A program made the translations under genes and the position numbers. From Candidatus Moraniibacteriota bacterium (lineage in GTDB: Bacteria > Patescibacteriota > Minisyncoccia > CAIUEV01 > JAHKAQ01): a DNA stretch of 50,676 nt. The stretch is taken from NCBI GenBank assembly GCA_014729725.1, contig WJJL01000008.1, positions 1 through 50,676 of the forward strand, in the 5' to 3' direction. The notes beneath the pieces are model-generated. The model was not told where the DNA came from. It searched no databases and saw nothing but the letters and a program-made list of their open reading frames with translations. Of the stretch, positions 1 to 50,676 are shown piece by piece; position 1 is the first letter of the stretch; each line of letters opens with the position of its first letter.

Positions 1-1126
1 TCGCCATCCCGTTGTCCTCCCCCGTACCTCCCAAATAGGTCGAAGCCAAGAGAGTATCCAAAGTAGAATTGAATTTGGAAACCACGATATCGTTGCCAAA
101 CGAAGCGCTGCTGTCGTTATAATCTATATCATAAGCCCCGGCACTGGCCGGATAATTGCTGCTTCGAGTATGCCCTACTACATAAACATTGCCGGCCCCG
201 TCCTGGGTAATATTAGGTCTGCCCACATAAGCTTCTCTGGCTCCAAAAAACTCAAACCGCTCCTCCTCGGCACCCCCTATCATTGTAGAAGCCACCAAGG
301 GATCGATAATCACCGGCTTGCTGTTATCATAGCTTTCCAGCTTGAATCCATAAGTATTGCCCTCTCTTAATTCATAACTTACCGGTACAAAATGCTTTTT
401 TCCCCCTTCGTATTGATAAGCCTGCGGATTCGTTAAAACCAGTTCTCTTTGTTGGGCGATTAATTTTAATTCACCGAATTTGGTTATTTCAAGCTTTTCA
501 ACTCCTTGTGGTTTAATATTAATACTTCCGCTATCACCTTGGGGGTTGATGATAAAAAGTTTTTCAATGTTTTTTTGTCGGGCCTTAAGTTTGACTTCTA
601 TGTTGGGATAAATCTCTCCTAAATCTATAAAATTATAGGCTTTGGCTGTTTTTTGTTCGTTATTTAAATAACCCAAAAAATAATTGATTTTAGCGGGCGA
701 AGGCTTTTCCCCTTGAGGATTAAGATTTATTGGGTTTTTTTCATTGTCAATAAATTTTTCTTTTATAGCCAGACCATTTATTTTTTGTTCTTCTGTTTCT
801 GTTTGAGTTTCTGTTTTTTCCTGGATGTCATAAGTTATATCATAAGGAGATATATAGACGGTTGCTTCTCCCAGTTGAGCGTAAAATCTAACCAATTCAT
901 TTTTTTGCCCGTTATTTTTTATAAAGGGCTGGGCATATCTTTGGTTATCTTGATAGAATTTATGAAGAAATTCCTGTTTTTCTTTTTTTTCTTGAGAGAT
1001 TTGGGGTTTAGCTTCTTTATCTTTATCTTTTTTAAAATAAGAATAATAAAAAAGCCCTATAATAGAAAATAAGGAAACTATAAAAAAACTGATAACTAAA
1101 AATTTTTTTATTTTTTTCTTTATCAT
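1..1126 (-). CDS. SBBP beta-propeller surface protein, 3' part missing (partial)
   Basis: This reading frame is open from an ATG at 1126 to the left edge, so its C-terminus is outside the window and the ORF track omits it. The N-terminus has a lysine-rich start followed by a hydrophobic helix (FLVISFFIVSLFSIIGLFYY), giving a membrane anchor or signal. A region of about 250 residues follows that resembles the domain preceding SBBP propellers (PVSYELREGNTYGFKLESYD). At the edge the propeller repeats begin: GNVYVVGHTRSSNYP, then FGNDIVVSKFNSTLDTLLAS and TYLGGTGEDNG. SBBP repeats are found in large secreted or cell-surface proteins. It is divergent from galU, with no Shine-Dalgarno. The function of the surface protein is not known. 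Confidence 0.82.
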   Translation of the reverse strand, partial: MIKKKIKKFLVISFFIVSLFSIIGLFYYSYFKKDKDKEAKPQISQEKKEKQEFLHKFYQDNQRYAQPFIKNNGQKNELVRFYAQLGEATVYISPYDITYDIQEKTETQTETEEQKINGLAIKEKFIDNEKNPINLNPQGEKPSPAKINYFLGYLNNEQKTAKAYNFIDLGEIYPNIEVKLKARQKNIEKLFIINPQGDSGSINIKPQGVEKLEITKFGELKLIAQQRELVLTNPQAYQYEGGKKHFVPVSYELREGNTYGFKLESYDNSKPVIIDPLVASTMIGGAEEERFEFFGAREAYVGRPNITQDGAGNVYVVGHTRSSNYPASAGAYDIDYNDSSASFGNDIVVSKFNSTLDTLLASTYLGGTGEDNGMA

Positions 1127-1270
1127 GAATATTTTTTTTTAATTTTAACTTAAATGGAACAATAACTCAATAGCTTTATGATTTCTTTATTGAAATAATA
1201 AAAGAAAAAAAGAAAGAGGGGGCTGGTTTTAAAAAGCCATTTTTATTGTTTTTTACTCATAAACTGACTA

Positions 1271-1298
1271 TTGGAAATATTAATTAATTATGTAAAAA
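1271..1298 (+). promoter_or_regulatory. possible sigma-70-type promoter of galU
   Basis: TTGGAA and TAAAAA are separated by 16 bp, with TG directly before the second box, 35 nt upstream of the galU ATG. The match is imperfect in a very AT-rich region, so this is only a candidate. Confidence 0.25.
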
Positions 1299-1333
1299 TA
1301 ATTTGATGTTTTGATTTAGATTTGAAAAAATAA

Positions 1334-2221
1334 ATGTCAAAATCAACAGAAAAAATAAAAAAAGCGGTTCTTCCGGTAGCAGGCTATGGAACAAGATTTT
1401 TCCCCTTAACCAGGGCCCAACCCAAAGAAATGCTTCCAATTATGAACAAACCGGTAGTTCAATATATTGTCGAGGAATGTGTGGATTCTGGAATAGAGGA
1501 AATTATTTTCATTACGGGTCGGCATAAAAGAGCGATTGAAGACCATTTTGATTATCTTGAGGAGATCGAAGATGTTTTAGTTAAAAAAGGAATGTTTGAA
1601 GAGCTTCAAGAATTTGAAAATTTAAGAAAAAAGATTAATTTGATTTTCGTCCGTCAGGACAGGCAATTAGGAAATGGCCATGCTTTGATGTGCGCGGCTC
1701 ATTTATTAAAAGACGGGGAACCTTTTGTGTTTTGTAATGCCGATGATTTAATTGTTTCTAACTTTCCGGCAATTAAACAAATGATTAAAGAATATGAAAA
1801 AAATCAAATTGTTGAAGAATTGATTGCGGTTATGGAAATTAAACCGGAAAATCTCGGTAAATATGGAGTTGTAAAACCTATGTATAATATAGATAAAGAT
1901 AAAAAGATTTTTCAGGTGGAAAAAATTATTGAAAAACCTGAATTTAAGCAGGCTCCCAGTAATTTAGCCAACCCCGGCCGCTATATTTTGACCAAAGATA
2001 TTTTTAAGGCATTAAATGATACAAGCCGGGGACATGGTGGGGAAATTTGGATTTCCGACGCTTTTAATAAAATGGGAGAATTTAAGTCAATTTATGGCTG
2101 TATAGTTGAAGGAAAGAGATATGACTGTGGAGACAGGCTGGATTATTTAAAGGCCGTAATCGATTATGCCAAAAAAGATCCTGATATTAAAAAGCAATTT
2201 AACCGCTGGCTTAAAAAATGA
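1334..2221 (+). CDS. galU: UTP--glucose-1-phosphate uridylyltransferase (first of two GalU paralogs)
   Basis: Makes UDP-glucose from UTP and glucose-1-phosphate in the cytoplasm, the donor for envelope polysaccharides. The nucleotide-binding signature GYGTRFFPLTRAQPKEMLPI lies at residues 17-36, followed by KPVVQYIVEE and the sugar-binding stretch EKPEFKQAPSNLANPGRYIL near residue 200. Length (295 aa) is normal for the family. The stop is TGA. It differs from the second copy at 42232: here the substrate loop reads QLGNGHAL and the metal-site region FCNADDLI, there PKGDGDAL and FGDDIID, so the two may prefer different sugars. The gene is followed by a mannose-1-phosphate guanylyltransferase gene, which fits a sugar-nucleotide cluster. 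No Shine-Dalgarno precedes the ATG. Confidence 0.9.
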   Translation: MSKSTEKIKKAVLPVAGYGTRFFPLTRAQPKEMLPIMNKPVVQYIVEECVDSGIEEIIFITGRHKRAIEDHFDYLEEIEDVLVKKGMFEELQEFENLRKKINLIFVRQDRQLGNGHALMCAAHLLKDGEPFVFCNADDLIVSNFPAIKQMIKEYEKNQIVEELIAVMEIKPENLGKYGVVKPMYNIDKDKKIFQVEKIIEKPEFKQAPSNLANPGRYILTKDIFKALNDTSRGHGGEIWISDAFNKMGEFKSIYGCIVEGKRYDCGDRLDYLKAVIDYAKKDPDIKKQFNRWLKK

Positions 2222-2402
2222 AAATTTTATCACATCGCCTTGTTTTTCAGAGGCTCCTTACCGAAATCATCCTATTTAGCAGCAGCTCCTTAAACTATTC
2301 AAAAAGTATTCAAATTTTCAATTGCAAAATTTTTTATAATAAGTTAGAAAGAAAGCATAAAGTAAAATTTTTCTAAAAAATTCTTTAAAATACAAATTTA
2401 TT

Positions 2403-3566
2403 ATGAATATTGTAATTTTAGCCGGCGGAAGCGGAACTCGGCTTTGGCCGATGAGCAGAACCAACAAATCAAAACAATTCAGTAAAATAATTGGTAATAA
2501 AACTCTTTTAGAAGTTACCCTTGACAGGTTTAAAAATAATTATCCCCAAAAAAATATCTATATTTCCACCATTCCTCAATACTGCCAGAATATAAAAGAA
2601 ATCCTACCCAACTTTCCATTGGAAAATATTATAGTGGAACCTGATAAAAGAGACACGGCAGCCGCTATGGGATATGTGGCTTCGGTTTTATATTTGAAAG
2701 AGCCTGATGAACCGATGATATTTGTAGCTTCGGATCACTATATTGGTAATGAAGATTTGTTTATTAACGCTTTAAAAGTGGCGGAAAAAGAGATAAGAAG
2801 AACTCGAAAGATGTTTGATATTGGAATTGTTCCGGATTATCCTTCTACGGCTTTGGGATACACTAAGATTGGGAAAAGGTTAAAAAAAGATAGTGATGTA
2901 AAAATTTATGAATTTTTAGGACACAAAGAAAAACCCACTTATGAAAAAGCCAAAGGATATGTTTCAAGCGGAGAATATCTTTGGCACGGCAATTTTTATA
3001 TGTGGACGCCAAGGCTTTTTTTAAAAGCCTTTAAAAAGTATGCCCCGGATATTTATATTCATTTAAAAAAAATAATCAAGCTTATAAGGCAGAACGGCAT
3101 AAAAACCTCTGACGGAAAAGGGATGGAGGTTATCCCTTGTCAAATGCCCATAAACTTTGATCAACTTCCGGCTTTTAAAAAAAAGATTTTTGAAACCTAT
3201 TCTCAAATCAGAAAAGAAATGATAGATTATGCGATAACCGAAAAAATGGATAATAGTGAAATAAGGATTATTAAGGGGGAGTTTTTTTGGAGCGATGTAG
3301 GAAACTGGAACGATTTGCACAAAAAATTGGTTACCTCCAAAGACTCCAAAGGTAATTTGGTGAAAGGCGACTGGGTGGGAATCGACACTACTCAAAGTAT
3401 AATTTATACTCACAAAAATAAATTAGTCGCAACCATTGGTTTGGATGATATTGTGATAGTAGATACACCGGATGCTTTATTGGTTTGTCCTAAAGGAAGA
3501 GCTCAGGATGTTAAACAGATTATCGATAAAATCAAACTAAACAAGAAAAGAGATAAATATTTATAA
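2403..3566 (+). CDS. manC: mannose-1-phosphate guanylyltransferase (GMP domain only)
   Basis: Forms GDP-mannose from GTP and mannose-1-phosphate for glycan synthesis. The start shows the pyrophosphorylase signature GGSGTRLWPMSRTNKSKQF (residues 8-26); later motifs typical of bacterial GMP are VASDHYIGNE (about 109) and EFFWSDVGNWNDL (about 295). At 387 aa it lacks the phosphomannose-isomerase cupin half found in the roughly 470-aa bifunctional ManC/AlgA proteins, so it is the monofunctional form. It lies 181 bp downstream of galU, probably with its own promoter: a TATAAT box is present at 2335-2340. The symbol is given by family; ManC versus ManB-type naming is uncertain. Confidence 0.88.
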   Translation: MNIVILAGGSGTRLWPMSRTNKSKQFSKIIGNKTLLEVTLDRFKNNYPQKNIYISTIPQYCQNIKEILPNFPLENIIVEPDKRDTAAAMGYVASVLYLKEPDEPMIFVASDHYIGNEDLFINALKVAEKEIRRTRKMFDIGIVPDYPSTALGYTKIGKRLKKDSDVKIYEFLGHKEKPTYEKAKGYVSSGEYLWHGNFYMWTPRLFLKAFKKYAPDIYIHLKKIIKLIRQNGIKTSDGKGMEVIPCQMPINFDQLPAFKKKIFETYSQIRKEMIDYAITEKMDNSEIRIIKGEFFWSDVGNWNDLHKKLVTSKDSKGNLVKGDWVGIDTTQSIIYTHKNKLVATIGLDDIVIVDTPDALLVCPKGRAQDVKQIIDKIKLNKKRDKYL

Positions 3567-3583
3567 CATTTGAGATTATCAAT

Positions 3584-3673
<90 letters not shown>

Positions 3674-3717
3674 AAAACTAAGAAATTTTTTCTCGTTTTG
3701 TGATTGAATTAAAGCTA

Positions 3718-4581
3718 ATGAGATTTAAAAAACCCATATCAGTTTCTGTTATAATTGTTAACTATAAAAGCCAAGAATATCTTGAAAGGTTAATTTTTAA
3801 TTTTGTAAAAGATTTAATAAAATTAAACAAGGAGATTGAAATTATTGTTTTTGATAACTCTTTTCAACTAAAAAGCCTTGAATTAAAAAAAATAATTCAC
3901 TCCGCCGGACACGGAATTCCTTTTCGTTTTTTAAAAAGTAAAAAAAACATTGGTTTTGGCAGGGCCTGCAACATAGCTTCCAGGAAAAGCCAAGGAAAAT
4001 ATTTATTTTTTATAAATCCGGATTGTTTAGTAAAACCGGATCAAATCAAAAAATTACTTAAAGCTTTTAAATTCAATCCAAAAATAGGAATAATCGCTCC
4101 TTATTTAATTAATCCAAAAGGAAAAATTCAAAGATACGGTTTTGCTCAAAATCAGGATATTTGGGACAAGCTATTTGCCAAAGACAGAAATAAAGCCGAA
4201 AAAGCCGAATTTAAATTAAATAATAAAAATTTGAAAAAAGTTAAATGGGTTAGCGGAGCTTGCTTTTTAATTCCGAGGAAAATATTTTTTTTGGTTAAAG
4301 GCTTTGATGAAAATTTTTTTTTGTATTTTGAAGACAGAGATTTGAGTAAAAAAGTAAGAAATAAAGGGTATAAAACAGTTATATTTAAAAAGGTAAAAAT
4401 TATCCATTATGAAAGTAAAAGTAAAATAAGCTGGAGTAAAAGAAAGAAACATTATTATCAAAGCCAGGACTATTTTTTTCTAAAACATTACGGTAAAATA
4501 GCTTTGTGGATTATGAAATTTTTAAGACTGCCTATTTATATTAAAAATGTTTATTTATCAAAATTTAAAATTAAAACATAG
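3718..4581 (+). CDS. family 2 glycosyltransferase (rhamnosyltransferase-like)
   Basis: Inverting GT-A fold glycosyltransferase, probably adding a sugar to a lipid-linked glycan at the inner membrane face. Near the N-terminus it has VIIVNYKSQEYL, then the metal-binding region FINPDCLVKP, and a C-terminal catalytic-base region FFLYFEDRDLSKKVRNKGY typical of the GT2 subgroup around WbbL/RfbF. The track starts at a GTG (3700), six codons upstream; I prefer the ATG at 3718 because the conserved fold begins about 10 residues later and neither site has a Shine-Dalgarno. Its 3' end overlaps the next gene by 35 nt. Acceptor and donor sugars cannot be read from the sequence. Confidence 0.85.
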   Translation: MRFKKPISVSVIIVNYKSQEYLERLIFNFVKDLIKLNKEIEIIVFDNSFQLKSLELKKIIHSAGHGIPFRFLKSKKNIGFGRACNIASRKSQGKYLFFINPDCLVKPDQIKKLLKAFKFNPKIGIIAPYLINPKGKIQRYGFAQNQDIWDKLFAKDRNKAEKAEFKLNNKNLKKVKWVSGACFLIPRKIFFLVKGFDENFFLYFEDRDLSKKVRNKGYKTVIFKKVKIIHYESKSKISWSKRKKHYYQSQDYFFLKHYGKIALWIMKFLRLPIYIKNVYLSKFKIKT

Positions 4582-6070
4582 AAGGGATTTTTTAATTTTT
4601 TTCTTAATTTTTGTTTTGGTCGGAATTATGATTGGATTGGAGCCATTGATTTCTTTAATATTTCTATCAGGGGCTATTTTGGCGGGATTAATATTTTTGT
4701 TTCCCAAATATTTTCTGTACTTTTTAGTATTTTGCCTGCCTTTTCTGCCTGCTCTTAATCTTGCTCCGGGATTTGACATAGCCGGTTCTCGGGTTTTAAT
4801 TATTTTGATTTTTGCGGCTTGGTTTATAAGGGGCTTGTTAAAAAAAGATTTAAAAATCAGCTTTGATTTTATTTCTATTTTTTTAATTGGATTTTTACTT
4901 TTTGTTTCTTTAACAATTTTGTATACTCCGATTTTTGAGCGTACCGGAAGAAAATTATTGGTTTTTTATTCAATTTTTCCTCTTTACTTTATTTATTTTG
5001 ATTATTTAAAAAAATATGGCGGAAAATTTTTAATAAAAACCTTAAAAATTTTAGGTTTATCCGGTTTTTTGGTAAGTTTTTTCGGGTTTTTTCAGTTTAT
5101 GCTTCAATTCATTGCAGGCAAAGAATTGATAATAAAGATTTACAGTAATTATTTGGGTGGTTTTTTATGGGGAGAAACTGCCGCTAAAAGCGTTTATGAA
5201 AATCCCAGCTGGCTTTTTGACGCAGGTTTCGCTGATTTATTAAGAGCCTTCTCCACCTTGCCGGATCCGCATATTTTTAGTTTTTTTCTAAGTTTTACAG
5301 CTCCGGCGCAAGGTTATTTGATATATCACTATTGGAGAAAAAACAAGAAGAAGGGGAATGAAACTTTTCCTTTATTGTTTTGGGCTGGTGCTTTTTTATT
5401 AAGCCTGATTAATGAATTTTTAACTTTCTCCAGAGGCGGATATGTGGGATTTTTTTTGGCGGTTTCTTGTTTGGTTTTTTTGCTAATTATTAAAAAGATT
5501 AAAAAAAATCCGGTTTCCTTTTTAAGGAAAAAACATAATAGACAAAATTTTTTCTACGGTTTTACAATTTTTGTGGGCTTAGCCTTGCTTTTTGGTTTGG
5601 GTTATTATTTTTTCCCTCAAAATCCTCTTTCCAAGAGAATAACTTCAATTTTTAACATTCAGGAAGGTTCTAATTTGGGGAGGTTAAAAATCTGGTCTCA
5701 AGCTTACAATTTATTTAAAGACAATTTTTATTTTGGGGTTGGATTGGGCGCTTATTCTTATGAAATCAAACCAAGCAAACATTATCGAGATCCGATTTAT
5801 GCTCACAATATTTATTTAGAGTTTTTGGCAGAGACAGGAATTATAGGGTTTTTATTATATTTTGGAGTTATTCTTTATGCTATTTTGTATCCACTAAAAT
5901 CTTTTTTATTTAAAAACAGCTCTGTATCCCTGGCTTTATTGACGGGATTAATTTGGTTTTTGATTCATGGTTTTTTTGAAATGCCTCTTTATTCCCCTGT
6001 AATTTTACCTTTATTTATGATAAATTTAGCAATGGTCAGTTATGAGAATTCAGCAGCTGGAAAATTATAA
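4547..6070 (+). CDS. O-antigen ligase / Wzy-type polymerase family membrane protein
   Basis: Polytopic membrane protein of 507 aa with about ten or more hydrophobic segments and a large loop in the second half. The Wzy_C/WaaL signature is present: RGGYVGFFLA, then GVGLGAYSYEIKPSKHYRDP and AHNIYLEFLAETGIIGFLLYF, with the conserved H and R residues of the periplasmic loop. Proteins of this family join lipid-linked glycan units or transfer them to an acceptor on the outer side of the membrane. The start overlaps the preceding GT2 gene by 35 nt, which is long; a later in-frame Met (residue 27) is possible but would remove part of the first membrane helix. The pair forms one transcription unit. 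Confidence 0.85.
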   Translation: MFIYQNLKLKHRRDFLIFFLIFVLVGIMIGLEPLISLIFLSGAILAGLIFLFPKYFLYFLVFCLPFLPALNLAPGFDIAGSRVLIILIFAAWFIRGLLKKDLKISFDFISIFLIGFLLFVSLTILYTPIFERTGRKLLVFYSIFPLYFIYFDYLKKYGGKFLIKTLKILGLSGFLVSFFGFFQFMLQFIAGKELIIKIYSNYLGGFLWGETAAKSVYENPSWLFDAGFADLLRAFSTLPDPHIFSFFLSFTAPAQGYLIYHYWRKNKKKGNETFPLLFWAGAFLLSLINEFLTFSRGGYVGFFLAVSCLVFLLIIKKIKKNPVSFLRKKHNRQNFFYGFTIFVGLALLFGLGYYFFPQNPLSKRITSIFNIQEGSNLGRLKIWSQAYNLFKDNFYFGVGLGAYSYEIKPSKHYRDPIYAHNIYLEFLAETGIIGFLLYFGVILYAILYPLKSFLFKNSSVSLALLTGLIWFLIHGFFEMPLYSPVILPLFMINLAMVSYENSAAGKL

Positions 6071-6128
6071 AGGGTTTTTTAAAAAATGTTTAAAACATAA
6101 GTTACTGTCTTAGCTTTAATCTTTAATT

Positions 6129-6155
6129 TTTAATTTCGTAATTCAAAATAATTTA
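6129..6155 (+). repeat. U-element copy 1 (palindromic intergenic repeat)
   Basis: A copy of the recurring pattern TTTAATT-N4-AATTCAAA-ATAATT, here with spacer TCGT, ending 3 nt before the uvrC ATG. Other copies lie at 7357, 10972 and 42193 in this orientation and at 37982 and 42126 in the opposite one. Confidence 0.6.
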
Positions 6156-6158
6156 GGT

Positions 6159-7361
6159 ATGAATAAAACATTGCAGGATCAACAAAAAAAATTGCCTAAA
6201 ACTCCCGGGGTTTACTTTTTTTTAGATAAAAAAAAGACCATTATTTATATTGGGAAAGCTTCGGTTTTAAGAACCAGAACCGCTGCTTATTTTAGAGATG
6301 ACTTAGATTTGAAAACAGCTCAATTAATGAAAAATGCGCGGGATATAAAATATGTTAAAAGCCAGACCGCTTTAGAGGCTATGTTTTTGGAAGCTCGGCT
6401 TATTAAAAAACATCAACCTCAATATAATATTAAGCAAAAGGATGATAAATCCAACACTTATTTGATAATTACCAATGAAGAAATTCCCAGGATTGAAATA
6501 ACCAGACCCACCGCTCTTCATAATTTCAAAATCAAAGAAAGCTTTGGTCCCTTCCAAAGTAAAAAAGAGCTGGAACAGGCTTTAAGAATTCTTAGAAAGA
6601 TTTTTCCTTATCACAGCGAAAAGAATTTTAAAAAACCCTGCTTTCATTTTCAGATAGGGCTGTGCCCCGGTCCCTGCGCCGGAGCTATCAGTAAAAAAGA
6701 TTATTTAAAAAATATCAGGAATTTATCAACTATTTTTAAAGGGGGTAAAAAAAGAATCATTAACAGGCTGGAAAAAAGGATGCGGATTTTAAGCAAAAAT
6801 AAAAATTATGAAAAGGCCGCAGTTTTACGAGACACTATTGCTGCCTTAAACAATCATAGGGATATTCAAATTTCTCAAAAAGACTCCATTAATTGGAAAG
6901 TTGTCAGCGATATTCCGAAAAGGCTGGAAGCTTATGATATTTCCAACATTTCCGGAAAATTCGCAACCGGCTCTATGGTGGTTTTTAATTTTGGCAGACC
7001 GGATAAAACCGAATATCGAAAATTTAAAATAAAAACTTTGGATAAACCCAACGATACCGCCATGTTAAAAGAGGTTTTAAAAAGAAGGTTTAACAACGCC
7101 TGGGAAAGACCCTCGGTGATTTTTATTGATGGAGGCCTCGCACAGATCAGAGCCGCCAGTGAAGTTTTAAGATCCCTTAATTTAAGAATCCCTTTGATTT
7201 CAGTAGCTAAAGGGGCTTACAGAAAGGGATTTAGGGTTTTTAAAAGTCATAAAAATTTAAATGTAAACGCAGAGCTGTTAAAAGAAGCTTCACAAGAAGC
7301 ACATAGATTTGCTATAAATTATCACAGAAATCTTAGAGATAAAAATTTTTTGGCTTTTTAA
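6159..7361 (+). CDS. uvrC: UvrC-like excinuclease subunit, lacking the helix-hairpin-helix C-terminus
   Basis: Nuclease subunit of nucleotide excision repair, which in the known system cuts on both sides of a UvrB-bound lesion. The GIY-YIG domain opens the protein (PGVYFFLDKKKTIIYIGKAS), then the cysteine motif CFHFQIGLCPGPCAG near residue 165, a UVR helix pair (KNKNYEKAAVLRDTIAAL) near 225 for UvrB contact, and the RNase H-like nuclease with YDISN, FIDGG and a late HRFAINYH, matching the Asp/Asp/His catalytic set. It ends at 400 aa, where UvrC normally continues to about 600 aa with two HhH motifs. The reading frame stops cleanly and no remnant follows, so this looks like a natural short form. 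Two U-elements flank it as direct repeats. Confidence 0.87.
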   Translation: MNKTLQDQQKKLPKTPGVYFFLDKKKTIIYIGKASVLRTRTAAYFRDDLDLKTAQLMKNARDIKYVKSQTALEAMFLEARLIKKHQPQYNIKQKDDKSNTYLIITNEEIPRIEITRPTALHNFKIKESFGPFQSKKELEQALRILRKIFPYHSEKNFKKPCFHFQIGLCPGPCAGAISKKDYLKNIRNLSTIFKGGKKRIINRLEKRMRILSKNKNYEKAAVLRDTIAALNNHRDIQISQKDSINWKVVSDIPKRLEAYDISNISGKFATGSMVVFNFGRPDKTEYRKFKIKTLDKPNDTAMLKEVLKRRFNNAWERPSVIFIDGGLAQIRAASEVLRSLNLRIPLISVAKGAYRKGFRVFKSHKNLNVNAELLKEASQEAHRFAINYHRNLRDKNFLAF

Positions 7362-7383
7362 TTTTGCAATCCAAAATAATTTA
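7357..7383 (+). repeat. U-element copy 2
   Basis: Same pattern as copy 1 (TTTAATT, spacer TTGC, AATCCAAA, ATAATTTA). It overlaps the uvrC stop codon and ends 12 nt before the next ATG. Confidence 0.55.
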
Positions 7384-7395
7384 TAAATTTTAAAT

Positions 7396-8460
7396 ATGGC
7401 AAAAATAATTTATGCTGTCCAAGGCGAAGGCAGAGGACATAGTTCCAGAAGTAAAATAATAATAGAAGGTCTTTTGCAAAAAGGGCATAAGATAAAAATT
7501 ATAAGTTCCAATAAAGGCTACGCTTATTTGAGTAAATTTTTTGATAATGTTGAAAAAATTATGGGCCTTGGTTTTGTTTATGAAAAAGAAAAAGTGGATA
7601 TATTAAAAACTTTGCAGAAAAATTTAAATCTGGGAATTTTAAAGGGACATAAATCCTTGAATTTAATTAACAAACTTTTCAGCGAATTTAAACCTGATCT
7701 GGTTATTTCCGATTTTGAACCTTTTGTGCCTTTTATCGCCAACTTAAGGGGTGTTCCAATCATTAGCGTAACTCATCAACATTTAATATCTCATTGCAAG
7801 ATTGATTATTTGCATTCCTGGAAAGACGAATACTTTTATGCTGATGCAGTAACCAATAATATGTATTGGTTTGTTAAACATTATTTTGTCACTTCTTTTT
7901 ATTTTCCGGAAATAAAAAAAGATTATAAGAAAAAGCTAAGCTTGACAGGGCCGATTTTGCGAAAAGAGGTTTTTGAACAAAAGGTAAAAGTCAAAGATCA
8001 TATTTTAGTATATGTTACCAGTGAAAATATGTCTTCAATTTTGGATATAATAAAAGGATTAGATTTTAAATTTATCATTTACGGCTTCGAAGGTAAAAAA
8101 AATTGCGAAAATTTAATTTTTAAAAAACCCAGCACCAAAGGATTTTTAAAAGATCTCGCTCAATGCAAAGCAGTCATAACCAACGGGGGATATTCTCTAA
8201 TCAGTGAAGCCCTATATTACGGAAAACCAATTTATTCCATTCCTATTGGTAATCAATTTGAACAGATGCTAAATGCTTATTATTTGGAGAGGATGGGCTT
8301 GGGAATTTATGATTTTCATCCGGGTAAACAAAGATTAAAATCCCTTATACAAGGATTGGATTATTTCAGGTACAATATTTCCCGACAAAGGCAAAGAATA
8401 TTTGAAAATAAAAATTTTCTAGAGCTATTGGGTGAAAAAATCAATCAATTCACAAAATAA
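7396..8460 (+). CDS. glycosyltransferase of the MJ1255/VC2487 type (GT-B fold)
   Basis: The N-terminus IYAVQGEGRGHSSRSKIIIE resembles the family of predicted glycosyltransferases typified by MJ1255 and VC2487, with a GT-B fold related to MurG and family 28. The C-terminal half carries the nucleotide-sugar binding pattern CKAVITNGGYSLISEALYYG, then KPIYSIPIGNQFEQMLNAYY. Length of 354 aa fits. No membrane segment is evident, so it is likely a soluble or peripheral enzyme acting on a lipid-linked acceptor. It follows uvrC by 34 nt and ends in a bidirectional terminator. Substrate unknown. Confidence 0.78.
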   Translation: MAKIIYAVQGEGRGHSSRSKIIIEGLLQKGHKIKIISSNKGYAYLSKFFDNVEKIMGLGFVYEKEKVDILKTLQKNLNLGILKGHKSLNLINKLFSEFKPDLVISDFEPFVPFIANLRGVPIISVTHQHLISHCKIDYLHSWKDEYFYADAVTNNMYWFVKHYFVTSFYFPEIKKDYKKKLSLTGPILRKEVFEQKVKVKDHILVYVTSENMSSILDIIKGLDFKFIIYGFEGKKNCENLIFKKPSTKGFLKDLAQCKAVITNGGYSLISEALYYGKPIYSIPIGNQFEQMLNAYYLERMGLGIYDFHPGKQRLKSLIQGLDYFRYNISRQRQRIFENKNFLELLGEKINQFTK

Positions 8461-8486
8461 AAGCGGTTAATGCCGCTTTTATTTTT
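8455..8486. terminator. bidirectional terminator between the MJ1255-like gene and groES
   Basis: ATAAAAGCGG and CCGCTTTTAT form a perfect 10-bp stem around loop TTAATG (8457-8482), extended by A-T pairs and flanked by A- and T-tracts on both sides. It includes the stop codon of the plus-strand gene and lies just after the convergent groES stop, so it can serve both. Confidence 0.85.
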
Positions 8487-8504
8487 TCAAATTTTACTCG
8501 TCGA

Positions 8505-8798
8505 TTATTCAATTACAGCCAAAATATCTTCATTTTTTAAAATCAAATGTTCTTTTTTTCCGATGTTTATTTCGGTTCCGCTATATTTAGCAAAAATTAT
8601 TTTATCGCCTTTTTTAACTTCAGGTTTAATTTTAACTCCGTCGTCGAATTTCCCCGGACCTACAGCTACAACTATTCCTTCTTGAGGCTTGTCTTCGCTG
8701 GCGGTATCCGGAAGCACAATACCTGATTCTGTCACTTTATCTTCTTGTTTGAGTTCCACTAAAATGTTGTCTCCCAAAGGTTTAATTTTGTTTGCCAT
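8505..8798 (-). CDS. groES: co-chaperonin GroES
   Basis: Seven-subunit lid of the GroEL folding chamber in the cytoplasm. The 97-aa sequence shows the family start IKPLGDNILVEL, the mobile-loop region TESGIVLPDTASEDKPQEG, then VVAVGPGKFDDG and KKGDKIIFAKYSGTEI, ending in NEDILAVIE. No groEL is next to it: downstream lies a convergent glycosyltransferase and upstream the divergent lepA, so groEL must be elsewhere. A CIRCE operator and a promoter lie 94-120 nt upstream, which points to HrcA repression and heat induction. No Shine-Dalgarno precedes the ATG. Confidence 0.96.
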   Translation of the reverse strand: MANKIKPLGDNILVELKQEDKVTESGIVLPDTASEDKPQEGIVVAVGPGKFDDGVKIKPEVKKGDKIIFAKYSGTEINIGKKEHLILKNEDILAVIE

Positions 8799-8877
8799 CT
8801 TTTTTTAAGATTAATGATTAATAGAAATGCTATTTAATTTAGATTAATTTCTTAAAGTTAATTAATTCTAAAAAAAG

Positions 8878-8905
8878 ATTAGCAAATTAAATTGGCACTC
8901 GTCAA
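8878..8905 (-). promoter_or_regulatory. probable groES promoter overlapping CIRCE
   Basis: On the minus strand TTGACG (8900-8905) sits inside the CIRCE spacer, followed after 16 bp by GCTAAT (8878-8883, 4 of 6 matches to TATAAT). A repressor on CIRCE would cover the -35 box, consistent with HrcA control. Confidence 0.55.
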
Positions 8906-8918
8906 GTGGGAGTGCTAA
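8892..8918 (-). promoter_or_regulatory. CIRCE operator (HrcA binding site) of groES
   Basis: Read on the minus strand the site is TTAGCACTC, a 9-nt spacer, then GAGTGCCAA. The left arm matches the CIRCE consensus exactly and the right arm differs at one position (GAGTGCTAA expected). CIRCE is the inverted repeat bound by the repressor HrcA, which releases on heat stress. Its place between groES and lepA, overlapping a groES promoter, fits control of groES. Confidence 0.93.
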
Positions 8919-9061
8919 TATGGTTTTAAGAAGGCTATTTTTATGGTATTTTTTTGAAAAATTAGCTAAACTAAATTTAAATGAAATCTATTTTATCTTG
9001 TTGTAAGGGGATTAAGTTCAAGATAATCTTGATTAACAAACAGTAATTAAACAAAATCTAT

Positions 9062-10894
9062 ATGGATCAGGAAAAAATCAGAAATTTTTGTATTATCGCT
9101 CATATTGATCATGGAAAATCAACTCTTTGCGACAGAATGCTGGAAATAACTAAAACAGTCAGCAGCCGTCAGCTTAAAGAACAGACGCTTGATCAAATGG
9201 AGCTTGAAAGAGAGCGGGGAATTACTATTAAACTTCAACCGGTTAGAATGAGATATAACTATCAGGGAAAAGACTGGGATCTTAACTTGATAGACACACC
9301 GGGTCATGTTGATTTTTCCTATGAGGTTTCGCGCAGCTTGGCTGCGGTGGAAGGCGCCGTTCTTTTAGTTGATGCCACTCAGGGCATTCAGGCTCAAACC
9401 CTGGCAAACTTATATTTGGCTTTAGAGCAAGATTTGTCAATTATTCCGGTAATTAATAAAATCGATTTGCCCAACGCCCAGACTCAAAAAACTCAAAATG
9501 CGCTCAAAGATCTTTTGGGGATAAATAAAGAGGAAATAATTAAAGTCTCAGCTAAAACCGGAGAAAATGTTGCTAAAGTGATAGAAGCGGTTATCGATAA
9601 AGTCGAGCCACCCAAAGGAGATCTAAAGGCGGCAGCCAGAGCTTTGATTTTTGATTCTTACTATGATTCTTATAAAGGCGTGATCGCTTATGTCAGAATG
9701 GTTGATGGTTTTTTTAATGATAAAGAGTCAATATATATAGCCGGAACTGAAAAAAAAGCGGAAATTTTAGAGCTTGGAATATTTAATCCCGCCTACATAA
9801 AAAGAAATAGTTTGCAAAGCGGAGAAATCGGGTATATTGCAACCGGCTTAAAAGAAGTCAAGGATTGCCGAGTGGGCGATACCATTATGAATTTTGATAG
9901 AAAAGAGCAAACCAAATCCTTAAAAGGTTATAAAAAAGCCAAACCAATGGTTTACGCCAGTTTTTATCCCAAAGACGGGGATCAATATAATTTGCTTCGG
10001 GATGCTTTGGACAGACTTTCTTTAAATGATGCTTCTTTTGTTTATTTTCCCGAAAGCTCCAAGGCCTTAGGGAGAGGTTTTAAAGGCGGCTTTTTAGGTT
10101 TATTGCATTTAGAGATTATTCAGGAAAGATTAAGGAGAGAATTTAATTTGGATTTGGTTTTTACCATTCCCAGTGTGGAGTATAAAGTTGAATTTAAAAA
10201 AAACAAGCTAAACAATGAACAAACAAAAGAATCTAAAGAAGGAAAGTTTTTGACCATTACCTCCCCCAGCGACCTCCCTGATCCTTCGATGATCCAATCC
10301 ATTCGGGAGCCTTTCGTAAAATTGGAAATTATCTCTATAAGTCAATATGTGGGTCCCATAATGGATTTGCTTTCCAAAAAAAGATCACTTTATAAGGATA
10401 CTTCCTATTTAGATTCTGACAGAGCTATTTTAATTTACGAAATTCCTTTGCAAGAAGTGATTACCAATCTTCACGACGCAATAAAAACGGTTTCCAAAGG
10501 ATATGCTTCCATTAATTATGAATTTTTAGATTTCCGGAGTTCTGAGTTGGTAAGATTGGACATTTTGGTGGCCCAGGAGTTAAAAGAAGAGTTGTCCAGA
10601 ATTGTTCCCAAGGAAAAAGCCAGAAGTATTGGAAAAGAAGTATTAAAAAGACTGAAAGAGACTTTGCCCAGGCAAAATTTTGCCGTGGCTTTGCAGGCGG
10701 CTATCGGGGGACGGATTATTGCCAGGGAAAATATCAGTGCTCTTAAAAAAGATGTTTTAGCTAAACTTTATGGAGGAGATCGGACCAGAAAAGATAAACT
10801 TCTTAAAAAACAAAAAAAAGGTAAAGACAGATTAAAACAATTTGCAAAAGTAGAAATTCCCGCCAACGCCTATATTGAAATTATGAAGAATTGA
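9062..10894 (+). CDS. lepA: elongation factor 4 (LepA), ribosome-bound GTPase
   Basis: Translational GTPase that acts on the ribosome during elongation or initiation under stress. GTPase motifs in order: AHIDHGKST (P-loop, about 13-21), RGITIK (switch I), DTPGHVDF (G3), NKIDLP (G4), SAKTGENV (G5 region). The LepA-specific C-terminal domain shows GGDRTRKDKLLKKQKKGK and ends KVEIPANAYIEIMKN; 610 aa is the normal length. The stop codon is TGA. It is divergent from groES, with a 15-bp perfect palindrome (TCAAGATAATCTTGA at 9018-9032) 30 nt before the ATG. A terminator follows. Confidence 0.97.
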   Translation: MDQEKIRNFCIIAHIDHGKSTLCDRMLEITKTVSSRQLKEQTLDQMELERERGITIKLQPVRMRYNYQGKDWDLNLIDTPGHVDFSYEVSRSLAAVEGAVLLVDATQGIQAQTLANLYLALEQDLSIIPVINKIDLPNAQTQKTQNALKDLLGINKEEIIKVSAKTGENVAKVIEAVIDKVEPPKGDLKAAARALIFDSYYDSYKGVIAYVRMVDGFFNDKESIYIAGTEKKAEILELGIFNPAYIKRNSLQSGEIGYIATGLKEVKDCRVGDTIMNFDRKEQTKSLKGYKKAKPMVYASFYPKDGDQYNLLRDALDRLSLNDASFVYFPESSKALGRGFKGGFLGLLHLEIIQERLRREFNLDLVFTIPSVEYKVEFKKNKLNNEQTKESKEGKFLTITSPSDLPDPSMIQSIREPFVKLEIISISQYVGPIMDLLSKKRSLYKDTSYLDSDRAILIYEIPLQEVITNLHDAIKTVSKGYASINYEFLDFRSSELVRLDILVAQELKEELSRIVPKEKARSIGKEVLKRLKETLPRQNFAVALQAAIGGRIIARENISALKKDVLAKLYGGDRTRKDKLLKKQKKGKDRLKQFAKVEIPANAYIEIMKN

Positions 10895-10916
10895 TTAGAG
10901 CTACAACGGGAATTTT

Positions 10917-10946
10917 AAAAAGCTACTCGGGCTTTTTATTTTTTTT
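10917..10946 (+). terminator. terminator after lepA
   Basis: AAAAAGC-TACTCGG-GCTTTTT forms a 7-bp stem (10917-10937), followed by an A and eight T. It lies 22 nt after the lepA stop. Confidence 0.75.
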
Positions 10947-10971
10947 GTCCGGTCAATTGATTTTATTAATT

Positions 10972-10998
10972 TTTAATTGGCAAATTCGTATTAATTAT
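10972..10998 (+). repeat. U-element copy 3
   Basis: TTTAATT, spacer GGCA, AATTCGTA and a shifted TTAATTAT, a more diverged copy of the U-element. It ends 17 nt before the prfB ATG. Confidence 0.45.
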
Positions 10999-11015
10999 TT
11001 TAAAAGGAATTAACA

Positions 11016-12104
11016 ATGGAAAAACCTCAAAGATTTAAAAAAAATATCTTGCAATTGGAAAAGGAATTTTATGATTATGCCGCTAAAAAAGGTTTGGATA
11101 AAGCTAAATTGATTCAAATTCAAGATCAGATTTCCAAAATTCAAAAAAAGATGGGCGGTAGCGATTTTTGGCAAAAGGATCAAGCTTTTATTAAAAGTAC
11201 CAGCGAAAAACTCGGGGAGCTAAAAGCTCAGTATCAGGATATATTAAAAATTAAAAGCGGGATTGATGATTTGTTGGAATTCGCGGAAATGCTTGATGAT
11301 CCAAAAATTTACCAGGAAGCTTCCGACCAGTTTAATAAGCTAAAAAAGAGTTTTATTTCTTTTAAAAAACAAGGATTTAGCCATAAATATGATGCCTCCA
11401 ACGCTATTATTCAAATTACTGCTGGAGCAGGTGGGGTGGATGCTCAGGATTGGAGCGAAATGTTGTTAAATATGTATTTAAAATTTAATGAAAAAAATAA
11501 CTTTAAATCGGAAATCATTTCTATTTCTCAGGGAACTCAAGCGGGAATCAAAACAGTGGTCCTTAAAGTCAAGGGAAGAAACGCTTATAAGCAATTAAAA
11601 TCAGAGCAGGGAGTGCATCGCTTAGTCAGACTTTCTCCTTTTAACGCTGATAACCTTAGGCAAACCTCATTTGCCTTGGTGGAGGTGGTTCCACAGATTA
11701 ATCAAAAGGAAGTGGAGATTAAGGACGCTGATTTAAAAATTGACACTTTTCGGGCTAAGGGAGCCGGGGGTCAGCATGTTAACACAACGGATTCAGCGGT
11801 TCGAATAACGCACTTGCCCACCGGAATTGTAGTAAGCTGTCAAAATCAGAGAAGCCAGCTTCAAAACAAGGAAGAGGCCAAAAAGGTATTAGCCTCCAAA
11901 TTGTATCAATTAAGAGAAAGCAAAAAACAAGAAAAAGTACAGGAAATCAAGGGAGATCTTAAAAAGGCTGAATGGGGAAATCAAATTCGTTCTTATATTC
12001 TTCATCCTTATAAAATGGTAAAAGATCATAAAAGCGGGTTAAAAAAATCAAAAGTGGAGGAAGTATTAAACGGTAATTTGGAAATAATTAAAAATAACTC
12101 TTAA
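11016..12104 (+). CDS. prfB: peptide chain release factor 2
   Basis: Reads UAA and UGA stop codons and releases the finished peptide. The RF2-specific tripeptide SPF is seen in VRLSPFNADN (about residue 207) and the catalytic GGQ in KGAGGQHVNTTDSAVR (about 251). Length of 362 aa is normal. The reading frame is continuous from ATG: no in-frame TGA or programmed +1 frameshift site as in many bacterial prfB genes. Its presence, with TGA stops in this window, supports the standard code. AAAGGA 8 nt before the ATG is one of the very few Shine-Dalgarno-like sequences in the window. It is followed by ftsE. Confidence 0.97.
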   Translation: MEKPQRFKKNILQLEKEFYDYAAKKGLDKAKLIQIQDQISKIQKKMGGSDFWQKDQAFIKSTSEKLGELKAQYQDILKIKSGIDDLLEFAEMLDDPKIYQEASDQFNKLKKSFISFKKQGFSHKYDASNAIIQITAGAGGVDAQDWSEMLLNMYLKFNEKNNFKSEIISISQGTQAGIKTVVLKVKGRNAYKQLKSEQGVHRLVRLSPFNADNLRQTSFALVEVVPQINQKEVEIKDADLKIDTFRAKGAGGQHVNTTDSAVRITHLPTGIVVSCQNQRSQLQNKEEAKKVLASKLYQLRESKKQEKVQEIKGDLKKAEWGNQIRSYILHPYKMVKDHKSGLKKSKVEEVLNGNLEIIKNNS

Positions 12105-12239
12105 ATTTTTTCAGAAGTTGTTTAATTGATGAATATTAAATTTTATATTACTATATGACTAGGTTAATTTATCAATCCAAAGTAAGTAATTTGCATTGAT
12201 TGGTTTTTGATTTTAAAAGATAAAATTAATATAAAAATA

Positions 12240-12920
12240 ATGATAGAATATCGCGATGTTAGCAAATTATACAGCGAGGAGAATATCGCTTTAATTGAAG
12301 TGAATATAAAAATTAAATCCGGAGAATTTGTTTCTATTGTGGGACAAAGCGGTATGGGTAAATCTTCGCTTTTAAAGCTTTTAACCTTGGAAGAAAGGCC
12401 TACCGAAGGAAGAGTAATTTTTAACGGGGTGGATTTAAATGAAATTACCAAAAAAGAGATCCCCATTCATAGAAGACGGATTGGGGTTATTTTTCAGGAT
12501 TTTAAGCTACTGCCTCAAAGAACCGCTTTTGAAAATGTTTCTTTTGCTTTGGAAGTGGCCGGAGAAAAGCCTTCAAAAATCAAAAAAAGCGTGTCTCAAA
12601 TTTTGGATATCGTGGGATTAAGCGATAAATTTAAAGCTTACCCTGTTCAATTATCCGGTGGGGAACAACAAAGAGTAGCTATCGCAAGGGCTTTGGTAAA
12701 TCATCCGGAAGTTTTGATCGCGGATGAACCTACCGGTAATTTGGATGTTATAAATGGCAGAGAAATTATTGATTTGCTTTTAAAAATAAACGAATTGGGA
12801 ACCACTATAATTCTGGCCACTCATGATAAGGAGACGGTTAATCGAATCAATAAAAGAGTTATTGTTATGGATGAAGGAAGAGTGATTAGAGATCAGGCAA
12901 AGGGAAAATATATGATTTAA
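12240..12920 (+). CDS. ftsE: cell-division ABC transporter ATP-binding protein FtsE
   Basis: ATPase partner of FtsX; the complex controls cell-wall hydrolases at the division site. Walker A is GQSGMGKSS, the ABC signature LSGGEQQRVAIARAL, Walker B VLIADEPTGNLD and the switch His is in ILATHDKE. The track starts at a TTG (12207); the ATG at 12240 is preferred because MIEYRDVSKLY aligns with the usual FtsE start, giving 226 aa, the normal family length. ftsX follows after 13 nt, so the two are one operon. Confidence 0.95.
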   Translation: MIEYRDVSKLYSEENIALIEVNIKIKSGEFVSIVGQSGMGKSSLLKLLTLEERPTEGRVIFNGVDLNEITKKEIPIHRRRIGVIFQDFKLLPQRTAFENVSFALEVAGEKPSKIKKSVSQILDIVGLSDKFKAYPVQLSGGEQQRVAIARALVNHPEVLIADEPTGNLDVINGREIIDLLLKINELGTTIILATHDKETVNRINKRVIVMDEGRVIRDQAKGKYMI

Positions 12921-12933
12921 TTTTAAATACATT

Positions 12934-13845
12934 ATGTTAAGATTAAGTATAATCAGAGCAATAAAATCGGGGGTTAATAATTTTTTCAGAAACGGCTGGT
13001 TGAGCATAACTTCTGTTAGTGTTGTTTCTTTAACTTTGTTTGTTATCAGTTTTTTAATGTCAATTGTCTTTGTCTCCAATAAGCTTTTTACTGAAATTCG
13101 AAATAAAATTGGGGTAAATGTTTATTTAAATGAGAAAGCTGATAAAGAAATTGCGTCTCAAATGATGGAGGAGATCAGTTTAATGGGAGGAGTTACAGAA
13201 GTGGAGTATACCGATAAAAAAGAGGCCTTGACTTCCTTCAAACAAAAAGTTAAGGAAAACGATATTATTATTCAGGCTATTGATGAGTTAAGGGAAAATC
13301 CACTGGAGGATTTTATAAGTATTAAGGTAAAAGATCCCAGAAAATATGAAATTATTGAAGGCAAGCTAATAACAGGAGAATTTAAGGATTATATTTTAAA
13401 AGTTGATTATTCCGAACATAAAACAGAAATCAATAATTTGGACAAAATATTGAGCTCGGTTACAAAAGCCGGACTGATATTAATAGTTTTTTTGGTTTTT
13501 GTGGCAGTAATGGTGGTTTTAAATTCCATTCGTTTAACAATGTACACTCATAAAATTGAAATCGAGATTATGAGGTTGGTAGGGGCTGGTAATTGGTTTA
13601 TAAAACTTCCATTTATTACGGAAGGAGCTCTTTATGGTTTGGCGGCCTCCATTTTAGTAACTTTATCATTATATCCCTTAGCTATTCTTTTGGCTTCTGC
13701 CTTGGAAAACTCCGGCTTGCAGCTAAATCCGATTTTATTGTTAAACCAGACAATCATATTCGCTTTCTTAATTCATTTGTTGATCGGAATTGCTCTGGGG
13801 ATTTTCAGTAGTTATGTTGCAATTCAAAGATATTTAAGGATATAA
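12934..13845 (+). CDS. ftsX: cell-division permease FtsX
   Basis: Integral membrane partner of FtsE. Its 303 aa show the FtsX layout: an N-terminal cytoplasmic stretch (IIRAIKSGVNNFFRNGWLSI), a first membrane helix, an extracellular domain of about 120 aa with TEVEYTDKKEALTSFK, and three C-terminal helices in the order typical of the FtsX permease domain. The conserved IEIEIMRLVGAGNWFIKLPF precedes the third helix. Directly downstream of ftsE. No nearby amidase or NlpC/P60 hydrolase is seen, so its extracellular partner must be encoded elsewhere. Confidence 0.94.
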   Translation: MLRLSIIRAIKSGVNNFFRNGWLSITSVSVVSLTLFVISFLMSIVFVSNKLFTEIRNKIGVNVYLNEKADKEIASQMMEEISLMGGVTEVEYTDKKEALTSFKQKVKENDIIIQAIDELRENPLEDFISIKVKDPRKYEIIEGKLITGEFKDYILKVDYSEHKTEINNLDKILSSVTKAGLILIVFLVFVAVMVVLNSIRLTMYTHKIEIEIMRLVGAGNWFIKLPFITEGALYGLAASILVTLSLYPLAILLASALENSGLQLNPILLLNQTIIFAFLIHLLIGIALGIFSSYVAIQRYLRI

Positions 13846-13900
13846 TTAATTTGAATGAAATTGCCAAAGCCCTGTTTTTAAATCCGAATTAATATTTTAT

Positions 13901-14758
13901 ATGTTTGAACAAATAATCCCTCCGGCTTTAATGATAATTTCAGCCGCCGCAATAATTTATATTTTCGGCCGGAGAATTCCTGATTCTTATAAAAATTTTA
14001 AAAAAGAGACTAAAGATGATGAAAATTTGCAAAAAGCCGATTCTAAAAGTTTCAAAGAAAAACTGGTTGATATTTTGGAAAAGATATTAAGAAAATTAAA
14101 AATTATTATTTTAAAGAGCGATGCCCGCTTGATGCAGCTTATTAGGAGTATTCAGGATAGAAAGAAAAACAGCACCAATACTAAATCAGTTAAATTTACC
14201 AAAGATCAGCAGGAATCTATTTTAAGTATTGAGGAAAAAAACGGACAAGATGATAAGGAAAAAGGAGAAAAGAGCTTTCTTCAAAAAGCCAAAGATAGAT
14301 TTTCCAAACAAAAAGAACCTGTTAATTTTGAGATTTCCAAAGAGGAATTTTCCCCAAAGCAAAGCGATGGAGAAGAGGAGCTGCAGAAAAAAGATAAAAC
14401 CCCTATCCTGGAGAGGATGAATGAACTTAGAGAAAAACTTAACATCAAAAAAGAGGAGGAAAAGAAACCCCAAACCAAAAGTAAGAAAAAGATTGTCAAA
14501 AAACAAAAAACCGCTGAGCGTACCATTGATTTGGAAGAGGCTAGACAAGTTATGTTTGAAAGAGAAGAGGAATCTTTAATTAAAAGAATTTCCTCTAATC
14601 CCAAAGACGATAATAGCTATGTTGAATTAGGCAAGCTTTATTTGAAAGCTGATAATCTCGATGATGCCATAGCTTCTTTTAATCAAGCTTTAAAAATAAA
14701 TAAAGGCAACATTTCAGCCAAGAAGTTTTTAAAAGAAATTAAAAAAGAAATGGGATAA
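13901..14758 (+). CDS. membrane-anchored protein with a C-terminal TPR
   Basis: Begins with a hydrophobic helix (PPALMIISAAAIIYIFG, about residues 7-23), then about 180 residues that are rich in Lys, Glu and Gln and probably extended or coiled, and ends in a tetratricopeptide unit: DDNSYVELGKLYLKADNLDD and AIASFNQALKINKGN. This implies a cytoplasmic or external scaffold tethered to the membrane. It lies 55 nt after ftsX and may share its transcript, which would suggest a division or envelope role, but that is inference. No catalytic motif seen. Confidence 0.7.
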   Translation: MFEQIIPPALMIISAAAIIYIFGRRIPDSYKNFKKETKDDENLQKADSKSFKEKLVDILEKILRKLKIIILKSDARLMQLIRSIQDRKKNSTNTKSVKFTKDQQESILSIEEKNGQDDKEKGEKSFLQKAKDRFSKQKEPVNFEISKEEFSPKQSDGEEELQKKDKTPILERMNELREKLNIKKEEEKKPQTKSKKKIVKKQKTAERTIDLEEARQVMFEREEESLIKRISSNPKDDNSYVELGKLYLKADNLDDAIASFNQALKINKGNISAKKFLKEIKKEMG

Positions 14759-14866
14759 ATTCTTAATTTTCCCATTTAAGAATTTTATTTATAATTGTAT
14801 TGCCTAAAACAAAAAAAACTATTATAAAATATAGGAATTGTTTGTTTGGAAAAATTTTTAAACTAG

Positions 14867-14939
14867 GCCGATGTAGCTCAGTTGGCAGAGCAACGCCATG
14901 GTAAGGCGTAGGCCCGCGGTTCAAATCCGCGCATCGGCT
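14867..14939 (+). tRNA. tRNA-Thr (anticodon GGT)
   Basis: Acceptor GCCGATG pairs with CATCGGC; anticodon stem ACGCC/GGCGT encloses loop ATGGTAA (anticodon GGT); T-arm is CGCGG-TTCAAAT-CCGCG. The discriminator is T and no CCA is encoded (next bases CAAA), unlike the Ser and Arg genes in this window. Confidence 0.96.
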
Positions 14940-15221
14940 CAAACACTTGTTTTTTAATTGTTTTTATGGTATTTTATTTTAGTTAAGATCTATAAAAAAG
15001 ATTAACAGGATTAATGCTCAGGCATTAAAGTCTAGAAGGGACTTAAACTCCTTTATTTAATTTTTTAAACTAACAGGACTTAGGCGCTTGGTAAATTTTT
15101 AGATAAAATATTGCTGCTTTTTCCATATCCGCCTTTGGCGGGTAAAATTTTCCTTAAGTGTGCAAGCTCTGATTTAGTATATTTAATTTAGAATATTTAG
15201 AATATTTAAATCAAATAGAAT
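14940..15221 (+). other. leader region upstream of rpsB
   Basis: A 282-nt gap between tRNA-Thr and rpsB with no gene. It holds a GC-rich hairpin, CCGCC-TTT-GGCGG, at 15129-15141 in an otherwise AT-rich stretch; the same core followed by GTAAAA recurs before rpmI. Confidence 0.5.
15129..15147 (+). repeat. CGCCTTTGGCGGGTAAAA hairpin repeat, copy before rpsB
   Basis: An 18-nt core identical to 35774-35791. The 5-bp GC stem CCGCC/GGCGG with a TTT loop lies 75 nt before the rpsB ATG; the following bases are also similar between copies (TTTTC, then AAGTG). Confidence 0.6.
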
Positions 15222-16007
15222 ATGAATTCAACTAAAAATGAATCTCAAACGAAAAATAAACAACAGCAAGGTAAGAGCGCTGATGAAAAGGAAAGTCAAG
15301 TCTTAAAGATGATAGAATCTTTTAAAGACAAGGATGAAATAACGATTGAACAAATGCTAAAAAAAGGGGTTCATTTAGGACACAAAAAAGGAAAATGGAA
15401 CCCTAAAATGAGAGATTTTATTTTAACAGTCAAACAAGGCATTCATATTATTGATTTAAACAAGACCAAAAAGAGTCTGGAGGAAGCGACTGATTTTTTA
15501 AAGTCAAAACTGGCCGGAGGTAATAAACAAGTTTTATTTGTAAGTACGAAAAGAGAAACTCGCGATTTAGTAACTCAAATTGCTCAATATTGTCAGATGC
15601 CTTATGTGGTAGAGCGTTGGATTGGAGGGGTTTTAACTAATTTTAAAACTATAAGGAGGAGAGTGGAAAAGTTAATGGCAATTGAAGAATTGCAGGAAAA
15701 AGGAGAGTTAAAGAAATACACAAAAAAAGAACAGGCTGCCTTTAAAGAAAAAATTGAAAAATTCAATAAGAAGATGGGCGGAATTAAAAATATGAAGGGC
15801 TTGCCGGAAGTAGTTATCGTTGTAGATTTAGTTGCCGATGAGTTGGCGCTTAAAGAAGCCAAAAGAATGAATATTCCGGTGGTGGCCATAGTGGACACTA
15901 ATGCTGATCCTGAAAAGGTGGATCATGCTATTGTTGCCAATGATGATGCATTAAGCTCGCTTAGGTTGATTTTATCTTTTATAGCTTCTAAAATAAAAAA
16001 TTTCTGA
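15222..16007 (+). CDS. rpsB: 30S ribosomal protein S2 (uS2)
   Basis: Small-subunit protein that binds late in 30S assembly near the S1 site. Recognised by GVHLGHKKGKWNPKMRDFI, IHIIDLNKTKKSLEEA, VLFVSTKRE, VERWIGGVLTNF and VVDTNADPEKVDHAI-like text in its C-terminal half (AIVDTNADP). About 35 extra N-terminal residues, rich in Lys, Glu and Gln, precede the usual start; an in-frame Met at residue 30 (MIESFKDKDEI) is an alternative start. tsf follows after 184 nt, the common rpsB-tsf order. Confidence 0.97.
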   Translation: MNSTKNESQTKNKQQQGKSADEKESQVLKMIESFKDKDEITIEQMLKKGVHLGHKKGKWNPKMRDFILTVKQGIHIIDLNKTKKSLEEATDFLKSKLAGGNKQVLFVSTKRETRDLVTQIAQYCQMPYVVERWIGGVLTNFKTIRRRVEKLMAIEELQEKGELKKYTKKEQAAFKEKIEKFNKKMGGIKNMKGLPEVVIVVDLVADELALKEAKRMNIPVVAIVDTNADPEKVDHAIVANDDALSSLRLILSFIASKIKNF

Positions 16008-16191
16008 AAAACAAGGCAAGATAACGAAATTTTCATTTTTTGAAATTATACAAATTTTGTTTCAAACCAAATTTTTTCACCTAGAAACTTATTATTTTAT
16101 CGATGGCTTAATTTAGTTAGATTAATCCCTTGAATAAAATATGTAATTAACGCTACTAATTTTTATTAAGTAAATTAAACATTAGCTTGTC

Positions 16192-16779
16192 ATGAAAATA
16201 GATTCAAAAAAAATCAAACAATTAAGAGATAGAACCGGAGTAAGTATTATGAAATGCAAAGATGCTTTAAAAAAGGCTCAGGGTGATATGGAAAAAGCTG
16301 TTTTAGAGCTTAGAAAAACAGGAGAGTCAAGCGCGGCTAAAAAAAGTCAAAGACAAACGCAGGAAGGGGCGATTGCTTCCTATATTCACAACAATAACAA
16401 AGTCGGATCCATGGTTGCTCTTTATTGCGAAACCGATTTTGTAGCTAAAAATCAGGAATTTATAAATCTGGCCAGAGATATTGCCATGCAAGTGGCCGCC
16501 TCTGATCCAAGATTTTTAGAACCTGATAAAATCCCCCAAAAAGTGATTGATCAGGAAAAAGAAATTCAAAAAGAAACTTTAAAAAAAGATCAAAAACCCG
16601 AAGAAATAAAGGAAAAAATTGTTCAAGGAAAATTGGAAAAATTCAAAAAAGAAAATTCTCTTTTAACCCAGCAATTTATAAAAGATCCAAATATTACAAT
16701 CGAGGAGCTTATAAATCAACATATTGCAAAACTGGGGGAAAACATAAAAATCGGAGAATTTAGCCGTTTTGCAATTTAA
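16192..16779 (+). CDS. tsf: elongation factor Ts, short form
   Basis: Exchanges GDP for GTP on EF-Tu. The UBA-like start IKQLRDRTGVSIMKCKDAL and the core TDFVAKNQEF, which inserts near the EF-Tu nucleotide site, are present. At 195 aa it is far shorter than the 280-aa E. coli protein: it has a single core subdomain and no C-terminal coiled-coil dimerisation module, like the short EF-Ts of some thermophiles and mitochondria-type factors. It ends in HIAKLGENIKIGEFSRFAI, the normal family C-terminus. Upstream is rpsB, downstream gyrB. Confidence 0.95.
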   Translation: MKIDSKKIKQLRDRTGVSIMKCKDALKKAQGDMEKAVLELRKTGESSAAKKSQRQTQEGAIASYIHNNNKVGSMVALYCETDFVAKNQEFINLARDIAMQVAASDPRFLEPDKIPQKVIDQEKEIQKETLKKDQKPEEIKEKIVQGKLEKFKKENSLLTQQFIKDPNITIEELINQHIAKLGENIKIGEFSRFAI

Positions 16780-16855
16780 GGGCTGGCGTTATGATTAGTT
16801 TAGATTGATTTGTTGAAAAAAAGTAATTAACGCCAAGCATAATTTAAATCTATAG

Positions 16856-18883
<2,028 letters not shown>

Positions 18884-19118
18884 ATTTCAAATCTATTTTA
18901 AAATATAAACAGCGTCACTTTAATAAATAATCCAAAAACTGTTTTTCATTTCTATTGTTTTTGAATATTTCGTGCTTGATAGATTTGTGTTAATAATGGT
19001 TTTGTTGTAAATTATTAGTAATTGAGTTTAAAATTTTACGGATAAATTGAAGTTTAAAATTTTTAACAATATATTTTTATCAAGGCTTTAGGAAAAGCTA
19101 AATAGTTAAGGTTTTAAA

Positions 19119-19694
19119 ATGCCAAAAACAAAAAGATCATTTTTAGAAAAACTTATTGGAAAGAGCGAGGAAGAGGATTTTAGCAGACAAGATATAGAAT
19201 TTGAACAAATGGAAACCTCGGGTCAGGATTCTGCGGAAATAGAAAATGATGTTGCAATAAGAAGCGATAACTTTAGCTCTCAAAACAATCAAGAGCCCGG
19301 AGAGGAGCGCTATTTGGAAAATAACCAAGAAGAAGGGGGAAGCGCTGATTGGTCAAGCGATCAGGAAGGTCAATTAACCATTGATGTGTATCAAACGGAT
19401 ACTGAGATAATTATTAAATCCACCATTGCCGGGGTAAAGCCTCAGGATTTGGATGTTCAAATTAATAACGATATGGTGACAATCAGAGGAGAGAGAAAAA
19501 AGGAAGAAAACATAAATGAAGAGGATTATTATTACCAAGAATGTTATTGGGGTTCTTTTTCCAGATCTATTATTTTGCCGGTTGATGTTCAGGCCGCTAA
19601 AGCCGAGGCAACTATGAAGGATGGGATTTTAACCATTAAACTTCCCAAATCCAGCTCCGCTCAATCAAGAAAAATTCAGGTAAGAGGATTTTAG
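19119..19694 (+). CDS. Hsp20 / alpha-crystallin family small heat-shock protein
   Basis: ATP-independent holdase that binds unfolding proteins. The alpha-crystallin domain covers about residues 84-175: LTIDVYQTDTEIIIKSTIAG, DLDVQINNDMVTIRGERKKE, WGSFSRSIILP and the C-terminal DGILTIKLPK. About 80 residues precede it that are acidic and rich in Gln, Ser and Glu, longer than in the 140-aa bacterial forms. The normal I-x-I tail motif is replaced by RKIQVRGF. No CIRCE-like site is seen upstream, so heat control, if any, differs from groES. Confidence 0.9.
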   Translation: MPKTKRSFLEKLIGKSEEEDFSRQDIEFEQMETSGQDSAEIENDVAIRSDNFSSQNNQEPGEERYLENNQEEGGSADWSSDQEGQLTIDVYQTDTEIIIKSTIAGVKPQDLDVQINNDMVTIRGERKKEENINEEDYYYQECYWGSFSRSIILPVDVQAAKAEATMKDGILTIKLPKSSSAQSRKIQVRGF

Positions 19695-19811
19695 ATTCCT
19701 CCCTGCTCCTTATACGATAAACTGAAATTTAATGGTAAAAAGGGATGTTTACTTGAATTAAGTCAGGGAAATCGAAATCAAAACTGGTAATTGGTACTTG
19801 GATAAAAAAAC

Positions 19812-21638
19812 ATGAAATTTCTTAAAAAATTTAAAAATAAGATTAAAAAAAGAAAAAAAAGCTTGATAGTGATATCGGTTTTTTTATTATTTGCTATAGG
19901 TTTATTTTCTATTTTTATTTACAATTTTGTTTCCTATCAACAAAAAGTTTATCCCAATGTTTATAGTTTGGGTAAAAACTTCGGTTCTCTTGACAAGAAT
20001 CAGTTACAGGCTGATTTAGAGGATAGAATTCAATTTTTTGAAGATAAAAAGATCAAACTGATAAAAGACAATCAAATAATTGAATCGTCTTTAAATGAAA
20101 TGGGAATTGAAATTGACAAAAAAACAATTCAAAAAGAAGCTTTAAGTTTTGGTAAAAACAAAAATGTTGTTTTAAGCGCTTTTGTTTTTTTGGAAAATCT
20201 TTTTTTGCCAAATAAAGTGCCCACCTATTTTATTGTTGATGACAAGAAATTAAACAATTTTATTTCCAAAAACTTGGAAGATCCGCAGGAGGCTCCTCAA
20301 TCAGCCGAAGTTATATATAAGAAAGGTTCTTTTGTTTCCACCTCGGACAAGAAAGGCTTAGGAATTGACTCCTCCATATTTGCCGCCAGGATTTTTGAAT
20401 ATATCAATAATCCTGCTTTGGAGAAAGTTGAAGTTCCCGATAAAATAATGAAAGAGCCTCAAATTACTAAAGAAGAAGCCAATATTGCCAGAGACAAAGC
20501 CAATAAATTGATTGCCATTAACCCTAAACTAACCGCCGGGAATAAGGAATGGTTTATTGATAAAGAGGTGATTTCCAATTTTATCGATTTTAAAAAAGAA
20601 TTTAACATTCATTATCAAAAACCAAAATTCGGTGAATTTAATAAAAGAAACGATGTATTCTCTTACAATTATTATTTATTGTCTGGACTTACTATTTCCG
20701 ATTATTTTAACGGGTATCAACTAAAACTGGACTTAAGCCCAGAAAGAATAAGAGATTATTTAATGGTTGTGGCCCCGGGTATTGAACAAAAACCGGTAAA
20801 TGCGGTATTGGGCTTTGAAAATGATCAAATAGTTATTAAACAAGAAAGTCAGGATAAAGTCAGCTTGAATGTTGATCAAAGTGTTGGATTAATCCAAAAA
20901 GGAATATTGGAAAAAAAAGATCAAATAGATTTGGAAATTATTAGAGAAAATGCCCCGATCGCTAAAGGTAATTTAAAAGAAATCGGCATTGAAACTTTAA
21001 TTGGAAGAGGGGAGTCTAATTTCAGAGGATCGCCTAAAAACAGAAAACATAATATTGCGGTGGGAGCCTCTAAGTTTAACGGGATAATTATCGCCCCCAA
21101 TGAAGAATTTTCCTTTCTGGATAATCTGGGAGCGGTTGATGCTTCAACCGGTTATTTGCCGGAATTAGTTATAAAAAAAGATAAAACTGTTCCCGAATAT
21201 GGCGGAGGTATGTGTCAGGTTTCCACTACTTGTTTTCGCGGAGCTGTTGATGCCGGTTTTGAAATTACGGAACGCAGAAACCATGCTTATCCGGTTCATT
21301 ATTACAGTCCCCAAGGCACTGATGCTACGGTTTATATCCCCAGTCCTGATTTAAAGTTTACAAACAACACCCCATCCAATGTTTATCTCCAGACCAAAAT
21401 TCAAGGCAATGAGTTGATATTTGAATATTACGGGACAGATGACGGAAGAAGGGTGGAGACTATCGGTCCGGTGGTTTATCAAAGAGGAGCTGGAGGAGCA
21501 ATGAAAACGAAATGGACTCAGCAGGTTTATAAAAGCGACGGTAGTTTGTTATTGGAAGAGACCTTTTTAAGTAAATATGATTCTCCCAGCAAATATCCTC
21601 ATCCAGGGGAGGAACCCAAGGAGGAAGATGATGACTAA
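19812..21638 (+). CDS. VanW family protein with N-terminal membrane anchor
   Basis: An N-terminal Lys-rich stretch is followed by a membrane helix (residues 18-42: SLIVISVFLLFAIGLFSIFI) and a large extracellular part. Around 60-385 it resembles the peptidoglycan-binding-like repeats usually found before VanW (YoaR/PG-binding type). The VanW domain is at about 395-530: IGRGESNFRGSPKNRKHNI, FNGIIIAPNEEFSFLDNLG, then YGGGMCQVSTTCFRGAVDAG and RRNHAYPVHYY. VanW proteins lie in the cell envelope; their biochemical activity is unclear. The C-terminus is acidic (EEPKEEDDD). An isolated gene between hsp20 and a GT39. Confidence 0.88.
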   Translation: MKFLKKFKNKIKKRKKSLIVISVFLLFAIGLFSIFIYNFVSYQQKVYPNVYSLGKNFGSLDKNQLQADLEDRIQFFEDKKIKLIKDNQIIESSLNEMGIEIDKKTIQKEALSFGKNKNVVLSAFVFLENLFLPNKVPTYFIVDDKKLNNFISKNLEDPQEAPQSAEVIYKKGSFVSTSDKKGLGIDSSIFAARIFEYINNPALEKVEVPDKIMKEPQITKEEANIARDKANKLIAINPKLTAGNKEWFIDKEVISNFIDFKKEFNIHYQKPKFGEFNKRNDVFSYNYYLLSGLTISDYFNGYQLKLDLSPERIRDYLMVVAPGIEQKPVNAVLGFENDQIVIKQESQDKVSLNVDQSVGLIQKGILEKKDQIDLEIIRENAPIAKGNLKEIGIETLIGRGESNFRGSPKNRKHNIAVGASKFNGIIIAPNEEFSFLDNLGAVDASTGYLPELVIKKDKTVPEYGGGMCQVSTTCFRGAVDAGFEITERRNHAYPVHYYSPQGTDATVYIPSPDLKFTNNTPSNVYLQTKIQGNELIFEYYGTDDGRRVETIGPVVYQRGAGGAMKTKWTQQVYKSDGSLLLEETFLSKYDSPSKYPHPGEEPKEEDDD

Positions 21639-21705
21639 TTTTTAGTCAGAGGCTCTTTTATGTTTTTCATTAGCTAAAAATTTTATGTATTTATCACCTG
21701 GACGC

Positions 21706-21743
21706 TTATTTTAAAAACAAAACATACAATCGGGACTGCTTAT
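21706..21743 (+). repeat. A-repeat copy 1
   Basis: Shares 29 of 38 positions with copy 2 (29464), with seven of the nine differences being transitions. Lies between the VanW gene and the GT39 gene, 116 nt before the GT39 start. Confidence 0.5.
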
Positions 21744-21859
21744 CATTTGCTTAATTTTATTTTTCAATAAAAGGTCTGAGGCTAAAATTTTTAGCAAATA
21801 CCTTAATTTTATAAATTAGCTGTCGTCAAATAAAGCGGCAGCTCCATAAAAGCAAAAAA

Positions 21860-23665
21860 ATGAAAAAAATAAATAAAACAATACACAAACATGCCAACAA
21901 AATCGCTTTTTTCTTTTTGGGTTTTATGTTTTTGGTAATGGTGGGAAGCATGTATAACGATACAGCTATTCGGGATGAAATGCCTCATATTGTGGCCGGT
22001 TATTCTTATTTAACTCAATTTGATTACCGTCTTAATCCGGAGCACCCTCCTTTGGTCAAACAGTTATCAGCTTTCCCTTTGCTTTTTATGGATATAAATT
22101 TTCCCGATCAGGATCCAGCTTGGAAAAACGAGGTAAACGATCAATGGGAGTTAGGAAACACCTTTTTATACAAATCCGGAAATGATGCGGATAAAATGAT
22201 TTTTTGGGGCAGAATTCCGATTGTTATATTGACTCTACTTGCGGCTTGGATAATTTTTCTTTGGACTGCCAGGATTTTTTCCAGTAAAATCGCCGGCTTG
22301 CTTAGTATGGCGCTTTTTGTTTTTTCTCCCAATATTATCGCTCATGGAAGATTTATAACAACCGATATGGGAGTGGCGGCTTTCTCGGTTTTTGCTTTGT
22401 ATTCTTGGTGGAGTTTTTTAAAAAATCCAAACAAAAAGAATTTTATTATCGCGGCTCTTTTGCAGGCGGCACTGCATTTGGCGAAGTTTTCCAGTCCTTT
22501 ATTTATGCCGGTTTTATTATTAATGACTATATTTTCCATAATATTTGATAAAAAAGACTGGAATTTGAAAAAGAGGATAAAGATTTTTTTAGGAGGCTTT
22601 GTTTTTGCTACTTTGATAGCGGGATTGATAATTGGAGCCTGGTATCAAATTTTTATGTTTAAAATGCCACTGGAAGTTCAGCAAGATCTTATCCAAGCCT
22701 CCATTGCAGATGACCATTTCAATAATGCCGGTCTTGCCACAAAACTGACCGAGTTAAGCCGGATTTCGTTTTTAAGACCTTTTGTTCAATACATGCTTGG
22801 TTTTTTTATGGTGGCTGCTCACGCTTCTTATGGTCATACCACTTATTTTTTAGGGGAAGTGGGCCAGAATTGGCCTCATTATTATTTTGTGGCTTATTTG
22901 TTAAAAGAGCCCATTGCCTCTCAGATTATTTTATATTTGGCAATTATTTTAAGTATTGCATCTATTGTGAAGTTTCTTAAACTTAATAAGAATAATTCCA
23001 AGAGAAAAGGTTTAATTCTGGAATTTTTGAAAAAATATAACATTTTGGTTGCCTTTGCCTGTTTAATTGGAGGGTTTTTCTTCATTGGTATGAGAGCCAA
23101 GCTACAGCTGGGGATAAGATATATCGTCCCGATTTTTCCTTATTTGTACATTTTAATTTCCGCAATTACGGTACTTGGAGTTAAGTATCTTTTTAAAGAA
23201 CAGCTTAAACAAAAGACTAAAAAGTTTTTTATAGTTGCTTTTTTTGTCTTTTTATTTTTTTGGTTGTTTGTTATCAACATCCTTACTTTCCCTGCTTACT
23301 TGGCTTATTTTAACGAATATATCGGAGGCTCTGCCCAGGGATGGAGATATATGATTGATTCGAATTTGGACTGGGGTCAAGACTTAAAAAGACTTAAATT
23401 TTTTATGAAAGAAAACAATATAAAAAGCATAAAAGTAGATTATTTCGGCGGTGGAGATTTGGATTATTATTTGGGTAAAGATAATTATACGCTTTGGGGT
23501 TATGATAAAGGTCCCACTAAAGGATGGATCGCGATTTCGGTTAACGCTATTCAATGGAACAGCGCCAACAAAGGAGATAAAATGAGTTATCATTGGTTAA
23601 CCGATAACTATGAACCGGTAAAAAAAATCGGCAATTCTATCTTTGTTTATCATATCAAGGAATAA
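21860..23665 (+). CDS. GT39-type membrane glycosyltransferase (PMT/ArnT-like)
   Basis: Polytopic protein of 601 aa that, in related families, moves a sugar from polyprenyl phosphate to a protein or lipid on the outer membrane face. The first extracellular loop has the acidic motif DEMPHIVAGYSYLTQFDYRL and NPEHPPLVKQLSAFPL, typical of the ArnT/PMT branch, and ANIIAHGRFITTDMG-like text follows in the second loop (IIAHGRFITTDMGVAAFS). About 11 hydrophobic segments are seen. A C-terminal soluble part (GWRYMIDSNLDWGQDLKRLK) is also common in these proteins. The donor and acceptor are unknown. Confidence 0.85.
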   Translation: MKKINKTIHKHANKIAFFFLGFMFLVMVGSMYNDTAIRDEMPHIVAGYSYLTQFDYRLNPEHPPLVKQLSAFPLLFMDINFPDQDPAWKNEVNDQWELGNTFLYKSGNDADKMIFWGRIPIVILTLLAAWIIFLWTARIFSSKIAGLLSMALFVFSPNIIAHGRFITTDMGVAAFSVFALYSWWSFLKNPNKKNFIIAALLQAALHLAKFSSPLFMPVLLLMTIFSIIFDKKDWNLKKRIKIFLGGFVFATLIAGLIIGAWYQIFMFKMPLEVQQDLIQASIADDHFNNAGLATKLTELSRISFLRPFVQYMLGFFMVAAHASYGHTTYFLGEVGQNWPHYYFVAYLLKEPIASQIILYLAIILSIASIVKFLKLNKNNSKRKGLILEFLKKYNILVAFACLIGGFFFIGMRAKLQLGIRYIVPIFPYLYILISAITVLGVKYLFKEQLKQKTKKFFIVAFFVFLFFWLFVINILTFPAYLAYFNEYIGGSAQGWRYMIDSNLDWGQDLKRLKFFMKENNIKSIKVDYFGGGDLDYYLGKDNYTLWGYDKGPTKGWIAISVNAIQWNSANKGDKMSYHWLTDNYEPVKKIGNSIFVYHIKE

Positions 23666-23722
23666 AGGGGGCTTAAAGAAAAAAACAACTATGGACAGCT
23701 TTTTTTCCTAAGTGCGTAAGTG

Positions 23723-24919
23723 CTAGTATTTTTTATCCAACATCTCTTTTGTTTTAATTTTAGTTTCTCTGTCAATTTCAAGGATATCTTCAAGTCCAGG
23801 GGATTTAATAAGTTTATGTTTTTCCATCATTTTTCTGATAGTTTGAGATATATCCGGGTATTTTATTTTGTTTTTTAAAAAATAATCCACCGCAATTTCA
23901 TTGGTCGCGTTAATTACAGCCGGCAGAGAACCACCGATCATTCCGGCTTCATAAGCGTATTTTAAGCAGGGAAATTTATTTAAATCCGGCTTTTCAAAAG
24001 TCATTTTATTTAATTTTTTCCAAGGCATTTTTTTAATAGTGGGGTTTTTTAATCTTTCGGGATAAGTAAGGGCCAGCTGAATAGGGATTTTCATAGAAGG
24101 TTCGCTGATCTGAGCTTTTAGGGAGCCGTCTTTTAGCTCTACAAAGGAATGAATTAGACTTTGGCTGTGAACTAGCACCTCTATTTTTTTATAGTCAATA
24201 TCAAACAAGTGATGAGCTTCAATTACCTCCAGACCTTTATTCATTAAAGTTGAAGAATCAATGGATATTTTCCCTCCCATACTCCAAGTGGGGTGGTTTA
24301 AAGCTTCTTTAGCAGTTATGTTTTTTAGTTTTATGGCCGGAGTATCTTTGAATGGACCACCGCTGCAGGTTAGAATTATTTTTTCCAGATTTTCCTTTTT
24401 TTCTCCCATTAAACATTGAAAAATAGCTGAATGTTCAGAATCTACGGGAATAATTTGAGATTGGCTTTTTTTAAGATTTTTCTTAATTATTTCTCCGGCA
24501 CTGACAAGAGTTTCTTTGTTGGCAAGACCTATTCTTTTCCCGGCTTTCCCGGCTTCCAATGTAGGTTTTATTCCGATGGATCCTACAACCGAAGTAATAA
24601 CAATATTGGCCTCTTCCATTTTTGCCAGATCACAAAGGGCTTCCAGGCCATAATTAACCTTTATATTTTTATAACCCTGACCAAGCAGTTTTAATCTTTG
24701 TTTAACTTTCATTGTGGCGCTTTTTTCCATCATAGCCACTGATTGAGGTTTGAATTCCTGAATTTGTTTTAAAATTTGGGGAAAATTGGTATTAGCGCTT
24801 AAACCTATTACTTTGAAAAGATTTGGAAATTCTCTTACTATTTCCAGAGTCTGTTTTCCGATAGAGCCGGTTGAACCCAGAATAACGATTTTTTTTTGGT
24901 CAGATGATAAATGTTCCAT
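23723..24919 (-). CDS. dxr: 1-deoxy-D-xylulose 5-phosphate reductoisomerase
   Basis: Converts DXP to 2-C-methyl-D-erythritol 4-phosphate with NADPH, the committed step of the MEP isoprenoid pathway. The NADPH site is ILGSTGSIGKQTLEIV (12-27); the metal and substrate sites are PVDSEHSAIFQCL (about 155-167), LTCSGGPF, HPTWSMGGKISIDSSTLMNK and EVIEAHHLF. At 398 aa the length is typical. It is the last gene of the ftsZ-guaA-dxr minus-strand run, 71 nt after guaA. Isoprenoid carriers made from it would serve the glycosyltransferases in this window. Confidence 0.96.
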   Translation of the reverse strand: MEHLSSDQKKIVILGSTGSIGKQTLEIVREFPNLFKVIGLSANTNFPQILKQIQEFKPQSVAMMEKSATMKVKQRLKLLGQGYKNIKVNYGLEALCDLAKMEEANIVITSVVGSIGIKPTLEAGKAGKRIGLANKETLVSAGEIIKKNLKKSQSQIIPVDSEHSAIFQCLMGEKKENLEKIILTCSGGPFKDTPAIKLKNITAKEALNHPTWSMGGKISIDSSTLMNKGLEVIEAHHLFDIDYKKIEVLVHSQSLIHSFVELKDGSLKAQISEPSMKIPIQLALTYPERLKNPTIKKMPWKKLNKMTFEKPDLNKFPCLKYAYEAGMIGGSLPAVINATNEIAVDYFLKNKIKYPDISQTIRKMMEKHKLIKSPGLEDILEIDRETKIKTKEMLDKKY

Positions 24920-24990
24920 TTTTGATTAAATAAAATATTAGAGTTTTATTTAAAAATTTTTATTTGGGAGATTTTTTTATAGCTGTCTTT

Positions 24991-26550
24991 TTACAAATAA
25001 CAAATCGTGGCAGGAGGTTTATTGGATTCGTCAAATAGCACTCTGCCGGTTTTTTTTACTTCATTTAAAATTCTGGAGCTTATCTTTTGTTTTAGATCAA
25101 AACTTAAATCATAAGGTGTGGCGGTCATAAAATCTTTAGTTATTATATTTCTTATAAAAATTAAATAGCCTTTATCTTTGGCGTCTCCTTTAACGCAAGT
25201 GACTTTATGCGAATCCAGAGCCACAATGGCCTGGGATATTTTATAGTAAAGACCGGCTTTTTTGAGTTCTTCAATTGTAATGGCGTCGGCTTGTCTTAGT
25301 ATTTCCAGTTTTTCCGGAGTAATTTTCCCTAAAATTCTTATAGCCAGACCTGGCCCCGGAAAGGGCTGTCTTTGTACAATTTCTTTAGGAAGACCAAGTG
25401 ATTGACCGATTTTTCTTACTTCATCTTTAAATAAATCTTTAAAAATCTCAATAACCCTTCCTTGATTCATCAGCTCCACCACTTCCTTGGCGCGATTATG
25501 ATGAGTTTTTATGGTGTGAGAATGCTGACAAGAATCTACAGTGGAGGATTCTATAACATCAGGATACAAAGTTCCTTGAGATAAAAAATCATTTTTTCCA
25601 ATCATTTTTTTAAAGATTTTTATGTACTCTTTGCCGATTAGTTTCCTTCTTTTTTCCCCGCTTTCAACATCTTTCAAGATCCTTAAAAAATTTTCTGAAG
25701 CGTTTATCACAGTCACTTTTGTTTTAAGATGTTTTTTAAAGCGTTTTTTTATATTCCTGACTTCGTTTTTTCTCATTAAACCGGTATCGATCAAAACACA
25801 TTTTAGTTTATCGCCAACGGCCAGTCTAAGGATTTCAGCCATGACAGTGGAATCAACTCCTCCGGAAATCGCATGAATAACCTTTTTGTTTTTGGCGATT
25901 TGGCGGGTTTCTTTAATAAGGTTTTCAATAATCATTTGAGGCTCCCACTTTTTTTTGGCTTTGCAAATTTTTTCGGCAAAATTCAATAGGATTTTTTTAC
26001 CATTTTGAGTATGGGAAACTTCCGGATGGAACTGTACAGCATAAATCTTTTTTTTATCGTTAGCCAATACCGCCAATGGGGAGTGTTCGGTTTTGGCAAG
26101 CACTGTAAAATCCTTGGGCGCTTTAGCCACCTCGTCTCCATGGCTCATCCATACATTTTTTTTTGTTTTTTTAAAGAAACCCTGGGTTAAAGTATGATCT
26201 TTAATTTTAATTAATTCGGCTTTACCATATTCTTTTCGATTTTTGCCTTTTACCACTTTGCCTTTAAAATATTCGGTGATTAATTGCAAGCCATAACAAA
26301 TCCCTAAAATAGGGATGCCCAGTTCAAAAATAAATTCAGGGGCCCGGGGGGCTTTTGGATCGCTAAGGCTTTCCGGACCGCCGGATAAAATTATTCCTTT
26401 GGGATTTGTAGATTTAATTTTTTTAATTGAAACAGAGGAAGGCAAAATTTTAACGAAAATACCCGCATTCCTTATTCTTCTTGCAATTAGTTGAGTGGTT
26501 TGGGAGCCAAAGTCAAGAATAATTATTTTATCCAAGTCTTTTGTCTTCAT
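24991..26550 (-). CDS. guaA: GMP synthase (glutamine-hydrolysing)
   Basis: Aminates XMP to GMP. The N-terminal class I amidotransferase has the nucleophile in GICYGLQLI (about residue 81) and the His/Glu in QFHPEVSHT (about 168). The ATP pyrophosphatase domain has HAISGGVDSTVMAEI (P-loop near 227). The C-terminal dimerisation domain contains QRQPFPGPGLAIRILG and ends KPPATICYL, close to the canonical KPPATIEWE. The 519-aa length is normal. Its ATG overlaps the ftsZ stop (ATGA), so translation is likely coupled to ftsZ. Confidence 0.96.
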   Translation of the reverse strand: MKTKDLDKIIILDFGSQTTQLIARRIRNAGIFVKILPSSVSIKKIKSTNPKGIILSGGPESLSDPKAPRAPEFIFELGIPILGICYGLQLITEYFKGKVVKGKNRKEYGKAELIKIKDHTLTQGFFKKTKKNVWMSHGDEVAKAPKDFTVLAKTEHSPLAVLANDKKKIYAVQFHPEVSHTQNGKKILLNFAEKICKAKKKWEPQMIIENLIKETRQIAKNKKVIHAISGGVDSTVMAEILRLAVGDKLKCVLIDTGLMRKNEVRNIKKRFKKHLKTKVTVINASENFLRILKDVESGEKRRKLIGKEYIKIFKKMIGKNDFLSQGTLYPDVIESSTVDSCQHSHTIKTHHNRAKEVVELMNQGRVIEIFKDLFKDEVRKIGQSLGLPKEIVQRQPFPGPGLAIRILGKITPEKLEILRQADAITIEELKKAGLYYKISQAIVALDSHKVTCVKGDAKDKGYLIFIRNIITKDFMTATPYDLSFDLKQKISSRILNEVKKTGRVLFDESNKPPATICYL

Positions 26551-27809
26551 TCTTTCATTTTTTTTCTAATAAAGGCCGGAATCTCTAATTCCTCCTCGTC
26601 GTTTTCGCTGGAAGAAGAGTTTTGATTGTTGGAATCATTTTCAGATATTGAAAGATTGTCTTTGTCAGAGGCTGGCGATAAATCATTAAAACTCGTTCCT
26701 TGCTGACCTTGAGTTCTTAATCCGGTATCAATGTCTCCGTAGGGAAATTGTCCCGGCGGGTTAGGTAAAGAATCCTCCTGTGGTTTTTGTTGAGAAGGAG
26801 GCTTCTTTTCTTGCTTTTCTTGAGTTTTTTGATTTTCTTCCATATCTGATTCGAAACCGGTGGCAATAACAGTGACTTTTAATTCTCCTTTTTTAGCGCT
26901 TTCGCTGTTTTCATCAGATACTGCGCCAAATATTACTTTAGCGTTAGAGTCAATATGTTCAGTGATAGTATTGGCCACTTCATGAATTTCTAGCATTCCC
27001 ATTTCAGGATCTCCTCCAACATTAAATAGAACGCCTTTAGCTCCGTCGATGGACAAATCTAGCAAAGGAGAATTTATAGCTTGCCTGGCTGCTTCTTGAG
27101 CTCTATTTTCTCCACTGGCTTTGCCAATTCCCATTAAAGCGGAGCCGGCATCTTTCATAATCGCTTTCACATCGGCAAAGTCGACATTTACAAGGCCGGG
27201 AATAGTAATTAAGTCGGAAATACCCTGCACACCTTGTCTTAAAACATCATCCACAATTCCGAAAGCGTTTAAAAGACTGGTTTTTTTATCTATTACTTGA
27301 AGAAGTTTATCGTTGGGAATAGTGATTAAAGTGTCAACCCTATCTTTGAGGTTATCCAAGCCTTCTTCAGCTAAAAGAGCTCGTTGAGATCCTTCAAAAG
27401 AAAAAGGTTTAGTGACAACAGCAACGGTAAGAGCTCCGGATTCTTTGGCGACTTCAGCTACCACTGAAGAGGCTCCGGTGCCGGTTCCTCCTCCCATTCC
27501 GCAAGTTACGAATATCATATCCGCTTCTTTTAGAACTTCTTGGATTTCATCCCGGTTTTCTTCGGCCGCTTGTCTTCCAATTTCCGGATTCATTCCAGCC
27601 CCTAGGCCTTTAGTGAGATTTTTTCCAATGTGAATTTTTTCCGGAGCTTTATTATGATGAAGATCTTGAGCATCGGTATTTACGGCAACAAAGTCCACTC
27701 CACTCATTTTTGTTTCCATCATTCTATCAATTACATGACCGCCGCTTCCGCCAACCCCAACCACTAATATTCTTGCAATAGTTTCAATGTTTGGTTTTAT
27801 TTCTGCCAT
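26547..27809 (-). CDS. ftsZ: cell division protein FtsZ
   Basis: Tubulin-like GTPase that forms the division ring. Motifs: VVGVGGSGGHVIDRM (N-terminal, with Ser-Gly in place of the common GGGGN), VNTDAQDL, the GTP signature GMGGGTGTGASSVVAEVAKE (about 105-124), and the T7-loop region NVDFADVKAIMKDAGSALMG. A Gln/Ser/Pro-rich linker of about 90 residues leads to the conserved C-terminal peptide LEIPAFIRKK, which binds FtsA or other anchors. The gene has no Shine-Dalgarno, and a terminator separates it from ftsA, so it has its own promoter in 27810-28010. Confidence 0.97.
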   Translation of the reverse strand: MAEIKPNIETIARILVVGVGGSGGHVIDRMMETKMSGVDFVAVNTDAQDLHHNKAPEKIHIGKNLTKGLGAGMNPEIGRQAAEENRDEIQEVLKEADMIFVTCGMGGGTGTGASSVVAEVAKESGALTVAVVTKPFSFEGSQRALLAEEGLDNLKDRVDTLITIPNDKLLQVIDKKTSLLNAFGIVDDVLRQGVQGISDLITIPGLVNVDFADVKAIMKDAGSALMGIGKASGENRAQEAARQAINSPLLDLSIDGAKGVLFNVGGDPEMGMLEIHEVANTITEHIDSNAKVIFGAVSDENSESAKKGELKVTVIATGFESDMEENQKTQEKQEKKPPSQQKPQEDSLPNPPGQFPYGDIDTGLRTQGQQGTSFNDLSPASDKDNLSISENDSNNQNSSSSENDEEELEIPAFIRKKMKE

Positions 27810-28010
27810 TTAATTTTATAAATTACAATATTATAATATAACTAACTTTTCAAAAATTTAAATCAAATATATTTATATTTTGATTATTTAATTTAAAGTA
27901 TAGCATATTATTTTTCTAAATCTAGAGTTTTTTAAAATTAGCTTGTCGCTTCTTTTAATTTTGGAAAATGATTTATTTAAATAAATAATATAGAAAAAAG
28001 AATTAAACTT

Positions 28011-28035
28011 AAAAAAACCTTCTGTTTTTTGAAGG
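28011..28035 (-). terminator. terminator after ftsA
   Basis: On the minus strand CCTTC-AAAAAACA-GAAGG is followed at once by seven T. It lies 52 nt after the ftsA stop and ahead of ftsZ, so the two division genes are not simply one transcript. Confidence 0.75.
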
Positions 28036-28086
28036 CTATCAAACCAATTTGCTACTGTCAACAAGACTGAGTAAGACTTTTAAGTT

Positions 28087-29349
28087 TTAGGGGAGAAATT
28101 CTTTTAACCAGTTTTTTATTTTAGAAACCGAGTCAGCCACTGATTGACTAACCTGCCCCACTCCCGGAATGGAAAGAGAAGAGCTGTGTAAAGAATTATT
28201 GCTTTCCAGCCCCCAATAAATCAATCCAACAGCTGTAATAAAGCCGGGTTCATCCACCTTGTCCACAATGCCGCCCATTTCTCTTGGAAATCCGGTTTGA
28301 GTTGGTAATTTTAGGATTTCTTTAGCCAAATCCACACAACCTCTTATTTTAGAGGAACCCCCTACAATAACTGCTCCGGCTGGCAGCATCCCATCTCTGT
28401 CGATAGTTTTTAATTCTTTGATCACATGTTCAAATATCTCCTCCATTCTGGCTTCAACAATTTCAGCGATATGTTTTCTGGAGGCCACACTTTCTTCGTT
28501 TTTATCAAATTTACTTAAGTCAACTTGTTCTTTTTTGGAAATTTCATTGGGCAGGCAAGATCCATATTTTATTTTTATTTCTTCAGCCACTTCTATTGAA
28601 GTTCTAAGCCCTATAGCAATATCGTTGGTTATATTATTACCGCCGATGGGGATGATGGCCATGTGCATTAACTCACTTTCTTCGTAAACGGCTATCCCGG
28701 TAGTTCCGCCCCCAATATTAATCAAAACCACTCCAAGTTCTCGTTGTCTTTTGGTTAAAGTGGCAATTTGAGAGGCTAAAGGCGATAAAACCAGCTCTTC
28801 CACGCTAATTCCGGCTCTATCCAAACATTTATGGATATTTTTTATATGCGGTGTGGATCCTTGAATTACAAGAGACTCTACTTCCAAACGCACTCCGTTC
28901 ATGCCGATGGGATCTTTAATGTTCTTTTGACTGTCAAGATTGTAGAATCTGGGAATAACATGAATAATCTCTTTGTTGTTGGGTAATGAGATTGCCTGAG
29001 CCGCATTGTTTACTCTGGCGATGTCGTCGGCTGTAACTTCTCCGTCAGCTCTTCCAATAGCGATCGCCCCTTTGCTTATTTGACAATTTATATCGTGGCT
29101 ACCAATGCTTACATAGGCTTTTTCTACCGGAATGCCGGCCATTCGTTCCGCCTGCTCTACAGATTCGTTGATAGAATTAGCGGTTTCTTCAATATCAACC
29201 ACCAAACCTTTTCTCATTCCAAAGGTATTAGCTTCTCCGATTCCTATAATTTGAGGTTTTTGATCTTCGGCTTCGGGTTTTTGAGCAATAATGGTTCGTA
29301 CTTTTGATGTCCCGATATCAATTCCGGTGATTGTATTTAATTTGGCCAT
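28087..29349 (-). CDS. ftsA: cell division protein FtsA
   Basis: Actin-like ATPase that ties FtsZ to the membrane. Start TITGIDIGTSKVRTIIAQ (phosphate-1), the SHS2 domain with ISIG-type text (VSIGSHDINCQISKGAIAIG), phosphate-2 INIGGGTTGIAVYEE, adenosine motif GAVIVGGSSKIRGCVDLA, and a C-terminal amphipathic helix (VSKIKNWLKEFLP) that would attach to the membrane. Length 420 aa is typical. Upstream of ftsZ, as in most bacteria, but separated from it by a terminator. Confidence 0.96.
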   Translation of the reverse strand: MAKLNTITGIDIGTSKVRTIIAQKPEAEDQKPQIIGIGEANTFGMRKGLVVDIEETANSINESVEQAERMAGIPVEKAYVSIGSHDINCQISKGAIAIGRADGEVTADDIARVNNAAQAISLPNNKEIIHVIPRFYNLDSQKNIKDPIGMNGVRLEVESLVIQGSTPHIKNIHKCLDRAGISVEELVLSPLASQIATLTKRQRELGVVLINIGGGTTGIAVYEESELMHMAIIPIGGNNITNDIAIGLRTSIEVAEEIKIKYGSCLPNEISKKEQVDLSKFDKNEESVASRKHIAEIVEARMEEIFEHVIKELKTIDRDGMLPAGAVIVGGSSKIRGCVDLAKEILKLPTQTGFPREMGGIVDKVDEPGFITAVGLIYWGLESNNSLHSSSLSIPGVGQVSQSVADSVSKIKNWLKEFLP

Positions 29350-29463
29350 TATTTTTGTTTTTATTCTTTTAAAATTACATTTATGGCAAGCAAGTTTATT
29401 AACGGATGATTCTAATTGATTGGGATTTATCCTTTACCCCCGCCCGCCGGCAGGAGGGAATTT

Positions 29464-29501
29464 TTATTTCAAAAATAAAACAAACAACTAGCACTACTCA
29501 T
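29464..29501 (+). repeat. A-repeat copy 2
   Basis: Reference copy for the A-repeat; contains TTATTTCAAAAATAAAAC and AACTAGCACTACTCAT. It lies between ftsA and tRNA-Ile, both on the minus strand, just after a GC-rich stretch (CCCCCGCCCGCCGGCAGGAG) that is striking in this AT-rich DNA. Confidence 0.5.
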
Positions 29502-29615
29502 TTATTATTTATTAATAAAGATTTTTTTTAATTTTTAAAATTTACCAAAAAAGGGAAATCGCAGTGCTTGATTTTTAGATTTCTTTATATAAAATCTTAA
29601 CATATTTCCAAGAAG

Positions 29616-29689
29616 TGGGCGACTCAGGACTTGAACCTGAGACCTCGTCATTATCAGTGACGCGCTCTAACCAGCTGAGCTAGTCGCCC
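29616..29689 (-). tRNA. tRNA-Ile (anticodon GAT)
   Basis: Acceptor GGGCGAC pairs with GTCGCCC; the anticodon stem CGTCA/TGACG holds loop CTGATAA (anticodon GAT); T-arm CTCAG-GTTCAAGT-CCTGAG. No CCA is encoded (CTTCTT follows discriminator A). Its first 23 nt overlap the 3' end of the ybeY reading frame on the same strand. Confidence 0.96.
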
Positions 29690-30176
29690 GTTCCATATAT
29701 TTTTTAATGCAATTATGCATTTTTTTCATTTTTAAGCTGTCTTTTTTATTATAATGATTAAATCCGGATAAATGAAGCAACCCATGGATTAAAGCACTAA
29801 TAATCGCCGATCCAAGCTTCCTTTTTGTCTTATTTGATTTTTGTTTAATATATTCGACACTTAAATATATTTCGCCGACACTCGGGGTGTTTTGTTCAAT
29901 GATGTTTTTTAAAGGATCTTCCTGTTTTTCATAATTAAAACTCAAAACATCGGTAGCTTTGTTGATTTTTCTATACTTACTATTTAGCTTTTTAATCTTA
30001 TTATTGTCAATAAAAACAATATTTATTTGTTGGGGGCATTTGGGGTTTTTCAGGCATTTAATCAAGGCTTTCTTTAATAAATTTGCATCCAGCTTTTTTT
30101 TAAACTTACTTAAAAAACCGTTTTCAACTTCAAAAAAAATTTTTATTTTTATTGTATTTTTTTGTTTAATCTTCAC
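29667..30176 (-). CDS. ybeY: endoribonuclease YbeY (16S rRNA maturation)
   Basis: Zinc-dependent RNase needed for 16S rRNA 3'-end processing and ribosome quality control. The signature HGLLHLSGFNHY supplies the three metal-binding His residues (H-x3-H-x5-H), preceded by TDVLSFNYEK and SVGEIYLSVEYIKQ. At 169 aa it is typical. Its start overlaps the stop of yqeY by 4 nt, so translation is coupled. The last codons (RATSSAG, TAG) are read from the 5' part of tRNA-Ile: the stop codon lies in the tRNA D-arm. Confidence 0.95.
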   Translation of the reverse strand: MKIKQKNTIKIKIFFEVENGFLSKFKKKLDANLLKKALIKCLKNPKCPQQINIVFIDNNKIKKLNSKYRKINKATDVLSFNYEKQEDPLKNIIEQNTPSVGEIYLSVEYIKQKSNKTKRKLGSAIISALIHGLLHLSGFNHYNKKDSLKMKKMHNCIKKYMERATSSAG

Positions 30177-30619
30177 TCAAGATTTTTTAATACCAGATCC
30201 TTTATTCTTTCTCCCGAAGCAATTCCTTGAGTTTCTTTAATCGCAACAGGCATTACTTTACCTATATCCTTTTTTTCTTTGGCTTTAGTTTCTTTAATTG
30301 CCTGTTTTACTATTTTTTCTAACTTTTCATCGCTTAATTCTTCCGGCAAAAATTCTTTAATGATTTTAGCCTCCTGCTCTTCCTTTTCTTTCAAATCGTC
30401 CCTGCCAGCGTTCTGATATTGTTTTATGGAATCCTGACGCCTTTTTAATTGATTTTTTAAAATCGAAACAACCTCCCGGTCATTTAAAGGCTCTTTTTTT
30501 TCGATTTCTTTTTCCTTTATAGCGCTTTTTATCATTCTTAAAGTACTTAAAACAACTTGATCTTTATTTTTCATAGCTGCTACAAATTTTTGATCAATTT
30601 TTTTTATAAGATTTTTCAT
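30173..30619 (-). CDS. yqeY: GatB/YqeY domain protein
   Basis: A 148-aa all-helical YqeY protein, resembling the tail domain of GatB and some Glu/Gln-tRNA ligases that bind tRNA. Diagnostic text: LRMIKSAIKEKEIEK, LKRRQDSIKQYQNAGRDDL, KIIKEFLPEELSDEKLE and DIGKVMPVAIKETQGIASGERI. It lies between rpsU and ybeY, the widely conserved rpsU-yqeY order. Exact activity is not settled; a role in tRNA-dependent amidation is inferred from the domain only. Confidence 0.93.
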   Translation of the reverse strand: MKNLIKKIDQKFVAAMKNKDQVVLSTLRMIKSAIKEKEIEKKEPLNDREVVSILKNQLKRRQDSIKQYQNAGRDDLKEKEEQEAKIIKEFLPEELSDEKLEKIVKQAIKETKAKEKKDIGKVMPVAIKETQGIASGERIKDLVLKNLE

Positions 30620-30633
30620 TATTTTTCATTATT

Positions 30634-30891
30634 CTATTGTTTGCCGATTTTTCCGCTTCTAAAGCGGTTTTTTTCATCTTCAAGTCTGCCTAATTTAATC
30701 AGTCTTTCCTTTTTCTTTAAAAGCTTAATTCTATGCAACGCCCTTTGCTTTCTTGTTCTTTTATTCATTGTCTTTTTATGATATCGGCGGTCGCGACTTC
30801 TTTTTCCTACCCCGCTTTGCTGCCAGCGTCGGCTGAATCTTCTTAAAAGATTTTCTACGGGTTCATTGCCTTTATTTTTAACTTCAACCAT
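30634..30891 (-). CDS. rpsU: 30S ribosomal protein S21 (bS21)
   Basis: Small basic protein on the 30S platform next to the 16S 3' end that carries the anti-Shine-Dalgarno. The family pattern is clear: VEVKNKGNEPVENLLRRFSR, then WQQSGVGKRSRDRRYHKKTM and a Lys/Arg-rich tail; at 85 aa it is slightly longer than the 71-aa E. coli form. The start is decided by a perfect AGGAGGTG upstream. This is the only strong Shine-Dalgarno I find in the window. It heads the rpsU-yqeY-ybeY-tRNA-Ile run. Confidence 0.96.
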   Translation of the reverse strand: MVEVKNKGNEPVENLLRRFSRRWQQSGVGKRSRDRRYHKKTMNKRTRKQRALHRIKLLKKKERLIKLGRLEDEKNRFRSGKIGKQ

Positions 30892-30898
30892 TTATAGA

Positions 30899-30906
30899 CA
30901 CCTCCT
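30899..30906 (-). promoter_or_regulatory. strong Shine-Dalgarno of rpsU
   Basis: Minus-strand AGGAGGTG, with 9 nt between the AGGAGG core and the ATG, is fully complementary to the canonical anti-Shine-Dalgarno CACCTCCT. Among some 48 protein starts examined here only prfB (AAAGGA) has anything comparable, and much weaker. Confidence 0.92.
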
Positions 30907-31012
30907 ATTCTTATTTTAAAAATTATTAAATTAAAATCAAAAATAAGGAATTTATATATCTAAAAAATTTTGCTTGGAAAATTTTCAGATAATCAATTCC
31001 CCTAATTTTTAG

Positions 31013-31040
31013 ATTTTACAATCTTGTTGACTGTCACCAA
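31013..31040 (-). promoter_or_regulatory. possible promoter of the rpsU operon
   Basis: Minus-strand TTGGTG (31035-31040) and TAAAAT (31013-31018) are 16 bp apart, about 120 nt before the rpsU start. The -35 match is moderate. Confidence 0.35.
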
Positions 31041-31059
31041 TACTAACACAAGAAATCCT

Positions 31060-31086
31060 AAAAAACAAGAAGCCTCCTTTTCTTTT
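31060..31086 (-). terminator. possible terminator after the 85-aa membrane protein gene
   Basis: On the minus strand AAGAA-AAGGAGGC-TTCTT is followed by G and six T. The stem is short and AT-rich, so this is tentative. It would separate the 85-aa gene from rpsU. Confidence 0.35.
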
Positions 31087-31122
31087 GAACCAAAACGATT
31101 TAGGGGTGTTTTTTAATTTTTT

Positions 31123-31380
31123 TTACTTGCTTGAAAGTATTTGCCACAATTTGTTTAATTTTTTCCCGGCTTTGTCAATTTCCTGCAATTTTTTCTGGCC
31201 GGATATAATGATTTGGTTATTGCTTATTTTTTCATAATTCAATTGAGAGCTAAAATATTTATTGTATATAATCCAACTTGCTATAATGAGCAAAAAAGCC
31301 AGGGCGATGAAGATGTTTCTGATCTTTTCTCTGGTTTTATAATCTTTTTGCTCAATTTTTTTATAAATATTTTTTAACAT
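31123..31380 (-). CDS. small single-pass membrane protein, unknown
   Basis: An 85-aa protein with a charged N-terminus (KNIYKKIEQKDYKTREKIR), one membrane helix (NIFIALAFLLIIASWIIY, about 22-39) and a short hydrophilic tail (about 45 residues) ending KLNKLWQILSSK. No motif recognised. Length and hydrophobicity pattern argue that it is real, and no overlapping gene competes. It has no Shine-Dalgarno and stands alone between rpsU and the metallo-hydrolase gene. Confidence 0.6.
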   Translation of the reverse strand: MLKNIYKKIEQKDYKTREKIRNIFIALAFLLIIASWIIYNKYFSSQLNYEKISNNQIIISGQKKLQEIDKAGKKLNKLWQILSSK

Positions 31381-31536
31381 TTAGGGTTTTAAATCTATAA
31401 GAAGCTTTTTAAAATACAAACACATCCTGGGTGTAATTAAATTAGTCAAACAATAAATACACTTAAACATACTGTTCACCAACTATTTCAAAAATTTAGC
31501 CAAGCTTGTTGGCTGATCAAAGACTATCGGAAAAAT

Positions 31537-32190
31537 TTATTTATTAAAAGCGATCACCTCTGTTTCTTCGGGATTTAGGTTATTAGCGTTTATATTCAAT
31601 TTTTCAACAGTTTCTTTGGGTTGTTTGCCAAGTTCGTTATAGAATTTTTCCACCTCTTCCAGACCGCTCAATTGCAGGTCTTTTTGGTTAAAGTGCATAG
31701 GGATTATTATGGATGGTTCAATTAATTTTACGATTTCCACAGCTTGTTTGGGGTTGATTGTATAAGTTCCTCCCACCGGTATCATTAAAATATCAATGCT
31801 TCCAATTTCATCGGCTTGTTTTTGGCTTAAAGTGTGACCTAAATCACCCAGATGACAAACTTTAAGCTTTTCGTTTTCAATTACATAAACCGTGTTTAAC
31901 CCCCTAGATCGACCTTTTTCTTCGTCATGATAAGTTTGAATTCCCTTAACATTCACTCCTTTGTAAGAATATTCTCCAGGGTTATTAATATAGAAGAATC
32001 CTTTATCTAATTCCTTTGTGTAATTATGATCAAAGTGATCGTGAGTGGACAAGACAAGATCAGCCACTCCCTTGGGAGGTTTTAAACCGATACTTTTATC
32101 AAAAGGGTCGATATAGATAATTAACTTCTCATCTTTATCGGATTTTGTTTCGATTTTAAAGCACGCATGCCCGATGTAGGAAATTTTCAT
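31537..32190 (-). CDS. UlaG-like metallo-beta-lactamase fold hydrolase (UPF0173 type)
   Basis: Metal-dependent hydrolase fold with MKISYIGHACFKIET at the start, the metal motif STHDHFDHNY (HxHxDH type), HLGDLGH and IPMHFNQ supplying later ligands, as in the UPF0173/UlaG group. The 217-aa length fits. The substrate is unknown; UlaG opens ascorbate-6-phosphate lactone, but no ascorbate genes are near. Isolated on the minus strand, divergent from the beta-barrel gene at 32520. Confidence 0.87.
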   Translation of the reverse strand: MKISYIGHACFKIETKSDKDEKLIIYIDPFDKSIGLKPPKGVADLVLSTHDHFDHNYTKELDKGFFYINNPGEYSYKGVNVKGIQTYHDEEKGRSRGLNTVYVIENEKLKVCHLGDLGHTLSQKQADEIGSIDILMIPVGGTYTINPKQAVEIVKLIEPSIIIPMHFNQKDLQLSGLEEVEKFYNELGKQPKETVEKLNINANNLNPEETEVIAFNK

Positions 32191-32519
32191 ATTATTTTTT
32201 TAAATAGTTAATGCGAATTACCAAATAAATACTTTCCTTTAAAAGGAGAACGCTCTTCCTTTTTAAGGAAGCACTTATAGATAATCTTAAATCTTAATTT
32301 CTTTTAATGTATTATAATAAAAAATAACAAAATTTAAAAATTTTTTAAAAAAATAGTATAGTTATTTAATTAATTGGAAGGTTTTTTCCAATCTTGTCAA
32401 ATTTTTTGGAAAATGATAAAGTACAATAAAGATTTTTCAAAAAAGAAAAATTAACAAAAAATTTCTATATACTGATATTTATAGAAAAAATAAATAAGTT
32501 TTATTATTGAAAAATTAAA
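32191..32519. other. divergent intergenic region with promoter and small palindromes
   Basis: A 329-nt gene-free stretch between divergent genes. It contains two adjacent palindromes, TCCTTTAAAAGGA and CTTCCTT-TTT-AAGGAAG (32255-32271), and a good promoter at 32394-32422. No reading frame of note. Confidence 0.5.
32394..32422 (+). promoter_or_regulatory. extended -10 promoter of the beta-barrel gene
   Basis: TTGTCA, 17-bp spacer ending AAAATGA, then TAAAGT. The spacer end supplies a TGn extended -10. The architecture is almost the same as in the promoter at 43913, which strengthens both. It lies about 98 nt before the ATG at 32520. Confidence 0.55.
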
Positions 32520-33512
32520 ATGACTGATAAAAAAGAAAATAACAAAGTTGATAAAAAGGATTTGGAAAAGATGGAGTCCTTGAAAAGGATAATTGAGGAA
32601 GCTGAAAAGAGCCTATATTCCGCCAGAGCTATGTTGATGAGATTGGAAAATAAAACCGGGGTTAAACAACCTTCCGTAAATAAAAAAACTTATGGAGCCA
32701 GCCCTGATGGTAAGGTTATTGAAGGAGTTTTCGATGGGCAGCACATGATCGGTAACGATGGCAAGCAGTATCCAGTACCGGCTAATTATGCCAGTAAATC
32801 AAAATTGGTTGAGGGAGACATGCTAAAGTTAACCATTACCGATGACGGAAATTTTGTGTATAAACAAATTGGTCCCGTAGATAGAAAAAGATTGATTGGT
32901 ATTATAGGAGAGGATGAGTATGGAAATTTTATAATAAACAGCGAGGGTAAAAACTATAAGGTTTTACTTGCCTCAGTTACTTACTATAAAGCTCAGGCAG
33001 GAGATGAAGTAACCATTGTTGTTCCCAGAAGCGGCAATCCGGTTTGGTGCTCTATTGAAAATGTTACTAAAAAATCTTTTGAACTGGAATCTGAATCTGA
33101 TTCAAAAGAAGAAGATCTGGATAAGGATTATAATGAAATTCAGGATCCTTTTTTAAAAAGCGAAGTTGATTCCAATGCGGCAAAAACAGAGGATTTAAAA
33201 GAAGGAGAAGAAGTAGAACAAAATGATAACAAAGAAGAGAAAACTAAACCCTCTCAAGATAAAAATGAGATTGGCGATCCTTTTCCTATAAAAAAAGAAG
33301 AGATGGACGAAGTAGCCCAAGAATGGACTCCGGAGTTTGAAAAAATACAAAAAGAAGTTCAAGAAGACAAAGAAGCACCGAAAGATCAGAATGGCTCCCA
33401 AAACAGTGGAGCTCTTCAAACAAATAAAAAAAGCAAAACCTTGGTCAAGGAAAGTTTACCTGACACCCCAGAGGAAGTTTTAGGAAAGCCCCAAAAAAAT
33501 TCTGAAAAATAA
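32520..33512 (+). CDS. tandem beta-barrel protein with acidic tail, of a type associated with Patescibacteria, unknown function
   Basis: Three parts are visible. Residues 10-45 form a coiled coil (MESLKRIIEEAEKSLYSARA). Residues 66-180 hold two similar halves: KVIEGVFDGQHMIGNDGKQY...VEGDMLKLTI and RLIGIIGEDEYGNFIINSEG...QAGDEVTIVV, each with a G-K-x-Y-x-V turn and a late G-D, as in small OB- or SH3-like barrels; this looks like an internal duplication. Residues 183-330 are acidic, low complexity, with a repeated DPF motif (IQDPFLKSE, IGDPFPIKKE). No signal peptide, so cytoplasmic. From memory such proteins recur in this radiation, often as hypotheticals. Nucleic-acid binding is a guess. GtrA follows after 5 nt. 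Confidence 0.75.
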   Translation: MTDKKENNKVDKKDLEKMESLKRIIEEAEKSLYSARAMLMRLENKTGVKQPSVNKKTYGASPDGKVIEGVFDGQHMIGNDGKQYPVPANYASKSKLVEGDMLKLTITDDGNFVYKQIGPVDRKRLIGIIGEDEYGNFIINSEGKNYKVLLASVTYYKAQAGDEVTIVVPRSGNPVWCSIENVTKKSFELESESDSKEEDLDKDYNEIQDPFLKSEVDSNAAKTEDLKEGEEVEQNDNKEEKTKPSQDKNEIGDPFPIKKEEMDEVAQEWTPEFEKIQKEVQEDKEAPKDQNGSQNSGALQTNKKSKTLVKESLPDTPEEVLGKPQKNSEK

Positions 33513-33517
33513 ATTCA

Positions 33518-34009
33518 ATGAAAACAGCAGCCCAGCCTTCAAAGTTTCTTGTGTTTAATCAATTTGGGAAATTTATTGTAACAGGCTTTATAAATACAGC
33601 TATTGATTTTACTGTGCTTTATCTTTTAATGGCCATCAGCGGCAAAAACGCCGGGATATATACTTTAATTTTTCCGGCTGTTTCTTTTAGCGTGGCGACC
33701 GTTAACAGCTTCTTTTTAAACAGGTATTGGACATTCAAAAGACAAGAAGTTAAGAAGAAGGAAAAGGAACAAAAGGATTTTGGACAATTTTTGCTGGTTA
33801 CCTTGATTGGACTTTCCATAAATGCTGGTTTGACTTATGTTATTAGCAATAAAATCGAACCCTTTTTAGGCCTTGCTTTTATTCAAAATATATTTGAAAA
33901 TCCTGACACTAGCCGGGAAATGTGGGTGTTATTCTCTAAAGCTGCAGCTACCGGTTTTTCTTTAATTTGGAACTTTCTGGGCTATAAATTCTGGGTTTTT
34001 AAGAAATAG
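33518..34009 (+). CDS. GtrA family membrane protein
   Basis: A 163-aa protein with four membrane helices and the GtrA pattern FGKFIVTGFINTAIDFTVLY, then NSFFLNRYWTFKR after the second helix and a last helix ending NFLGYKFWVFKK. GtrA proteins are thought to flip or position polyprenyl-linked sugars for glycan modification. It starts 5 nt after the beta-barrel gene and has no Shine-Dalgarno, so it is likely translated from the same mRNA. Fits with the GT39/Wzy polysaccharide genes in this window. Confidence 0.88.
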   Translation: MKTAAQPSKFLVFNQFGKFIVTGFINTAIDFTVLYLLMAISGKNAGIYTLIFPAVSFSVATVNSFFLNRYWTFKRQEVKKKEKEQKDFGQFLLVTLIGLSINAGLTYVISNKIEPFLGLAFIQNIFENPDTSREMWVLFSKAAATGFSLIWNFLGYKFWVFKK

Positions 34010-34101
34010 ATTTTTCAGTTTATTATTTTCCTATTCTCTTCAAAGTAATAAATTTGTTTTATTAAGTATAGGTTCTGTATTTTTTCCTTTCTCGCTTGTC
34101 T

Positions 34102-34139
34102 TTATTTCAAAGAAAAAACAAACAATTTACACTATTTAT
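34102..34139 (+). repeat. A-repeat copy 3
   Basis: TTATTTCAAAGAAAAAACAA then ACAATTTACACTATTTAT; clearly related to copies 2 and 4. Between gtrA and smpB, 112 nt before smpB. Confidence 0.5.
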
Positions 34140-34251
34140 TGTTTAGTATTTATATAGCTAAATTTAATGGAAATTCTGTTAAAAATTTAATATTGTTGAA
34201 AGATTAATGTTTTGATAGTATTTTTGATAGATTGAAGATTCAAATAAAATT

Positions 34252-34692
34252 ATGAAGCCTGTAATTAACAGAAAAGTTAGATTCCATTATGAAATATTGG
34301 AAACCCTGGAAGCGGGGATTGTTTTGACTGGAGCTGAAGTAAAATCCGTAAAAAAAGGACAAGTCGATATTTCCAATGCTTATGTTACAATTAAAAACGA
34401 TGAGATTTTTTTAATAAACGCCAGCATCCCCAGGTATAAATTCGCACCTGCTGACGAAAGTTATGATCCCACGAGGTCTAGAAAACTTTTATTAAAAAAA
34501 TCTCAAATTCAGTCGCTAAAAGGTTATTTGACTCAAAAAGGATTGACTTTAACCGCAATAAAGGTATATACTAAACGAAACAAGGTAAAAGTGGAGATTG
34601 CCTTGGTTAAGGGAAAAAAGAAGTTTGACAAACGGGAAGATATCAGAAGAAGACAACATGAAAAAGAAATGAGGAATATAAAGTCTTTTTAA
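34252..34692 (+). CDS. smpB: SsrA-binding protein SmpB
   Basis: Carries tmRNA to stalled ribosomes. Typical text: NRKVRFHYEILETLEAGIVL, TGAEVKSVKKGQVDI, FLINASIPRYK, and the C-terminal tail GKKKFDKREDIRRRQHEKEM, which enters the mRNA channel in the decoding site. The 146-aa length is normal. Its target RNA, ssrA, begins 15 nt downstream, so partner genes are adjacent and probably cotranscribed. Confidence 0.97.
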   Translation: MKPVINRKVRFHYEILETLEAGIVLTGAEVKSVKKGQVDISNAYVTIKNDEIFLINASIPRYKFAPADESYDPTRSRKLLLKKSQIQSLKGYLTQKGLTLTAIKVYTKRNKVKVEIALVKGKKKFDKREDIRRRQHEKEMRNIKSF

Positions 34693-34707
34693 TCTCACAA
34701 AATTTAT

Positions 34708-35101
34708 GGGAGTGACGGGCTTCGAGGATAGATAAGGTAAGTATTGCAAGCCAAGTTTTAAAGATCTTGTAAAAACTTTAAAAATTATAGTCGCAAAACT
34801 ATTTAATAAGGCTAAGGTTGCAATAGCTAACGCTTTTGCTCCAATGAGCCTTCAAACCGCTACTGCCTAATACGCAGCAGCCATCGATTCAATTGATGCC
34901 TAATAGATTGAAATCGGTGTCGTTTATTAGGCGAATCCTTTAAGAGCGTTTCCCTTTTTTAGGAGGATTTTGCAAGGAAACAGAAAAATTCATTTTTTTG
35001 CTCAACTTAAGTGAATTTTTCCAAAAATCGGTTGAGCTAAGCTTGTAGAAAATATTTTGCCAAATTTATCCCACGCCGGTTCAACTCCGGCCACTTCCAC
35101 C
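34708..35101 (+). ncRNA. ssrA: tmRNA (ssrA)
   Basis: The 5' end GGGAGTGACGGGCTTCGAGG and 3' end GGTTCAACTCCGGCCACTTC form the tRNA-like domain: GGGAGTG pairs with CACTTCC, and the T-arm is GCCGG-TTCAACT-CCGGC. Discriminator A is followed by CC, then T, so the final A is not encoded. The resume codon is probably GCA at 34820, giving the tag AIANAFAPMSLQTATA and TAA at 34868-34870. A pseudoknot helix GCCTAATA/TATTAGGC-like is seen downstream. It is about 394 nt, a normal size, and sits between smpB and infC. Confidence 0.93.
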
Positions 35102-35133
35102 TAAGAAGTATTATATTATAAAAAAAGTTAAGA

Positions 35134-35667
35134 ATGCGTTTTAGGGATTCTAAGCAATCTAAGAAAAAGGAACGAATAAATCGTGAAATCAAAGCTCCCA
35201 AAGTTAGAGTGATTGACCAGCAGGGCAATCAAATGGGGATTTTTGATATTTCTCAAGCTTTCAGCAGGGCGCAGGAAGAAGGGCTTGATTTGGTGGAGAT
35301 TGTCCCTAAAGCCCAACCTCCGGTTGTAAAAATTATGGATTATGGTAAATTTCAGTACAATAAGAAAAAGCAGGAGAAGAAAAACAAGGCTAAATCCAAA
35401 GAAACTGAGACAAAAGGCATCAGACTCAGTGTAAATATTGAAGAACATGATTTGGAAATTAAAAAGAAAAGAGCAGAGAAATTTTTAAAAAAAGGCAACA
35501 AGGTTTCTATAGAAGTTATTTTAAAAGGAAGAGAAAAAATGTTTCGCCAAAGAGCAAAAGAGGTCTTGCAGGAGTTTATAGAAAAAATTGAAGCGCCTAT
35601 CAGTTTTGACCAAGAGCCCAAAAGTGTTCCCAGAGGGTTTTTAGCGGTTATCAAACCTGATAAATAA
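35134..35667 (+). CDS. infC: translation initiation factor IF-3
   Basis: Keeps the 30S subunit free and checks the start codon and initiator tRNA. N-domain: RINREIKAPKVRVIDQQGNQ, GLDLVEIVPKAQPPVVKIMDYGK; linker of Lys-rich KKKQEKKNKAKSK; C-domain: KGIRLSVNIEEHDLEIKKKR, FLKKGNKVSIEVILKGREKM and the final KSVPRGFLAVIKPDK. At 177 aa it is normal. It begins with ATG, not the rare AUU/AUC start used for autocontrol in E. coli. It is 32 nt after tmRNA with no terminator between, and heads infC-rpmI-rplT. Confidence 0.96.
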   Translation: MRFRDSKQSKKKERINREIKAPKVRVIDQQGNQMGIFDISQAFSRAQEEGLDLVEIVPKAQPPVVKIMDYGKFQYNKKKQEKKNKAKSKETETKGIRLSVNIEEHDLEIKKKRAEKFLKKGNKVSIEVILKGREKMFRQRAKEVLQEFIEKIEAPISFDQEPKSVPRGFLAVIKPDK

Positions 35668-35773
35668 CAAAAATTTGTACAACGCGTTTTTTCCCAAGAC
35701 TATCTTTATTATGAGCGTTTTAGAAGACTTTATATTTGGTGCCTACCTTGACCCGAAGGACTTGACGGTCTTT

Positions 35774-35791
35774 CGCCTTTGGCGGGTAAAA
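35774..35791 (+). repeat. CGCCTTTGGCGGGTAAAA hairpin repeat, copy before rpmI
   Basis: Identical over 18 nt to the copy before rpsB (15129), and 58 nt before the rpmI ATG. It may belong to a ribosomal-protein leader. Confidence 0.6.
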
Positions 35792-35849
35792 GTTTTTCAA
35801 GTGCGAAAAATTGAAAATATAGCCCGGTAATTCAATATAAGATAATAAA

Positions 35850-36038
35850 ATGAAGAAGAATTCAAAAATTATCAGAAAGAGACTGATCATAAAACCTAAG
35901 AAAAAAATGGTTTTAAGAAAAAAGACTCACCAAAGTCATTATAATGCCAGTGATTCCGGAGATGAAAGCCGGAAAAAGCGGAATTTTGCTAAATTAAATA
36001 GAGATTTAAGCAAAAAAATAATTAATCTAACCAGTTAA
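35850..36038 (+). CDS. rpmI: 50S ribosomal protein L35 (bL35)
   Basis: A 62-aa very basic protein. Residues such as RKRLIIKPKKKMVLRKKTHQ and SHYNASDSGDESRKKR are only loosely like well-known L35 sequences, so the call rests on size, charge and position: it lies between infC and rplT, the invariant infC-rpmI-rplT order, 9 nt before rplT. Confidence 0.85.
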   Translation: MKKNSKIIRKRLIIKPKKKMVLRKKTHQSHYNASDSGDESRKKRNFAKLNRDLSKKIINLTS

Positions 36039-36047
36039 TATTTTCAG

Positions 36048-36389
36048 ATGAGGGTAAAAAGAGCCAAAAATGCCAGAAAAAAAAGAAAAAAGATCCTAAA
36101 AGCCAATAAGGGTTTTTTGGGACTTAGGAAATCCTGTTATAAAAAAGCCAAAGAAGCTTTTATTAAAGCGGGCAAATATTCTTATAGAGACAGAAAAGTT
36201 AAGAAAAGACAAATAAGAAGACTGTGGCAGATTAGGATCAACAATGCGGCCAGAGAAAATGATTTAAGTTATTCGAAATTTATTAAAAAACTAAAGGACA
36301 ATAAGGTGGAACTGGATAGAAAAGTCCTTTCTCAGTTGGCTTGTGATCACAAACAGGTATTTGATAAGATTGTGGAAAAGGTAAAATAG
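36048..36389 (+). CDS. rplT: 50S ribosomal protein L20 (bL20)
   Basis: Early-assembly 23S-binding protein. RVKRAKNARKKRKKILKANK, GFLGLRKSCYKKAKEAFIKA, SYRDRKVKKRQIRRLWQIRI and NNAARENDLSYSKFIKKLKD match the family along its length (113 aa, normal about 117). Follows rpmI by 9 nt. In several bacteria L20 represses its own operon by binding a leader; here the region before infC is filled by tmRNA, and a hairpin lies before rpmI. Confidence 0.97.
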   Translation: MRVKRAKNARKKRKKILKANKGFLGLRKSCYKKAKEAFIKAGKYSYRDRKVKKRQIRRLWQIRINNAARENDLSYSKFIKKLKDNKVELDRKVLSQLACDHKQVFDKIVEKVK

Positions 36390-36749
36390 AATACCGTTTT
36401 TAACAATTTTATTGTATAATAAAAAGAATAGCCGGACTTTATTTAATTTTTATTTCAAGGAAAAAATAAGTAATTAGTACTACCTAATTGTCTATCCGGG
36501 TTTTCAATATCCCCTTGTTTTTTTATTGTTTTTTATAACCCCTATATTAAAGATTTTTGAAATATTTTTTTTGAATTTTTGCTTTTATAAACAAAGCCGG
36601 GTAAAATTTAAATTATTAAAGCTTAGGTTTTTGGTAGGTTTTTAATTTTGCTTTTTCTTGGCTTTAATTTTTCAAAGCATAAATTTTCAGACCGTAAGCT
36701 ACATTATTTTGAAAAAAGGCGTAATTTTTATACAAAATAAAAAGCATAG
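36390..36749. other. 360-nt gene-free region after rplT
   Basis: Holds a TATAAT box at 36415-36420 (no good -35), A-repeat copy 4, and a flanking pair AGCCGGA/TCCGGG around the repeat. A further GC-rich patch GCCGGGTAAAATTT is at about 36597. No reading frame is supportable. Confidence 0.5.
36450..36487 (+). repeat. A-repeat copy 4
   Basis: TTATTTCAAGGAAAAAATAA followed by AGTACTACCTAAT-type text; matches copy 2 for most positions. Bracketed by short complementary GC words (GCCGGA before, TCCGG after). Confidence 0.5.
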
Positions 36750-37967
36750 ATGAAACAAAAAGATATCAGGTTTTTCAGCAAAGTTAAAAAACCTCAAGAA
36801 GGATTTTCAATTGGGTTGGGGATAATTTATATTTTTTTGTTTTTAACTTTAGCTTTGGTTGTTTTGGGGAGTGTTATTTGGTATTTAAAGCATAAAAACA
36901 ATGATTTTTACAGAACTTTTAAAAATCAGGAAAATCAAGATAAAAATAAGCTTTATGATGAACTAAATTATATAAATCAAAGATTCGGGTTTTCCCTGCA
37001 ATTTACTCCGGCCTGGAAAGATTATCAGATAAAAGTGATTTTTCAAGATAAAAATCAGGATAAAAATAAAGAAAGAGAATTTTTTGAAATTAAGTTTTTT
37101 CTGCCAAGCAAGGAAGCTAAAAACAGCGACTTGCAAGATTTTTATAATATTTGGTCGATTCTGGCTTTTAAGGTAGAACCACAGGAAAAAGATCAAAAAG
37201 AAACCAAAAGCAAAGATCTTGAATTAATCGACAAAGAAAAGCTTGAATCTATCGAAACAGAGTTGGGAGTGGAAAAAATAGGCTCAAATCAAAAATATAT
37301 GTTTTTTTCCAAGGTCAATAAACCCCTACCAAACGACATCGATCCAAAAGCGCTGGCCGATATTAATTTTATTAAACAAAATTTTAAAACTCTAAAGGCT
37401 CAAGAAAACTCAGAAGATAAAGACAACGCGCCTAGCATACCGGATCAGCTTGACGAAAATATTAACCCCAAAGCTTTGGAATCAGTTGAAAAACAGCAAA
37501 ACTCAAATCAAAAACCGCTTTATAATGTTTCGTTTGCTTCAAAATCCGATTATTTTTTTAATTGTAAATATCATTATTCCTTTTATATTCCTTCAAGTTG
37601 GGAAATCCCTGAAGATAGCCATTATGCTTCCAATGTTAAGCTTTATGGCTCTAATATAAATATTGAAATTGAAAGCTTCGAGCTTGAGAAAAATCAAGGA
37701 TTGGAAGAATTTGCTTTGTCTGAATCCAAGAAAATTTCCGACAGATTAATTTCCAAAAATAAAGTGGACTGGTCAACCAAAGAGGCTTATGTTTTTAAAT
37801 TCAAAAAGTCAAAAGCTGTATTTTGGATTTTTAATAAAGACAATCAAATCTTTGGACAAAAAATGCTAATATCTTCCAGGAGTTATCAAGGCAATAATGA
37901 TCTAATTGATAAGATTTTGGGGACTTTGGTGATAAATCAAAATTATTTGGCTCAGTGCAATGAATAG
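36750..37967 (+). CDS. membrane-anchored protein, unknown, with pilin-like N-terminus
   Basis: 405 aa. Residues 1-20 are basic, followed by one long hydrophobic helix (SIGLGIIYIFLFLTLALVVL) and a hydrophilic remainder, so the bulk is probably outside. The text KPQEGFS before the helix recalls a type IV prepilin cleavage site (G-F), but the usual Glu at +5 is missing. The body has an N-terminal globular part, a low-complexity middle (about 190-260, with two copies of DPKAL/NPKAL), and a C-terminal part with FNCKYHYSFYIPSSWEIPED resembling lipoprotein-like stress domains. No family recognised. Confidence 0.6.
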   Translation: MKQKDIRFFSKVKKPQEGFSIGLGIIYIFLFLTLALVVLGSVIWYLKHKNNDFYRTFKNQENQDKNKLYDELNYINQRFGFSLQFTPAWKDYQIKVIFQDKNQDKNKEREFFEIKFFLPSKEAKNSDLQDFYNIWSILAFKVEPQEKDQKETKSKDLELIDKEKLESIETELGVEKIGSNQKYMFFSKVNKPLPNDIDPKALADINFIKQNFKTLKAQENSEDKDNAPSIPDQLDENINPKALESVEKQQNSNQKPLYNVSFASKSDYFFNCKYHYSFYIPSSWEIPEDSHYASNVKLYGSNINIEIESFELEKNQGLEEFALSESKKISDRLISKNKVDWSTKEAYVFKFKKSKAVFWIFNKDNQIFGQKMLISSRSYQGNNDLIDKILGTLVINQNYLAQCNE

Positions 37968-37981
37968 TATAAAATTAAATT

Positions 37982-38007
37982 TAAATTATTTTGAATTGGC
38001 AATTCAA
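37982..38007 (-). repeat. U-element copy 4 (reverse orientation)
   Basis: Plus-strand TAAATTATTTTGAATT then GGC and AATTCAA; the core TTGAATT-GGC-AATTCAA is a perfect palindrome. Lies 15 nt after the stop of the preceding gene, before mreB. Confidence 0.55.
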
Positions 38008-38085
38008 TGTTTTCTTTGAAAAGGAGTTGCACTAAAAATTATTTTTTAGTTTCTTAATTTAAGCTAAATTAATTTAATAAAAAAA

Positions 38086-39099
38086 ATGACAATTTTTGGG
38101 AAAAAAAATATAGGGATTGATTTGGGCACTGTTAATAGTTTGGTTTCAATTTCCGGAAAAGGGATAGTTTTGGATGAACCCTCGGTGGTTGCTTTATCGG
38201 TGGAAGACAATAAAATCTTAGCTATTGGTAAACAAGCCAAAGAAATGATTGGACGGACTCCCGATTTAATTTCGGCAGCTAGACCTATGAAAGACGGAGT
38301 GATTGCTGATTTTAGAATAACTGAGGCAATGCTTCGGTATTTTATTGATAAAACCAGCGGTAGAATAAGATTTTTCAAACCGGAAGTTGTTATTTCGATT
38401 CCTGCCGGTATAACTTCCACTGAGAAAAGGGCGGTAATTGATGCGGCTATAGAAGCTGGAGCTAAATCAGCCTTTGTGGTAAAAGAACCGATTTTGGCGG
38501 CAATCGGCGCCAACATCCCCATAGATTCCTGTTCGGGTAATATGATTGTGGATATCGGCGGAGGGACCACGGAAGTGGCCATGATTTCTTTGGGCGGTGT
38601 GGTTGCGGCCAACTCCGCAAGAGTAGGAGGAAACAAGATAGATGAAGCTATAAAAGAGTATATTAGAAAAAGGCATGCTCTTATTATTGGAGATTGGACT
38701 GCAGAGCAGGTGAAAATTAAAATCGGCAGTGCAATTGCTATGCAAAAGCCAAAATCCATGGAAATCAAGGGTAGAGATTTAATGGCAGGGCTTCCTAAGA
38801 TTATAAGTATTCAAACCAATGAAATCGTGGAAGCTATTACAGATGAATTAAGAGAAATAGTACTTGCCATAAAAAAAGTTCTCCAGCAGATCCCGCCTGA
38901 ATTGTCCGCAGATATAATTGATAAAGGCATGGTTTTATCCGGTGGAGGCTCAATGCTTAGAAACATTGATCAATTAATTTCTCGTTCAGTTGGGGTGCCT
39001 TGTTATCTGGCCGATGAACCTTTGCTTTGTGTATCTAAGGGGATAAATTTGGTTTTAGACAATCTGGAAATGTATAAAACCAGTATTATTACCAGATAA
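38086..39099 (+). CDS. mreB: rod shape-determining protein MreB
   Basis: Actin-like filament protein that guides side-wall synthesis. IGIDLGTVNSLVSISGKGIV (phosphate-1), ISIPAGITSTEKRAVIDAA, NMIVDIGGGTTEVAMISLGG (phosphate-2), and DKGMVLSGGGSMLRNIDQLI (adenosine) are all present; VFFGKKNIGIDLG-type start MTIFGKKNIGIDLGT is normal. At 337 aa it is typical. No mreC or mreD follows; a glycosyltransferase does. Presence of MreB implies a rod-like cell. Confidence 0.95.
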   Translation: MTIFGKKNIGIDLGTVNSLVSISGKGIVLDEPSVVALSVEDNKILAIGKQAKEMIGRTPDLISAARPMKDGVIADFRITEAMLRYFIDKTSGRIRFFKPEVVISIPAGITSTEKRAVIDAAIEAGAKSAFVVKEPILAAIGANIPIDSCSGNMIVDIGGGTTEVAMISLGGVVAANSARVGGNKIDEAIKEYIRKRHALIIGDWTAEQVKIKIGSAIAMQKPKSMEIKGRDLMAGLPKIISIQTNEIVEAITDELREIVLAIKKVLQQIPPELSADIIDKGMVLSGGGSMLRNIDQLISRSVGVPCYLADEPLLCVSKGINLVLDNLEMYKTSIITR

Positions 39100-39190
39100 A
39101 AGAAGCTTTTGGGATTACACTTTTAAAAGAATCCGGCCATATTGTCTTTAATTTTTACTTCTAGCTTTAATTTTAAAGAGACTTGCTTTT

Positions 39191-40339
39191 ATGATTATCG
39201 GAATAGATGCTTCAAGAGCTTTTATGAAAAATAAAACCGGCATTGGTCAATACGCTTTTGAATTATTGGAGGCTTTAATAAATAATAATGGATTGCTTTT
39301 GGATCACCAAATGATTGTTTTTGTTAAAAAAAATCAAAGGATTCCTGAAAAATTTAAAAATAAGCTTCCTGGAAATTGGAAGATCAAGAAAGTGCCTTCC
39401 CTGGCTTTTTTGTGGAGTCAGCTGGCATTGCCTTACAGTCTTTTGCAAAATAAACTAAATCTATTAATAATTCCAAGTCACGCTTTGCCTTTAATTTTTG
39501 CCTTTAATTTTTGTAAAAAGCTTTTTAAAGATATTAAAAAAGTTTATGTTCTACATGGTTTGGAAATTAAAAAAATCCCTTGGGCTTATGGGTTTGTGTC
39601 GAAAAAACTAAACGGTTATTTGATTAAAAATAGTATAAAAAACTCCGATTTAATGATATGTGTTTCTCAAACCACCAAAAAAGACGCGTACCGGTTTTTT
39701 AAATTTAACGCAAAAAGTCAGGTTATTTTTCAGGGGGCAAAACAAGGAAAAGTTCGGATTAAAAAAATTGAAAAAAAATACAAAAAGTTTAAAAACCAAG
39801 ATTATATTTTATCCATTGGGACTTTGGAAAAAAGAAAAAATATTGAAAATTTAATTTTGGCCTTTCAATTTCTAAAGCGAAAAAATAAAAATTTAAGACT
39901 TCTTTTGATTGGGCCTAAAGGTTATGGTTATAATGAAATTAAACGACGAATAAATGCTTTTAAGGGAGATGTTTTGGAATTAGGGTATGTTGAAGAAAAT
40001 GCTAAAAATTATCTGTTAAAGAATGCCAAGTGCCTTGCCTGTGTCAGTTGGGCAGAGGGCTTTGGAAGACCGGTTTTGGAGGCTTTAAAATTTAATGTTC
40101 CGGTAGTGGCTTCCAATATAGATGTTTTTAAGGAATTATTTAAGGATAAAGCAATTTTATGTGATCCCAATAATTATTTAGATATAGCCAAGAAAATTCA
40201 AATATGCTTGAATGAAAAAATAAGAAAAAAAATTGTTTTAAAGAATAAAAAAAAATTGATTTTAATTAAAAACAAGTTTGACTGGGATAAAATCGCCAAA
40301 AAAATGATAAAGGGATGGACCCATTTTGACAAACCGTGA
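39191..40339 (+). CDS. family 4 glycosyltransferase
   Basis: Retaining GT-B glycosyltransferase of 382 aa. N-terminal IGIDASRAFMKNKTGIGQYA is the typical first Rossmann strand and loop; C-terminal YILSIGTLEKRKNIENLILA precedes the donor site, and the E-x7-E motif appears in CVSWAEGFGRPVLEALKF, with VPVVASNIDVFKEL after it. Probably cytoplasmic, building an envelope glycan. It stands alone between mreB and greA; donor unknown, a mannosyl or glucosyl transfer being most likely given GDP-mannose and UDP-glucose enzymes in the window. Confidence 0.9.
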   Translation: MIIGIDASRAFMKNKTGIGQYAFELLEALINNNGLLLDHQMIVFVKKNQRIPEKFKNKLPGNWKIKKVPSLAFLWSQLALPYSLLQNKLNLLIIPSHALPLIFAFNFCKKLFKDIKKVYVLHGLEIKKIPWAYGFVSKKLNGYLIKNSIKNSDLMICVSQTTKKDAYRFFKFNAKSQVIFQGAKQGKVRIKKIEKKYKKFKNQDYILSIGTLEKRKNIENLILAFQFLKRKNKNLRLLLIGPKGYGYNEIKRRINAFKGDVLELGYVEENAKNYLLKNAKCLACVSWAEGFGRPVLEALKFNVPVVASNIDVFKELFKDKAILCDPNNYLDIAKKIQICLNEKIRKKIVLKNKKKLILIKNKFDWDKIAKKMIKGWTHFDKP

Positions 40340-40421
40340 TTTTGGTGTATTTTATTTAAAATATAGGGGCTAAAAAGTTAGTAATTTTTTATTAACTATG
40401 GGTAGCGGTAATTTTTCCTTG

Positions 40422-40457
40422 TCTTTAGAAATAAGCTCAAGCAATAGCACTGCCCGA
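40422..40457 (+). repeat. A-repeat copy 5 (diverged)
   Basis: AAATAAGCTCAAGCAATAGC then ACTGCCCGAT aligns with copy 2 with two one-or-two-base gaps. It lies between the GT4 gene and greA. The weakest copy. Confidence 0.35.
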
Positions 40458-40518
40458 TAAAATAGTGTCTAAATTCAAATAATTGAATCAGTTTTTATAA
40501 TTTATTAAGTATCACTCT

Positions 40519-41001
40519 ATGTCAGACGACAACAAAGTAAACAAATATCTTACCAAAGAAGGGTTGCAAAAAATCAAAAAAGAACTTGAGGAAAGAAAAG
40601 GTCCCATCAGAAGGGGTATAGCTCTGGCCATAAAGGAGGCGAAAGAACAGGGCGATTTAAGCGAAAATGCCGAATATGCGGAAGCCAAAGCCAGAGAGGT
40701 GGAAAACGAAAAAAGGATTTCGGAGCTGGAGTCCATTTTTAAAAACTCCGTAGTGGTTAAAAGAGACAGTAAAAGTAAAAAGGTGGGGATTGGCAGTGTG
40801 GTGCGACTTGTATCTGACAAAAACATTGAAAGAATTTTTTATATAGTGGGCAGCGATGAAGCTGATCCAACCCTAAATAAGATTTCCAATGAATCTCCGA
40901 TAGGCTCGGCTTTAATGCATAAAATGCCTGGAGATAAAATAAGCGTTGAGGTTCCGGGTGGTAATATTAATTACGAGATACTCAGTGTTGAAAACAAGTG
41001 A
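40519..41001 (+). CDS. greA: transcription elongation factor GreA
   Basis: Enters the RNA polymerase secondary channel and stimulates cleavage of backtracked RNA. The N-terminal coiled coil shows KYLTKEGLQKIKKELEERKG, the loop GDLSENAEYAEAKARE carries the conserved acidic DxxENxEY tip, and the C-terminal FKBP-like domain has SPIGSALMHKMPGDKISVEV. At 160 aa it is normal. Monocistronic. Confidence 0.97.
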   Translation: MSDDNKVNKYLTKEGLQKIKKELEERKGPIRRGIALAIKEAKEQGDLSENAEYAEAKAREVENEKRISELESIFKNSVVVKRDSKSKKVGIGSVVRLVSDKNIERIFYIVGSDEADPTLNKISNESPIGSALMHKMPGDKISVEVPGGNINYEILSVENK

Positions 41002-41115
41002 TTTCTCAAGGATGATTTATGAGAAAGGAATTACGCGTTTGATTTTTTTTAAAGACTCGCGGTTTTTCAGATGCCCCCCCCTAAATATTGCGAGATTTTT
41101 TTATAAATAAAATAA

Positions 41116-41802
41116 ATGGATAAAAAAATTGCTTTAATAAAATTTGGAGGATCGGTGATGACTCCCAATTTACCGGATAAAGACTACATTAAAAAATTTA
41201 TAGATTTTATTGAGCGACTTAGGGAGCAATACCGTCTCATTTTGGTCGCAGGAGGAGGGGGAATAAACAAAAAATACAATAAGCTAGCCAAACAGATCAA
41301 TCCAAAAATTTCTAATAAAAATCTTGACTGGATTGGGATTTACGCCACCAGATTAAACGCAAGAACGCTTATCAGTGTTTTTGGGGATCAATGTTATCCC
41401 AGGGTGATTTCTAATCCAATCCAAAAAATTGAATGGAAGCAGGATTTATTGGTCGGCGCCGGTTGGAAACCGGGCTGGTCCACCGATTATTGCTCCCTGC
41501 TTTTGGCGGATAATCTTAAAGCTGATAAAATAATTATTGCCACTAACACGGACTATGTTTTTGATAAGGACCCCAATGAATTTTTAGATGCCAAACCTTT
41601 GGAGAAAATCAGTTGGGATGATTTAAGATCAATGGTGGGGGACGAATGGACACCCAGAATGCATATTCCTCTTGATCCTTCAGCGATTAGATTCGGCCAA
41701 AAAAACAAATATCAAGTTATTAGTTTAAACGGCAGGAATTTGGAAAATATGGAAAAAGCGATTTTAGGTAAGGATTTTATCGGTACAGTTATCGGGACTT
41801 AA
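41116..41802 (+). CDS. pyrH: UMP kinase, archaeal-type amino-acid-kinase fold
   Basis: Phosphorylates UMP to UDP. Fold markers: LIKFGGSVMTP (N-terminal lysine-glycine), ILVAGGGGINKKYNKLAKQI, and TNTDYVFDKDPNEF near residue 150. Unlike E. coli-type PyrH, it has DWIGIYATRLNARTLI and then GWKPGWSTDYCSLLLAD, patterns of the archaeal UMP kinases. At 228 aa it fits that group. Other amino-acid kinases of this fold (isopentenyl phosphate kinase, for example) are less likely. It is followed by a 74-aa membrane protein and galU. Confidence 0.82.
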   Translation: MDKKIALIKFGGSVMTPNLPDKDYIKKFIDFIERLREQYRLILVAGGGGINKKYNKLAKQINPKISNKNLDWIGIYATRLNARTLISVFGDQCYPRVISNPIQKIEWKQDLLVGAGWKPGWSTDYCSLLLADNLKADKIIIATNTDYVFDKDPNEFLDAKPLEKISWDDLRSMVGDEWTPRMHIPLDPSAIRFGQKNKYQVISLNGRNLENMEKAILGKDFIGTVIGT

Positions 41803-41860
41803 AATAAGATTTTATCGGTACAGTTTATTTTTAAAACTTTGGGGAGAATAATCAATTATT

Positions 41861-42085
41861 ATGATAACCACATTTGACGAAGCTGTAAGTTTAATTTTAA
41901 CCTGGTTTGGTTCCGCCTTGGGGTTTCTTGCTTTTTGTATTTTTATTCGGGCTGTTTTAGGTTATTATATTGCCGCGGCCGAGGAAACAAAGCTAAGAAA
42001 ATATAGAAAAATGATATATTATACGGGGCTTGTTTTTATTATTTCAATCGGTTTGGTTTATATGGGGTGGATTTTAAAGGGTTAA
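41861..42085 (+). CDS. small two-helix membrane protein, unknown
   Basis: 74 aa. Two hydrophobic segments (about 10-32 and 51-71: IYYTGLVFIISIGLVYMGWI) are separated by a short charged loop EETKLRKYRKM, so it should be a hairpin with the loop in the cytoplasm. No signal peptide and no known family. It recalls small two-helix pilin subunits of type IV secretion systems in layout, but nothing else supports this. Lies 58 nt after pyrH. Confidence 0.55.
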   Translation: MITTFDEAVSLILTWFGSALGFLAFCIFIRAVLGYYIAAAEETKLRKYRKMIYYTGLVFIISIGLVYMGWILKG

Positions 42086-42125
42086 AGTTTTTTCAAGGCC
42101 TTAAAAATCGCATAAACGGAAATTT

Positions 42126-42152
42126 TTAACTATTTTGAATTAAAAAATTAAA
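42126..42152 (-). repeat. U-element copy 5 (left arm of inverted pair)
   Basis: Plus-strand TTAACTATTTTGAATTAAAA and AATTAAA form the left arm of an inverted repeat with copy 6 at 42193-42219. Identity of arm 1 to the reverse complement of arm 2 is 23 of 27. Confidence 0.65.
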
Positions 42153-42192
42153 GTTAATTGATTATTGCCAAGTTTTTCTATTTGAGAAAAAA

Positions 42193-42219
42193 TTTAATTC
42201 CCTAATTCAAAATAATTAA
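42193..42219 (+). repeat. U-element copy 6 (right arm of inverted pair)
   Basis: TTTAATT-CCCT-AATTCAAA-ATAATTAA. With copy 5 it bounds a 94-bp unit with a 40-bp centre, and ends 12 nt before the galU ATG. Confidence 0.65.
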
Positions 42220-42231
42220 TTAAATATTTAA

Positions 42232-43101
42232 ATGATTAAAAAAGCCATTATTCTAGTTGCCGGCTATGGAACAAGATTTTTGCCGGCCACTAAAAATATG
42301 CCCAAAGAAATGCTGCCGGTTGTTGATAAACCGGTTATTCAGTATTTAGTTGAGGAAGCTGTTCAAGCTGGAATTGAAGAGATTATTTTTGTTACAGGAA
42401 GAGGTAAAAGGTCGATAGAAGATCATTTTGATAAATCTTTTGAACTGGAATATAATTTGGTGGAAAAAAACAAGCAAAAAATGCTTGAGGATGTCAGAAA
42501 CATTTCTCATTTGGCTAAATTCGCTTATGTCAGGCAGCCAGAACCCAAAGGCGATGGAGACGCCTTATTGCGGGCCAGACATTTGGTTGGCGATGAACCG
42601 GTTGCGGTTTTATTCGGCGACGACATAATCGATTCCGAAGTTCCGGCTATAAAACAGCTTATGAAGGTATATGAAAAATATAAAGATCCGGTGATTTGTT
42701 TGGAGGAGGTTCCTTATGATAAAGTTGATCAATACGGAATAATTGGTGGTGTTGAACTTTCCCGCGATGTTTATGAAATTCAAAAATTTATCGAAAAGCC
42801 TGAAATTTCCAAAGCACCTTCCAATTTGGGGGTAGTGGGTAAATACATTATAACTCCAGAGGTTTTTGACTCTATATTAAAGGGAGATCCCTCCCAAGAT
42901 GGTGAATTAAGATTGGCTGACGGCTTTATTGAAATGTTAAAAACAAAACCTTTGTACGGTTGCAGATTTCAAGGAAAAAGATTTGATTGCGGCTCAAAAC
43001 TGGGCTTTTTGAAAGCAACTGTGGAATTCGGCCTAAAGCACGAGGAAACTAAAGGAAAATTTAGAGACTACCTTCAAGATTTATTCAAGGAAAAGTTTTA
43101 A
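42232..43101 (+). CDS. galU: UTP--glucose-1-phosphate uridylyltransferase (second GalU paralog)
   Basis: Same reaction as the gene at 1334. Signature GYGTRFLPATKNMPKEMLPV (residues 11-30), KPVIQYLVEEAVQAGIEEII, FGDDIID and EKPEISKAPSNLGVVGKYII. 289 aa. This copy keeps the more canonical acidic site (FGDDIID) where the other has FCNADDLI, so it may be the main UDP-glucose enzyme and the first copy a specialised one. rluA-type gene follows after 12 nt, so the two are likely cotranscribed. Confidence 0.92.
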   Translation: MIKKAIILVAGYGTRFLPATKNMPKEMLPVVDKPVIQYLVEEAVQAGIEEIIFVTGRGKRSIEDHFDKSFELEYNLVEKNKQKMLEDVRNISHLAKFAYVRQPEPKGDGDALLRARHLVGDEPVAVLFGDDIIDSEVPAIKQLMKVYEKYKDPVICLEEVPYDKVDQYGIIGGVELSRDVYEIQKFIEKPEISKAPSNLGVVGKYIITPEVFDSILKGDPSQDGELRLADGFIEMLKTKPLYGCRFQGKRFDCGSKLGFLKATVEFGLKHEETKGKFRDYLQDLFKEKF

Positions 43102-43113
43102 GAGTTTTCTTTT

Positions 43114-43854
43114 ATGCAAGACAAAGCGACTGAAAAGCCAAAGATTATTTATCAAGATAAAGATATTATTGTAATAGATAAGCTCCAGGGGCTTCAAGTT
43201 CATTGGGATAATAAAAACAAATCCAATACTCTTGTTGACTGGCTGATTAAGGAATATCCCGGGATAAAAAAAGTAGGCGAGGATCCTCTGCGTCCAGGTA
43301 TTGTTCACCGGCTGGATAAAGATACCGGGGGATTAATGTTGTTGGTAAAGAATCAAAAAGCTTTTTTCTATTACAAAAATTTGTTTAAAAAACGCAAAGT
43401 AAAAAAAATTTATTGGACATTAGTTCATGGCAATATTTCTAAAGATAGCGGCTCAATCAAGGCTTCAATTGGAAATTCTTACAATAATACGGTTAAAAGA
43501 TCTTGCGCCGCTTATGCCAAAAATAAAAAAGAGGCTCTGACTTTTTACAAGGTTTTAAAAAGATTTAAACAAATTGAGTCCAAAAGCAAAGTTCATTATT
43601 ATTGCCTTTGCCAGGTTAACTTGAAAACCGGCAGGACACATCAAATCAGAGTTCATTTTCATCATTTAGGTCATCCGGTTGTGGGAGACAAACTTTATAA
43701 ATTTAAAAGAAAGAAAATTCCTGAAAATTTAAAAAATATTTTTCTGATTTCTAAAAAGCTGGAATTTCAAGACAGAAAAGGCGTTTCAAGATCTTTTGAG
43801 ATAAGGATTAGTGACGATTTGAAAGCGGTTTTAGAGTCTTTGGAGGAAAAATAA
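43114..43854 (+). CDS. RluA-family 23S rRNA pseudouridine synthase
   Basis: Isomerises uridine to pseudouridine in rRNA. The catalytic Asp lies in GIVHRLDKDTGGLMLLVKN (HRLDxxTSG type, here with TGG) and the C-terminal KTGRTHQIRVHFHHLGHPVV is the family binding motif. N-terminal S4 domain is absent and the protein is 246 aa, so it is the RluA/YlyB type without S4. The exact target site is unknown. Confidence 0.92.
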   Translation: MQDKATEKPKIIYQDKDIIVIDKLQGLQVHWDNKNKSNTLVDWLIKEYPGIKKVGEDPLRPGIVHRLDKDTGGLMLLVKNQKAFFYYKNLFKKRKVKKIYWTLVHGNISKDSGSIKASIGNSYNNTVKRSCAAYAKNKKEALTFYKVLKRFKQIESKSKVHYYCLCQVNLKTGRTHQIRVHFHHLGHPVVGDKLYKFKRKKIPENLKNIFLISKKLEFQDRKGVSRSFEIRISDDLKAVLESLEEK

Positions 43855-43912
43855 TCGGTTTTGAATTTAAATATTCCATCAGAACAGAAACTTGAAAAAG
43901 TCGAGTTAAGAC

Positions 43913-43941
43913 TTGACAAAATTAGTTAAAAATGATAAATT
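43913..43941 (+). promoter_or_regulatory. strong sigma-70-type promoter of the beta-helix protein gene
   Basis: TTGACA, 17-bp spacer ending AAAATGA, then TAAATT: a perfect -35 and an extended (TGn) -10. About 80 nt lie between it and the ATG at 44030. The best promoter in the window. Confidence 0.75.
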
Positions 43942-44029
43942 ATCAAGTTAAATAAAATTGTACATCAAGTTTTCAGTTTTCTTAATGATTAGTTCTAATG
44001 GCATGTTTAACCACTAAATAATCAATTTT

Positions 44030-45124
44030 ATGAAATCAGTAAAGTTTTTTTCTTCAATCAGCAAAGTTTTTAGAAACAACAAGCTTTCCAATTTTAAAAA
44101 GGCAGCTTTATTTTTCTTGATCTCAGCGATAGTACTGGTTGTTAATGCAAAATTTTCTCTAGCCAGCGCTTGTATTCAAGAACTCAGCGACACAGACAAA
44201 GCCGAAAAAATAAAAGCTGATCCAGCCAACAAAGATCTTAAAAGCGGTTGGGTGGATTGCGGCGACTGTAAAGTTTATGTTGATGATGACGCCAAAGGAA
44301 AAAAGGACGGAACCAAAGACCATCCTTTTAAAAGCATTCAAAAAGCTATTGATATAGCCAAACATCATGATTGCAAAAATGTTTTTATCAAAGAAGGTTA
44401 TTATAAACAAAACAATATTGAGCTTTGGGAGGACATTAAAATTACCAGCCCCGGAAGAGATAAAGTGATTATTGACGGTAATGATAAAGACGAAGATGTG
44501 ATAAAAATGTACGATGATACCAAATTACAGAATGTTACCATCAAGGGTGGAAAGAATGGAGTAGAAATAAAAGGCAATGCGAAAACTTTAATTTGGGATA
44601 GTATTATAAAAAACAACAAAAGGGATGGAGTAAACATTGAAAGATCCGAAGCTTCTTACGAGCATAAAGTTAATATTCATAAAACTAAAATTTATAATAA
44701 CGGTTGGAATGGAATTTTTAGCGAAAAAAAGAGATTTTATCTGGAAGACAACGAAATTTATAACAACGGGTGGGATGGTGTAGAATTTCAGCAAGGCTCC
44801 AAAGGTTCTATTAAGCGTACCACCTTTAAAGATAATGAAGGTCTTGGTCTTAGATTAACTATTGACAAAAGCAGTATTACCATCGATGACTGTACTTTTA
44901 AAGATAATGATAAAAGCGGTTTGGAAGTCAGAAGAAAAGATCAGGGAGGTTATCTTAAAATAAGAAACGAAACCAAATTTTATAAAAACGATAAATATGG
45001 AATTGTGAGACTGGTTGAAGAAGAGATTATCCAAAATAAGTGGGATGATTCAGTCAAAATTAATAGCGATACCAAGTTCTGGGATAATGATTACGGCGAC
45101 ATATCGCATTTGATAGAAGTTTAA
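44030..45124 (+). CDS. secreted right-handed parallel beta-helix protein
   Basis: Residues 1-45 carry a basic start and hydrophobic core (AALFFLISAIVLVVNAKFSLAS), with likely signal peptidase cleavage near LASA. Then KVYVDDDAKGKKDGTKDHPF and KSIQKAIDIAKHHDCKNVFI mark the start of the pectate-lyase-like fold, followed by repeated strands such as KIYNNGWNGIFSEKKRFYL and EIYNNGWDGVEFQQGSKGSI, each about 22-24 residues. Such proteins bind or cut polysaccharides or serve as surface adhesins; no catalytic residues are clear. Own strong promoter and terminator, so monocistronic and probably well expressed. Confidence 0.85.
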   Translation: MKSVKFFSSISKVFRNNKLSNFKKAALFFLISAIVLVVNAKFSLASACIQELSDTDKAEKIKADPANKDLKSGWVDCGDCKVYVDDDAKGKKDGTKDHPFKSIQKAIDIAKHHDCKNVFIKEGYYKQNNIELWEDIKITSPGRDKVIIDGNDKDEDVIKMYDDTKLQNVTIKGGKNGVEIKGNAKTLIWDSIIKNNKRDGVNIERSEASYEHKVNIHKTKIYNNGWNGIFSEKKRFYLEDNEIYNNGWDGVEFQQGSKGSIKRTTFKDNEGLGLRLTIDKSSITIDDCTFKDNDKSGLEVRRKDQGGYLKIRNETKFYKNDKYGIVRLVEEEIIQNKWDDSVKINSDTKFWDNDYGDISHLIEV

Positions 45125-45445
45125 ATTTTTCTGTGACCGGCACAATAATGTTAGTAATTTCCTGGAATTGACTTTTTGAAAAATAAGAACCTGTCTCACC
45201 AGTCGCTAATAACAAGGATAAAACAATCTAGTATTCAATTGTTTAAGATTGAATTCATTAATAAGAGAGGGCCCTTTCAAGGGTCCTCTTGCTTTTTAAA
45301 AAAAAATTTAAGATAATACAATTTAATAAACAAAGAAGTTTTCTTTTTTTAAACACTGAAGTTTAGAAAAACTCAAAAAAATAATAAGGAAAAAGGTCAA
45401 TGTTGCTCTTTTCTCTCGACTTTTTTAATTATTAAAAACAAACAA
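45125..45445. other. 321-nt region between the beta-helix gene and amt
   Basis: Contains one strong terminator (45267-45297). Upstream of it lies TTGACTTTTTGAAAAATAAG, which has some likeness to the A-repeat, but not enough to count as a copy. No gene. Confidence 0.5.
45267..45297 (+). terminator. strong terminator after the beta-helix gene
   Basis: GAGGGCCCTT and AAGGGTCCTC form a 10-bp stem with one G-T pair (45267-45288), followed by TTGCTTTTT. It lies about 140 nt after the stop. Confidence 0.88.
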
Positions 45446-46660
45446 ATGTTTGATACAGGCAATACAGCGTTTATGCTGGTGGCAACCAGTTTGGTTATGC
45501 TTATGACCCCTGGCCTGGCTTTTTTTTACGGCGGTCTGGTGTCGAGAAAAAATGTGCTTACCATTATGGCTCAGAGCTTTATCTCCATGGGGGTAACTTC
45601 CGCCCTTTGGTTTATTGTGGGTTATTCACTGTGTTTTAGTGGCGATATTGGAGGGATAATCGGTAATTTAGACATGATGTTTTTAAAGGGGGTGGGGATT
45701 AATGATGTTTTAAGCAAGGACAATAACATACCCTTACTGGTTTTTGTAGCTTATCAGATGATGTTTGCTATAATCACGCCGGCTTTGATTACCGGAGCTT
45801 TCGCTAATAGAATAAGGTTTAAAGCTTACCTTATTTTCTTAATTTCCTGGCTGCTTTTAGTTTATTTTCCGATTTGTCACATGGCTTGGGGAGGTGGTTT
45901 GTTTCAGCAATGGGGAGTTATCGATTTTGCCGGAGGAACGGTAGTTCACTGTACCGCCGGTTTTGCCGCTTTGGCCGCGGTATTTTTTATCGGTAAAAGA
46001 AAAAAGATTGACGGTTATCACAGTGTGCCTTTAGTGGCTTTAGGAACCGCTTTGCTTTGGTTTGGTTGGTATGGTTTTAATGCCGGAAGCGAATTACAGG
46101 TGGATTCTATTACTGGTTTGGCTTTTATTAATACCGATATCGCTGCTTCGATTTCCGGGTTGACTTGGCTTTTAATGGCTTGGTTAAGGAAGAAAAAACC
46201 CAGTTTAATCGGTTATTTAACCGGGGCGGTGGCCGGTTTGGTGGCTATTACTCCGGCAGCCGGATTTGTATCTATTAAAAGCGCCTTTTTAATCGGAATT
46301 GCTTCAGGAGTGGTCTGTTATCTGGCGGTTTTATATAAGGAGAAAAAGGGCTGGGATGACGCTTTGGATGTTTGGGGAGTGCATGGTATAGGAGGCGCGG
46401 TTGGTGTGCTTATGTTGGGTTTATTGGCTTCGACCAAAGTCAATCCCGGGGGAGCAGACGGTTTGTTTTTTGGCGGTGGAGAATTTTTCGTTAAGGAGGT
46501 TCTTTCTCTGGTTATTGCTGCCACTTACGCTTTTATCTTTACTTATTTTATGTTATTTATAATCAGCAAAATCACTAAGGTAAAAACAAGTGAAGCCGAA
46601 GAGGAATTGGGACTTGATGAAAGCATTCATGGAGAAGAAGCTTATAAGGACATAGTTTAA
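45446..46660 (+). CDS. amt: ammonium transporter (Amt/MEP/Rh family)
   Basis: Trimeric channel that takes up ammonium. At 404 aa it has the family pattern: FYGGLVSRKNVLTIMAQSFI, MAWGGGLFQQWGVIDFAGGT, and the twin-histidine pore pair in VVHCTAGFAALAAVF (about 168) and GVHGIGGAVGVLMLG (about 315). Phe of the gate is in MMFAIITPALITGAFANR. Eleven hydrophobic helices are expected. No PII regulator (glnK) follows: the next gene is convergent and a terminator closes this one. Its C-terminus is acidic (EEELGLDESIHGEEAYKD). Confidence 0.95.
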   Translation: MFDTGNTAFMLVATSLVMLMTPGLAFFYGGLVSRKNVLTIMAQSFISMGVTSALWFIVGYSLCFSGDIGGIIGNLDMMFLKGVGINDVLSKDNNIPLLVFVAYQMMFAIITPALITGAFANRIRFKAYLIFLISWLLLVYFPICHMAWGGGLFQQWGVIDFAGGTVVHCTAGFAALAAVFFIGKRKKIDGYHSVPLVALGTALLWFGWYGFNAGSELQVDSITGLAFINTDIAASISGLTWLLMAWLRKKKPSLIGYLTGAVAGLVAITPAAGFVSIKSAFLIGIASGVVCYLAVLYKEKKGWDDALDVWGVHGIGGAVGVLMLGLLASTKVNPGGADGLFFGGGEFFVKEVLSLVIAATYAFIFTYFMLFIISKITKVKTSEAEEELGLDESIHGEEAYKDIV

Positions 46661-46686
46661 CCAAGTTCCACTGATTTTACAAAAAT

Positions 46687-46722
46687 AAAGTAAAAAATCC
46701 CTTTGAAGGGATTTTTTACTTT
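46687..46722. terminator. bidirectional terminator between amt and the nuclease gene
   Basis: A perfect 17-bp inverted repeat (AAAGTAAAAAATCCCTT, TG, then its complement) with A- and T-rich arms and a CCC/GGG core. It lies between two convergent genes and can act in both directions. Confidence 0.85.
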
Positions 46723-46769
46723 AGGCTAATGCTGATCTGGCAGCTTTACAAGATAGATAAGTAACAGTT

Positions 46770-47561
46770 TTATTTACACAAACTATTACAAGCAATTCCG
46801 TCATTGTCGCCGTCTCTTTGTTTACAACCGCATTTTTCCAGCTGAAATTGAGCTTCATCGCAGTTTTGCATCTGAGAACATAATTTAGAGCAATCACAGA
46901 TAAAATTGGAATTGTTTTTAATTTGGTTTGAAGTTTGAGAGGAGCTTGTAGCAGAGTCTTGTTTAGATTGGTCAGAGTTTTGTTTAGCAGCCTGAGTCGT
47001 ATTCCCTTTACATTTATCGCCCCAAAGACCTCTTTTATTTTTTCTGGCTTGCTTTTGAGCGGTTTTAAACTGATTTTGGTATTTATAGGGAATGTTGTAG
47101 GTATATTCGTGGGCAAATCCTTGTTCGATCATAAGTTTATTGTATAAAGTGCCATCTTCTAGGTAAACATATCTTAAAAGTCGATTATATTTATCGCGGT
47201 CCCCTTGGGAAGGATCTTTTTCCAGCCTGACTTTTTTGTTTGCCAAAAGTTCCTTAGCTTTGTTGGATGCTTCTTTGCCAAAGCATTGTACCGGTTTTCT
47301 GGGATCTACGGTTTCCGGAGTGTCTAGGCCGATCATTCTGATTTTTTCCTGCCTGCCTTTAATGTTTACGGTAATTGTATCTCCGTCCACCACTTTTAAA
47401 ACCGGATAAAATTCTTGATTGGTTTTTGGATTTTTAGCGGGAGATGTTTCAGTCGCAACAGGAAAGTCAATGTCTGCGACAAGATTTTTCTGTAGCTTTT
47501 GATCAGAGCAACCAAAAAATAAAGCTATCAAAAAAAATAAACCGATAATTTGTTTTTTCAT
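46770..47561 (-). CDS. exported thermonuclease-like nuclease with Excalibur domain
   Basis: The true start is the ATG at 47561; the longer track start would run through tRNA-Arg. It opens with KKQIIGLFFLIALFFGCSDQ, a lipoprotein-type signal with Cys at residue 18. The staphylococcal nuclease domain follows: VVDGDTITVN, RMIGLDTPETVDP, FGKEASNKAKELL, DKYNRLLRYVYLEDG and KRGLWG; Arg and Glu/Asp catalytic residues are present. After a Gln/Ser-rich linker the C-terminus CGCKQRDGDNDGIACNSLC is the calcium-binding Excalibur domain. An exported DNase/RNase would let the cell feed on nucleic acids. Confidence 0.9.
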   Translation of the reverse strand: MKKQIIGLFFLIALFFGCSDQKLQKNLVADIDFPVATETSPAKNPKTNQEFYPVLKVVDGDTITVNIKGRQEKIRMIGLDTPETVDPRKPVQCFGKEASNKAKELLANKKVRLEKDPSQGDRDKYNRLLRYVYLEDGTLYNKLMIEQGFAHEYTYNIPYKYQNQFKTAQKQARKNKRGLWGDKCKGNTTQAAKQNSDQSKQDSATSSSQTSNQIKNNSNFICDCSKLCSQMQNCDEAQFQLEKCGCKQRDGDNDGIACNSLCK

Positions 47562-47601
47562 TTTTATTTGCTTTAAGATTTCTTTGGTTTTTTTAATTTT
47601 T

Positions 47602-47677
47602 TGGCGCGCCCGGCAGGAGTCGAACCTACAACCCCTTGGTCCGAAGCCAAGTGCTCTATCCATTGAGCTACGGGCGC
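47602..47677 (-). tRNA. tRNA-Arg (anticodon TCG)
   Basis: Acceptor GCGCCCG pairs with CGGGCGC; anticodon stem CTTGG/CCAAG encloses loop CTTCGGA (anticodon TCG, reads CGA); T-arm is GTAGG-TTCGACT-CCTGC. The CCA end is encoded after discriminator G. It lies just upstream of the nuclease gene on the same strand. Confidence 0.95.
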
Positions 47678-48155
47678 GGTTTTGTTTTTAAAATCCTAAA
47701 GGAAGCTTTGAATAATAAATAAACTACTGCGTTTTTAAAAAATGGGAATTTTGCAACACTCTCTTATTCTTCCCGCTTCCCTAAAAGGAAAATATCATTT
47801 TTAAGATAAAAAAACAATTTTTATTTAAATTAAATTTATGTTAAATTATGGTTAAGGCTATCCTAGATTGACCAGTTAAGGCCAACACAGTCAATTATTA
47901 TTTTTATATTTAAAACCAACTCATTAAACCAATTTAAGCCCCTAAATTAAAATTGGGTGATATTTCAACTCCCTTAATTTGTTTGGTGTTTTAAGATAAG
48001 TTAGTTTACCTGGAAAAAATTGGTAAGTTTGGTTTTTTTATAAAATTAAGACGGCTTTTACTAATTTTTTAGGGCAGATTTATTTTGGGATCTGTCTTTT
48101 TAAATAAGTTTGACCCTGTTTTTTGTTTTTAATTGATCAAGATAATTGAATAAAA
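47678..48155 (+). other. structured leader region before the PfkB-ahcY pair
   Basis: A 478-nt gap with no gene. Three possible hairpins are seen: ACCAATTT with AAATTGGG-type partner at about 47930-47960; AGTTTACC with GGTAAGTT at about 48003-48029, followed by GG and seven T; and GGCAGAT with ATCTGTC at 48073-48096, followed by TTTTT. The last two look like terminators in series. Confidence 0.45.
48073..48102 (+). terminator. possible attenuator-like terminator before the PfkB kinase gene
   Basis: GGCAGAT-TTATTTTGGG-ATCTGTC makes a 7-bp stem with one G-T pair followed by TTTTTT. It lies 54 nt before the ATG at 48156, inside the leader rather than after a gene, which is unusual for a simple terminator. 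Confidence 0.5.
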
Positions 48156-49085
48156 ATGAAAAGAGCAATGGTTATCGGTTCTGTAGTTTATGATGAAATT
48201 TTTACCATAGAGGAGGTAATAAAAAATGAAATTCCCTTAAAAAAGGGCAAGATTGAAAATTTGAATTTAATGTTTAACGCCAGAGAAAAAATCAAACGCT
48301 ACGGGGGAGTGGGCGGTAATATCGCTTACGGATTAGCTGTTCAAAATCAAAAACCGCTTTTGCTAAGCGCGGCTGGGCAGGATTTTTTTTACGATTATGG
48401 CCCCTATTTAAAAAAATTGAATGTTGATTTAAGAATAATGAAAGGCCCGAAAAATTCTCATACCGCCACTTTTTATAGCATAAGCGACCAAAACAAAGAG
48501 CAAATCGGCATTTTTCAACCCAATATTTATAAGAAATATGTTGATAAAATAGAGCTTTTGGATTTAGTAGATAAAAAAGAATTAAAAGCGATAAAGGTGG
48601 TGATTTTTTCCCCCGGAACCGGTCCTAGCACCCAAAAACATTTTAAGCAGTTTGCACAATTCGGTAATACTAAAGCCATAAAAATATTGGATCCCGGTCA
48701 ATCTTTATCAACCACTTTTACCAGAGAAATTTTTGAAAAAATACTTCCCGAAACCGATATTCTAATCGGCAATCAAATTGAAATAAATCAAATGAGTTGT
48801 TTGTATAATTTGAATTTAAGAGATATTTTAAATTTAGGCGCTAAATTTATTATTGAAACCAGAGGAATAAAAGGCTCTATGATTTATACTAAAGAAAAAG
48901 CTTATCCAATCCCCGCTTATCCGGCTAAGAAATTCAAAGAAGCAACCGGAGCCGGGGATGCTTTTAGGGCCGGCTTGATAAAAGCGCTTTTGGCGGGTCA
49001 GGATATTAAAGATTCAGCTTTGCTGGGAGCCAAAGTTGCAGCCAAAAGTGTGGAATTTATAGGAGCGCAGGGTTATAAATTTTAA
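48156..49085 (+). CDS. PfkB family sugar/nucleoside kinase, probable adenosine kinase
   Basis: Ribokinase-fold enzyme of 309 aa. N-terminal AMVIGSVVYDEIF and the GG motif GGVGGNIAYGLAVQ form the substrate lid region; the C-terminal ATGAGDAFRAGLIKALLAGQ carries the anion hole and the catalytic Asp (GAGD). Substrate is not fixed by the fold: the neighbouring ahcY, which yields adenosine, makes adenosine kinase the best guess. It is 9 nt upstream of ahcY, so cotranscribed. Ribokinase or fructokinase activity cannot be excluded. Confidence 0.82.
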   Translation: MKRAMVIGSVVYDEIFTIEEVIKNEIPLKKGKIENLNLMFNAREKIKRYGGVGGNIAYGLAVQNQKPLLLSAAGQDFFYDYGPYLKKLNVDLRIMKGPKNSHTATFYSISDQNKEQIGIFQPNIYKKYVDKIELLDLVDKKELKAIKVVIFSPGTGPSTQKHFKQFAQFGNTKAIKILDPGQSLSTTFTREIFEKILPETDILIGNQIEINQMSCLYNLNLRDILNLGAKFIIETRGIKGSMIYTKEKAYPIPAYPAKKFKEATGAGDAFRAGLIKALLAGQDIKDSALLGAKVAAKSVEFIGAQGYKF

Positions 49086-49094
49086 AAATCAAAC

Positions 49095-50504
49095 ATGAAA
49101 AAAAAGGATTATAAAATCAAAGACCTTAGTTTAGCCGGATTCGGAAGAAAGGAGATTGATCTGGCTGAAAAGGAAATGCCCGGGTTAATGGCAATTAGAA
49201 AAAAATATAAAAGCAAAAAACCTCTTAAAAACGCTCGCATCACCGGTTCTTTGCATATGACTATTCAAACGGCGGTTTTAATAGAAACTTTGAAAGAGTT
49301 GGGAGCCCAGGTTAGGTGGTCGAGTTGTAACATATTTTCCACTCAGGATCACGCAGCAGCAGCCATGGTAGATAAAAATGTCCCTGTTTTTGCCTGGAAA
49401 GGGCAAAATCTAAGACAGTATTGGTGGTGTTTAAAAAAGGCTTTTGAATTTGAAAAAGGGAAAGGACCTAATTTAATTGTCGATGATGGAGGAGATGCTA
49501 CTTTGATGGTGCACAAAGGGGTTGAAATTGAAAAAAATCCCGAAATTTTAAAAACCGATATTTCCGCAGAAAGCCAGGATTATCAGGAATTAATAAGAAT
49601 TTTAAAAAAAACCTACCAACAAGATAAAAATTATTGGACAAAAATAGCAAGTGAAATTTACGGAGTTTCCGAGGAAACCACTACCGGCGTTGGAAGACTC
49701 TATCAACTTCATAAAAAGGGGAAATTGCTATTCCCGGCCATTAATGTTAATGATTCGGTCACTAAATCCAAATTTGACAATCTTTATGGCTGTAGAGAAA
49801 GTTTGGCTGACGGTATAAAAAGAGCCACTGATATTATGATAGCCGGTAAAGTATCGGTTGTATGCGGTTATGGTGATGTTGGTAAAGGCTCGGCTCAATC
49901 TATGAGGGGTTTTGGTTCCAGGGTGGTTGTTACTGAAATTGATCCGATAAACGCCCTGCAAGCCGCAATGGAGGGCTATGAGGTCAAAACGGTTGAGGAT
50001 AGTTTAAAAATTGCCGACATCTACATTACGGCAACCGGAAACAAAGATGTAATTACTTTGGAACATATGCAAAAGATGAAGGATGGATCTATTGTTTGTA
50101 ATATTGGGCATTTTGATAATGAAATTCAAGTTGATGAATTGAATAATTTTCCCAAAATTAAAAAGATAAATATTAAACCTCAGGTGGACAGATATATTTT
50201 TCCTGATGGGCATTCCATAATTCTTTTAGCCGAAGGCAGATTGGTTAATCTTGGCTGTGCCACCGGGCATCCTTCTTTTGTGATGAGCAATTCTTTTTCC
50301 AATCAGGTTTTAGCTCAAATGGATCTTTGGCAGCGCTCAAAAGAGCCGGGAGTTTATTTTTTGAGTAAAAAATTGGATGAAGAGGTGGCCCGTTACCACT
50401 TACCTTCTTTAGGGGTTAAGTTAACAGCTCTTACTAAAAATCAGGCTGATTATTTAGGTGTTCCTATCAAGGGTCCTTATAAATCCAGTCATTATCGTTA
50501 TTAA
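49095..50504 (+). CDS. ahcY: adenosylhomocysteinase (S-adenosylhomocysteine hydrolase)
   Basis: Splits S-adenosylhomocysteine into homocysteine and adenosine with bound NAD. Substrate and catalytic stretches: [51 protein letters not shown], and [20 protein letters not shown] (with the Lys and Asp of the active site); NAD site [21 protein letters not shown]-terminal NAD-closing residues are at [12 protein letters not shown], the usual KxxHYRY ending. At 469 aa it is normal. It would remove product inhibition of methyltransferases; the upstream kinase could remove the adenosine. Confidence 0.96.
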
Positions 50505-50528
50505 TTCTTAAATTTTTAGCTTAAATCA

Positions 50529-50676
50529 ATGTCAGAAAATAATTTGGAGAAATTTTTAGAAGGAAGACATAAAAAAATTCCTAATTTTAAGGAGAAATTA
50601 GCAGCAGGGATATATATTTTTATTTATTTAGATGATGGGGTAACAAGACAAATATTTAGACATAAATTAAAAAAAA
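50529..50676 (+). CDS. 5' part of an unknown gene, cut by the right edge
   Basis: An ATG at 50529 opens a frame that runs to the window end (49 codons): MSENNLEKFLEGRHKKIPNF, then a mixed strand-like stretch AGIYIFIYLDDGVTRQIF. No family recognised. It begins 24 nt after the ahcY stop and may belong to that operon; no Shine-Dalgarno is seen. With so little sequence, it could be a chance frame. Confidence 0.4.
   Translation, partial: MSENNLEKFLEGRHKKIPNFKEKLAAGIYIFIYLDDGVTRQIFRHKLKK

Follow-up and report, generated by a model that had tools for sequence, protein, structure and literature searches.

The rpsU locus and its leader

The window considered here is the whole 50,676 nt-long stretch of contig WJJL01000008.1, from a Candidatus Moraniibacteriota bacterium. 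The features on which this work is centred lie on its minus strand:

30906 to 30899, minus strand: extended Shine-Dalgarno (SD) of rpsU, AGGAGGTG, read from the sequence
30634..30891, minus strand: rpsU, ribosomal protein bS21, 85 aa (PF01165, E=8.8e-08; class alignment)
30173..30619, minus strand: yqeY-like gene, 3' of rpsU, without SD (PF09424, E=1.3e-43)
29667..30176, minus strand: ybeY, homologue of endoribonuclease YbeY, without SD (-2.9 kcal/mol; PF02130, E=5.3e-29)

The match of bS21 to PF01165 is above the curated cut-off (32.2 bits vs 27). The start of ybeY overlaps the end of the yqeY-like gene; an earlier note on this DNA had seen ybeY as fitting an anti-SD (ASD) theme, while both genes are better read as ordinary neighbours. 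We also observed that the tmRNA at window positions 34708-35101 has an unusually long predicted tag, AKLFNKAKVAIANAFAPMSLQTATA.

The rpsU leader reads ...aataagaatAGGAGGTGtctataaATG, with the ATG 9 nt after the end of AGGAGG, and the AGGAGGTG within it is complementary to the 16S tail CACCUCCU. Paired with the tail AUCACCUCCUUUCU, which is the one seen in four order-mates and not that of the genome's own 16S, the leader forms a duplex of 12 pairs, interrupted by one bulge, at -16.1 kcal/mol. This value lies below the published mark of -13 kcal/mol, the program used here being different from the published free_scan. Among the 41 called genes of the window, rpsU ranked first, the runner-up being at -6.2 kcal/mol; hence the strong SD that had been described 9 nt before this ATG is seen in the sequence and is clearly first in the window.

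Shine-Dalgarno use across the genome

The window contig belongs to a 1.14 Mb MAG (G000), for which we ranked the leaders of 815 called genes whose starts were chosen in an SD-agnostic way; rpsU scored below the limit of the gene caller and was put into the ranked list by hand. Each leader was compared with its own shuffled windows. Down to -8 kcal/mol we counted 14 leaders where 11.3+-2.3 were expected, with weak matches at -3 and -5 kcal/mol slightly commoner in leaders than in shuffles; in SD strength, about 800 genes are near chance. Separate from these is a strong tail, with 6 called genes at <= -16 kcal/mol vs 0.0 in 20 shuffles; rpsU belongs to this tail, which extends to -22.3 kcal/mol. 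A motif-first scan added short genes, bringing the genome to about 10 intergenic genes with an extended SD. Besides rpsU, these were (identities by Pfam):

Fe/Mn superoxide dismutase (SOD), SD -22.3 kcal/mol
rhodanese lipoprotein, SD -22.2 kcal/mol
DUF5320 protein, SD -21.5 kcal/mol
DUF5684 protein, SD -20.6 kcal/mol
HU (G000:C52:5532, locus L089), SD -19.3 kcal/mol
DnaJ-type zinc protein, SD -13.5 kcal/mol
four proteins with no Pfam match over the cut-off
Locations given for the genes of SOD, the rhodanese lipoprotein, DUF5320, DUF5684 and the four Pfam-less proteins: G000:C65:1119, C29:17365, C50:3378, C30:31488, C67:3931, C65:4214, C44:667, C37:9404

Chance, an artefact of start choice, contamination or the AT-rich background could be called upon for such sites, since we worked on MAGs with predicted starts and AGGAGG occurs about 470 times in this genome. 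We regard this as very improbable. The shuffles leave nothing to be expected at the strength of the six top genes, and the contigs carrying the extended-SD genes have the GC of the rest of the genome and SD-less neighbours, so that these genes are not obvious contaminants. Moreover, the rpsU SD is kept in 9/9 members of the order, as it is in MAGs bearing the names Moran-, Doudna-, Andersen- and Kerfeldbacteria. The earlier note had taken relatives whose rpsU lacks an SD as speaking against its reading; there were none among these nine order members, and class-wide the SD and the ASD are kept or missing together (see below).

The description of the genome as nearly free of SDs agrees with these counts, most genes being near the shuffled expectation apart from about 10. 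That only rpsU has a strong SD holds within the window, and it holds for those ribosomal proteins that were recognised in the upper part of the ranking; genome-wide it is wrong: genes with such sites outside the window are few though not zero, and several, HU and SOD among them, are stronger than rpsU. Among the ribosomal protein genes identified in that upper part, by their translation and not by a systematic search, no other approached the SD of rpsU.

The sites of HU and SOD speak for the chief rival to the circuit proposed below, a plain booster in which nothing hides the ASD and a few genes (HU, SOD, bS21, small membrane proteins) are lifted by a strong SD, with no sequestration and no feedback. 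We consider it possible, albeit somewhat doubtful. The SDs of HU and SOD, which exceed that of rpsU in this genome, are in its favour; EF-Tu, recognised by translation, reached only -6.2 kcal/mol and rpsR had nothing comparable, though both should gain from a booster. For rpsR, no comparable SD was present in any ASD-intact genome checked, the best being -9.7 kcal/mol (G005, at an alternative start).

An apparent avoidance of SDs, suggested by mock windows at -60..-40, was rejected: the mock windows were often coding and the shuffled windows showed no depletion, and for these reasons avoidance is not claimed. The leaders of this genome show an excess of A at -11 and -10 (0.55 and 0.53) and of T at -12 (0.48), which is possibly a signal for SD-less initiation.

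The 16S tail and the rpsU leader in the class

The 16S is absent from the assembly, and no member of its family has a readable 16S 3' end. Where the tail of an order-mate could be read, in four genomes, it ends in AATCACCTCCTTTCT each time and keeps CACCTCCTTTCT; a 16S devoid of ASD, a finding that the earlier note had set against its own reading, was not encountered among these four order-mates, the genome's own 16S being missing. The named relatives place the order within Ca. Moranbacteria, a name from which we infer that the class is probably GTDB Paceibacteria.

A pattern search gave 16S tails for 126 of the 188 genomes of the class, many of them canonical and many with CCTCC lost outright. 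On the 16S tree the ASD state requires at least 10 label changes; in the other classes of the phylum CCTCC is mostly kept, among the matches listed. In many of the altered tails an inverted repeat with the spacer downstream is preserved (e.g. TCCTTTTAAGGA). Two genomes may be mixed bins, precisely G114, with two different 16S tails, and G156, with an intact ASD though G060, of the same genus (g59), has lost it.

For 70 genomes of the class we had both the 16S tail and the rpsU leader, and we considered as SD any leader at <= -12 kcal/mol. An rpsU SD was present in 33/37 ASD-intact genomes vs 1/33 of those that had lost the ASD; counting families, it was present in 15/18 vs 0/18 (p=2.9e-7). Independent pairs on the 16S tree gave about 3.3 in the same direction, 0 in the opposite one and 0.7 with no difference; only 4 pairs lie on supported branches, too few for a sign test, and for this reason the statistics rest mostly on families. 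The ASD-intact genomes whose rpsU had no SD were G035, G101, G079 and G156. Counts of AAGGAGGT(4-9)ATG in the 188 genomes, judged by eye, showed no visible split between ASD-intact and ASD-lost genomes, probably since they are dominated by matches in coding sequence. A Patescibacteria-like rpsU, preceded by an extended SD, also lies on a contig labelled Lutibacter sp. (L354), which is probably mislabelled or misbinned.

Around rpsU, in ASD-intact loci, 3.3% of the neighbouring genes were at <= -12 kcal/mol (mock 0.4%), and rpsU had the strongest SD in 14/19 of these loci, against 272 genes. Another gene with a widely kept site is HU, for which the best start within 36 nt was taken in each gene: a giant SD was present in 8/11 ASD-intact vs 0/12 ASD-lost genomes, reaching -21.7 kcal/mol in ASD-intact relatives (L281-L310), while a second HU copy of the window genome (L307) has none. 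The HU and SOD sites point to a small SD regulon rather than to rpsU alone. In G035 the SD of HU is kept (-18.0 kcal/mol) after that of rpsU has gone, hence the ASD can be kept for other genes; this case fits a plain booster, against which stands the consistency of rpsU as an SD gene across the class.

A sign of selection came from an ASD-altered genome, G030, whose 16S tail reads GATTATCTCTTTTC (ASD part ATTATCTCTTTTC). Its rpsU leader, GAAAAGAGATAAT, is the exact 13-nt complement of this altered tail, or a 16-nt one if the bases past the likely 16S end are included; when all 33 ASD-lost lineages were shuffled 300 times, runs reached 12 at most. This indicates that the pairing of SD and ASD is selected. 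Own-tail pairing in G126 (a 10-nt run, p=0.04) and in G012/G143 (helices with gaps, p values near 0.005 and 0.001) is suggestive only, and 28/33 ASD-lost lineages had no own-tail pairing at p<=0.05. Covariation of the leader with an altered ASD is thus represented by one clear case, which speaks for the class and not for the window genome.

One could also regard the strong sites as relics, SD use decaying class-wide with rpsU and HU simply the last to lose it and having no special role. The repeated loss of the ASD, and the CCTCC mostly kept elsewhere in the phylum among the matches listed, would fit such a decay, which we nevertheless think improbable: rpsU and HU have both retained strong sites in most ASD-intact families or genomes, these sites are much stronger than expected of a decaying motif, and the matched leader of G030, pointing to active selection, already weakens the idea.

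The comparison supports the view that the rpsU SD-ASD pairing is real, is one of very few such sites and is under selection in this class of Patescibacteria, in parallel to Bacteroidota: its loss accompanies that of the ASD throughout the class, and in G030 it matches the altered ASD, which argues for its maintenance by selection.

bS21 and a putative feedback circuit

In Flavobacterium johnsoniae, autoregulation of bS21 by ribosomes lacking it was shown by experiment, and Tyr54 of bS21 redirects the 16S tail (McNutt et al. 2023, PMC9976891). In the same work the circuit was recognised by rpsU being the clear winner among ribosomal protein genes, and in Flavobacteriales usually genome-wide, and an altered ASD (UCUCA) with a covarying rpsU leader was described in Chryseobacteria (PMC9976891). 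The window genome resembles this system in being poor in SDs, in the intact ASD of its order-mates and in an extended rpsU SD below -13 kcal/mol; the compensatory leader of G030 is the counterpart of the Chryseobacteria case. Unlike Bacteroidota, we are dealing here with a different phylum, with about 10 SD genes instead of one and HU as a second conserved client, with a longer C-terminal tail of bS21 and with an ASD lost many times in the class.

The likeness does not extend to the Bacteroidia pocket residue Tyr54. Its position, taken from a F. johnsoniae sequence verified against 7jil, corresponds to His53 in the window; 6/9 of the order members have Tyr there. In the class Arg prevails, with Tyr in 11/37 genomes that keep the ASD and in 3/33 that have lost it. 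As a marker of sequestration this position was rejected, being neither conserved in the class nor diagnostic across it. Chlorobia, too, combine an extended rpsU SD with a bS21 lacking the Tyr54 signature, and a similar though not identical mechanism was proposed for them; unlike the window genome, they belong to Bacteroidota, and most of the other pocket residues are kept in them (PMC9976891). A search of the PDB for bS21 returned no ribosome structure from Patescibacteria.

What does vary with the ASD is the end of the protein. In the window, bS21 continues past the conserved LG motif with a C-terminal tail about 17 residues long, and the median number of residues past this motif is 16 in ASD-intact vs 3 in ASD-lost lineages (whole-protein length, family-level p 0.005). 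bS21 is present in nearly all ASD-lost genomes, which implies that it does not exist for a feedback circuit alone.

We put at about even the chance that the rpsU SD is a working one, and that a normally masked or unused ASD is read by ribosomes lacking bS21, giving feedback on rpsU and a small regulon. Under this model, AGGAGGTG would be a working SD, one of about 10, that pairs with the 3' tail of the 16S, the remaining genes initiating without SD. In complete 30S subunits the ASD would normally be unavailable or unused; when bS21 is missing it would become exposed, and messages with an extended SD would be translated, rpsU first, then HU, SOD and others. For rpsU this would amount to a negative feedback loop on bS21, whereas HU, SOD and the other SD genes would be a small regulon reading the same ribosome state. 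The class-specific C-terminal tail of bS21 would be the part likeliest to contact the 16S tail. By analogy with Bacteroidota, feedback through ribosomes lacking bS21 is plausible in Patescibacteria.

A point against the circuit is that it is not obvious why HU, SOD and the other SD genes should respond to bS21; they would suit an ordinary booster, which the HU and SOD sites keep alive as the main rival. The length of the bS21 tail, which tracks the ASD, and a pairing extended over 9-13 nt, arguably beyond what a booster needs, speak instead against the booster. More tentatively, and with less than even confidence, we suggest that in this class the ASD may have no general role in initiation and may be kept only while a bS21-gated regulon of about 10 extended-SD genes (rpsU, HU and others) needs it, decaying once the sites are dropped; ASD, leader and bS21 tail would then evolve as one unit.

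A survey of genomes in which SDs are scarce, with or without CCUCC, has categories (ii and iv) that match both states found within this class (PMC10783764); in the available text of that survey Patescibacteria and Parcubacteria are not mentioned and, differently from here, the ASD state is not linked to particular genes. In the open-access literature we found no report of such an rpsU SD/ASD circuit in Patescibacteria, which does not prove its absence.

Few parts of bacterial rRNA are as conserved as the anti-Shine-Dalgarno. This class of Patescibacteria loses it repeatedly, and whether it is present can be told from the leader of a single ribosomal protein gene, which makes the class a natural experiment on the purpose of the ASD once general SD use is gone. 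The proposed circuit would carry a well-proved bacterial 'specialized ribosome' mechanism past Bacteroidota, and would name HU as a further conserved client.
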